Source of the DNA: an uncultured Hyphomicrobiales bacterium | GTDB lineage: Bacteria > Pseudomonadota > Alphaproteobacteria > Rhizobiales > Beijerinckiaceae | DNA length: 37,843 bases | Assembly (NCBI GenBank): GCA_903900975.1 | Contig: CAIUPE010000019.1 | Coordinates: 1 to 37,843 of the forward strand | Reading direction: 5' to 3' | Part shown: piece after piece, positions 1-37,843 of the stretch | How positions within the stretch are numbered: the stretch's first letter is position 1 | Layout: each line of letters starts with the position of its first letter | Translations under genes and position numbers: made by a program | Notes under the pieces: generated by a model | Told to the model about the DNA's origin: nothing | Databases searched by the model: none | Seen by the model: only the letters and a program-made list of their open reading frames with translations

Positions 1-1340
1 GGACGTTCCTCGCGGGGTGGACGCGCTTCACGCTCCGGACGAGCCTCGCGCATTGGCTTATCTTCGACCGCGGGTGCCGCTTCCACCGAAACCACAGCTT
101 CCGTTGATGCGTCCTTTGCAGGGCGGGGCTTGCGTCCACCACGGCCACGGCCGGCGTCTTCGCGGGTACCGCGTCCGCGATCGGAACGGGGGGCGTCTTC
201 GAATTTGGCATCCGCCAAGGTTGGCCCCAGCCAATCAATTGAGCGCTTGATCATCGCTTCAATGGCTGCGAGGTTTTTGTCATCCGCTGGCGTGATGATG
301 GTGTAGGCCGTGCCTAAACGGCCTGCGCGACCGGTGCGGCCGATGCGGTGGACATAATCTTCCGCATGGTGGGGCGCGTCATAATTGAACACATGGCTGA
401 CATCCGGAACGTCAAGGCCACGGGCCGCCACGTCGGAAGCAACCAAATATTGCATCGTGCCAGCGCGGAAGCCATCAAGCGCCACGGTACGCGCGCGCTG
501 GTCCATGTCGCCATGGAGGGCTGCGACGCTGAAACCGTGCTTTTCGAGCGATTTCCAGACGATCTGCACATCGGATTTACGGTTGCAGAAGATGATACCG
601 TTTTTAACATCCACCGCATCGCGCATGAGCCTGCGAAGCGTTTCGCGCTTTTGTGACGGATCGGACGGGGAGGCAACCAGCAATTGCGTGATCGTTTCAG
701 CCGTTGTGGCTTGGCGCGCAATTTCGATGCGCACCGGATTATGCAAAAACGCTTCCGTGATGCGCTGGATTTCTGGCGGCATGGTGGCCGAGAAAAACAA
801 GGTCTGGCGCGTAAACGGCACCATTTTGCAGATGCGCTCAATATCGGGAATAAAGCCCATATCGAGCATCCGGTCGGCCTCATCAATGACGAGAATTTCA
901 ATGCCGGTGAGCAGCAGTTTGCCGCGCTCGAAATGGTCAAGCAGGCGGCCCGGCGTTGCAATCAGCACGTCGACGCCGCGCATAATCTTCAGATCCTGAT
1001 CGCCAAATGAGACGCCGCCAATGAGCAGTGCCACATTCAGCTTCTGGCCTGAGGTATATTTTGTGAAACTCTCTTCGACCTGAGCCGCCAATTCGCGGGT
1101 AGGCTCCAAAATCAGCGTGCGCGGCATGCGCGCGCGGGCGCGGCCTTGTTCGAGCAGCGTGATCATGGGCAATGTGAAGGCGGCGGTTTTGCCGGTGCCG
1201 GTTTGGGCAATGCCGAGCACATCCTTGCGTTCCAGAACGCGCGGGATAGCCATTTCCTGAATAGGGGTAGGCTGGGTGTAGCCGGATGCGGTGACGGCTT
1301 CGAGGACTTTGGGGCTAAGGCCCAGTTCGTTAAAATTCAT
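1..1340 (-). CDS. DEAD-box ATP-dependent RNA helicase (C-terminus beyond window)
   Basis: ATP-dependent RNA unwinding or remodelling enzyme of the RhlE/DeaD type. The frame opens with MNFNELGLSPKVLEAV at the ATG complementary to 1338-1340 and runs off the left edge, so about 446 codons are visible. Family motifs occur in the expected order: Q motif (GYTQPTPIQ), motif I (AQTGTGKT), Ia (PTRELAAQ), motif II DEAD, motif III SAT and motif VI (HRIGRTGRAGR). After the helicase core (about residue 370) comes a low-complexity tail rich in Arg, Glu and Pro with a GRGRGG patch, typical of RNA-binding tails in RhlE-like proteins. It lies downstream of the small membrane protein gene on the same strand with a gap of about 180 nt, so it probably has its own promoter. 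RhlE versus another DEAD paralogue cannot be settled from sequence alone. Confidence 0.95.
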   Translation of the reverse strand, partial: MNFNELGLSPKVLEAVTASGYTQPTPIQEMAIPRVLERKDVLGIAQTGTGKTAAFTLPMITLLEQGRARARMPRTLILEPTRELAAQVEESFTKYTSGQKLNVALLIGGVSFGDQDLKIMRGVDVLIATPGRLLDHFERGKLLLTGIEILVIDEADRMLDMGFIPDIERICKMVPFTRQTLFFSATMPPEIQRITEAFLHNPVRIEIARQATTAETITQLLVASPSDPSQKRETLRRLMRDAVDVKNGIIFCNRKSDVQIVWKSLEKHGFSVAALHGDMDQRARTVALDGFRAGTMQYLVASDVAARGLDVPDVSHVFNYDAPHHAEDYVHRIGRTGRAGRLGTAYTIITPADDKNLAAIEAMIKRSIDWLGPTLADAKFEDAPRSDRGRGTREDAGRGRGGRKPRPAKDASTEAVVSVEAAPAVEDKPMREARPEREARPPREER

Positions 1341-1493
1341 GGTACTATTGCCGCCTCTCAGTCGCGGCGTCCGGCCAGATGTGGCGGGTTTTCAGGGACG
1401 ATTTAATCCATTTTTCGCGGCGGATCATAGGGATAGGCTGTGTAAAGTCAACCGATTCCGGGCGCGAGGGGATTTTAGCTTAGCCTTTATCGC

Positions 1494-1507
1494 CAATTCG
1501 CGAATTG
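1494..1507. promoter_or_regulatory. 14-bp perfect palindrome in helicase upstream region
   Basis: The bases CAATTCGCGAATTG form a perfect palindrome. They lie about 150 nt upstream of the DEAD-box helicase start and just past the stop codon of the small membrane protein gene. No T-tract follows on either strand, so it is not an obvious terminator. An operator or the base of a 5' leader structure is possible, but neither is shown. Confidence 0.25.
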
Positions 1508-1518
1508 CTTTTGCCAAA

Positions 1519-1962
1519 CTAACGTTGACGTGCGCCAACGAAGATGCCGGTTAAAACCATTCCAACCAATCCGATAACGGTAACGGCGGTACTTCCCACG
1601 ATAATCTGGGTAACTGAATCGGCTAGGGTAAACGTCCAGATATGAAAACCCTGCAAAATCAAGATGAGTGCTACGAAACCACAATATAAACTCTTGAACC
1701 AAAACGCCCGAGCTGCATAAGGCTGGATGAGCCCGTCCAGATGATCGTTTGTTTTGAGTTTTTGCTTTAGGGCGTTTATTTCGCTTTTTAACTCAATATT
1801 TTCATTCGAAAGGACACTAAATCTCTCAAGGGTTGAACTATAGCTTTCTAAATCAACCTTTGTTTGCGTAGACAGGTGCGTTGACGACAGGTCCACATCG
1901 GAGGGCGTGAGCTTAAGCGGCTTGTCCGTCACGTTGAGCACGGCCAGCGAGGGCGAGTTCAA
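1519..1962 (-). CDS. Small coiled-coil membrane protein overlapping the Panacea gene
   Basis: Unrecognised protein of up to 147 residues. The N-terminal part is polar and predicted to form a coiled coil (SNENIELKSEINALKQKLK, about 53-71). It is followed by two strongly hydrophobic stretches, about 91-108 and 115-141, with a charged GARQR end. The frame has no ATG near its beginning. The longest form starts at a TTG (1962), and GTG codons at 1941, 1932 and 1896 are alternatives; none has a clear ribosome-binding site. The longest form overlaps the end of the upstream DUF4065/Panacea gene by 50 nt in the +1 frame, which suggests translational coupling or, less likely, frameshift fusion. Context suggests it is the partner (possibly the toxin) of the Panacea protein. 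This is inference, as no family match is recognised. Confidence 0.6.
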   Translation of the reverse strand: MNSPSLAVLNVTDKPLKLTPSDVDLSSTHLSTQTKVDLESYSSTLERFSVLSNENIELKSEINALKQKLKTNDHLDGLIQPYAARAFWFKSLYCGFVALILILQGFHIWTFTLADSVTQIIVGSTAVTVIGLVGMVLTGIFVGARQR

Positions 1963-2410
1963 TATAATAGTCTCTTATTTCAACGTTATGTAACGCGCTA
2001 TTTCGGCCACGATGGAAATAAGCGTTGAACCAAGGAGTGCCGGGTTGGTGCGTCAATTCAGACAATTCCACTGCGGAATATATTTTGAACCTGTTCCAAA
2101 CATGATCAATGATGTCCGCTTCATTGGTTTTGAGATTGGCGATAAACGGTTCTTTTGAAATCGGGTCGATCAGCATACAATTCGGTTTGCCATAGCCATA
2201 ATCTGGGATGTGATCCCATATCGAGCGATAAACCGGCCCATTGTCCCATGCTTCTGGCTGCTCCGTGATGAGGGGTTCATCATTGATCGCGAGATTCCAA
2301 CCATGAGCAATATAAGAAAGTTTATGAATTTGCATTTGCTGCGGCCAAACATCACTGGCGCGGCGTTTCAAAATTTCGTTTGCAATGGCTCGTGCAGAAA
2401 AATGAGGCAT
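1913..2410 (-). CDS. Panacea-domain (DUF4065/SocA-like) protein, candidate antitoxin
   Basis: Protein of 165 residues matching the Panacea/DUF4065 pattern (GepA, SocA). It has an N-terminal ARAIANEIL helix, then IHKLSYIAHGW, then an EAWDNGPVYRSIWDHI segment, and near the end LSELTHQPGTPWFNAY followed by EIRDYYIE. Panacea domains are known as promiscuous antitoxin domains in type II toxin-antitoxin pairs, and SocA is a proteolytic adaptor-antitoxin. The start at 2410 is chosen because a GGAGG lies 6 nt upstream. An ATG at 2416 (MLMPHFS) is in frame but too close to that site, and a longer frame to 2491 lacks one. The downstream gene overlaps its 3' end. Assignment to the domain is fairly secure. 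The antitoxin role is inferred from family and context. Confidence 0.85.
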   Translation of the reverse strand: MPHFSARAIANEILKRRASDVWPQQMQIHKLSYIAHGWNLAINDEPLITEQPEAWDNGPVYRSIWDHIPDYGYGKPNCMLIDPISKEPFIANLKTNEADIIDHVWNRFKIYSAVELSELTHQPGTPWFNAYFHRGRNSALHNVEIRDYYIELALAGRAQRDGQAA

Positions 2411-2523
2411 TAACATCCTCCACGCCTTCAGAAAAATCGCAAGGTCGAACGCCAACTTACACAATGAATAAGGTACTGCGATTTGCCCCACCTGTCGGTG
2501 GAGATACCTATAAAATAAACGCC

Positions 2524-2997
2524 TTAGCCTTTATCCCGCATAACGCGGGCCTTTTCGCGGTCCCAATCGCGCTTCTTTTCGGTTTCGCGCTTATCAGAAG
2601 CGTTTTTGCCTTTAGCCAGCGCGATTTCAACTTTGGCACGGCCTTGATCGTTGAAATAGATTTTCAACGGTACAATTGTCATGCCGTCACGTTGCACGGC
2701 ACCGATCAGCTTGTTGACCTGACGCTTGTGCAGAAGAAGTTTACGCGGCCGCTTCGTTTCGTGGTTGAATTGGTGGGCTTGCAGATATTCCGGAATATAG
2801 GCGTTAATCAGGAACAGCTCGCCGTTTTTCTCGGCAGCATAGCTTTCGCCAATCGTCGCACGACCGGCGCGCAGTGATTTGATTTCGGAGCCCGCCAGCG
2901 CAATGCCCGCTTCATATACGTCGGAAACCGCATATTCATAGCGCGCTTTGCGGTTTTCAGCCGCGATCTTCCGGTTCAGGTTGGGTTTTTCTGCCAT
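2524..2997 (-). CDS. smpB: SsrA-binding protein SmpB
   Basis: SmpB binds tmRNA (SsrA) and delivers it to stalled ribosomes for trans-translation. The 157-residue length is normal. Recognisable family segments are the start [31 protein letters not shown], the [21 protein letters not shown] block, and the basic C-terminal tail ([20 protein letters not shown]) that folds in the decoding centre. It follows dapA by 25 nt on the same strand, so the two are probably co-transcribed. I do not see ssrA itself in the window. A 113-nt gap separates it from the Panacea gene downstream. Confidence 0.97.
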
Positions 2998-3022
2998 GAC
3001 CGGAATATGGTTCCCTTTAGGC

Positions 3023-3910
3023 TCAAATCAAGCCGGCATGCACCATCGCCGCGCGAATAGCGGCTTTGGTGGCGGCCGTCACAGGAACCAGCGGCAGGCG
3101 TACTTCCTCATTACCGCGACCGAGCAGCGCAAGGCCCGCTTTGGCACCCGCAAGCCCCGGCTCGATAAAGGTCGCTTGATCGAGCGGCACAAGCCGATCT
3201 TGCAGCTCCAAGGCCTTGGTCATGTCACCCGAAAGGGCTGCGGCCATGCGCGCTGCCGACAATTTAGGCGCGACATTGGCGATGACAGAGATGGTACCGC
3301 GTGCGCCACAAGCAACCGAAGGTAAAGCGATAATGTCATCGCCCGAAAGCTGGACAAAATCAGGCCCCAGTGCGTCGCGTTGCTGCGAGATGCGCGCGAC
3401 GCTGCCCGTGGCATCTTTCACGCCGACGATGTTTTTGAGCTCATAAAGCCGCTTCATCGTGTCAATCGACATGTCGACCACGGAGCGTGGCGGGATGTTG
3501 TAGATATAGATCGGAATACCGATAGCGTCGTTGATCGCCTTGAAGTGCTGGTAGAGCCCTTCTTGGTTCGGCTTGTTGTAATAGGGTGTAACGACGAGAA
3601 CGGCGGCCGCTCCGGCTTTCTCGGCATGCTGGGCAAGACCGATGGCTTCCGCCGTATTGTTGGAGCCTGCTCCCGCCATGACCGGCACGCGGCCGCGCGC
3701 TTCAGATAAGCAGACTTCGACAACGCGACGATGCTCATCATGGGAGAGGGTAGGGCTTTCGCCCGTCGTGCCGACGGGCACCAACGCCGTCGAGCCTTCG
3801 GTAATCTGCCAATCGACATGGGCGCGGAAAGCTGCCTCGTCAAACGCACCATTTTTAAAGGGCGTGATGAGGGCGGGCATGGAACCCTGAAAGACCGGAC
3901 CCTTGGACAT
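3023..3910 (-). CDS. dapA: 4-hydroxy-tetrahydrodipicolinate synthase
   Basis: Condenses pyruvate with aspartate semialdehyde in the first committed step of the diaminopimelate/lysine branch, feeding peptidoglycan and protein synthesis in the cytoplasm. The 295-residue protein is full length. Seen are the GTTGESPTL motif (catalytic Thr near 48-49), [10 protein letters not shown] (about 109-118), the [10 protein letters not shown] segment with the conserved Tyr near 137, and the Schiff-base Lys near 165 in [10 protein letters not shown]. It reads divergently from the lytic transglycosylase gene, with both promoters likely in 3911-4074, and smpB follows it closely. Confidence 0.97.
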
Positions 3911-4074
3911 GAAGACTGCTCCCGAAAGACATTTTTTAAATCAGCGAACATCTTTAACGGCTTCCCGACCAATGGGGAAGGGGCGTGGCCATCACGTTGC
4001 CTTATTTATCGATATTCTCTCGCATCGCGCGAATCGGCTTATGCATGCCCACGCAGAGGGATAGCGGCTTGATC

Positions 4075-6066
4075 ATGAAATTTAGATTTGGGCTTTTGAG
4101 TGGTGTGGCACTGGCCTTGATGGGGCTTGTCGCGCTCGCGCCGTGTTTGGCCGACGAGGCAGGGTTTGATCGCTTAAAGCCCGATGCGGCGACGATAGCC
4201 GCGATGACAGACGCGATTTCCGCCTATCGGAATGGCGACCTTGCCGCGGGCGATCAGGCTGCAGCCAGGTTGAAGGACCCGATGGCCCGCACCACAACGG
4301 AATGGGTAGCGTTGCGAACCGCACAGGAAAAAGCGGGCTTTGACCGGATCAATGATTTTTTGACGGGCAATCCGGAGTGGCCGACGCTGCAATTAATCCG
4401 CAAAAAGGGCGAGGAAGCACTTTACAATGAACAGCGCGACGATGCTGCGGTGCTTTCCTATTTCAAAGTCCATGCGCCGATGACGCCTGTGGGGCGTTTT
4501 TTGCTGGCGTCCAGCCTGAAGGCTGCTGGACGCGTAAAAGAAGCGTCCGACATTATCCATAAATCTTGGCGCGAGGATGCCTATCCAGCAGATGTCGAGT
4601 CAGAACTTATTGCGCGTTTTCATGACGAGTTAACGGTCGCCGACCATCGCGATCGGATGGATAATATGCTATTTGCGGAGAATTGGGGAGCCGCGCAGCG
4701 GGCAGCCGATCTGGCCGGGACTGATGCTGACGCACTCGCCAAGCTCCGGATTGCGGTCGGCAAACGGGCACCGGAAGCGGAAAAGCTTTTGCAAACAACG
4801 CCCGCAGCGCTCAAACATGATCAGGCCTACATACTGGCCGAAGCGCAATTTTTGCGACGCGACGATAAACTTGTTGAAGCTGCAACCGCCTTGGCGAAGC
4901 TACCTGCCTCAGTCACACCGTTCCGGCCGGATGATTGGTGGATTGAGAGGCGGGTCCTGATTCGGCGGTTGGCTGAGGGGGGTAAAGTTGATTTGGCGCT
5001 TGAGGTGGCTAAACAACATCCTGGTGTGTCATCGGCCAATCTATATGAAGCGGCCTTTATGCAGGGCTGGCTGGCGCTTGATTATCTCAAGGATGGCGTG
5101 CGGGCTGAGTCTTTTTTCGCGGAAGCTGAACAAAAAGCAGCAAGCGATACGTTGAAATCACGTGCAGCTTTTTGGCTGGGTTTAGCGTTGGAGGCGCAGG
5201 GCAAACCGGCGCGAGAGGCTTTCCAGCGGGCGGCCAAATCCCCCTTGCTCTATTATGCGCAATTGGCGCGGCTTAAATCGGGTGCTGCTGAGTTGGTTTT
5301 TCATGTGACGCCTGCACCGGATGTTGCCCATGCGGCCCAAGTGCCGACGTTCAGTGCTATCGTTGCGCTGATGGAGGCGGGAGGCAATGAATTTGCAGCG
5401 TCGCTGGCCGCCGATGTCGCGCTTAAATTGCCTGATGCCGGAGCCCTTTCGGCGTTGGCAGCGTTGGGGCATGCGTATGGCGATATCCGCCTCGTGACCT
5501 TAGCCGGTAAAATAGGCACGCAACGCGGTTTCGCTTTCGATCTCGATGCTTGGCCGGTGGAAGGATTTCCGTTGCCGAGCGATCCGGAGGTCGAGCCGGC
5601 GCTGGCTTATGCGATTGCGCGGCAGGAAAGCTCCTTCGATGCCTATGCGCTTTCTCCTGTCGGCGCGCGCGGCATGATGCAGCTAATGGTGGCCACCGCG
5701 CAGGAAACGGCACGAAAAGAAAAAATGACCTTTGCGCCCGAACGGCTAATGGCCGATCCTGCGTATAATGTCGCTATCGGAACCGCTCATCTTGGTGAAT
5801 TGCTCGAGTATTGGAACGGTTCCTATATTTTGACGATTGCGTCGTATAATGCTGGCATTGGTAATGTGAAAAAATGGATCGCAGCCAATGGCGACCCGCG
5901 CGAGGCGGGGAGTGATCCAGTGCGCTGGATCGAGCGCATTCCGGTCTCTGAGACGCGTTTTTACCTGCAGCGTGTGTTAGAAAATCTCGAAATTTACCAC
6001 GCCCGCTTGGAGGGCAAGACCGAAAGCACCTTGCTCGATGATTTAAAGCGTGGCGCTGCGCTATAA
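4075..6066 (+). CDS. Soluble lytic murein transglycosylase (Slt-type)
   Basis: Periplasmic muramidase that cleaves the MurNAc-GlcNAc bond of peptidoglycan non-hydrolytically, forming 1,6-anhydroMurNAc. The ATG at 4075 is preferred over an upstream in-frame start at 3985 because it gives a clean signal peptide (MKFRFGLLSGVALALMGLV, cleavage near CLA/DEA). That leaves 664 residues. The long middle is alpha-helical and TPR/superhelix-like, as in Slt70. The C-terminal goose-type lysozyme domain holds the catalytic Glu near 518 in AIARQESSFDAYA, then GARGMMQLMVATA and SYNAGIGNVKKWI. Paralogues are common in Hyphomicrobiales, so no symbol is given. The adjacent dapA supplies a peptidoglycan precursor, though it is divergent. 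Confidence 0.93.
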   Translation: MKFRFGLLSGVALALMGLVALAPCLADEAGFDRLKPDAATIAAMTDAISAYRNGDLAAGDQAAARLKDPMARTTTEWVALRTAQEKAGFDRINDFLTGNPEWPTLQLIRKKGEEALYNEQRDDAAVLSYFKVHAPMTPVGRFLLASSLKAAGRVKEASDIIHKSWREDAYPADVESELIARFHDELTVADHRDRMDNMLFAENWGAAQRAADLAGTDADALAKLRIAVGKRAPEAEKLLQTTPAALKHDQAYILAEAQFLRRDDKLVEAATALAKLPASVTPFRPDDWWIERRVLIRRLAEGGKVDLALEVAKQHPGVSSANLYEAAFMQGWLALDYLKDGVRAESFFAEAEQKAASDTLKSRAAFWLGLALEAQGKPAREAFQRAAKSPLLYYAQLARLKSGAAELVFHVTPAPDVAHAAQVPTFSAIVALMEAGGNEFAASLAADVALKLPDAGALSALAALGHAYGDIRLVTLAGKIGTQRGFAFDLDAWPVEGFPLPSDPEVEPALAYAIARQESSFDAYALSPVGARGMMQLMVATAQETARKEKMTFAPERLMADPAYNVAIGTAHLGELLEYWNGSYILTIASYNAGIGNVKKWIAANGDPREAGSDPVRWIERIPVSETRFYLQRVLENLEIYHARLEGKTESTLLDDLKRGAAL

Positions 6067-6133
6067 CCCTATCGCTTGCCGCGCGAAAAAGGGGTGCGGT
6101 CAATGATGGCTTTTATATTCGGAGCGCTTTTTT

Positions 6134-7003
6134 ATGCCCGTTTCCTATATCGATTTTTTCATGCCATCCAGCGATGGTATCCGGCTCCATGTGCGAATTT
6201 ATGGGGATGCCTATCGGGATCAAGTTCCCGTTCTGTGTCTGCCGGGACTTACCCGCAACATCCGTGATTTCCATAGCTTAGCTGAGCGCTTAGCCGGACC
6301 AGAACATAAAAGGCGGGTGATTGTGGTTGATTATCGCGGCCGTGGCGGCTCAGAGTATGATCCGGATTGGCGGCATTATACGGTGCCGGTTGAAGCGGTA
6401 GATGTCCGGCAAATTCTTGCGGCGCTCGGCGTAAAAACGGCGGTTTTTCTGGGAACCTCGCGCGGCGGGCTAATCTCGATGCTGCTGGCCGCGACAACAA
6501 AAAATCTTATAAAAGCTTGCATTTTGAATGATATAGGACCGGTTATTGAGGTAAAAGGTTTAGCACGGATCGCCTGTTATGTGGGCAAATCCGACATGCC
6601 TCAGCATTGGGCCGAGGCGGTCGCGCGGCTTAAGGCGAGCAATCCCGATTTCACCGATTTGACGGAAGCAGAGTGGCGGGATTTTGCCTCGACGGTGTAT
6701 GTGGAATCTGCGAGCGGGTTTCGGCTGGCTTATGATCCGGCGCTGGGCCAAACGCTTTCGGAGCTGGATTTTTCCAAACCACTCCCCGCCGCCTGGCCCC
6801 TGTTCGACGCCTTGCATGCAGTGCCGGTTTTGGCGATTCGCGGAATGAATTCGGATTTACTTTCCGACGAGACTCTCGCCGCGATGGCGGAACGCCATCC
6901 AGCGACGGACATCGCCCGGGTACCGCATGAAGGCCATGCGCCTTTTGTCGGGCGTGAGTGGACAGCAAGCGTGATTGCCGATTTTGTGAGGCGGGTGGGA
7001 TAG
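6134..7003 (+). CDS. Alpha/beta-fold hydrolase
   Basis: Serine hydrolase of the alpha/beta superfamily with unknown substrate, 289 residues. The nucleophile elbow is GTSRGG (Ser near 109). The oxyanion region is LCLPGLTRN (about 34-42), the strand YRGRGGSEY follows, and the catalytic His lies near 268 in VPHEGHAPF. The acidic residue is probably Asp near 240 before LLSDETL. A GGAG about 10 nt before the ATG at 6134 supports the start. It follows the transglycosylase by 67 nt and may be co-transcribed. Such proteins are often annotated as generic hydrolases, and nothing visible here narrows the reaction. Confidence 0.88.
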   Translation: MPVSYIDFFMPSSDGIRLHVRIYGDAYRDQVPVLCLPGLTRNIRDFHSLAERLAGPEHKRRVIVVDYRGRGGSEYDPDWRHYTVPVEAVDVRQILAALGVKTAVFLGTSRGGLISMLLAATTKNLIKACILNDIGPVIEVKGLARIACYVGKSDMPQHWAEAVARLKASNPDFTDLTEAEWRDFASTVYVESASGFRLAYDPALGQTLSELDFSKPLPAAWPLFDALHAVPVLAIRGMNSDLLSDETLAAMAERHPATDIARVPHEGHAPFVGREWTASVIADFVRRVG

Positions 7004-7031
7004 AGGTTCGTTCGAAACGCCCCTGCCAAGC

Positions 7032-7064
7032 ACAAAAAAACCCCGGCAGTTACCTGCCGGGGTT
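7032..7064 (-). terminator. Rho-independent terminator of the porin gene
   Basis: An 11-bp perfect stem (AACCCCGGCAG pairing with CTGCCGGGGTT, loop of 4) is followed on the minus strand by a run of seven T. It lies 25 nt beyond the porin stop codon, and the alpha/beta hydrolase gene converges from the other side. Confidence 0.92.
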
Positions 7065-7088
7065 CTGAACAAATCTAAACCGTTACGA

Positions 7089-8168
7089 TCAGAAATCGCG
7101 AACGATGAAGAGATAGCCAGTGTTGGACGATGCCGAGCCCGACTGAGAAATAAACTCAGGCTGAACCGACAAGGCCTTCGCGACTGGGAACTTGCCCCAA
7201 ACGTCGACATAGGTGTTGTTGACTTGGGATTGGCTTGCTGCAGTTGCCTGAGTTTGTTCGACGGCAATTTCAACAACATTGTTGCCGAACGTTGCATTGA
7301 TCGCGCCACCGAAGTTCGTACCCTTCGAATAATTGGTGCCATCATAGTCTTGCGCACCGCTGCCAAGCGCCGTTCCAGGAAGTGGGCTGGTATATTTCAA
7401 GGCGCCCTGACTGGAGCCGCCGAATGCAATCAGACCAAACGCGCCGGTTTTGTATTGCGCTTGTGCCAAAATGGCATAGCCGTTACCTGTTGCACCGCCT
7501 GCGCCGGCCAACGTGGTGTGCGAAACGCCTGCGACGTTAGCCGAGAATCCGCCGGCGGAGGTCGACAATTTTGCAATCAGATCAGGACGATTCGGCGCGT
7601 CAGCCGCTTGATCTACTTCCGAGTTCTCTTCGCCAACGGTCAGGCTCGTGTTGCCAAATTTGGCGGTGTAGTTGATGCCGGCAGTGGTGAAGCCGCCACC
7701 CGCGATGCGTCCATTGGCGCCCCACCAGCTCTGGGTTCCGCCAATGTCGGTGATCGAATCGATCAAGCCTGCTTGGAAGCCAGCAAATTCAATATAGGCG
7801 CGGTCGGAGCTAACCGTCGAGCCGGCGCCGCCTTCAGGGTCGTTTGCAGAGCTAACTGCGGCACCCCATGCATTAAAGCGCGTGAACGAGTGAATTGCGC
7901 CAATTTCCGAGTTGGACGAAGCGTCAAAGCCAACGCGGCCATAACCGTCTTGACCATAGACATTGTTCGAAACCGAAGCCTCATAAGCAACATAGCCCGA
8001 GATCTTCAGGCAAGTGTCTGAGCCTGGGATGGCGATGTAGCCAGCGCCAAAGGCGGTGCAGCCGGTTGCGGCAGCAGGGGCCATTTTCTTGGCTGGAAGA
8101 TCAGCAGCGTAAGCTGCGCCAGCAACTAGAAACGCTGCCGAGGAGAGGAGAAGGGTCGAGAGTTTCAT
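7089..8168 (-). CDS. Outer membrane porin, Hyphomicrobiales type
   Basis: General diffusion porin of the alphaproteobacterial porin_2 family, 359 residues including signal. The ATG at 8168 gives a textbook signal peptide (MKLSTLLLSSAAFLVAGAAYA, then ADLPAKK). The longer frame to 8285 would bury this. The mature start has the typical paired cysteines (GCTAFGAGYIAIPGSDTCLK) before the first strand LKISGYVAYEAS. The rest is Gly/Ala/Ser-rich beta-barrel sequence, ending in the aromatic terminal residue of outer membrane barrels (LFIVRDF). It is monocistronic, with its own terminator and a long AT-rich upstream region, as expected of a highly expressed, regulated porin. Confidence 0.93.
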   Translation of the reverse strand: MKLSTLLLSSAAFLVAGAAYAADLPAKKMAPAAATGCTAFGAGYIAIPGSDTCLKISGYVAYEASVSNNVYGQDGYGRVGFDASSNSEIGAIHSFTRFNAWGAAVSSANDPEGGAGSTVSSDRAYIEFAGFQAGLIDSITDIGGTQSWWGANGRIAGGGFTTAGINYTAKFGNTSLTVGEENSEVDQAADAPNRPDLIAKLSTSAGGFSANVAGVSHTTLAGAGGATGNGYAILAQAQYKTGAFGLIAFGGSSQGALKYTSPLPGTALGSGAQDYDGTNYSKGTNFGGAINATFGNNVVEIAVEQTQATAASQSQVNNTYVDVWGKFPVAKALSVQPEFISQSGSASSNTGYLFIVRDF

Positions 8169-8635
8169 GGTATGATCCATTATCTGCGGGCCCGAGACCG
8201 TCCCGGACCGTTTCAACCCGATCACCATGAAAAAACGGCCAAGATTCCGCAACGGTATTTTTTTAAATATCGCATCAATAGACAATTACTGTGGGGAATG
8301 TTGCTTTTTTGATACAAGTTTTACTTATTTAAAATTGAATTACAACTTTTATACAACCTAAAGTTGTTTATTGAAATAATTTTAATACGTAAAAATGGAT
8401 AGAAACATATTTAATAAAGTGTGAAGCAGTTGGGGTGATTTGGGGAGTAGGGAGTAGGAATCCAGTTTTTCTTTCGTTGGGAAAGACAAGGTGTCCCTAC
8501 AGGTGAAGGGTGACCTTTGGTGGGTTAACGATGAGGCTCTCATTCGCCCGCGCCGCCGCCGTCTTCTTCCGAATAGGAGAAAGGCAGCTGACTTTAAAAC
8601 CCTACACCCTAAGCCCTACATGCTTAGTCCGCGAC
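8169..8635. promoter_or_regulatory. Long AT-rich porin upstream region with inverted repeat
   Basis: No convincing gene lies in these 467 bases. The part nearest the porin (8270-8420) is much more AT-rich than its surroundings and probably holds the promoter and regulator sites. An 8-bp perfect inverted repeat, ACAACTTT and AAAGTTGT with a 10-nt spacer, sits at 8342-8367, about 175-200 nt upstream of the porin start. The remainder (8450-8635) is GC-rich and shows only short shadow frames. Confidence 0.45.
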
Positions 8636-9724
8636 TTACCGCTCTTCGACGAGATGGCCCGCGCGGTCGCGTTTGGTCGCGATATAGTGGACATTGTCGG
8701 CCGTTTCCCGCCCGAAAATGCGGCGATGGGCGGTGACGTCGATGCCCGCACGGCGCATGGCGTCGATCTTCGCTGGATTGTTGGTCAGCAAGGTGATGCG
8801 GCTGATCCCCAATTGGCGCAGCATGTCGGCGGCAAAATCAAATCCGCGTTGGTCCATGCCCAAACCCAGCACGGCGTCGGCTTCATAGGTATCAAAGCCT
8901 TTGCTTTGTAACGCATAGGCGCGGATTTTGTTGGCAATGCCGTTTCCGCGGCCTTCTTGATCGAGATAAAGCAGTACGCCACCGCCATTGGCAGCCATCT
9001 CCTTCACCGTATCGCGTAGCTGATCACCACAATCGCATTTTAACGAGCCGAACAGATCGCCCGTCAGGCAGGCCGAATGAAGCCGCGTAGGCACCGGCGC
9101 GCTCATGTCGGGTGTGCCAACGATAATCGCCACCTGATCACGCAAACCCTCGCCACCCCGGAAGACAACGAATTCGGTCTTTTCGGCACCCTCTAGCGGG
9201 ACGGGAGCCCTCGAGACAATGGCAAGCTTGGCAGCTGATCCGCGCCGATAATGCTCAACGGCTTCGGCGCGCACGCTTTGCAGTGCTTCGCCTGCCAGCG
9301 TTTGAGTGGTCAATGGCACGACCACAAGTGCGGGAATTAATAAAGCGAGCGCGGCCAGTTCCAAGCCCGCTCGGTCAATCACACTGGTTGCTCCGATTGG
9401 TGCGTCGGCTTTGGCATCCACTTTCAAGCTTAATGTTGCAATTCGTTCCAGATCGATGCGCGGCAATGCGATGGAGCCAGGGGTCTGGCGGGAGACACCC
9501 AGCCGGTCGAGCCGCGTTGCGGGCAGGACAAGATGGGCGTGGCCATTTGCCAAATCGGCGAGCGCGAGCGCCAATTCATCACCGATGGCCTCAGCACTTG
9601 CAATTAGCCCCGCCCGATCGCCATCGGTAATGATAACCGGACGGCCCGCGCGCAATTCAGCAATCGCGCGTTCGACCGAAATCGGATCGAAATCCTCAAG
9701 CAAACGGGGAGGGCGACGGGTCAT
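8636..9724 (-). CDS. ribA: GTP cyclohydrolase II with degenerate RibB-like N-terminal domain
   Basis: Opens the imidazole ring of GTP in the first step of riboflavin synthesis. The 362-residue protein has two parts. Residues about 200-360 are a normal GTP cyclohydrolase II: RLHSACLTGD, three zinc-ligand cysteines near 219, 230 and 232 (GSLKCDCGDQL), DQEGRGNGIANKIRAY and LLTNNPAKI. Residues 1-190 resemble DHBP synthase in layout (AIAELRAGRPVIITDGDR) but lack the acidic DDEDRE-type active-site cluster, so this half is probably catalytically dead. Such RibA forms are widespread in Hyphomicrobiales. DHBP would come from a separate RibB elsewhere. Flanking intergenic gaps on both sides suggest a single-gene transcript. 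Confidence 0.92.
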   Translation of the reverse strand: MTRRPPRLLEDFDPISVERAIAELRAGRPVIITDGDRAGLIASAEAIGDELALALADLANGHAHLVLPATRLDRLGVSRQTPGSIALPRIDLERIATLSLKVDAKADAPIGATSVIDRAGLELAALALLIPALVVVPLTTQTLAGEALQSVRAEAVEHYRRGSAAKLAIVSRAPVPLEGAEKTEFVVFRGGEGLRDQVAIIVGTPDMSAPVPTRLHSACLTGDLFGSLKCDCGDQLRDTVKEMAANGGGVLLYLDQEGRGNGIANKIRAYALQSKGFDTYEADAVLGLGMDQRGFDFAADMLRQLGISRITLLTNNPAKIDAMRRAGIDVTAHRRIFGRETADNVHYIATKRDRAGHLVEER

Positions 9725-9831
9725 GTGGTAGGGGTCCTTCTTTAACCCTCACATAGGGGCTCAACGGCATGAAGTCCATGGTTTGAGCGAAAAGTCTTCC
9801 TTTCGCTTTTGCCATTGAGCGCGAATTGAAC

Positions 9832-10461
9832 TTAATGTCGCAGGTCTTGCCGAATGCGCTCAAAGACTTCCTCAAACATCTGGGTCGTCAACACGCCGGT
9901 ATTGGTATTGTAACGTGAGCAATGATAGCTGTCATAGAGCGTTAGATCGCCGATCGGGTGGCGGGCACCGTGAGCGAAAACGTGCCTAGAAAGCGGTAGT
10001 CCAAGCGCTTTCAAGGTTGTGTCATGGGCAATTCGACCTAAGGCAACAATGCTGCGCAGCGCGGGCATCTGCGTAAGGGTAGCAGCAAGAAAACCGCGAC
10101 AGGTAGCAATTTCGGCCGGTGTTGGCTTGTTTTCCGGCGGCACGCATCGCACGCCATTGGTGATGCGACAATCGACCAATGCCAAACTGTCATCCGGACG
10201 CGCTTTGAATTCACCGGTTGCAAAACCAAATTTTAGCAGGGTGGCGTAAAGCAGTTCGCCCGCATAATCGCCGGTGAAGGGGCGTCCGGTCCGATTGGCA
10301 CCTTTTAAACCCGGTGCGAGCCCAACAATCAGAAGCCTGGCCGTATCAGGTCCGAACGATGGCACAGGTGCATTGTACCAATCTGGCCATTCAACCCGTG
10401 CCGCCGCACGAAAAGCGACAAGCCGGGGGCACAGCGGACAATCGGCGGAAGGTTCCGCCAT
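9832..10461 (-). CDS. Uracil-DNA glycosylase, family 5 (UDGb type)
   Basis: Removes uracil and related deaminated bases from DNA to start base-excision repair. The 209-residue protein carries the family 5 pattern GLAPGLKGANRTGRPFTGD near 47-64 and the second motif HCSRYNTNTGVLT near the C-terminus. It has four cysteines suited to a 4Fe-4S cluster, near 8, 11, 106 and 121. Family 4 enzymes share the cluster but have a GEAPG motif, so family 5 is preferred. The NYN-domain gene ends 5 nt upstream of its start, so the two are almost certainly one operon. Confidence 0.9.
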   Translation of the reverse strand: MAEPSADCPLCPRLVAFRAAARVEWPDWYNAPVPSFGPDTARLLIVGLAPGLKGANRTGRPFTGDYAGELLYATLLKFGFATGEFKARPDDSLALVDCRITNGVRCVPPENKPTPAEIATCRGFLAATLTQMPALRSIVALGRIAHDTTLKALGLPLSRHVFAHGARHPIGDLTLYDSYHCSRYNTNTGVLTTQMFEEVFERIRQDLRH

Positions 10462-10466
10462 AGGCC

Positions 10467-11045
10467 TTAAGCTTCGTCCTCGTCCGAGCCCCGACGCTCG
10501 GGTGCCCGAGCCGGGCGATCCGTCGCCTCACGCCCGATGCGAGGCAGAAGTTGAACGATGTCGATAAATTCATCCGCCTGCCGACGCAGTTCATCGGCGA
10601 CCATTGGCGGATTCGAGCTAATGGTCGAGACCACCGAAACTTTGACACCGCGCCGCTGCAATGCCTCCACCAGCGAGCGAAAATCTCCGTCTCCCGAGAA
10701 AATTACGGCGTGGTTAATAAACGGGGCCAATTCCAGCGCATCAATCGCCAGCTCGATATCCATATTGCCCTTTACCTTGCGGCGACCGGTTGAATCGACA
10801 AATTCTTTCGTCGGCTTCGTCACTACGCGATAGCCATTATAATCGAGCCAATCAATGAGCGGGCGGATGGAGGAATATTCCTGATCTTCAATGAGCGCCG
10901 TATAATAGAACGCACGGACGAGATATCCTTGCGACTGAAATTCTTTTAATAAGCGCTTGTAATCAATATCGAAACCTAAAGATTTTGCTGTAGCATAGAG
11001 GTTTGCGCCGTCAATAAAGAGGGCAATACGTTCGGAATTAGGCAT
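10467..11045 (-). CDS. NYN/LabA-like (DUF88) PIN-fold nuclease-type protein
   Basis: Protein of 192 residues with a NYN (PIN-like) domain, a fold of metal-dependent RNA-processing nucleases. The acidic positions expected at the active site are present: IALFIDGANLY at the N-terminus, KGNMDIELAIDAL in the middle and VIFSGDGDF before the final helices. The C-terminal tail (about 170-192) is charged and probably disordered. The ATG at 11045 is chosen because conservation begins at MPNSERIALFIDG. The frame extends upstream to 11126 without family-like sequence. It is first in a two-gene operon with the family 5 uracil-DNA glycosylase and is divergent from rpoZ. Its substrate is unknown. Confidence 0.88.
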   Translation of the reverse strand: MPNSERIALFIDGANLYATAKSLGFDIDYKRLLKEFQSQGYLVRAFYYTALIEDQEYSSIRPLIDWLDYNGYRVVTKPTKEFVDSTGRRKVKGNMDIELAIDALELAPFINHAVIFSGDGDFRSLVEALQRRGVKVSVVSTISSNPPMVADELRRQADEFIDIVQLLPRIGREATDRPARAPERRGSDEDEA

Positions 11046-11404
11046 TGTTTTTCTCTTTTCGTTTATTGAAGGAGAGCCTAAAGACTCATCCCGAGCAATG
11101 AATTGTTGTTTTATAACTTTGATCAAAAGAAGAGGGTGAGCGGAAGGGCAATCGATAACTCGATAGGCTCGGCCGATTCATTCTTATCGTGTATTTTTGT
11201 AAAGGGCGGGCGAAAGGTTCGTCAAGCGTATGCCTACCATTTTAAACGCGATTTAATTGGATTCTTTGCCCATGTCGGTCGCCCTATGACCACCCTTAAT
11301 TAGGAATATGCGCAATTCATCTCCATTAAAACTTGCTTCGGGTGGGAACGGCGTGTATCAGACGCTTCATCTCTCGCCCCATACAAATAGGAGACTGGGT
11401 CGCC
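11046..11404. promoter_or_regulatory. Divergent upstream region between NYN gene and rpoZ
   Basis: These 359 bases hold the promoters of two divergent genes. A plus-strand frame at 11103-11303 (66 codons) has no recognisable features or good ribosome-binding site and is treated as spurious. I see no tRNA or convincing small RNA. A GGAG precedes the rpoZ start. Confidence 0.4.
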
Positions 11405-11791
11405 ATGGCTCGCGTCACCGTTGAAGATTGCATTGAAAAAGTTGAAAATCGCTTCGAGCTCGTTCTGCTCGCAGGCCATCGCGCGCGGATGATTTCCGCC
11501 GGCGCACCGCTTACCGTTGATCGCGATCGCGATAAAAATCCGGTTGTTGCGTTGCGCGAAATAGCGGATTCGACCGTTTCGCCCGAAGATCTGAAAGAAG
11601 ATCTCATTCATTCGCTTCAGAAGCACGTCGACGTTGACGAGCCTGAGGCGGCTTCTGTGCCGATGCTCAGCGCGCCAGGCGCGAATGGCTCGGATGATCA
11701 TGTTGAATTCGACCGTATGACGGAAGAAGATCTGCTGCGGGGCCTTGACGGCCTTGTTCCGCCAGTCGGATCCGACGACGATAGCGATTGA
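11405..11791 (+). CDS. rpoZ: RNA polymerase omega subunit
   Basis: Omega subunit of RNA polymerase, which helps fold and assemble the beta-prime subunit and contributes to the ppGpp site. The 128-residue protein starts [22 protein letters not shown] and contains [11 protein letters not shown] and [10 protein letters not shown], the invariant core. The acidic C-terminal extension is typical of Hyphomicrobiales. The ATG at 11405 follows a GGAG about 12 nt upstream, and longer in-frame extensions are not family-like. It is immediately upstream of the stringent-response gene rsh, a functionally coherent and conserved order, but separated from it by a terminator. Confidence 0.97.
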
Positions 11792-11816
11792 GCCGATCTG
11801 CTTATGGCCAAGTTTA

Positions 11817-11847
11817 AAACCCGGCTGCCTTTCAGCCGGGTTTTTTT
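11817..11847 (+). terminator. Rho-independent terminator after rpoZ
   Basis: AAACCCGGCTG pairs with CAGCCGGGTTT across a 5-nt loop, followed by a T run. It lies 26 nt past the rpoZ stop codon and separates it from rsh. Confidence 0.92.
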
Positions 11848-11913
11848 ATGGAATTTGGCCTCATTTTTGCCATCCCCTTGCGAATACTGTCCGAACGTTT
11901 GATAGTTTGAGGC

Positions 11914-14130
11914 ATGATGAGGCAGTACGAACTTGTTGATCGCGTAAAAGCCTATAACCCGCACACGGATGAGGCGTTGCTTAACCGCGCCTATGTCTAT
12001 GCGATGCGGGCGCATGGCAGCCAGAAGCGGGCCTCGGGCGCCCCCTATATTTCTCATCCGCTGGAAGTGGCTGCCATTCTTACCGAGCTCAAGCTCGATG
12101 ATGCGACGATTGTTGCAGCGCTCCTGCATGACACGATTGAAGATACCGAGACCACGCGGGAAGAAATTGATCGGCTGTTTGGCCATGATATCGGCCAGCT
12201 GGTGGATGGACTTACCAAGATTCAAAAGCTGGATCTGGTGTCGAAGAAAGCTGCTCAGGCCGAAAACCTGCGCAAATTACTGCTTGCGATTGCCGACGAC
12301 GTGCGGGTGTTGCTGATCAAGCTCGCCGATCGGTTGCACAACATGCGCACGCTGCATTTTGTGCCTGAAGGTAAGCGCGCGCGGATTTCAGAAGAAACAC
12401 TCGAAATTTATGCGCCGCTCGCCGGTCGTATGGGCATGCAGGACTTGCGAGAAGAACTCGAAAGTCTCGCCTTCCAGCATTTGATGCCGGACGCGTATGC
12501 AGCGATCAGGCATCGGCTCGATGAGTTGGGTCCTAAAAGCGGGCCGCTGATTGAACGCATTGAAAATGAATTAACGCAGAAGCTGGCCGCCTCCGGCATC
12601 AAGGCGCAGGTTAAGGGGCGGTTGAAGCGTGCCTATTCAATCTGGAAAAAGATGGAGCGGAAATCCGTTTCCTTTGAGCAATTATCCGATCTGTTCGGCT
12701 TTCGCGTGATCGTGGATAGCGTGGCCGATTGCTATGCGGCGCTTGGCATTGTGCATACGACGTGGTCGAGTGTTCCGGGCCGGTTTAAGGATTATATTTC
12801 GACGCCTAAGCAGAACGATTACCATTCGCTGCACACAACCGTGGTTGGTCCCGGCCGCCAGCGCGTTGAATTGCAAATCCGTACCAGGGAAATGGACCGC
12901 TTGGCGGAATATGGCATTGCTGCACACGCGCTTTATAAGGATGAGGCGACAGGTCAGCCGTCGGACGGGAAGGTGCGCGAGAGCAATGCCTATGCTTGGC
13001 TGCGCCGGACGGTGGAAACACTGGCCGAGGGTGAAAACGCCGAAGAGTTTTTAGAACATACCAAGCTGGAATTATTCCACGATCAGGTGTTCTGTTTCAC
13101 GCCGAAAGGGCGGCTGATTGCATTGCCGCGTAACGCTACACCGATTGATTTTGCCTATGCCGTGCATACCGATGTCGGTGATACGGCCGTGGGCGCGAAG
13201 GTGAATGGCGCCTTGGTGCCGCTGGTGTCCACGCTCCGGAATGGCGACGAGGTCGAGATTGTGCGTGCGGAAGGGCAAACACCCCCTTCTGCTTGGGAAG
13301 CGATCGTTGTTACCGGCAAAGCGCGTGCAGCCATCAGGCGCGCCACGCGGGCTGCGGTTCGCAACCAATATTCAGGGCTTGGCCAGCAAATTGTCGAGCG
13401 GGCGTTTGAACGGATCGAAAAGCCTTATTCCGAGGAACGGTTGAAAATTGCCCTGCCACGATTGGCGCGCACCTCGATCGAGGACGTGTTTGCAGCGGTT
13501 GGTCGGGGAGAGATGTATTCGGGCGATGTCGTTAAAGCGGTTTATCCTGATTATCGCGAGGAGCAGGCGGCAGGGGCGGGAGCCAATTTGGCCGAAGGCG
13601 GTTGGTTCGGCATGAAGCAGGGCCAAGGTCTTGTGTTTAAAGTGCCGGGTGCGGGCGATGGCGCGCAAGAAAACCAATCGGCTATTCCGATTCGCGGCAT
13701 TGGAGGCGATTTGCCGGTGCAATTTGCACCGAATGGCGGTGCGGTACCCGGTGACCGGATTGTGGGTATTCTAACCCCCGGGACGGGTATAACGATTTAC
13801 CCGATCCAATCACCGGCTTTAACGGCTTTTGATGACCAACCCGAGCGTTGGCTTGATGTGCGCTGGGATATTGACGAAGCGCATCCTCAGCGTTTTCCTG
13901 CGCAGCTCCATGTGACGGTGATCAATGAGCCAGGTGTTTTGGCGCAAGTGGCGACTGTGATCGGCGAGAGCGATGGCAATATTGATGCGATCTCGATCAC
14001 CGGTAAAACTGCCGATTTCCGCGAGATGATCATTGATATCGAAGTGTGGGACTTGCGGCATTTGAGTGCCATTATCAGCCAGCTTAAGGCCAAGCCGGTG
14101 ATCCATGCGGTAACGCGGGTAAACGGCTAA
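11914..14130 (+). CDS. Bifunctional (p)ppGpp synthetase/hydrolase, RelA/SpoT family
   Basis: Makes and degrades (p)ppGpp for the stringent response. The 738-residue protein has all the expected domains. An HD hydrolase domain spans about 25-180 with YISHPLEVAA and the HD pair near 72-73 in LLHDTIEDT. A synthetase domain lies around 235-350, including GRFKDYISTPKQNDYHSLHT and ELQIRTREM. A TGS domain spans about 390-455 and an ACT domain about 665-737. Both catalytic halves look intact, so it is likely the single long Rsh of the cell. It begins MMRQYELVDRV as in other Hyphomicrobiales; ATG at 11914 and 11917 are both possible. A terminator separates it from rpoZ. Confidence 0.97.
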   Translation: MMRQYELVDRVKAYNPHTDEALLNRAYVYAMRAHGSQKRASGAPYISHPLEVAAILTELKLDDATIVAALLHDTIEDTETTREEIDRLFGHDIGQLVDGLTKIQKLDLVSKKAAQAENLRKLLLAIADDVRVLLIKLADRLHNMRTLHFVPEGKRARISEETLEIYAPLAGRMGMQDLREELESLAFQHLMPDAYAAIRHRLDELGPKSGPLIERIENELTQKLAASGIKAQVKGRLKRAYSIWKKMERKSVSFEQLSDLFGFRVIVDSVADCYAALGIVHTTWSSVPGRFKDYISTPKQNDYHSLHTTVVGPGRQRVELQIRTREMDRLAEYGIAAHALYKDEATGQPSDGKVRESNAYAWLRRTVETLAEGENAEEFLEHTKLELFHDQVFCFTPKGRLIALPRNATPIDFAYAVHTDVGDTAVGAKVNGALVPLVSTLRNGDEVEIVRAEGQTPPSAWEAIVVTGKARAAIRRATRAAVRNQYSGLGQQIVERAFERIEKPYSEERLKIALPRLARTSIEDVFAAVGRGEMYSGDVVKAVYPDYREEQAAGAGANLAEGGWFGMKQGQGLVFKVPGAGDGAQENQSAIPIRGIGGDLPVQFAPNGGAVPGDRIVGILTPGTGITIYPIQSPALTAFDDQPERWLDVRWDIDEAHPQRFPAQLHVTVINEPGVLAQVATVIGESDGNIDAISITGKTADFREMIIDIEVWDLRHLSAIISQLKAKPVIHAVTRVNG

Positions 14131-14140
14131 AATCGGGGTG

Positions 14141-14169
14141 AAAAGCGCGATGCAACGGGTCGCGTTTTT
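14141..14169 (+). terminator. Possible weak terminator after rsh
   Basis: A short stem (CGCGA with TCGCG, 9-nt loop) is followed by five T, about 15-30 nt after the rsh stop. The stem is only 5 bp, so the call is tentative. Confidence 0.35.
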
Positions 14170-14211
14170 AATCACCTGTGGTAAAGCTCGGGTTCAACAA
14201 GGAAACGACCT

Positions 14212-14796
14212 ATGAATTCCGATGAAGTGATGGCCGAATTTCGCGACGCGGGCGCTTTGCTCGAAGGGCATTTTATCTTGTCCTCCGGTTTGCGGAGCCC
14301 GGTCTTTCTGCAAAAAATGTTCATTTTTCAGGATCCCGCCCGCACCGAGAAATTGTGTCGCGCACTGGCTGAGATGATCACGGCTAAATTCGGCAGAATC
14401 GATGTGGTGGTATCGCCTGCCATTGGTGGCATTGTGCCTGGATATGAAACCGCGCGGCATTTGGGTGCCAAAGCCGTGTTTGTGGAGCGTGAAGAAGGAC
14501 GTTTCCAGTTGCGTCGCGGCTTTACAATTCCAGAAAACGCGAAGGTGCTGATCGTTGAGGACATCATCACAACGGGGCTTTCCTCGCGTGAATGCATTGA
14601 GGCGATTAATGGGTTGACCAGCAATCTCGTTGGCGAGGCGTGCTTAATTGATCGTTCAGGCGGTAAGGCGGAGCTTGGCATTCCCTATATTGCGCTGGCG
14701 ACGCTGGATATTCCGACCTATGCTGCCGACCAACTTCCGCCTGAATTGGCCGCTATTCCGCCAATTAAGCCTGGTAGTCGGGCGCTGAAGGCATAA
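14212..14796 (+). CDS. pyrE: Orotate phosphoribosyltransferase
   Basis: Transfers the phosphoribosyl group of PRPP to orotate, giving OMP in de novo pyrimidine synthesis. The 194-residue protein has the PRPP-binding motif [14 protein letters not shown] (about 106-119), the upstream [16 protein letters not shown] catalytic loop, and the N-terminal [12 protein letters not shown] substrate loop. An AAGGAA about 9 nt before the ATG supports the start. pdxJ begins 3 nt after the stop codon, so the two are co-transcribed. Confidence 0.96.
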
Positions 14797-14799
14797 AAC

Positions 14800-15567
14800 A
14801 TGACCGAGATTCTCCCCCTTCGCCTTGGGATTAATATTGACCACGTTGCAACCATCCGGAACGCGCGGGGTGGTAATGCGCCCGATCCGGTGCGTGCAGC
14901 CCTTTTGGCGATTGAAGCGGGGGCGGATGGCATTACAGCGCATTTGCGCGAAGATCGCCGCCATATCCGCGATGAGGATATGGCGCGGCTTAATCTTGAA
15001 ATCACCAAGCCGCTAAATTTCGAGATGGCAGCGACCGAGGAAATGAAAGCGATCGCGTTGCGGGTAAAGCCACATGCGGTCTGCCTAGTGCCTGAAAAGC
15101 GCCAAGAGCGGACGACAGAAGGAGGGCTCGATATTGTGGGCCAACGCGAGCATCTCGCTCCGTATATTGCGGAGCTCACGAAAGCCGGTATTCGCGTTTC
15201 GCTGTTTATCGAGGCCGACGCTGGTCCCATCGAGATGGCTAAGAAATTGGGCGCTCCGGTGATCGAACTACACACGGGCGCCTATTGCGAGGCGCTCGAG
15301 CATGGCGACAGAACGAAGGTCGACCGCGAATTTGCCCGCCTTGATACAGGCGCCGCTCTGGCGGGTCGCTTGGGGTTGGAAGTTCACGCGGGCCATGGGC
15401 TCGATTTCTATTCTGCCGAGCAAGTCGCCATGTTGCCGGAAGTACGCGAGTTGAATATCGGGCATTTTCTCGTCGGCGAGGGCTTTTTTATAGGCCTGCC
15501 GCTGGCCATCCGCCAAATGCGGGCGGCAATGGATCGGGGTCGCGCGAAAGCAAGGGCGCGGACGTGA
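14800..15567 (+). CDS. pdxJ: Pyridoxine 5'-phosphate synthase
   Basis: Condenses 1-deoxyxylulose 5-phosphate with 3-amino-2-oxopropyl phosphate to form pyridoxine 5'-phosphate in the DXP-dependent B6 pathway. The 255-residue protein has the full family pattern: [17 protein letters not shown] (about 8-24), [14 protein letters not shown] (about 47-60), [18 protein letters not shown] (about 94-111), [11 protein letters not shown] (about 194-204) and [10 protein letters not shown] near the end. It overlaps acpS by 4 nt (GTGA), the same pdxJ-acpS coupling seen in many proteobacteria. Confidence 0.97.
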
Positions 15568-15965
15568 TCATCGGGCTTGGCTCTGATCTGTGTGACATTA
15601 CCCGCGTCGAGCAGACGCTGACGCGCTTTGGTGAGCGGTTTATTACGCGGGTGTTTACGTCCGAGGAACGTCGCAAGGCCGAGAGCCGCGCGCATCAGGC
15701 TGCTACCTATGCCAAACGGTTTGCAGCCAAAGAGGCCTGCGCGAAGGCATTGGGCACCGGATTTAACCGTGGCGTTTTTATGAAAGATATGGGCGTTATC
15801 AATCAGATGTCAGGCGCACCTACTCTAAAACTTGAAGGTGGAGCGCTGAAGCGATTGCAAGCGATTACGCCTGAAGGACACCGCGCGGTGATCCATCTGA
15901 CGTTGACGGATGACCACCCTATGGCCATGGCGGTGGTGGTGATTGAGGCGTTGCCGCTCGGTTGA
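15564..15965 (+). CDS. acpS: Holo-[acyl-carrier-protein] synthase
   Basis: Transfers 4'-phosphopantetheine from CoA to apo-ACP, activating fatty-acid synthesis. The 133-residue protein shows [15 protein letters not shown] at the N-terminus (metal-binding Asp) and [18 protein letters not shown] (catalytic Glu), the two diagnostic motifs of the AcpS-type PPTase. Translation begins at a GTG that shares bases with the pdxJ stop codon (GTGA), so its translation is likely coupled to pdxJ. Confidence 0.96.
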
Positions 15966-16053
15966 TCGATTGTGATTTCATTGCCTCCCTGGAGGGCAAT
16001 GCCTATAGAGAGTTTTGCGGCATGCGCCGCTTTTTCGAAAAGGGTTGAACAGA

Positions 16054-16824
16054 ATGAGCGTTACGCGGGGCTCGGAAAGCACGAAGCCGGAAGATGGCGG
16101 TCTGGTTGAGACGATCAAGGTCATCGTCCAAGCGCTCTTGATTGCGCTGGTGATCCGCACACTGCTGTTCCAGCCCTTCAACATCCCGTCGAGCTCGATG
16201 GTGCCGACGCTGCAGATTGGTGATTATCTGTTCGTTTCGAAATATTCTTATGGATTTTCCAAACATTCGATCCCCGGTAGTCCTTCGGTCTTCTCTGGCC
16301 GCGTGCTGGGAACGGAGCCTAAGCGCGGCGATGTGATCGTGTTTAAATGGCCGGGCGACCAATCCACCGACTATATCAAGCGCCTGATCGGTCTGCCGGG
16401 TGACCATGTGCAGATGAAGGACAATCTCCTTTATATAAATGGCAAGCCGGTGAAGAAGATGCAGACGGGCTCTGAAAAGGGCGATGCGGGCGCTGGTCTG
16501 GAAGAGGAATTTACCTATTTTAACGAGGAGCTGCCCGAGGGGCTGGTTCATCGCATTCAGGAAAAGAAGAATTATTTCAATGTGATGGGGCGTAATACGC
16601 CCGATTTTGTGGTCCCTCCGGGAAATTATTTCTTCATGGGAGATAACCGCGATAATTCGAGCGATTCCCGCTTCGAGGTTCCGTATGGCGTCGGTATGGT
16701 GCCCTATGAAAATCTGGTCGGTCGCGCCGAGGTTATTTTCTTCTCGGTTGATGGTGCCGCGTGGAAAATCTGGGAATGGCCGTGGACGGTGCGGTGGAGC
16801 CGCATCTTTAACCGGATCCATTGA
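16054..16824 (+). CDS. lepB: Signal peptidase I
   Basis: Membrane-bound serine protease that removes signal peptides from exported proteins. The 256-residue protein has one N-terminal membrane span (about 18-38, VIVQALLIALVIRTLLF) followed by IPSSSMVPTL with the nucleophile Ser near 48. The general-base Lys is in DYIKRLIGLPGD, and the FMGDNRDNSSDSR box is near the C-terminus. The ATG at 16054 follows AAGGG with good spacing. The frame could extend to 16015 through a TTG but that adds nothing family-like. lepB, rnc and era form the classic conserved export/RNA-processing cluster, and rnc begins at the lepB stop. Confidence 0.97.
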   Translation: MSVTRGSESTKPEDGGLVETIKVIVQALLIALVIRTLLFQPFNIPSSSMVPTLQIGDYLFVSKYSYGFSKHSIPGSPSVFSGRVLGTEPKRGDVIVFKWPGDQSTDYIKRLIGLPGDHVQMKDNLLYINGKPVKKMQTGSEKGDAGAGLEEEFTYFNEELPEGLVHRIQEKKNYFNVMGRNTPDFVVPPGNYFFMGDNRDNSSDSRFEVPYGVGMVPYENLVGRAEVIFFSVDGAAWKIWEWPWTVRWSRIFNRIH

Positions 16825-16829
16825 GCCTT

Positions 16830-17537
16830 ATGGCGCGACGCCCAACGCTGGAACTGTCTGATCTCGAAGAAGCCATTGGGCATCGCTTTGCCGATCAGGA
16901 TCTATTGATCCGCGCGCTGACCCATATCAGCGCGCTGCCGGGAACTCCTGCGGCGGGGCCGCATTATCAGCGCATGGAGTTTTTGGGCGACCGCGTGCTC
17001 GGCCTTGTGATTGCCGATTTGCTTTATCGTTCGTTTCCAAAAGAGAATGAGGGCGATCTTTCCCGCAGGCTCGCCGATCTCGTACGCAAGGAAAGCTGCG
17101 CGGAAGTCGCTGAAATGTGGGGTGTTTCGCCCTATATCCGGCTAGGTACGGGCGAGAAGCAGTCGGGTTTACGAAAAAAAGGCGCTCTGCTCGGCGATGT
17201 CTGCGAGGCGATCCTTGCGGCAGTTTATCTTGACGCAGGGCTTGAAGCGGCGCGTGTGTTGATTGAGCGTAGTTTTGGCCCAAGGATGAAGGTAAGCGTT
17301 CGCTCTAGGCGCGATGCCAAATCGGCGTTGCAGGAATGGGCGATGGGCCGTGGCTTGACGATTCCGGTCTATCGCGAGGTTCGGCGCACGGGGCCCGATC
17401 ACGCGCCGGTGTTTGTGATTGCGGCAGAAATTCCGGGTTTTGCCTCGGCTGAAGGTGAAGGCACATCGAAAAAGACGGCAGAACACGCCGCCGCGGCAGA
17501 ATTTCTGCAGCGTGAAGGCATTGAGGAGACGGCATGA
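16830..17537 (+). CDS. rnc: Ribonuclease III
   Basis: Cleaves double-stranded RNA in rRNA maturation and mRNA decay. The protein has the RNase III signature RMEFLGDRVLGLVIADLL, the second acidic cluster GALLGDVCEAILAAVYLD, and a C-terminal dsRNA-binding domain (about 155-230, DAKSALQEWAMG through SKKTAEHAAAAEFL). ATG at 16830 is listed, giving 235 residues. A TTG at 16821 that overlaps the lepB stop (TTGA) is an equally coupled alternative adding three residues. The 3' end overlaps era by 4 nt (ATGA). Confidence 0.96.
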   Translation: MARRPTLELSDLEEAIGHRFADQDLLIRALTHISALPGTPAAGPHYQRMEFLGDRVLGLVIADLLYRSFPKENEGDLSRRLADLVRKESCAEVAEMWGVSPYIRLGTGEKQSGLRKKGALLGDVCEAILAAVYLDAGLEAARVLIERSFGPRMKVSVRSRRDAKSALQEWAMGRGLTIPVYREVRRTGPDHAPVFVIAAEIPGFASAEGEGTSKKTAEHAAAAEFLQREGIEETA

Positions 17538-18475
17538 GCGAAGAAGATTTCCATCTGGAGCCGATGAAGGGCCCATCCTCCGTCACCCGTTGCGGCTTTG
17601 TGGCGCTGATTGGCGCGCCGAATGTTGGCAAATCCACGCTGGTCAATCAGCTCGTGGGGGCAAAGGTTTCGATCGTCTCGCGCAAGGTTCAGACAACCCG
17701 CACGCAAGTGCGTGGCATAGCGCTAAAAGATGATGCCCAAGTCATCTTTGTCGACACGCCGGGTATTTTTACGCCGAAGCGCCGGTTGGAACGCGCGATG
17801 GTAACCTCTGCCTGGGGTGGGGCAGGGGATGCCGATGCGATCGCGCTGGTGCTCGATGCGCGCAAAGGCGTTGATGAAGAGGCCGAAGCCATCATCGCCG
17901 GCCTGCCCAATCTGACGCAGCCCGTCTATCTGATTTTGAACAAGGTTGATCTCGTGGAGCGTCCGTCGCTGTTGAAGCTGACGGAACACGTCAACACGCT
18001 CTTTCATTTCAAAGAGACCTTCATGGTTTCGGCTTTGACCGGCAGCGGCGTGCCGCGCGTGTTGGAGCGTTTCGCCTCGCTGATGCCGATGGGCGCGTGG
18101 CTTTATCCGGAAGATCAGGTGTCCGACGCGCCGCTTCGGATGCTGGCCTCCGAGATTACCCGCGAAAAATTGTTCGAGCGTTTGCATGACGAATTGCCAT
18201 ATCGCTCGACCGTTGAGACCGACCAATGGCAGGAGCGCAAAGACGGTTCTGTGCGCATCGAGCAGACGATTTTTGTTGAGCGTGAAACGCAGCGCATGAT
18301 TGTGCTGGGCAAAGGCGGCCAACAGATCAAGCTCATTGGCGAATTGGCGCGCAAGGAAATCGGTCTCGAGATTGAAAAGACCGTTCATCTGTTCTTGCAC
18401 GTAAAAGTGCGCGAGAATTGGTCGGATGATCCTGCGCGTTACCGTGAAATGGGGCTGGATTTTCCGAAGGCATAA
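17534..18475 (+). CDS. era: GTPase Era
   Basis: Essential GTPase that binds the 3' end of 16S rRNA and aids 30S assembly. The 313-residue protein has G1 GAPNVGKST, the G2 region VQTTRTQVRG, G3 DTPGIF, G4 NKVD, and a C-terminal KH domain with its VLGKGGQQIKLIG loop. The ATG overlaps the rnc stop codon, indicating translational coupling. recO starts 21 nt after the stop. Confidence 0.97.
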   Translation: MSEEDFHLEPMKGPSSVTRCGFVALIGAPNVGKSTLVNQLVGAKVSIVSRKVQTTRTQVRGIALKDDAQVIFVDTPGIFTPKRRLERAMVTSAWGGAGDADAIALVLDARKGVDEEAEAIIAGLPNLTQPVYLILNKVDLVERPSLLKLTEHVNTLFHFKETFMVSALTGSGVPRVLERFASLMPMGAWLYPEDQVSDAPLRMLASEITREKLFERLHDELPYRSTVETDQWQERKDGSVRIEQTIFVERETQRMIVLGKGGQQIKLIGELARKEIGLEIEKTVHLFLHVKVRENWSDDPARYREMGLDFPKA

Positions 18476-18496
18476 TCGTTGAGAGGCTGACCGGCG

Positions 18497-19225
18497 ATGG
18501 AATGGCAGGACGAAGGCATCGTGATCGGTGTGCGGCGTCTGGGCGAGCGCGATGTCATTCTTGAAGCCATGACGCGCGAGCATGGCCGTCATTTGGGCGT
18601 GGTGCGCAGTGGGCGCTCGCAGCGGATGCAGCCTGCGCTTCAGGCAGGCAATGGCTGCGATCTCGTTTGGCGCGCGCGGCTTGATGAGCAATTGGGCCAG
18701 TTCGCCATTGAGCCAACCAAAATGCGCGCCGCCGCGTTGATGGGGTCGGCCTCAGCCCTTTATGCCATGGCCACCCTTGGTGCCTTGCTCAGATTATTAC
18801 CCGAGCGTGATCCGCATCCTGCTTTGTTTGAAACGCTGACCATCGTTCTGGATGCGCTCGACCAGCCGCAGCTTGCTGCCCCTTTATTGGTACGGTTTGA
18901 AATGGCACTGTTGAGTGAGTTGGGCTTCGGGCTCGATTTGACCGAATGCGCGGCAACAGGGGCCAATGACCGACTGATTTATGTGTCGCCCAAATCGGGG
19001 CGTGCCGTATCGGAAGCCGCCGGCGAGCCGTATCGGGACCGTTTATTGGCGTTACCGGAGTTTCTAAAGGGCGGTGATACCGGCTTTCCAGGCCCGAATG
19101 AGATTGCCGATGGCTTGGCGCTTACCGGCTTTTTTCTGGAGCGGCATTTGTTTGGTCCACGCGGTGTGGCGATGCCTGAGGCGAGGGCGGCCTTTGTCGC
19201 TTTGTTTCCCGCAGATCCGTTTTAA
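18497..19225 (+). CDS. recO: DNA repair protein RecO
   Basis: RecO binds DNA and, with RecR, loads RecA onto SSB-coated gaps. The 242-residue protein has the N-terminal OB-fold start WQDEGIVIGVRRLGERDVILE, HGRHLGVVRSGRS, and the helical C-terminal part with LVRFEMALLSELGFGLDL. Zinc-site cysteines present in some RecO proteins are mostly absent here: one cysteine lies in TECAATG and I see no matching partners. It follows era in the conserved era-recO order, with a GAGAGG upstream of the ATG. Confidence 0.94.
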   Translation: MEWQDEGIVIGVRRLGERDVILEAMTREHGRHLGVVRSGRSQRMQPALQAGNGCDLVWRARLDEQLGQFAIEPTKMRAAALMGSASALYAMATLGALLRLLPERDPHPALFETLTIVLDALDQPQLAAPLLVRFEMALLSELGFGLDLTECAATGANDRLIYVSPKSGRAVSEAAGEPYRDRLLALPEFLKGGDTGFPGPNEIADGLALTGFFLERHLFGPRGVAMPEARAAFVALFPADPF

Positions 19226-19314
19226 GGAATTGATCGGGACAAGTCGTTTGAAGTGCTTGCCGCGAATCACCCGTGCAGGGTAGCCATGGCCCTTGGTTTT
19301 AAAGGGAATTATCG

Positions 19315-21561
19315 ATGGGCAAGCCGGTTGAACCGCCTGAGGGTTCGGGTGTTGAAGTCATCTCGCTGAAGGATGCGCTGGAAGAGCGCTATCTCGCTTA
19401 TGCGCTTTCCACGATTATGCACCGCGCGCTGCCCGATGCGCGTGATGGGTTGAAGCCCGTTCACCGCCGTCTGCTTTATGCCATGCGCTTGCTCAGGCTT
19501 GACCCCGGTCAGGCGTTCAAGAAGTGCGCCCGCGTGGTGGGTGACGTGATCGGTAAATACCATCCGCATGGCGACCAATCCGTCTATGACGCGTTGGTGC
19601 GCCTCGCGCAGGATTTTGCCGTGCGCTATCCGCTGGTCGATGGCCAAGGCAATTTCGGCAATATTGACGGCGATAATGCCGCCGCCATGCGATACACCGA
19701 GGCACGCCTGACGGAAGTTGCGCGCCTGCTGCTCGATGGTCTGGATGAGGATTCGGTCGATTTCCGCGAGACCTATGACGGCTCGGAAGAAGAGCCGATG
19801 GTGTTGCCCGCGGCCTTCCCGAACCTCCTGGCCAATGGCTCGCAAGGCATTGCGGTGGGCATGGCAACTTCGATTGCCCCGCATAACGCCGCTGAATTAT
19901 GCGATGCCGCGCTCTATCTGATTTCGCACCAGCAGGCGACCTCCGAGCAGCTGATGACGTTTGTGCCGGGGCCGGATTTTCCGACCGGTGGTATTATCGT
20001 TGAGAGCCGCGCTTCGATGCTGGAGACCTACCGCACGGGTCGTGGGTCGTTCCGTGTTCGGGCTCGTTGGGAGAAGGAAGAGTTGGCGCGCGGCGGCTGG
20101 GTCGTCGTGATCACCGAAATTCCCTATATGGTGCCGAAATCGCGGTTGATCGAAAAGATCGCCGAGTTTTTGACCGATAAACGGCTGCCTTTGCTCGCCG
20201 ATGTGCGCGATGAGTCGGCGGAAGATATCCGCATCGTGCTTGAGCCGCGTGCGCGGACGGTAGATCCTGAAATTCTGATGGAATCGCTCTTCAAGCTGAC
20301 CGAGCTTGAAAGCCGGTTCTCCATGAACATGAATGTGCTGACCGCAGGGCTTGTGCCGCGCGTGTTGGGCTTGGCGGAAGTGCTGCGCGAATGGCTGAGC
20401 CATCGCCGTGTGGTGTTGGAGCGCCGTTCACGCTTCCGGCTTGGCCAGATCGACAAGCGGCTTGAAATTCTGCGCGGGCTTTTGATCGTTTATCTCGATC
20501 TCGACAAGGTCATCAAAATCATCCGCGAGGAAGACGAGCCCAAAGTCGAGCTGATGCGCTATTTTGAACTCAACGACGTGCAGGCCGACGCGATTTTGAA
20601 CACGCGGTTGCGCTCGCTTCGTAAGCTTGAGGAAATGGAGCTGAAGCGGGAATTCGAGGCGCTTTCACTGGAAAAATCCGAAGTTGAATCCTTGCTGGGC
20701 TCAACGGATAAGCAGTGGAAAGTGGTGGCTTCCCAAATCCGCGATGTGAAGAAGAGCTTCTCGCAAGATACAGCTCTCGGTAAGCGCCGCTCAACCTTTG
20801 CGGATGCACCGGTGGTCGGCGATTTCGACCTTACGGAGGCGATGGTCGAGCGCGAGCCTTTGACGGTTCTCTTGTCCGATAAGGGCTGGATCCGCGCGAT
20901 GAAGGGTCATGCAACCGATCTGACATCGGTGCAGTTTAAGGGCGATGACCGATTGGCACTGTCGTTCCATACCGAGACGACGGCCAAAATCATGGTGCTG
21001 ACCACCAATGGCAAGGTCTATACGCTCGACGCCTCCAAGCTCCCGGGCGGACGCGGCTTCGGCGATCCGGTGCGGTTGATGGCCGATATTGACGAGGGTG
21101 CCGATATCGTCACCGCATGGGCGCATAAGCCTGGTGCGAAGCTGATTTTTGCGTCCTCGGCGGGTCGTGGCTTTGTTGCCAGCTCAGATGACACGGTGGC
21201 TAATACGCGTAAGGGCCGTCAGATGCTTAATCTCGACGACAAGGAAACCGCCCGTTTCGCCGTGTTGGTGGAAGGTGACCACGTTGCTACCATTGGCGAA
21301 AACCGCAAATTATTGTGCTTCCCGTTGAGCCAAATGGTCGAAATGGCCCGCGGCAAGGGCGTTCGGTTGCAGAAATATAAGGATGGCGGACTATCAGACA
21401 TCCGCACCTTTACCTTGGCCGATGGTTTGACGTGGAAAGATACGTCGGACCGGACATGGACAGTGGCCGAGCCTGAATTGAAGGAATGGATAGGCAACCG
21501 CGCGGAAGCAGGCCGTTTGCCGCCTAAGGGCTTTCCGAAGTCGAACAGGTTTTCGGGGTAG
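19315..21561 (+). CDS. parC: DNA topoisomerase IV subunit A
   Basis: Breakage-reunion subunit of topoisomerase IV, which decatenates daughter chromosomes. The 748-residue protein has the GyrA/ParC winged-helix core with [18 protein letters not shown] (about 40-57), [17 protein letters not shown] (quinolone-determining region, about 77-93), and the active-site Tyr near 127 in AMRYTEARL. The C-terminal half has beta-pinwheel-like blades, including [15 protein letters not shown] and RKGRQMLNL. It lacks a strict GyrA box, and its length and gene context favour ParC over GyrA. The C-terminus faces a palindromic repeat and a convergent bpt gene. Confidence 0.94.
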
Positions 21562-21581
21562 GGTGTAGGGAATTGATATTT

Positions 21582-21694
21582 CCTTCTCCTTGAAGGAGAA
21601 GGTGTCGCCGGAGGCGACGGATGAGGTTCTAAGGGTTGACGCTAGACCCTCACCCGACCCCCTTCGGGGGCCACCCTCTCCCAGAGGGAGAGGG
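21582..21694. repeat. Mosaic palindromic intergenic repeat
   Basis: A compact array of hairpins fills the gap between convergent parC and bpt. Stem 1 is CCTTCTCCT/AGGAGAAGG at 21582-21602. Stem 2 is GTCGCC/GGCGAC at 21604-21618. A third is a CCCCC/GGGGG hairpin near 21658-21670, and stem 4 is CCCTCTCCC/GGGAGAGGG at 21674-21694. The layout and wording match REP/RIME-like palindromic repeats common in Hyphomicrobiales genomes. It could serve as a bidirectional transcription stop for the two genes that converge on it. Only one copy is seen in this window. Confidence 0.75.
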
Positions 21695-21711
21695 AATTTG
21701 CTCTCTACGCC

Positions 21712-22464
21712 CTAATCGGCTTCAACCCTTTTCCAGCCATCAAGGCCCAAGCGCTCTTGCGGTAAAAACCGTGCTTTATAGGCCATTTTCTTCGAGCCCT
21801 CGATCCAATAACCGAGATAGAGATAGGGCAGGCCGAGCTTGCGTGCGCGCTCGATGTGATCGAGGATCATATAGGTGCCGAGGCTGCGCTCTGATAGTTC
21901 CGGATTGAAAAACGAATAAACCATCGACAAGCCATCAGCCATAACGTCGGTAAGCGCGGTTGCAAGCAATGGACCGGTGCCTTGCCCTGTGAGGAAACTA
22001 TCAATTCCCCGCTTACGGTATTCGATAAGTTTGGTGTCAACATGGCTGTCTTCGATCATCAGCGTGAAGTCGAGCACGCTCATATCTATCATGCCGCCAT
22101 CCGAGTGCCGATCGCCGAGATAGTCGCGAAAGAGGCTGTAATGGTCCGATTGGGCAACATTAGGAACCAGGGCGCCGATCAGATCTGCATTATCCTCCAG
22201 CACCCGCCGCATATTACGCGATGGGCGGAAGTCATCGACCGCAACACGGATCGACACACAGGCGTTGCAAAGGTCGCAGGCCGGACGGTAAGCGATGGTT
22301 TGGGAGCGACGAAAGCCAGCTTGGGTGAGAAGATCATTGAGTGGCGCCGCCCGTCTTCCGACCAGATGGGTGAAGACCTTCCGCTCGACTTTGCCCGCAA
22401 GATAGCCGCAGGCTTGCGGTGCAGTCATAAAAAATTGCGGGGGATTTTGCTGCTGGTTGGTCAC
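21712..22464 (-). CDS. bpt: Aspartate/glutamate leucyltransferase (arginyl-tRNA-protein transferase family)
   Basis: Transfers leucine from Leu-tRNA to N-terminal Asp or Glu of proteins, marking them for ClpS/ClpAP degradation (N-degron pathway). The 250-residue length fits the bacterial Bpt type. Diagnostic parts are the N-terminal cysteine cluster [16 protein letters not shown] (about 58-73), the [19 protein letters not shown] segment, and [19 protein letters not shown] near the C-terminus, which carries conserved tRNA/substrate contacts. It converges on parC across the palindromic repeat. Confidence 0.94.
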
Positions 22465-22712
22465 GGGGCGTCCGAAACGTTAAAAAAAGACGAAGAATCA
22501 CACATGGCCACAAGATTGATAGGCTCGACCAAGATCTGGCGCAAAGATGGTTGGGAGCGCCGATAATCATCGATCTATATAGAACACGAATGCCGCTCGG
22601 CAACGGGTCTTTGATAAATTAGCATTGGATGAACACGGTAAGTAGCTTTCCGGATGCAAGGGTAGGTATTAAGGTTTCAGCGAATTTGCGATCGGTTTGG
22701 GAGTTTTGGTCT

Positions 22713-23285
22713 ATGGTGCATCGTGCGTCCCTCAAAATGGCGATTCTATCGGCCATGATTTTAGCATTGGCCGCTTGCGTGTCGACGCCGACAAAATTTT
22801 CCGGCAATGTTCCGGTGCGCGACGTTTCGCAGGAAGCGGTGGCGCTCATTAATGAGTTCCGTGCCAGCAACGGGTTGGGGCCTGTAATGGTTGATGGGTC
22901 GCTGGTAGAAGCAGCGCGATATCAGGCCGTCGCGATGGCATCGGCCAATGTATTGTCGCATGAAATTGGTGGCGATTTTACCTCCCGTATGAATTCCGCA
23001 GGCTTTGTTGAAGCTAACGCTGCCGAAAATGTCGGCGCGGGCCATGCAACCGTTGAAGATGCAATCAATGCTTGGATCCGCTCTCCGCATCATCATGAGA
23101 ATATGTTGATGAAGGATGCGACCCGAATGGGTATGGTCGTTGCCGACGCGCCAAATTCCCGTTACCATAATTATTGGGCGTTGGATTTGGCTTCGTCAGG
23201 CGCGAATGCTCCGCCGAAGGTGGCTCCTGCAAAAGCGCCCAAGGCGACGGCCGCTAACGCAATTTCTTTGTTTATCCAACAATAG
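22713..23285 (+). CDS. CAP-domain (SCP/PR-1-like) lipoprotein
   Basis: Secreted protein of 190 residues with a CAP domain (cysteine-rich secretory/PR-1 superfamily). The start at 22713 is chosen because a GGAG lies 9 nt upstream, giving MVHRASLKMAILSAMILALAAC with a lipobox (LALAAC). A longer frame to 22629 would hide the signal. CAP elements follow: ALINEFRASNGLGPV, ARYQAVAMASANVLSHEIG, ENVGAGHATVEDAINAWIRSPHHHENML and a final WALDLA. An Ala/Pro/Lys-rich tail ends the protein. Bacterial CAP proteins are poorly characterised, so a cell-envelope role is the most that can be inferred. Confidence 0.85.
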   Translation: MVHRASLKMAILSAMILALAACVSTPTKFSGNVPVRDVSQEAVALINEFRASNGLGPVMVDGSLVEAARYQAVAMASANVLSHEIGGDFTSRMNSAGFVEANAAENVGAGHATVEDAINAWIRSPHHHENMLMKDATRMGMVVADAPNSRYHNYWALDLASSGANAPPKVAPAKAPKATAANAISLFIQQ

Positions 23286-23294
23286 CGCCGTGAG

Positions 23295-24362
<1,068 letters not shown>

Positions 24363-24443
24363 TCAAAGCCAAAATCTTGAATAAACAAGCCTTGTTGCAC
24401 AGCAGGCCGCCACGTTGGGCTGATACATAAGGATAGCACCGTT

Positions 24444-24857
24444 ATGGCGATCCATCTTGATGCTTCTGCAGTCGGCTGGGAGCGTCCGTTGCAATGGGGT
24501 TATCGGGTTGTGGCCCTTTTATGGCTCATGAAAGGGCTTTACGGTTGGGCCGTCTTGATGGGGCTTAATAGCCATGGCCAGGATTTCGTCCACCTTGCCG
24601 GCTGGGTGCCTTTTTTTGTGCCAATCGTTTTGCCGATCGTCGATATGATCGCCGGAGTGGCGCTATGGATTTCGTGGCGTTGGGGCGGCGGAGTCTGGGC
24701 GATCGCCGCTTTTGGCTATCTCTGCGTTGAGGCTGCTGGAATGACGACCTTTCAGCCAAAAGGCGAGGCGGGATTAGTAGCGATTATGCTGGCACTGCAT
24801 GTGGTCAGAATGCTTTTTGTGCGAGCTAAATCCGAGCAAACGATGACAATCGTCTAA
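24444..24857 (+). CDS. DUF6163-type small membrane protein
   Basis: Integral membrane protein of 137 residues with about four hydrophobic segments (about 18-40, 51-75, 80-99 and 106-126). It resembles the DUF6163 family, which in Hyphomicrobiales is found next to ldtR and an L,D-transpeptidase gene, as here. No catalytic motif is visible. The function is unknown. Conserved linkage to a peptidoglycan crosslinking enzyme and its regulator points to the cell envelope, by inference only. Confidence 0.75.
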   Translation: MAIHLDASAVGWERPLQWGYRVVALLWLMKGLYGWAVLMGLNSHGQDFVHLAGWVPFFVPIVLPIVDMIAGVALWISWRWGGGVWAIAAFGYLCVEAAGMTTFQPKGEAGLVAIMLALHVVRMLFVRAKSEQTMTIV

Positions 24858-24951
24858 TTTTATCCACCATATTCGTAATTCCCTCACCACGTCGAGCATA
24901 AACCTTTTATTCATTTTAATTGTTAAGTCGTCTTTTACGTGCATAACTATA

Positions 24952-24966
24952 ATTACCTAACGTAAT
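24952..24966. promoter_or_regulatory. Inverted repeat in the ldtR upstream region
   Basis: ATTAC and GTAAT form an inverted repeat with a 5-nt spacer, 35-49 nt before the ldtR ATG, in a locally AT-rich stretch. MarR-family regulators commonly bind such sites in their own promoter. This is a candidate autoregulatory site only. Confidence 0.35.
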
Positions 24967-25000
24967 GATTGTATTTTTATCATGAAGTGGGTTTTTAAAC

Positions 25001-25513
25001 ATGAACAAAATTGTCAAGATTTCCGTTGCAGATGTGGGGGTTGATGCCGTTTCATCTCATCATCCTTTTTATCTCGAAGCGCTTTCGCTCGTAGAGCGAT
25101 TGCACCGTTCACTGTTAGACGTCATCAAGAATGAGTTTGATCGACGGAGCCGCTCAGATATCAATCCGGTACAGGCTTTATTGCTGTTCAATATCGGGGA
25201 TAAAGAACTGACGGCCGGCGAGCTTCGTTCGCGCGGTTATTATCTAGGTTCGAACGTGTCATATAACGTCAAGAAACTGGTCGAAATGGGGTTTTTGTCT
25301 CACGAGCGCTCGCGCACGGATCGACGTTCGGTTCGGATCAGTTTGACCGGTAAGGGCGAAGATATCCATCATATTGTCGCCGGCCTATATGAAAAGCATA
25401 TGAAGACCGTTGAGCAGGTGGGGGGGATTTCCGATGTTGAGTTCCGACAGACTAACGCTGTCCTTGTCCGATTAGAGCGCTTTCTTAATGATCATGTGAA
25501 ATATCGCCTTTAG
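25001..25513 (+). CDS. ldtR: MarR-family transcriptional regulator LdtR
   Basis: Winged-helix regulator of 170 residues. It has the MarR layout: N-terminal dimerisation helix (SLVERLHRSLLDVIKNEF), helix-turn-helix region LTAGELRSRGYYLGSNVSYNVKKLVEMGFLS (about 71-101), and the wing with RSRTDRRSVRISLTGKG (about 104-120). In Liberibacter and relatives, LdtR controls the L,D-transpeptidase gene ldtP and osmotic/stress traits. Here the gene sits directly upstream of such an enzyme and downstream of a DUF6163 gene, the expected neighbourhood. An inverted repeat in its promoter may be an autoregulatory operator. Confidence 0.87.
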   Translation: MNKIVKISVADVGVDAVSSHHPFYLEALSLVERLHRSLLDVIKNEFDRRSRSDINPVQALLLFNIGDKELTAGELRSRGYYLGSNVSYNVKKLVEMGFLSHERSRTDRRSVRISLTGKGEDIHHIVAGLYEKHMKTVEQVGGISDVEFRQTNAVLVRLERFLNDHVKYRL

Positions 25514-25594
25514 TTGGCAAGCCCATCAAAGTTGGCAAAAATATCTGGCTTGGTCATGAAAATGACAAACCTGTCCTGAACATGGAGGAGCCAT

Positions 25595-25626
25595 CGGTAA
25601 AGGAGTGCGAAAGCATTCCTTTACCG
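25595..25626 (+). promoter_or_regulatory. GAAA-capped hairpin in the ldtP leader
   Basis: CGGTAAAGGAGTGC and GCATTCCTTTACCG form a 14-bp arm pair (one G-T wobble) closed by a GAAA tetraloop. It lies between the ldtR stop and the ldtP signal peptide. No T-run follows, so a simple intrinsic terminator is unlikely. The 5' arm contains AAAGGAG, a sequence that could act as a ribosome-binding site and would be masked in the fold. A GTG-initiated start at 25605 would lie inside this hairpin. Confidence 0.6.
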
Positions 25627-25682
25627 TCTTGGGTGATACTCTCTTCAGGTTTATGGGAATCATGGTCATGCTCGTTGCTACA

Positions 25683-26936
25683 ATGGTGTCACGGCGTTCG
25701 TTTCTTCTTGGAACTGTGGCGGTCGTGATGGCCACCAGCCTTCCGAAGGCATCGTTTGCACAGAATCTGGAAGATGATCAGGGTGATCAGGCGGAATGGG
25801 TGCAAAATTACGATGCAGCGACGTCCAAGACGCTAGATCGATCGACATTGCCGCTCTTGTCGCCTGAAACCCTGAACGCGACAATGAATGCGCTCGAATC
25901 CTTCAAGTCTATTGTCGCCAAAGGCGGTTGGCCCGAGATGCCACACGTTCCCTTGAAGCTGGGTATGCAGAATCCTGCCGTAGTTGATCTGCGCAAGCGC
26001 CTGATCGCATCAGGTGATCTTGATGCTTCCGCAGGCCTTTCCGATACGTTTGATTCTTTTGTAGAGACCGGTGTTCGCCGCTTCCAGGAGCTCCACGGGC
26101 TCCGTCCTACCGGGCTGGTTAATTCACAAACCATCACGGCGTTGAACATCCCGGCCGACGTGCGGATGAAGCAGTTGGAAGTGAACGTCATTCGCCTTCG
26201 CTCATATGCCACCAATCCAGGGTATCGCTATGTGGTAGCCAATATTCCAGGGGCGATGGTGGAGACGGTCGAGGATAATGTGGTGCAGACGCGGCATGCT
26301 GCGGGCGTTGGTAAAATCGATCGGCAATCGCCAATCATGACCACGAAAGTGATTGATATCAATTTCAATCCGTTTTGGACCGTTCCGGCCTCGATCATCA
26401 AAAAGGATCTGATCCCGAAGATGCAGGCTAATCCAGATTATCTGACCGAGAACAAGATTCGGATCTTTACCAGCGATGGTCAGGAGGTGACGCCAGAGCG
26501 TATTAATTGGAAGAGTGATGAGGCGACGCATTACCAATTCAGGCAAGATCCGGGTGGCGAGTTCAACTCGCTGGGTTTTGTGCGCATTAATATTGCTAAT
26601 CCCTATGGCGTTTATATGCACGATACGCCAGCCAAGGGTATTTTTGGTGATGATTATCGCTTCGTATCGTCCGGCTGTATGCGCGTACAAAATGTCCGCG
26701 ATTATGTCGAATGGCTGTTAAAGGAAACACCCGGCTGGACGCGCGCGCAGATTGACGAGGCGATCCAGTCCGGCCAACGGGTGGATGCTAAGTTGGCCAA
26801 GCCTGTGCCGGTGTTCTGGATTTATATCACCGCTTGGGCAACCCAAGACGGACTCGTTCAATTCCGCGACGACATTTACAACAAAGACGGTTTGGGGGCC
26901 GTACCGCTCGCCACTGTCGTTCAGACCGACCAGTAA
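25683..26936 (+). CDS. ldtP: L,D-transpeptidase (YkuD domain) with peptidoglycan-binding domain
   Basis: Periplasmic enzyme that forms 3-3 crosslinks in peptidoglycan or attaches proteins to it. With the ATG at 25683 the protein has 417 residues. It begins MVSRRSFLLGTVAVVMATSLPKASFA, a signal peptide with a twin-arginine-like SRRSFL motif. In-frame alternatives are an ATG at 25653 and a GTG at 25605; none has an ideal ribosome-binding site. A PG_binding_1-like domain (about 96-165, NPAVVDLRKRLIA to TGLVNSQTITALNI) precedes the YkuD domain. Its catalytic Cys is near 332 in FVSSGCMRVQNV, with a His in YGVYMHDTPAKGIF. The motif reads SSGCMRV rather than the common SHGCIR. The gene follows ldtR, its probable regulator. 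Confidence 0.88.
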   Translation: MVSRRSFLLGTVAVVMATSLPKASFAQNLEDDQGDQAEWVQNYDAATSKTLDRSTLPLLSPETLNATMNALESFKSIVAKGGWPEMPHVPLKLGMQNPAVVDLRKRLIASGDLDASAGLSDTFDSFVETGVRRFQELHGLRPTGLVNSQTITALNIPADVRMKQLEVNVIRLRSYATNPGYRYVVANIPGAMVETVEDNVVQTRHAAGVGKIDRQSPIMTTKVIDINFNPFWTVPASIIKKDLIPKMQANPDYLTENKIRIFTSDGQEVTPERINWKSDEATHYQFRQDPGGEFNSLGFVRINIANPYGVYMHDTPAKGIFGDDYRFVSSGCMRVQNVRDYVEWLLKETPGWTRAQIDEAIQSGQRVDAKLAKPVPVFWIYITAWATQDGLVQFRDDIYNKDGLGAVPLATVVQTDQ

Positions 26937-26940
26937 GCCC

Positions 26941-28761
26941 TTACTCGGCGCTCGCGGGGGCCTCATTTGACCGTTTCAGAATACGGTTGATGTCGGGCGT
27001 AACGATAGGGTCGTCAAAATTGCCGGTAACCGTATAGGCCAATACGGCAGGTTCTGCGCCATTGGATGGCGGAGGGCCTAAGGCCTCGCCCGTCAAGTTG
27101 AGGGTTCGTGCCCCGATATTGATTTGACCCTTTAGCACCATATGGTTTGGTGCGAACTTCATGTCAGTGTCGCTGAGTTCTGCTTTTCCGTCATTGGCCT
27201 GGGCAAACACATGCATCGTCTCGAAATCGGTCTTGCCGCCACGCATATCGCGGATGACTGAGAGCGGGCGCGTTTCGATGCGTTTGAGCACCGAAGCCAT
27301 GTTGATTCCAGTCAACGTGCCGTTGGTGATCGCGAATTCAGTGGTGCCGGATAGAGATTTCATGATCTGATCTAGCGTTGTGCCGCTCGCATCAAAATTG
27401 AATTTTCCGGTTGCCGTGCCCTCAACCTTTTTCATATCCATCAAAGCAAGCGTCGATTGACCAATATCAATGGCCTCAAAGCTGCCATGGGTACTTACAG
27501 AATAGCCTGTCTCAACCGGATGCATAGACATCTTGCCTTTGGCACTGCCCTGAAACAGTTTGGCCGACGCTAAGGTAACATCGAGCGCGCGGTCCTTGGC
27601 CATTATGGCAAGGGCAACGTTGGATATACGAACAATGCCCAAATTTACGCGTTCCGCCGACAAACGGATATCTAGATCTTGGCGGGGCGTGGCTTCCTGA
27701 TCGAAGGTATCAAGTTTCCAACCCGCCGAGCTCATTTGTTTGGGCCAAACCGGCGTAAGGAAGCTGGTCACGTCCATGTCACCAGCCGAAAGCGTGCCGG
27801 TTACAAGGGGCCGTGGACCTGATACGTCGAAGGAAATTCCGCCGGTCATTTGCACCGGCCCCAACTTGACCTGTGCATCCGAAACCGCCAGCGCAAGCGG
27901 TGTAAGATGCGCCTTACCGTCGAGCCGAAGCGACGTGGCGATATTGACGGGCGGCGAAAGGTTGAGCCATTCGCTTAAACGATCAATACGGGAAACATCG
28001 CTGACAATGGTGCCGTCAAATTCGGCCTTACCTTTCCTAAAAACTTCGCCCACTAGGCGCACACTACCCGTTGGTGCGCTGAAATCGAACGAAAGGCGGC
28101 TCGACTGTTCCTGTTGTGGATCGGGCTTGCCGAGATCAACCTTCGCAGCAACATCCTGTTGATGCCAGAGCCCTGAAAGGGAAAGGCTTTTGGAGCCATC
28201 CTTCAAGAAATAAAGCGATGCCTTGAGGTTTGACCCGCCCGCAAGGGTATTGGCGGTACCCGATATTTCGATTTTACCGCCATTCATGGTGATCGTTTCA
28301 ATTTGATGGCGGGAGAGCGCGCGGTCACGGTCGTCGTCAGCGGCAAGGCTTGCTGCGAGCAGGGGAGCGAGACTCACCAGATCGGTCGGGACGAGGCGTT
28401 CAGGCACCGAAACCTTCGGTTGCTCCAGATGCATCGAGGTCGGTTCATAGCGGCTACCCAAAAGCGAGAACATGCGCAGGCCAAAGGAGACGCTCGGTGA
28501 TTGCAATTCGATTTTATTGTCAAACGAGAGACTTAACGAGGAAATCTCGATAGTTGGTTGAGGTAAAAAATGTAAGCTTGCTCTACCTTCGATGGTCGAG
28601 ACAGGCGACAGATCACGGCTAAGAATTTCCCGCAATTCAGCGAGGACTGGCCCGCTACTGACCGGAATCGATACAAAGCCGGCAGCCAATAACACCGTCA
28701 GACCAACGGCAGCGAGCGCCAGTTTTCGGATCAGCGAAGGGAAAATCTTAATGGCGATCAT
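26941..28761 (-). CDS. AsmA-family inner-membrane protein
   Basis: Large AsmA-like protein of 606 residues. It has one N-terminal membrane anchor (about 12-33, KLALAAVGLTVLLAAGFVSI) and a long periplasmic part rich in alternating beta strands. The C-terminal AsmA_2 region is recognisable in FNFDASGTTLDQIMKSLSGT and FAITNGTLTGINMASVLKRIE. AsmA-like proteins are thought to form bridge-like channels or tethers for phospholipid transfer to the outer membrane. This member could belong to any of several paralogue groups. It converges on ldtP with only a few bases between stops and is divergent from the acetoacetyl-CoA synthetase gene. Confidence 0.85.
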   Translation of the reverse strand: MIAIKIFPSLIRKLALAAVGLTVLLAAGFVSIPVSSGPVLAELREILSRDLSPVSTIEGRASLHFLPQPTIEISSLSLSFDNKIELQSPSVSFGLRMFSLLGSRYEPTSMHLEQPKVSVPERLVPTDLVSLAPLLAASLAADDDRDRALSRHQIETITMNGGKIEISGTANTLAGGSNLKASLYFLKDGSKSLSLSGLWHQQDVAAKVDLGKPDPQQEQSSRLSFDFSAPTGSVRLVGEVFRKGKAEFDGTIVSDVSRIDRLSEWLNLSPPVNIATSLRLDGKAHLTPLALAVSDAQVKLGPVQMTGGISFDVSGPRPLVTGTLSAGDMDVTSFLTPVWPKQMSSAGWKLDTFDQEATPRQDLDIRLSAERVNLGIVRISNVALAIMAKDRALDVTLASAKLFQGSAKGKMSMHPVETGYSVSTHGSFEAIDIGQSTLALMDMKKVEGTATGKFNFDASGTTLDQIMKSLSGTTEFAITNGTLTGINMASVLKRIETRPLSVIRDMRGGKTDFETMHVFAQANDGKAELSDTDMKFAPNHMVLKGQINIGARTLNLTGEALGPPPSNGAEPAVLAYTVTGNFDDPIVTPDINRILKRSNEAPASAE

Positions 28762-28890
28762 GGGGACCGGTAAAACTTTTCATCATCAATAGCCATGGTA
28801 TACATCGTCACGACCTTTGCCGGAAGATGCAGGCGTAATTTCAAGCTCGGCTATTTTGATCGAGCAGGGTTAGGGATGGATTAAGACACG

Positions 28891-30849
28891 ATGAACCAGG
28901 ATGGTGGGCACCTTTGGATACCAGACCGCGCTGATCGTTTGGCTTCTAGCATGACGCAATTTATGGCCTATTTCAATGCGCGTGAAGGGCTTGCCTGCCA
29001 AGACTACCGGGAATTACACGCGGCATCAATTGAGCGGCGAGGGGCCTTTTGGTCCGCGATATGGGATTTTTGTGACGTAATCGGCGACAAGGGCACAGTG
29101 GCGCTGGCGGACGATACGATGCCGGGGGCCGCTTTTTTTCCTGATGCACGATTGAATTTTGCTGAAAATTTGTTGCGACCCTCAGTCAATGATGCCGCAA
29201 TTGTCTTTCGCGCCGAAGACAAGGTGGAGCGTCGCATGTCGCGAGCCGAACTGCTTCATCTGGTTTCGCGTGCCCAGCAATGGCTGGTTGATCGTGGTGT
29301 CGGAGAAGGTGACCGTGTAGCCGCCATGCTTCCTAATCTTCCGGAAGCGGTGGCTTTGATGCTGGCAGTTACCTCGTTGGGGGCGATCTGGTCATCGTGT
29401 TCACCGGATTTCGGTTCCCGTGGTGTGTTGGATCGTTTCGGTCAAATTAAGCCAAAAATTTTTATTTCCTGCGACGGCTATTTTTATAACGGTAAAACGC
29501 TCGATGTGACTGAAAAACTGTCCGAAATTTGTGCCAGCTTGCCCGATCTGGATGCGGTTCTGATTGTTTCGTTGACCGGAGAAGCGGCTGCTGTTGCCAG
29601 CGTACTTCCGAATGCTGTTACCCTTGATGCCGCTATCGCTTGCTTTCAGGCCAAAGACCTGCAGTTTAATCGTTTGCCGTTTAACCATCCGCTTTATATT
29701 CTGTTTTCCTCCGGCACGACAGGCGTTCCCAAATGCATCGTCCATGGCGCCGGTGGGACATTATTGCAGCATTTGAAAGAGCACAGGCTTCATTCGAACG
29801 TCGTCGTGGGCGATCGTGTGTTTTATTTCACAACGCTGGGATGGATGATGTGGAATTGGCTGGTTTCGGCGCTGGCCTGCGAAGCGACGCTCATCTTGTT
29901 CGACGGTTCGCCCTTTGCTCCCCGCAGCACGGCCTTATTCGATTATGCTGAAGCCGAAGAGGTGACTTTTTTTGGAACGTCAGCAAAATATCTCGATGCG
30001 TGCAAGAAGGCTGGGATCACACCAAAATCGACGCACCGCTTGCGGTCTCTGAAAACACTGGCTTCGACCGGCTCGCCCTTGGCTGCTGAAACCTTTGAAT
30101 GGGTTTATGATGCGATCAGTGACACCGTCCATCTTGCCTCGATATCGGGCGGAACGGATATTGTTTCCTGTTTTGTCTTGGGTGATCCGACATCGCCGGT
30201 CTATGCAGGTGAAATTCAATGCGCCGGTCTCGGAATGGCCGTCGACGTGTGGGATGAGGACGGCAAGGCACTTCGTATTGGAAAGGGGGAATTGGTGTGC
30301 ACACGGGCATTCCCCTCGATGCCGATCGCGTTTTGGAATGATCCCGATGGAGCCAAATATCGGGCTGCTTATTTTGAACGGTTCCCAGGTGTTTGGCATC
30401 ATGGTGACTTTGCCGAATGGACCGTTCATGGTGGTCTGATCATTCACGGGCGATCCGATGCAACGCTCAATCCGGGTGGCGTCAGAATCGGGACTGCAGA
30501 GATCTACGCGCAGGTGGAACAAATTCCCGAGGTCATCGAAGCGTTGGCGATTGGCCAACAGATCAAAGGAGATGTTCGGGTTGTGCTGTTTGTTCGTCTG
30601 AAAGAAGGCATCCTTCTTGATGCTGCACTCTCAACCTTGATCCGAACAAAAATTCGGGAAGGGGCTAGCCCGCGCCATGTTCCGGCCAAAGTGATTGCAG
30701 TTGCCGATATTCCTCGGACCAAGTCAGGCAAAATTACAGAATTGGCCGTTCGCGATATTGTGCATGGGCGGGAGGTCAAAAACCGCGAGGCACTTGCCAA
30801 TCCCGAAGCACTTGAATTGTATCGGGATTTGCCGGAATTGCGTCTTTAA
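28891..30849 (+). CDS. Acetoacetyl-CoA synthetase
   Basis: ATP-dependent ligase forming acetoacetyl-CoA from acetoacetate and CoA, linking ketone-body or polyhydroxybutyrate turnover to central metabolism. The 652-residue length suits AacS. Features are the N-terminal extension [20 protein letters not shown], the AMP-binding P-loop [18 protein letters not shown] (about 268-285), the [16 protein letters not shown] segment typical of Aac[12 protein letters not shown], and the C-terminal catalytic Lys in [17 protein letters not shown] (about 609-625). Acetyl-CoA synthetase is the nearest alternative, but the FFGTSAKYL and ISGGTDI segments favour acetoacetate. Confidence 0.92.
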
Positions 30850-30861
30850 GGGCAAAGCTCC

Positions 30862-31470
30862 TTAGCGTTCAGGACGCGGTATCCGGTTATACCCATCCTT
30901 CATCGCCGGACGTTGATCGGGCAAAGTTGGCTCGGTCCAATTCGGCGTTTGACCCATCAGAAGGTCGATAAAGGGAATGGCAAAATCCGGATTGTCGCGC
31001 GCGTTCTCCTTGAAACTGTGCCAGAGCCTTGGATCATCGGTATGATCGGAGAGAGTAGGTAAGCGCTGACCCTCCTGCTCAATGACTGTGAGTGTAATCC
31101 CTAGGCAATAACTCACATAGGCGGACCCGGCCGGCCAAAGATCTTTCGGTTCATCCGTGGATGTCCCCACGCCAATCACCGTGAGAGGATCATAACGCAG
31201 CAACTGGGCCAACATACCACCGGCCGAAAAGCAAATAAAATCAAAGCGGTCAATTGCAGCGAAGGGGTGGGTAGAATAAAAAGCTTCAAGCCAAGCTAAA
31301 AAGCACGATCTCAGCCGCCCCTGATCGGTTTTTGCGCGTAACCCCGTGCGCGAGAGCGTTAGGGTAGCATTCCGTCGGAAAGTCGTTTCAAAAAACCTTA
31401 AATCGCGCATTCGGTGGCGCAAATCGGTTTGGCCGTGGAGTTCAGAAACCAGCGGAATCTTCATGGTCAA
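30862..31470 (-). CDS. Uncharacterised protein, last gene of the HPr-rel-like operon
   Basis: Protein of 202 residues that I do not recognise. There is no signal peptide or membrane span. The only motif-like piece is DFICFSAGGMLAQLLRYDP (about 77-95). It resembles the strand-nucleophile-helix elbow of alpha/beta hydrolases (small-x-Ser-x-Gly) but lacks a proper GxSxG, and no matching Asp/His pair is obvious. The Pro/Arg-rich C-terminus looks flexible. Its ATG overlaps the stop of the 262-residue gene by 4 nt (ATGA), so it is translationally coupled to the same operon. It converges on the acetoacetyl-CoA synthetase gene with 12 nt between stops. Confidence 0.65.
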   Translation of the reverse strand: MTMKIPLVSELHGQTDLRHRMRDLRFFETTFRRNATLTLSRTGLRAKTDQGRLRSCFLAWLEAFYSTHPFAAIDRFDFICFSAGGMLAQLLRYDPLTVIGVGTSTDEPKDLWPAGSAYVSYCLGITLTVIEQEGQRLPTLSDHTDDPRLWHSFKENARDNPDFAIPFIDLLMGQTPNWTEPTLPDQRPAMKDGYNRIPRPER

Positions 31471-32255
31471 CTCTCGGCTAATGGCGGAGCAAGAAGTTGA
31501 TATTCGGCGGCAAGGTGGGTTTGAGGATCAAACCCGCTCAAAATCGCCGCAAGATTGGCCTTTCGCAGATCTATCACATCGGCCGAAAGACCGAGGGCGG
31601 CAAGTGTTGCTTCGTGGCCCTTAACGGGCGATCGCACAAGTACCGCCTCGGCCAAGCCAAGCGTGGCAAAAACAAGCATTGGGAGCGATGGCTCATTCCC
31701 AGGTGACACATCATCTACGATCGCACCGCTATCGATCAAAGCAAGGGTTGTTGCAGCGATTTTTGTGTATCGACCAAGCTCCATCGTATCTGTGACCTTG
31801 GGATTGGAAAATTGGGCGTTAAGTGTCTGCCATGCGGTGTCGATGGGCCGCTCTAAGACGAGGTGTTTGGTAAACCCGAAATGGGCCAGCGCAATTTTGG
31901 AAGCGGCATATCGAGACGACACAAAGCCGTTACGTCGATCCTCGCTGTTCCGTTGCATTTCTATACCGAAGCCCGATCCGGCGAAGGAATTGATGCGTCC
32001 TTCATCCCGTTGGCGAAGCAAAATATCGCGGGCGATATCCTCGCCAAGGGCAGTAAACTTTCGCGTTTTCGTCAGCAGGTGAGCGGCCAGAGCCAAGGGC
32101 GAAAGGGGACGACCGGACAGAGGGAGATCAGGTAATTCAGACTGCCATTCCGACAAGCGTTGCCGAATGCCACGTAAACCGTCTTTTACAGCGAGCGGCA
32201 CGCGCACCATATCGCCTTGGTCCGGTAAATAAGGCGGGCGCGGGCCAGTCACCAT
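31467..32255 (-). CDS. Uncharacterised protein, fifth gene of the HPr-rel-like operon
   Basis: Protein of 262 residues with no family I can name. There is no signal peptide and no clear membrane span; LPMLVFATLGLAEAVLV is hydrophobic but short of a convincing span. Stretches rich in Ala and Leu suggest an alpha-helical fold (for example TKIAATTLALIDSGAI and HLAAEYQLLAPP). The start at 32255 lacks a strong ribosome-binding site; an in-frame ATG 45 nt later (MVRVPLAVKDGL) is possible. It begins 31 nt after the nucleotidyltransferase stop and overlaps the next gene by 4 nt. Function cannot be assigned. Confidence 0.65.
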   Translation of the reverse strand: MVTGPRPPYLPDQGDMVRVPLAVKDGLRGIRQRLSEWQSELPDLPLSGRPLSPLALAAHLLTKTRKFTALGEDIARDILLRQRDEGRINSFAGSGFGIEMQRNSEDRRNGFVSSRYAASKIALAHFGFTKHLVLERPIDTAWQTLNAQFSNPKVTDTMELGRYTKIAATTLALIDSGAIVDDVSPGNEPSLPMLVFATLGLAEAVLVRSPVKGHEATLAALGLSADVIDLRKANLAAILSGFDPQTHLAAEYQLLAPPLAES

Positions 32256-32286
32256 GGGAGTGTTCCAAAAATGGATTGGGATCTTT

Positions 32287-33699
32287 TTACTCTATTTTGA
32301 TGGATCGCACATCGGTATTTTGAGGGCTCACTACCGCGAAGGGCACCGGATGTGCTTGCGATATATGCTCGGGTGCGGCTTCATCGTCCAAAGGACCGAT
32401 GGGCACGGCGATAATCTCGATTTGAGTAGGGAGTTGAAAACCAGACGGAAGCTTAAAGGACCATTCGATCCAATCGGATCCATCCGGTGTGACGCGACCT
32501 CGCAAGAGGCTGGATACACGGTTGTCGACGATGACCTCGAACATGATTTTACGTTTCTGTGCCGGGCGGCGAAAGGCTAAGGTCACCGGCAAGGTCACAT
32601 CATCGACTTGAATGAGACGATGACGGCTGCTGATCGTCGAGGCCGGAGCACTTGCTGGGCGGGCTTTTGGCCGTATCACTTTGACGTCGTCACGTTCTTT
32701 TCGTTCGAGGGAATAGTCGCCCCGAAGCAGAGCGTCGGCAAAAAGACCAATGGCACGTTCGGCAACGCCGCGGCGAGCTTTCGGCCGCGCTGTAGCGTAA
32801 GCTTTCAAACGCTCGCCGAACGTTGATGTGCTGTTCCGCATCGCCTTTCGCGCGCCTTTGACATCGAGAAAAAGAGTATTTTCAATCCAACGAAGCCGCG
32901 ACTCGATCAACGGCGCCAAGCCGCGTTGACTGACGCGGTCGGCGAAGGCGTTCCAGTCAAAAGCTGGGTCCTTTAGTCGGGCGATCAGTTCAATGATCCA
33001 GTCTCCCATTATGCTGCCAGCGGAATGACCGAGTGCAAATACAAGCATGTCGACAGAGTCGGGGATTGCAACCGCGATGCCGGCCATTGAAACGGCGCGT
33101 GCTCTAGACCATACCGCTTTTTCGAGCTCGGGATCGGCACGGGTAAAATGCAAGGGAACATGGTGCAAGTCGATCTCACCCCGCTTGCCCCGCACGAGAT
33201 TAATGCCCGCCCGACGGCGAGCCACTTGGCGCAGAAAGGTTGCACTCAGATCGCGGGCGGATTGCCATCCGGTGGCTAAGAGAATTTCCAATGCCTTCTC
33301 AAAATCTTTTGGCTGCACAAGAACATCGACGTCACCTAAGATACGTCGCCGCGCGAACGGGATCGCTTCCGCATAGAGCGCGGCTCCCTTGATTAGCATG
33401 GTGGGAATTTCGGCCTTGGTCAGTTCCTCGATCGCGCGTGAGGATTCTGCGACGAGGAGATTGGATCGCGTCCAAGTCTGTTTTGCGACCCCAACCATGC
33501 GAGGCCGTAAGGTTGAGGGTGGATCGAGAAACTCAAGTCGTTCACACACCAGCGGCAACAGCCGCATTTCTTCCCACCCGATTGTCTCAAAATTATTCTC
33601 GGATGCCCATGCCTGGATAGCCGCCCGAGCAATATCGACCGGTGCGAAAGCCGCTTGCAACAATTGCTCAACGGGCCGTGTGAAATAGACGTCACTCAC
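32287..33699 (-). CDS. Nucleotidyltransferase family protein (NTP_transf_5/PF14907 type)
   Basis: Putative nucleotidyltransferase of 470 residues. The N-terminal half has the family pattern: PTMLIKGAALYAEA, then RRRILGDVDVLVQPKDFEKALEIL with the DxD-type metal site in GDVDVLV, and GEIDLHHVPLHF with another acidic residue after it. The C-terminal 120 residues, beta-rich and separated by a basic linker near 335-350, are a second domain of unknown role. A GTG at 33699 is chosen: an AAGGAG lies 10 nt upstream and the following VSDVYFTRPVEQLL looks like a natural start. A longer frame to 33783 would overlap the glycosyltransferase gene. PF14907 proteins often sit with PqqD-like and HprK-like genes, as here. 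The substrate is unknown. Confidence 0.8.
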   Translation of the reverse strand: MSDVYFTRPVEQLLQAAFAPVDIARAAIQAWASENNFETIGWEEMRLLPLVCERLEFLDPPSTLRPRMVGVAKQTWTRSNLLVAESSRAIEELTKAEIPTMLIKGAALYAEAIPFARRRILGDVDVLVQPKDFEKALEILLATGWQSARDLSATFLRQVARRRAGINLVRGKRGEIDLHHVPLHFTRADPELEKAVWSRARAVSMAGIAVAIPDSVDMLVFALGHSAGSIMGDWIIELIARLKDPAFDWNAFADRVSQRGLAPLIESRLRWIENTLFLDVKGARKAMRNSTSTFGERLKAYATARPKARRGVAERAIGLFADALLRGDYSLERKERDDVKVIRPKARPASAPASTISSRHRLIQVDDVTLPVTLAFRRPAQKRKIMFEVIVDNRVSSLLRGRVTPDGSDWIEWSFKLPSGFQLPTQIEIIAVPIGPLDDEAAPEHISQAHPVPFAVVSPQNTDVRSIKIE

Positions 33700-33718
33700 C
33701 GGTACGTTTCTCCTTGGA

Positions 33719-34498
33719 TTAAGGATTAATCGCTGCCGTCGGGCTGAGTTTGCCCGCCCGACCGACGACCGTATCCGCGTCAAAGTCTTGGTAGAAAAAC
33801 ATATTAACCTTCTCTCCCGGCGCGGAGCGGCGGCGCTTCATAGATTTATGGTGGGCGCGGATGAGAAATTTTTGCAGTCCGATCGTATCGTTGGTCATGT
33901 TATCTTTGTGCCGACGATGGAAAACAGAGTCCGCTGTCTCGATCATAATCGGCCAGTCGGCTTCGATAATTCTGAGATAGAAATCGAGATCTTCTCCAAA
34001 GGACAGTTCCTCGTCGAAGGCGCCGAGTTGGTCGAATACCGTGCGGCGAAAGGTTGCCGATGCGAGGCAAATATCCAACTTACGCTCCAACGGGGGTTCA
34101 ATTGTCCATGGCGTGTTGCTTTCGGAGCGAAAAATCCGGCGATGGCCGATCACCGCGGCAAGCGACGGATCGGCTTCGAGCTTGCCAATCTGACGGGCTA
34201 ATTTGCCTGGCGCGAAGAGATCATCGGAGTCAAGAAACGAAACGAAGGGCGCTGCTATGGCCGAAACTGCAATGTTTCGAGCAATGGCAACGCCTTGATG
34301 GTTGCCTTGAATTACGACAATTCGCGGATTGTTTGCCGCTAAAGTGAGGAGGAGTTCGACTGTGCCATCCGTCGAACCATCATCCACCAGAACCACGCGG
34401 GCATCGACGCCTACTTCGGCTAATACCGAATTAATGGATGCCTCGACATAGCCCACACGGTTAAACACAGGCATCAATACATCGACTCGGGGGCTCAT
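33719..34498 (-). CDS. Family 2 glycosyltransferase
   Basis: GT-A-fold glycosyltransferase of 259 residues, probably cytoplasmic. Seen are VDVLMPVFNRVGYVEASINS at the N-terminus, VVLVDDGSTDGT (about 36-47), the FVSFLDSDDLFAPGKL metal-binding DxD region (about 84-99), and a GEDLDFYLRI motif near 168-177 that probably supplies the catalytic base. There is no membrane span. Its ATG overlaps the stop of the HprK-like gene by one base (TAATG), so translation is coupled. The acceptor is unknown. By context it could decorate a peptide or lipid product of this operon. Confidence 0.9.
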   Translation of the reverse strand: MSPRVDVLMPVFNRVGYVEASINSVLAEVGVDARVVLVDDGSTDGTVELLLTLAANNPRIVVIQGNHQGVAIARNIAVSAIAAPFVSFLDSDDLFAPGKLARQIGKLEADPSLAAVIGHRRIFRSESNTPWTIEPPLERKLDICLASATFRRTVFDQLGAFDEELSFGEDLDFYLRIIEADWPIMIETADSVFHRRHKDNMTNDTIGLQKFLIRAHHKSMKRRRSAPGEKVNMFFYQDFDADTVVGRAGKLSPTAAINP

Positions 34499-35577
34499 TA
34501 GGCTCTCTCCAGTGCATCAAGTGACGTAAGTTCGAAAATTAACCGGGTGATGGTTTGGGCGATATCTGCTGGATCACGCGACAGTGCCAACTCGTAAGCC
34601 GGCAAGCGGGCCAGAAGCCTATTCATCGTAAAAAGTGTCTGTGATATTTCGCCAAAAAATTCGGCGTTCATGGCACGGGTCAGCGTGTCGAGTGCTTGCC
34701 GGCGAGCCATCGGCTTTAGCTCACAAGCGGGAACCGCGGCCACGCGGGGTAAGATGATCGCGACCAACTCAAAAGATGAAATGATTTGTCCGGGGAAAGT
34801 GTGGCGCGGATCAAATTCGGCTTTTCCATGCCAATTTCGAGCGACCGAGCGGAGTTTGGCGTCAAGGTCGGGAAATCGCGCTAGCCCTTTATCATCCTGC
34901 TTCATGACCGTATAAATACGTTCGGCGCGCGGGGTGTCCCGTTGGTCGAGCAGTATGTAGTCGTCGCCAACACTCGATAGACCCTGTGCTAATCCCGATA
35001 AAACGGTGCCCGATTTTCCTGCCCCGCCGGCACCGCAAAGCAAGACCCCATGTCCCTGCGTAGCGAGGGTACCGGCGTGTATGAGTCGCATTTGGCGACG
35101 TTGCGCGGACCAATGAACGATCCAGCGGAGCGGTGCCCCGCCGTCCCAAGGTCGAAGATCATCCCAGCGCGGTACAATATGGATGGCCATTCCGTCGGAT
35201 ATTCGTTGCACAATCCAATCGCGATCAAAGAACGGCGGGTGGACCTTATATCCCGCGCTGGCCAGTGCAGTGTCAAAGCTCGTTATGTTCCAGTTGGGAT
35301 CGTCCCAAAGCGGAATCCGCCAACCGATTTCATCGCCAGAAAGGCTGAACCAATGTTCTTCAACTGGCTTTTCGCTTGGTCGGACATCAAGCCGCGAGCG
35401 TATGAAATCGACACGGCCTTGGTTCGATGCGTGTATCCGACAGGTCGTGTTCGCAATCTGTCCATCGACATAGTGCAAAGCATCAGCCGCCAATCGATTG
35501 GTACAATGCGAAAAAAGGGCATCGAACCAGGCAGGTAGCTCCTGTAAATTGATCCGATCCGGACCGTGAAGGCTCAT
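34498..35577 (-). CDS. HPr kinase-like P-loop protein (HprK-related kinase)
   Basis: Protein of 359 residues with a P-loop GAGGAGKSG near 182-190, inside GVLLCGAGGAGKSGTVLSGL. This is the layout of the HPr kinase/phosphorylase C-terminal domain and of the 'HprK-related kinase A' group. A Walker-B-like SVGDDYILLD follows about 20 residues later. The first 170 residues are not the usual HprK N-domain. True HprK phosphorylates Ser46 of HPr; this relative has no known substrate and is linked with PqqD-like genes instead. The ATG at 35577 overlaps the PqqD-like stop codon (ATGA); an in-frame ATG at 35595 is less likely. Confidence 0.82.
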   Translation of the reverse strand: MSLHGPDRINLQELPAWFDALFSHCTNRLAADALHYVDGQIANTTCRIHASNQGRVDFIRSRLDVRPSEKPVEEHWFSLSGDEIGWRIPLWDDPNWNITSFDTALASAGYKVHPPFFDRDWIVQRISDGMAIHIVPRWDDLRPWDGGAPLRWIVHWSAQRRQMRLIHAGTLATQGHGVLLCGAGGAGKSGTVLSGLAQGLSSVGDDYILLDQRDTPRAERIYTVMKQDDKGLARFPDLDAKLRSVARNWHGKAEFDPRHTFPGQIISSFELVAIILPRVAAVPACELKPMARRQALDTLTRAMNAEFFGEISQTLFTMNRLLARLPAYELALSRDPADIAQTITRLIFELTSLDALERA

Positions 35578-36005
35578 GTTTTTAGAACCGGCCAACCTAT
35601 TTCTTCGTCGACATCATGAATCGGATCGGAGAGTACCAGATCACTCATATCATCGTACGAATCGAGGCCAAGATGCCGGTCGCCAGCCACATAAGCCGCG
35701 AGTACCGATGGAGCGGTTTCCGGCATATTCACCGTAGTTGGACGCAGTAATTCGGCGGCAATCAAGTCTTGCCCTAACGTTGTAACGGCTTCTTCAAGGG
35801 CGGAATCAGTCGATGCAACCGCCTTGATCAGATCGGGTAATGCGTGACCGGCCATCAAGTCACGCCAGAATGCGGCGCCAAGGCCCTGCAAACAATAATA
35901 AACGCCCGTTGCCATGTGTAAGATGACTACCTCGCCATCAAATTCATCGGCAACACATTGGGGAGCAGCTAACTCAAACTGGTTTACTGACATAGGCATA
36001 CGCAT
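35574..36005 (-). CDS. PqqD-like protein (HPr-rel-A type) with acidic C-terminal tail
   Basis: Protein of 143 residues, first gene of the six-gene operon. Residues about 10-88 fit the PqqD fold, a winged-helix RiPP-precursor recognition element: FDGEVVILHMATGVYYCLQGLGAAFWRDLM followed by a helical part, split here as FDGEVVILHMATGVYY (22-37) and LQGLGAAFWRDLM (39-51). PqqD proper is about 90 residues. The extra tail (about 110-143) is acidic and ends in a DPIHDVDEEIGWP stretch. An AAAGG 7 nt before the ATG at 36005 supports the start, with an in-frame ATG at 35999 as alternative. No separate precursor peptide gene is visible beside it. Confidence 0.8.
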   Translation of the reverse strand: MRMPMSVNQFELAAPQCVADEFDGEVVILHMATGVYYCLQGLGAAFWRDLMAGHALPDLIKAVASTDSALEEAVTTLGQDLIAAELLRPTTVNMPETAPSVLAAYVAGDRHLGLDSYDDMSDLVLSDPIHDVDEEIGWPVLKT

Positions 36006-36103
36006 TGAAAACCTTTAATGACCGAAGCCTACCTAACAGCTGCCCCAAGGTGTGTAAATGCAACGATGGGGTGATGTTACATTTAATCGAGGGCTAACAA
36101 TTA

Positions 36104-36787
36104 ATGCCGAACTTTCGATACGAGGTGATTATACCGGCCTTCAACGCTGCCGAAACAATCGCGGATGCAGTTCGGTCCTTGAACCAACAAACGGTTCCGC
36201 CCGAGCGTATTTTCATCATTGATGACGGGTCGACAGATCAGACTTATGAAGTAGCAACGAAATTGGCGGGACCGATTTCTGTCATCGCGCAGGCGAATCA
36301 AGGTCCGGCTGCGGCGACCAATGCAGGGCTTGAGCGGGTCACGGCGCCCTTTATCAGTTTTCTGGATGCTGACGATGTCTGGGTGCCGGAAAAAGCCGAG
36401 CGCCAACGCGATTATTTGGCGTCGAAGCCGACCATCGCAGGCTGTTTCGCACGTTGTGCGGCCTTCACGGGGTCGGTTGACGCGCCAGAGTTTCAAAAGC
36501 GCGCGGATAATTGGGGCCGCACGACCTTGATGATGCGGAGGGAAGTTGCCGTTCATATCGGTATGATGCTGACGGGTATGCCCGGTAATATGGGCGAAGT
36601 GATCGATTGGATTGCACGCGGGCGCCATTTAGGCCATCGCTTCGAATTGATCGAAGAGGTCTTGGCTTGGCGGCGAATACGACCTGGAAGTCTTTCCTAC
36701 AGCATTTCCTTTAATGAGCAGCGCGGCTATTTGCTCGCCGCGCGACGCGCCATTGAGCGTCGTCGAAATGCAGCTCGTTCAGATTAA
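36104..36787 (+). CDS. Family 2 glycosyltransferase, divergent from the PqqD-like operon
   Basis: GT-A glycosyltransferase of 227 residues with YEVIIPAFNAAETIADAV (about 6-23), IFIIDDGSTDQT (about 36-47), NQGPAAATNAGL and FISFLDADDVWVPEKA containing the DxD metal site (about 84-99). No clear ED-type catalytic-base segment like that of the neighbouring GT2 is present; GEVIDWIARGRHLG (about 166) is the nearest candidate. It is shorter than its neighbour and related to it. It starts 98 nt from the PqqD-like gene in the opposite direction, so the two share a promoter region. Confidence 0.88.
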   Translation: MPNFRYEVIIPAFNAAETIADAVRSLNQQTVPPERIFIIDDGSTDQTYEVATKLAGPISVIAQANQGPAAATNAGLERVTAPFISFLDADDVWVPEKAERQRDYLASKPTIAGCFARCAAFTGSVDAPEFQKRADNWGRTTLMMRREVAVHIGMMLTGMPGNMGEVIDWIARGRHLGHRFELIEEVLAWRRIRPGSLSYSISFNEQRGYLLAARRAIERRRNAARSD

Positions 36788-36868
36788 CCAGAATCGCTAA
36801 GACGTCGAACGTGTTCAAATATTTGAACAAATGCAAATTCTGAATGATCAACGAATGCAATAAAGGAT

Positions 36869-36942
36869 TGGCTGGGGGACCTGGATTCGAACCAAGATTG
36901 ACGGAGTCAGAGTCCGCAGTTCTACCGTTGAACTATCCCCCA
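36869..36942 (-). tRNA. tRNA-Gln (anticodon CTG)
   Basis: On the minus strand the sequence folds as a complete tRNA. The acceptor stem TGGGGGA pairs with TCCCCCA. D stem is GTTC/GAAC. The anticodon stem GCGGA/TCCGT (one wobble or mismatch) holds the loop CTCTGAC, giving anticodon CTG (reads CAG, glutamine). The T arm is CTTGG/CCAGG with loop TTCGAAT. Discriminator G is followed by an encoded CCA at 36869-36871. Confidence 0.95.
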
Positions 36943-37185
36943 ACGGACCGGATCATCTGAAAGATCACCAGCCACGCCGGTCTATGTCGGTGAGTTTCCA
37001 TATCGGAGCCAAGGTCGCATGGCAAGCACCTCGGATTGTTACATGACAAAAAATTCATGTGATCCGAAGCACAATGCAAGGCATATGTTGAAAAAGTTTT
37101 ATCGTTTTCCGTCAAAGCTTAATATCAATGGTGGTGCGATTGGCGGTGACGAGGCATTTTTGGGGGGGTCTAGTGATTTCGAAAT
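36943..37185. other. Intergenic region with an imperfect hairpin
   Basis: No convincing gene lies in these 243 bases. A plus-strand frame at 37019-37213 (64 codons) shows no family features and is treated as spurious. An imperfect hairpin sits at 37032-37066: CGGAT/ATCCG outside, ACATGA/TCATGT inside, with an asymmetric internal loop and an A-rich terminal loop. Its role is unknown. A run of seven G lies near 37162. Confidence 0.4.
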
Positions 37186-37209
37186 ATGTACTCGTTCGTG
37201 TTGCCCGCC

Positions 37210-37353
37210 ATGATGAAGCCTAATCTCATTGCTCTGATCTTCGCTGTTGTGCTGTGTGCAGGAGCCGTTGGTATTGGCCTGTGGATGGTAAAGCAGTTGA
37301 AAATTGAAAATTGTCTCGCGAGTGGCCGTCGCAATTGTGTTGAACTTGAATAA
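37210..37353 (+). CDS. Very small single-span membrane protein
   Basis: Short frame of 47 codons, MMKPNLIALIFAVVLCAG and onward. It has one strong hydrophobic span (about 5-24) and a short polar C-terminus with two cysteines (ENCLASGRRNCVELE, about 33-47). An ATG at 37186 in the same frame would add 8 residues; neither start has a good ribosome-binding site. The hydrophobic, charged and cysteine pattern looks protein-like rather than random. It lies 44 nt before the efflux adaptor gene on the same strand and may be co-transcribed. I do not recognise a named family. Confidence 0.5.
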   Translation: MMKPNLIALIFAVVLCAGAVGIGLWMVKQLKIENCLASGRRNCVELE

Positions 37354-37397
37354 GACGGAAGGCAGATCCTTTCGTCTAGAAAAGCATTAGGTAACGG

Positions 37398-37843
37398 ATG
37401 AACAAGAAATTTTTAGTAAGCATTCTCGTCCTCGTTTTGGTCGGTGCTGGGGCGTGGTTTTGGCTTAAGCCAACCGCACCTGCGTCCGTTGCGCCGGTGG
37501 AGACGCCGGTACCTGTGACCCTCCAAACGGCGAGCGCGTCCGATTTTGACGATTTCGCGGTGGGGCTAGGTTCGGTTCAAGCGTTCAACACGGTTACCGT
37601 AAAAAGCCGGATCGACGGGGAGATAACCAAAATTGCTTTCAAAGAAGGTGATTTTGTTAACGCCGGCGATATTTTGGCCGAAATTGACCCGCGTACTTAC
37701 CAGTCCAATCTTGATCAGGCGGTGCAGAAGAAAAAGCAGGACGAAAATCGGCTTGAAAATGCCCAGCTTGATTTGGACCGCTATTCTAAACTGGGTGAAT
37801 TTGCCTCGCGCCAACAACTCGATACCCAGCGGGCAACCGTCAC
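37398..37843 (+). CDS. RND efflux periplasmic adaptor (membrane fusion protein), N-terminal part
   Basis: Periplasmic adaptor of a resistance-nodulation-division efflux pump, linking the inner-membrane transporter to an outer-membrane channel. Only the first 148 codons are in the window. They encode an N-terminal anchor or signal (MNKKFLVSILVLVLVGAGAWFWL) followed by the biotinyl-lipoyl-like half-motif VTVKSRIDGEITKIAFKEGD (about 68-87), then FVNAGDILAEIDPRTYQ and the start of the coiled-coil hairpin (LDQAVQKKKQDENRLENAQLD). The ATG at 37398 is the natural start. The RND transporter gene should follow beyond the window. Confidence 0.92.
   Translation, partial: MNKKFLVSILVLVLVGAGAWFWLKPTAPASVAPVETPVPVTLQTASASDFDDFAVGLGSVQAFNTVTVKSRIDGEITKIAFKEGDFVNAGDILAEIDPRTYQSNLDQAVQKKKQDENRLENAQLDLDRYSKLGEFASRQQLDTQRATV

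Follow-up and report, generated by a model that had tools for sequence, protein, structure and literature searches.

The window, by which we mean the whole 37,843-nucleotide stretch of DNA analysed here from an uncultured Hyphomicrobiales bacterium, carries near one end a five-gene cassette encoding a PqqD-like RRE protein (A), an HprK-like kinase (B), two GT2 glycosyltransferases (C and G) and a PF14907 nucleotidyltransferase-fold protein (D). The features of the cassette and of its flanks are as follows.

35574..36005, minus strand: gene A, PqqD-like protein of 143 aa (PF05402, E 5.5e-4), with the predicted RRE at about residues 10-90, a variable linker and a conserved C-terminal tail
35586..35657, minus strand: conserved tail of A (YDDMSDLVLSDPIHDVDEEIGWPV, residues 117-140), with invariant residues and low pN/pS
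34498..35577, minus strand: gene B, HprK-like P-loop kinase (PF07475, E 1.7e-4; TIGR04352, 32.4 bits; both below cut-off)
33719..34498, minus strand: gene C, GT2 glycosyltransferase (PF00535, 95.4 bits)
32287..33699, minus strand: gene D, PF14907 nucleotidyltransferase-fold protein with a C-terminal beta-rich domain (PF14907, 104.8 bits)
36104..36787, plus strand: gene G, second GT2, inverted in the window (PF00535, 100 bits)
32256..36866, no strand: probable interval of cassette insertion, from gene E to the tRNA-Gln 3′ end (homology with congeners)
36869..36942, minus strand: tRNA-Gln(CTG) (ARAGORN), a flank of the cassette that adjoins E in four congeners, not a system member
30862..32255, minus strand: flanking genes F (202 aa) and E (262 aa), without homologue at other cassette loci, not system members

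The genes lie where the first-pass annotation had placed them, and its description of their junctions was confirmed: A and B meet at ATGA and B and C at TAATG, 19 nt separate the stop codon of C from the GTG of D at 33699 (all checked in the sequence), and the coordinates give a gap of 31 nt between D and E and an overlap of 4 nt between E and F. Because of the ATGA overlap with A, the likely start of kinase B is the ATG at 35577 and not the TTG at 35595 taken by the ORF tool. The likely start of D is the GTG at 33699 and not the tool's TTG at 33783; residues ahead of this GTG have a pLDDT below 50 in the structural model.

The main pool of loci was anchored on the kinase. A scan of genome contigs contributed the best 80 of 171 relatives, and 22 of the 33 matches from a search within the order were examined with their flanks, the other 11 being weaker and three of these lying beside a tail. 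All five cassette genes are present in 81 of 88 distinct loci (47 of 54 after 80% clustering), which rules out a chance grouping, and in 70 of the 88 (37 of 54 after clustering) they run A-B-C-G-D on a single strand. The GT2 gene at 36104-36787, previously described as divergent, belongs to the cassette: inverted in the window, it stands in line between C and D in those 37 non-redundant loci, and its product is 41% identical to that of the fourth gene of the cassette in genome G029, where the gene in the position of C is 37% identical to C over the aligned part. Hosts of the cassette are mostly Alphaproteobacteria; some are betaproteobacterial, and others belong to Chlorobi and planctomycetes, whose loci are MAG contigs. 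The cassette is a conserved, self-contained unit with a patchy distribution across bacteria. An independent search anchored on PqqD (19 of 289 genomes, 32 rows; an ORF was obtained at 28 of 29 loci in this control) recovered, apart from the window's protein, seven high-scoring relatives, of which five have the complete tail and two a tail with an altered second half; a GT2-like gene lies near all seven, a kinase near five and a PF14907 gene near three. An eighth, partial match has no GT2-like, kinase or PF14907 gene nearby.

The first-pass annotation had proposed a six-gene unit, including two orphan genes, and had named a lack of co-occurrence elsewhere as what would refute it. The five-gene set, with the supposedly divergent GT2, does recur, but the orphans E and F do not; they match nothing in Pfam or NCBIfam and have no homologue at the other 101 cassette loci. 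Conversely, an E-F pair occurs without an adjacent cassette in G068, G120, G140 and G029, in the last on a contig other than that of its cassette. In four congeners (L234-L237) just about 0.1-0.2 kb separates E from tRNA-Gln, with no cassette between them, and homology with the window resumes at 36867-36868. E and F were rejected as cassette members on their absence from the 101 loci and on this empty site. Since E/F adjoin tRNA-Gln without a cassette in these congeners, the window's cassette apparently entered at the tRNA-Gln 3′ end as an insert of about 4.6 kb; direct repeats bordering it are weak ones only. A 262-aa candidate for a homologue of E, encoded in S. meliloti next to an F homologue and equal to E in length, was rejected at 16 bits.

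Protein A scores 20.6 bits against the PqqD Pfam model (cut-off 23.4), and a profile of 45 relatives matches TbiB1 (5v1u) with an E-value of 1.4e-12, over profile positions 12-87 only. The best Foldseek matches of its AF2 model (pLDDT 88.8) are to TbiB1 with its leader peptide (E 1.5e-4; TMt 0.73-0.75 for 5v1u/5v1v chains), and A is thus predicted to carry an RRE fold nearest to leader-bound TbiB1. The model matched by most A members is the NCBIfam lasso_PqqD_Bac (42 of 45, below cut-off wherever a score was given). PqqD models that match the family are 78-103 positions long and end short of the tail.

What is new in the cassette is this conserved tail, with the consensus [YFH]xD[LM]xxLxxxDP[IV]H[DE]VxxxxGWP. 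The first-pass annotation had noted the acidic character of the tail but not its standing as the most conserved stretch of A: pN/pS, calculated over pairs that are not mutually independent, is 0.042 in the tail against 0.214 in the RRE, a stronger constraint than that on the RRE fold. DP[IV]H is present in all 86 A proteins and DP[IV]H...WP in 85 of them, and residues L123, D127, P128, H130, W138 and P139 are invariant in 45/45. Synonymous divergence is similar in the tail (0.40), linker (0.37) and RRE (0.35), and a DNA-level cause of the conservation was therefore rejected. Each of the 29 matches of a tail-only profile (E ≤ 0.01, 22 whole genomes) falls at the C-terminus of a PqqD-like protein and has a further cassette gene nearby; no ORF besides A contains DP[IV]H[DE] in 54 loci, and the tail is found in none of 21 low-scoring RRE proteins from the PqqD-anchored class search. 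The strings DPIHDV, DPIHEV and DPVHEV do not occur in the literature searched. DP[IV]H...GWP is a search handle that reaches beyond the matching PqqD models. Because the tail combines the strongest constraint in A with low-confidence modelling (pLDDT about 60 past residue 130), it may be a binding motif, one whose deletion or point mutants could tell a docking site from a substrate.

Kinase B scores 21.6 bits against Hpr_kinase_C (cut-off 33.3). A P-loop and DD[YF] are present in 86 of 88 relatives, and H173, K194, S195, D211, D212, K232 and K258 are invariant in 22/22; the kinase falls so far below curated HprK cut-offs that homology leaves its substrate class unfixed. Protein D (median length about 490 aa) exceeds the gathering score of NTP_transf_5 (PF14907), 31.2 bits, as listed above, and all 35 aligned relatives match this model at E ≤ 0.1. 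Foldseek matches of its AF2 model (pLDDT 88.0) are to ANT(2'')-Ia, LnuA, FKRP and CBM35, each with a weak E-value (5e-3 to 3e-2), the last suggesting a possible CBM35-like carbohydrate-binding module. The DxD of the nucleotidyltransferase fold is found in 76 of 86 D proteins and the GT2 DxDD in 74 of 85 C and 78 of 86 G proteins. Some of the misses (10 in D, 11 in C and 8 in G) are short or mis-assigned ORFs, and others, mostly of a Kaistia-type variant, are real departures.

Neighbouring genes were compared by clustering ORFs of at least 60 aa, antisense ORFs included, with Pfam identities for eight cluster representatives. The first-pass annotation had seen no cyclase or transporter of standard RiPP type, and this holds more widely, with no constant cyclase or transporter tied to the cassette (neighbours of 54 loci; 29 tail sites). 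Two of the 29 tail sites (G325:C115 and G492:C1) have a PF00733 asparagine-synthetase domain at a distance of about 3-4 kb, and the window's cassette has none close by; an ABC-type ATPase is a recurring neighbour, seen in 22 of 54 loci, just three of the 22 nearest ones having the exporter domain PF00664 (L051, L056 and L100); and the B2 peptidase domain PF13471 is at none of the 29 tail sites (22 genomes). Among recurring neighbours in the 54 loci, ORF clustering revealed no recognisable radical SAM enzyme, LppS-like signal-peptidase-type gene or polysaccharide export or polymerase gene, and no prominent peptidase, the model search here being for PF13471 alone. As the cassette yielded no separate substrate, the target would either have its gene elsewhere or be protein A itself. 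A regular expression for YxxP-type leader precursors, applied to ORFs of up to 130 aa in the 54 loci, gave three unconvincing matches, none common to loci, and leaves room for precursors of other form or unlinked to the cassette. A separate small-ORF precursor was rejected, as none carries the tail and the three leader patterns are chance-like. Two other candidate contexts were also rejected: for anti-phage defence, PADLOC gave one 13.2-bit match in the P-loop region of the kinase and none for the other six proteins, and for a phage link, none of 21 pattern matches in viral contigs was a relative and PHROGs gave nothing convincing.

Literature searches on HprK with PqqD and a glycosyltransferase, and on PF14907, found nothing, but parts of the cassette resemble described systems. 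A PqqD-like and HprK-like pair is shared with SynChlorMet (TIGR04248, TIGR04249), whose cassette has radical SAM partners. The listed A members reach 17-23 bits against the SynChlorMet cut-off of 100 and one kinase 15.9 against 125, and the 84-position SynChlorMet PqqD model is too short for the tail.

A second comparison is with the LPP clusters (lppAKBSDN, Paenibacillus alginolyticus; PMC13381572), which, as that paper describes them, have in common with the cassette a discrete RRE, an HprK-like kinase, an uncharacterised NTP transferase, the lack of a macrolactam cyclase and a patchy distribution. According to the same paper, an HprK-like kinase, RRE and NTP transferase are among the shared core of LPP and paeninodin-type lasso clusters, LppK is required for phosphorylation of its peptide, deletion of lppN causes no detectable change, and LPPs are reportedly restricted to Bacillota. 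LPP clusters also encode an MsbA-like exporter, a leader peptidase of signal-peptidase-like type and separate YxxP-leader precursors; the cassette has two core GT2 genes, a conserved RRE tail and, by the PF00664 check above, an exporter near just three of 54 loci. The pseudomycoidin/paeninodin-type lasso clusters (psmK, psmN) similarly combine an HprK-like kinase with an annotated nucleotidyltransferase and phosphorylate, then glycosylate: in a review (PMC9266682), PsmK is described as the phosphorylating enzyme and PsmN as attaching hexoses to the serine so modified, although its authors also allow that PsmN is a true nucleotidyltransferase. The cassette differs in having no B2 peptidase at the 29 tail sites and no precursor seen and, judged from descriptions, in its D protein (median about 490 aa) with the C-terminal beta-rich domain.

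The recurrent gene set supports the earlier proposal of an uncharacterised modification system built on an RRE, an HprK relative, a PF14907 protein and two GT2 enzymes. In our reading, to which we give a probability of about 0.5, the cassette assembles a glycan that is joined through phosphate to a peptide or protein, an RRE-guided phosphoglycosylation related to pseudomycoidin and the LPPs but lacking a conserved cyclase, exporter or separate precursor. The PqqD-like protein would serve as scaffold, the HprK-like enzyme would phosphorylate the target, the PF14907 enzyme would place a sugar on that phosphate, as PMC9266682 reports for its relative PsmN, and the two GT2 enzymes would extend the glycan. 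This chemistry, its order, the substrate and the role of the tail are our inference. Against the reading stand the failure to find a substrate, the low kinase scores, the doubt over PsmN and the unchanged lppN deletion, the weak fold matches of D and the motif misses; moreover, the gene set would look no different if the kinase and glycosyltransferases worked on a lipid or a free sugar. The near-invariant, poorly ordered tail would be a linear docking motif holding at least one of the four enzymes or, less likely, a substrate. The role of the NTP transferase and RRE guidance of the sugar steps are unsettled in the literature on phosphorylated lasso and linear peptides, a problem that the cassette reduces to five genes.

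It is doubtful, though conceivable, that the tail of the PqqD-like protein is itself the segment modified, so that one polypeptide would join the recognising RRE to its core peptide. Apart from the tail, no conserved peptide without an enzymatic role was seen in the cassette; DP[IV]H is universal in A and the tail confined to PqqD-like proteins in the searches above, and none of the three leader-like ORFs is shared between loci. Set against this are the 17 of 45 tails that have no Ser, Thr or Tyr anywhere between the eighth residue ahead of DPIH and the C-terminus, so that the known Ser-phosphorylating chemistry is not generally applicable and modification of His, Asp or Trp would be needed, as well as the loss of the second half of the motif in L142 and L143 and the lack of a prominent peptidase among recurring neighbours. 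Since the tail sequence hardly varies, the product, a modified tail or excised peptide, would be cofactor-like. A new RiPP-like class, with the RRE presenting its own fused tail to the kinase, the phosphate-directed glycosyltransferase and the two GT2s, is similarly improbable; if real, its product would be a carrier protein, or a peptide resembling a cofactor, phosphoglycosylated via His, Asp or Trp and not Ser. Tailoring of a polysaccharide or glycolipid, with the kinase, nucleotidyltransferase and two glycosyltransferases making or decorating a glycan and the RRE protein a mere adaptor, also seems unlikely: two GT2s, a nucleotidyltransferase fold and the possible CBM35-like module would suit it, and PMC13381572 places LPP and paeninodin clusters often within capsule loci, but export and polymerase genes were not recognised among recurring neighbours and a leader-binding-type RRE would have no obvious use. 

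Descent from a lasso or LPP cluster stripped of cyclase, peptidase and precursor, which would now modify what some other cluster of the genome makes, is very improbable. The common trio of RRE, HprK-like and PF14907 proteins, the lasso_PqqD_Bac matches, a PF13471 domain elsewhere in seven of 22 cassette genomes and the two asparagine-synthetase neighbours speak for it; a lasso partner in trans was rejected because 15 of the 22, the window's own genome among them, have no PF13471 match, and the gene order and tail kept across distant lineages fit an intact system, the tail being absent from the 21 other RRE proteins. We give still less credence to membership of HPr-rel-A, raised in the first-pass annotation, or to an ordinary HPr kinase locus. 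HPr-rel-A, like the cassette, couples an HprK relative with a PqqD relative, and TIGR04352 and TIGR00679 are the best-scoring models for kinase B, but the cassette fails the curated cut-offs: the TIGR04352 score compares with a cut-off of 200, no genome among 150 of the order passes it (47 have weaker matches), and the HPr-rel-A PqqD model TIGR04353 is matched by one of 45 A members (E 0.0026). An ordinary HPr(Ser) kinase/phosphorylase of the PTS, which the first-pass annotation had named as a finding that would refute its proposal, was rejected at 23.7 bits against 240 for TIGR00679, with 49 residues matched.

A related assemblage lies on the Crinalium epipsammum plasmid pCRI9333.04 (NC_019735.1), where a PqqD family protein with the tail FTDMEDLLLLDPIHEVDVEAGWP accompanies a nucleotidyltransferase, an HPr kinase and glycosyltransferases. 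It differs from the cassette in gene order and in an extra FkbM methyltransferase, and its nucleotidyltransferase is 25% identical over part of its length only, without an aligned DxD. In the plasmid's annotation the pieces are named just PqqD family protein, HPr kinase and nucleotidyltransferase family protein.

Contig C19 from a 2.9-Mb genome in 153 contigs constitutes the window, and the genes described in the first-pass annotation were all found in it where that annotation had placed them.

Genes of the window and the adjoining tRNA
35574-36005, minus: A, PqqD-like protein
34498 to 35577, minus: B, HprK-like protein (start as revised)
33719-34498, minus: C, GT2 glycosyltransferase
32287 to 33699, minus: D, PF14907 protein (start as revised)
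31467-32255, minus: E, no family matched in the family-model search
30862-31470, minus: F, no family matched in the family-model search
36104-36787, plus: G, GT2 glycosyltransferase
36869-36942: tRNA-Gln, 3′ end at the border of renewed homology

Five of these genes (A, B, C, G and D) recur as a cassette. A family-level search with B located another cassette within the genus (genome G029, contig C17), arranged A-B-C-G-D in a single direction, with corresponding gene pairs 32-41% identical to those of the window. Order-wide, the B profile matched in 28 of 397 genomes. A contig scan with B gave 171 relatives, and among the best 80, retrieved with organism names, Mesorhizobium was frequent, accompanied by Kaistia, Aminobacter, Bauldia, Hyphomicrobium, Rhodobacteraceae, Dongia, Parvibaculum, betaproteobacteria, one Chlorobiaceae MAG and planctomycete MAGs. 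The resulting pool of 102 loci, including the window and these 80, held 88 distinct kinases in 54 clusters (80% identity). The complete five-gene set was present in 81 of the 88 distinct loci (47 of 54 clusters), and in 70 (37 clusters) its members share a strand in the order A-B-C(one or more)-G-D, with interspersed other genes allowed.

Variant cassettes were observed at loci L046, L047, L048, L051, L067 and L090 (Kaistia, Pelagibacterium, Aquibium and relatives), with an additional protein of ~315-345 aa beside B that matched no Pfam family when the L090 copy was searched. A third GT-like gene accompanies the variants at L046-L048 and L051, and two PF14907-like genes are present at L047 and L051; Kaistia defluvii has a variant and a plain cassette together (L064, L060). 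Outside the 88-locus pool, genomes G325 and G492 each have a second cassette that is more divergent and carries the tail described below (G325:C115, ~23766-27629; G492:C1, ~65188-69906). A related set of PqqD, nucleotidyltransferase, HPr kinase, FkbM methyltransferase and GT genes occurs on a cyanobacterial plasmid (L201; NC_019735.1, 5896-14354), with a group II intron reverse transcriptase nearby.

E and F had been counted as members of the operon, E resembling one because of its 31-nt spacing from D, but neither has a homologue in the other 101 cassette loci. The adjacent E-F pair is instead found in four congeners, G029 (contig C45), G068, G120 and G140. There, too, it neighbours acetoacetyl-CoA synthetase, and only ~0.1-0.2 kb separates E from an adjoining tRNA-Gln(CTG); the cassette of G029 itself is on another contig. 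E, F and B were all not found in G097, the sixth genome of the genus. Homology between the window and the four congeners resumes at 36867-36868, the tRNA-Gln 3′ end, which, with the close E-tRNA spacing in the congeners, indicates that the window cassette fills, as an apparent insertion, the ~4.6 kb between E and tRNA-Gln. No convincing flanking repeats surround this interval and no integrase is among its genes, so the mode of entry can only be inferred. F belongs to a widespread uncharacterised alphaproteobacterial family, also on plasmids of Aminobacter, Sinorhizobium and Rhizobium; the Aminobacter homologue adjoins a glucitol PTS/GutM operon, and that of S. meliloti Rm41 has glycerol-3-phosphate dehydrogenase nearby.

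The PqqD-like protein ends in a conserved tail (residues 117-140, DP[IV]H...GWP). Invariant positions in an alignment of 45 sequences are F22, G34 and Y36 within the RRE, and L123, D127, P128, H130, W138 and P139 within the tail. Every one of 86 distinct A sequences contains DP[IV]H, and all of them except L055 (85) contain DP[IV]H...WP. On average, the commonest residue at a position makes up a fraction of 0.74 for the tail, against 0.48 for the RRE and 0.31 for the linker, and pN/pS over 122 close pairs is 0.042, 0.214 and 0.339, respectively, with synonymous divergence alike across the three. The PqqD models compared span 78-103 positions and end short of the tail. Among 28 independently found PqqD/RRE proteins of the class, the motif was in 0 of 21 low-scoring members, and in full in 5 of 7 high-scoring ones, the other two keeping its first half. 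A tail-only profile gave 29 matches (E ≤ 0.01) in 22 genomes, each of them closing a PqqD-like ORF that has a further cassette gene within the same 2-3 kb; the tail is also found on a cyanobacterial plasmid protein. Tails at L184 and L185 (G789, G693) keep YDDMxxLLALDP, with a PLPAAPR end replacing IHEV...GWP, which suggests two separable halves.

The predicted model of A is confident to about residue 120 and weak beyond, with a short strand at 115-117. That so strongly constrained a segment has little structure in the model suggests a binding motif or a site of modification. Because hydroxyl acceptors are so often missing (17 of 45 tails contain no Ser, Thr or Tyr), binding is preferred over modification; an RRE-substrate fusion, in which A would itself be the substrate, is less likely. 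No substrate was found in this analysis.

The kinase B carries a P-loop and DD[YF] in 86 of 88 distinct proteins and an invariant His173 (22/22). Family matches of A and B scored under the curated cut-offs, and the suggested HPr-rel-A membership fails on that count. By Pfam, both C and G are GT2 enzymes of the usual kind. PF14907 matched in 35 of 35 aligned relatives of D, whose predicted model resembles aminoglycoside and lincosamide nucleotidyltransferases and FKRP, with hits to CBM35 modules as well, all at E 5e-3 or worse. FKRP is an enzyme of ribitol phosphate transfer. From the pseudomycoidin precedent and the linear polyphosphorylated peptide (LPP) study we infer that B would phosphorylate, D might place a sugar onto the phosphate, and C and G could extend it. 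A review describes pseudomycoidin as being phosphorylated and then given a sugar on the phosphate, its authors also allowing that PsmN may be a true nucleotidyltransferase (PMC9266682). The LPP study reports a kinase acting on Ser and no visible effect of the NTP transferase (PMC13381572).

ORF clustering of the neighbours recovered ABC-transporter ATPases, at variable distance, from 22 of 54 loci; no further protein-like group to which an identity could be given reached more than 8. When the nearest ABC protein of each of these 22 loci was examined, only three had the exporter domain PF00664, and two of the three immediately adjoin a PF14907 gene.

ABC exporters near the cassette
L100, 2322-4490: C39-peptidase type, of the bacteriocin-exporter kind
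L051, 12422-14095: adjoining a PF14907 gene
L056, 3146-4855: adjoining a PF14907 gene

The B2-type domain PF13471 was near none of the 29 tail sites of the 22 cassette genomes and is missing genome-wide from 15, the window's included; an asparagine-synthetase domain was near two, 3-4 kb downstream of the divergent G325:C115 and G492:C1 cassettes. Judged by these counts, cyclase, B2 peptidase and exporter are outside the conserved system, the exporter joining in a few loci. In its way of working the cassette may be likened to that half of paeninodin-type and LPP systems which carries out modification. It is assigned to neither: the searches of its loci turned up no recurrent B2 peptidase or cyclase, no constant exporter and no linked YxxP precursor. 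Searches of open-access papers, PMC12710340 included, gave no description of the five-gene set or of the tail motif.

Upstream of A at L042, L043 and L052 lie small proteins of secreted appearance (66-120 aa as listed ORFs) that end in D[RH]NL[FY]G...; they number one to three near the cassette and were seen at Mesorhizobium loci only.
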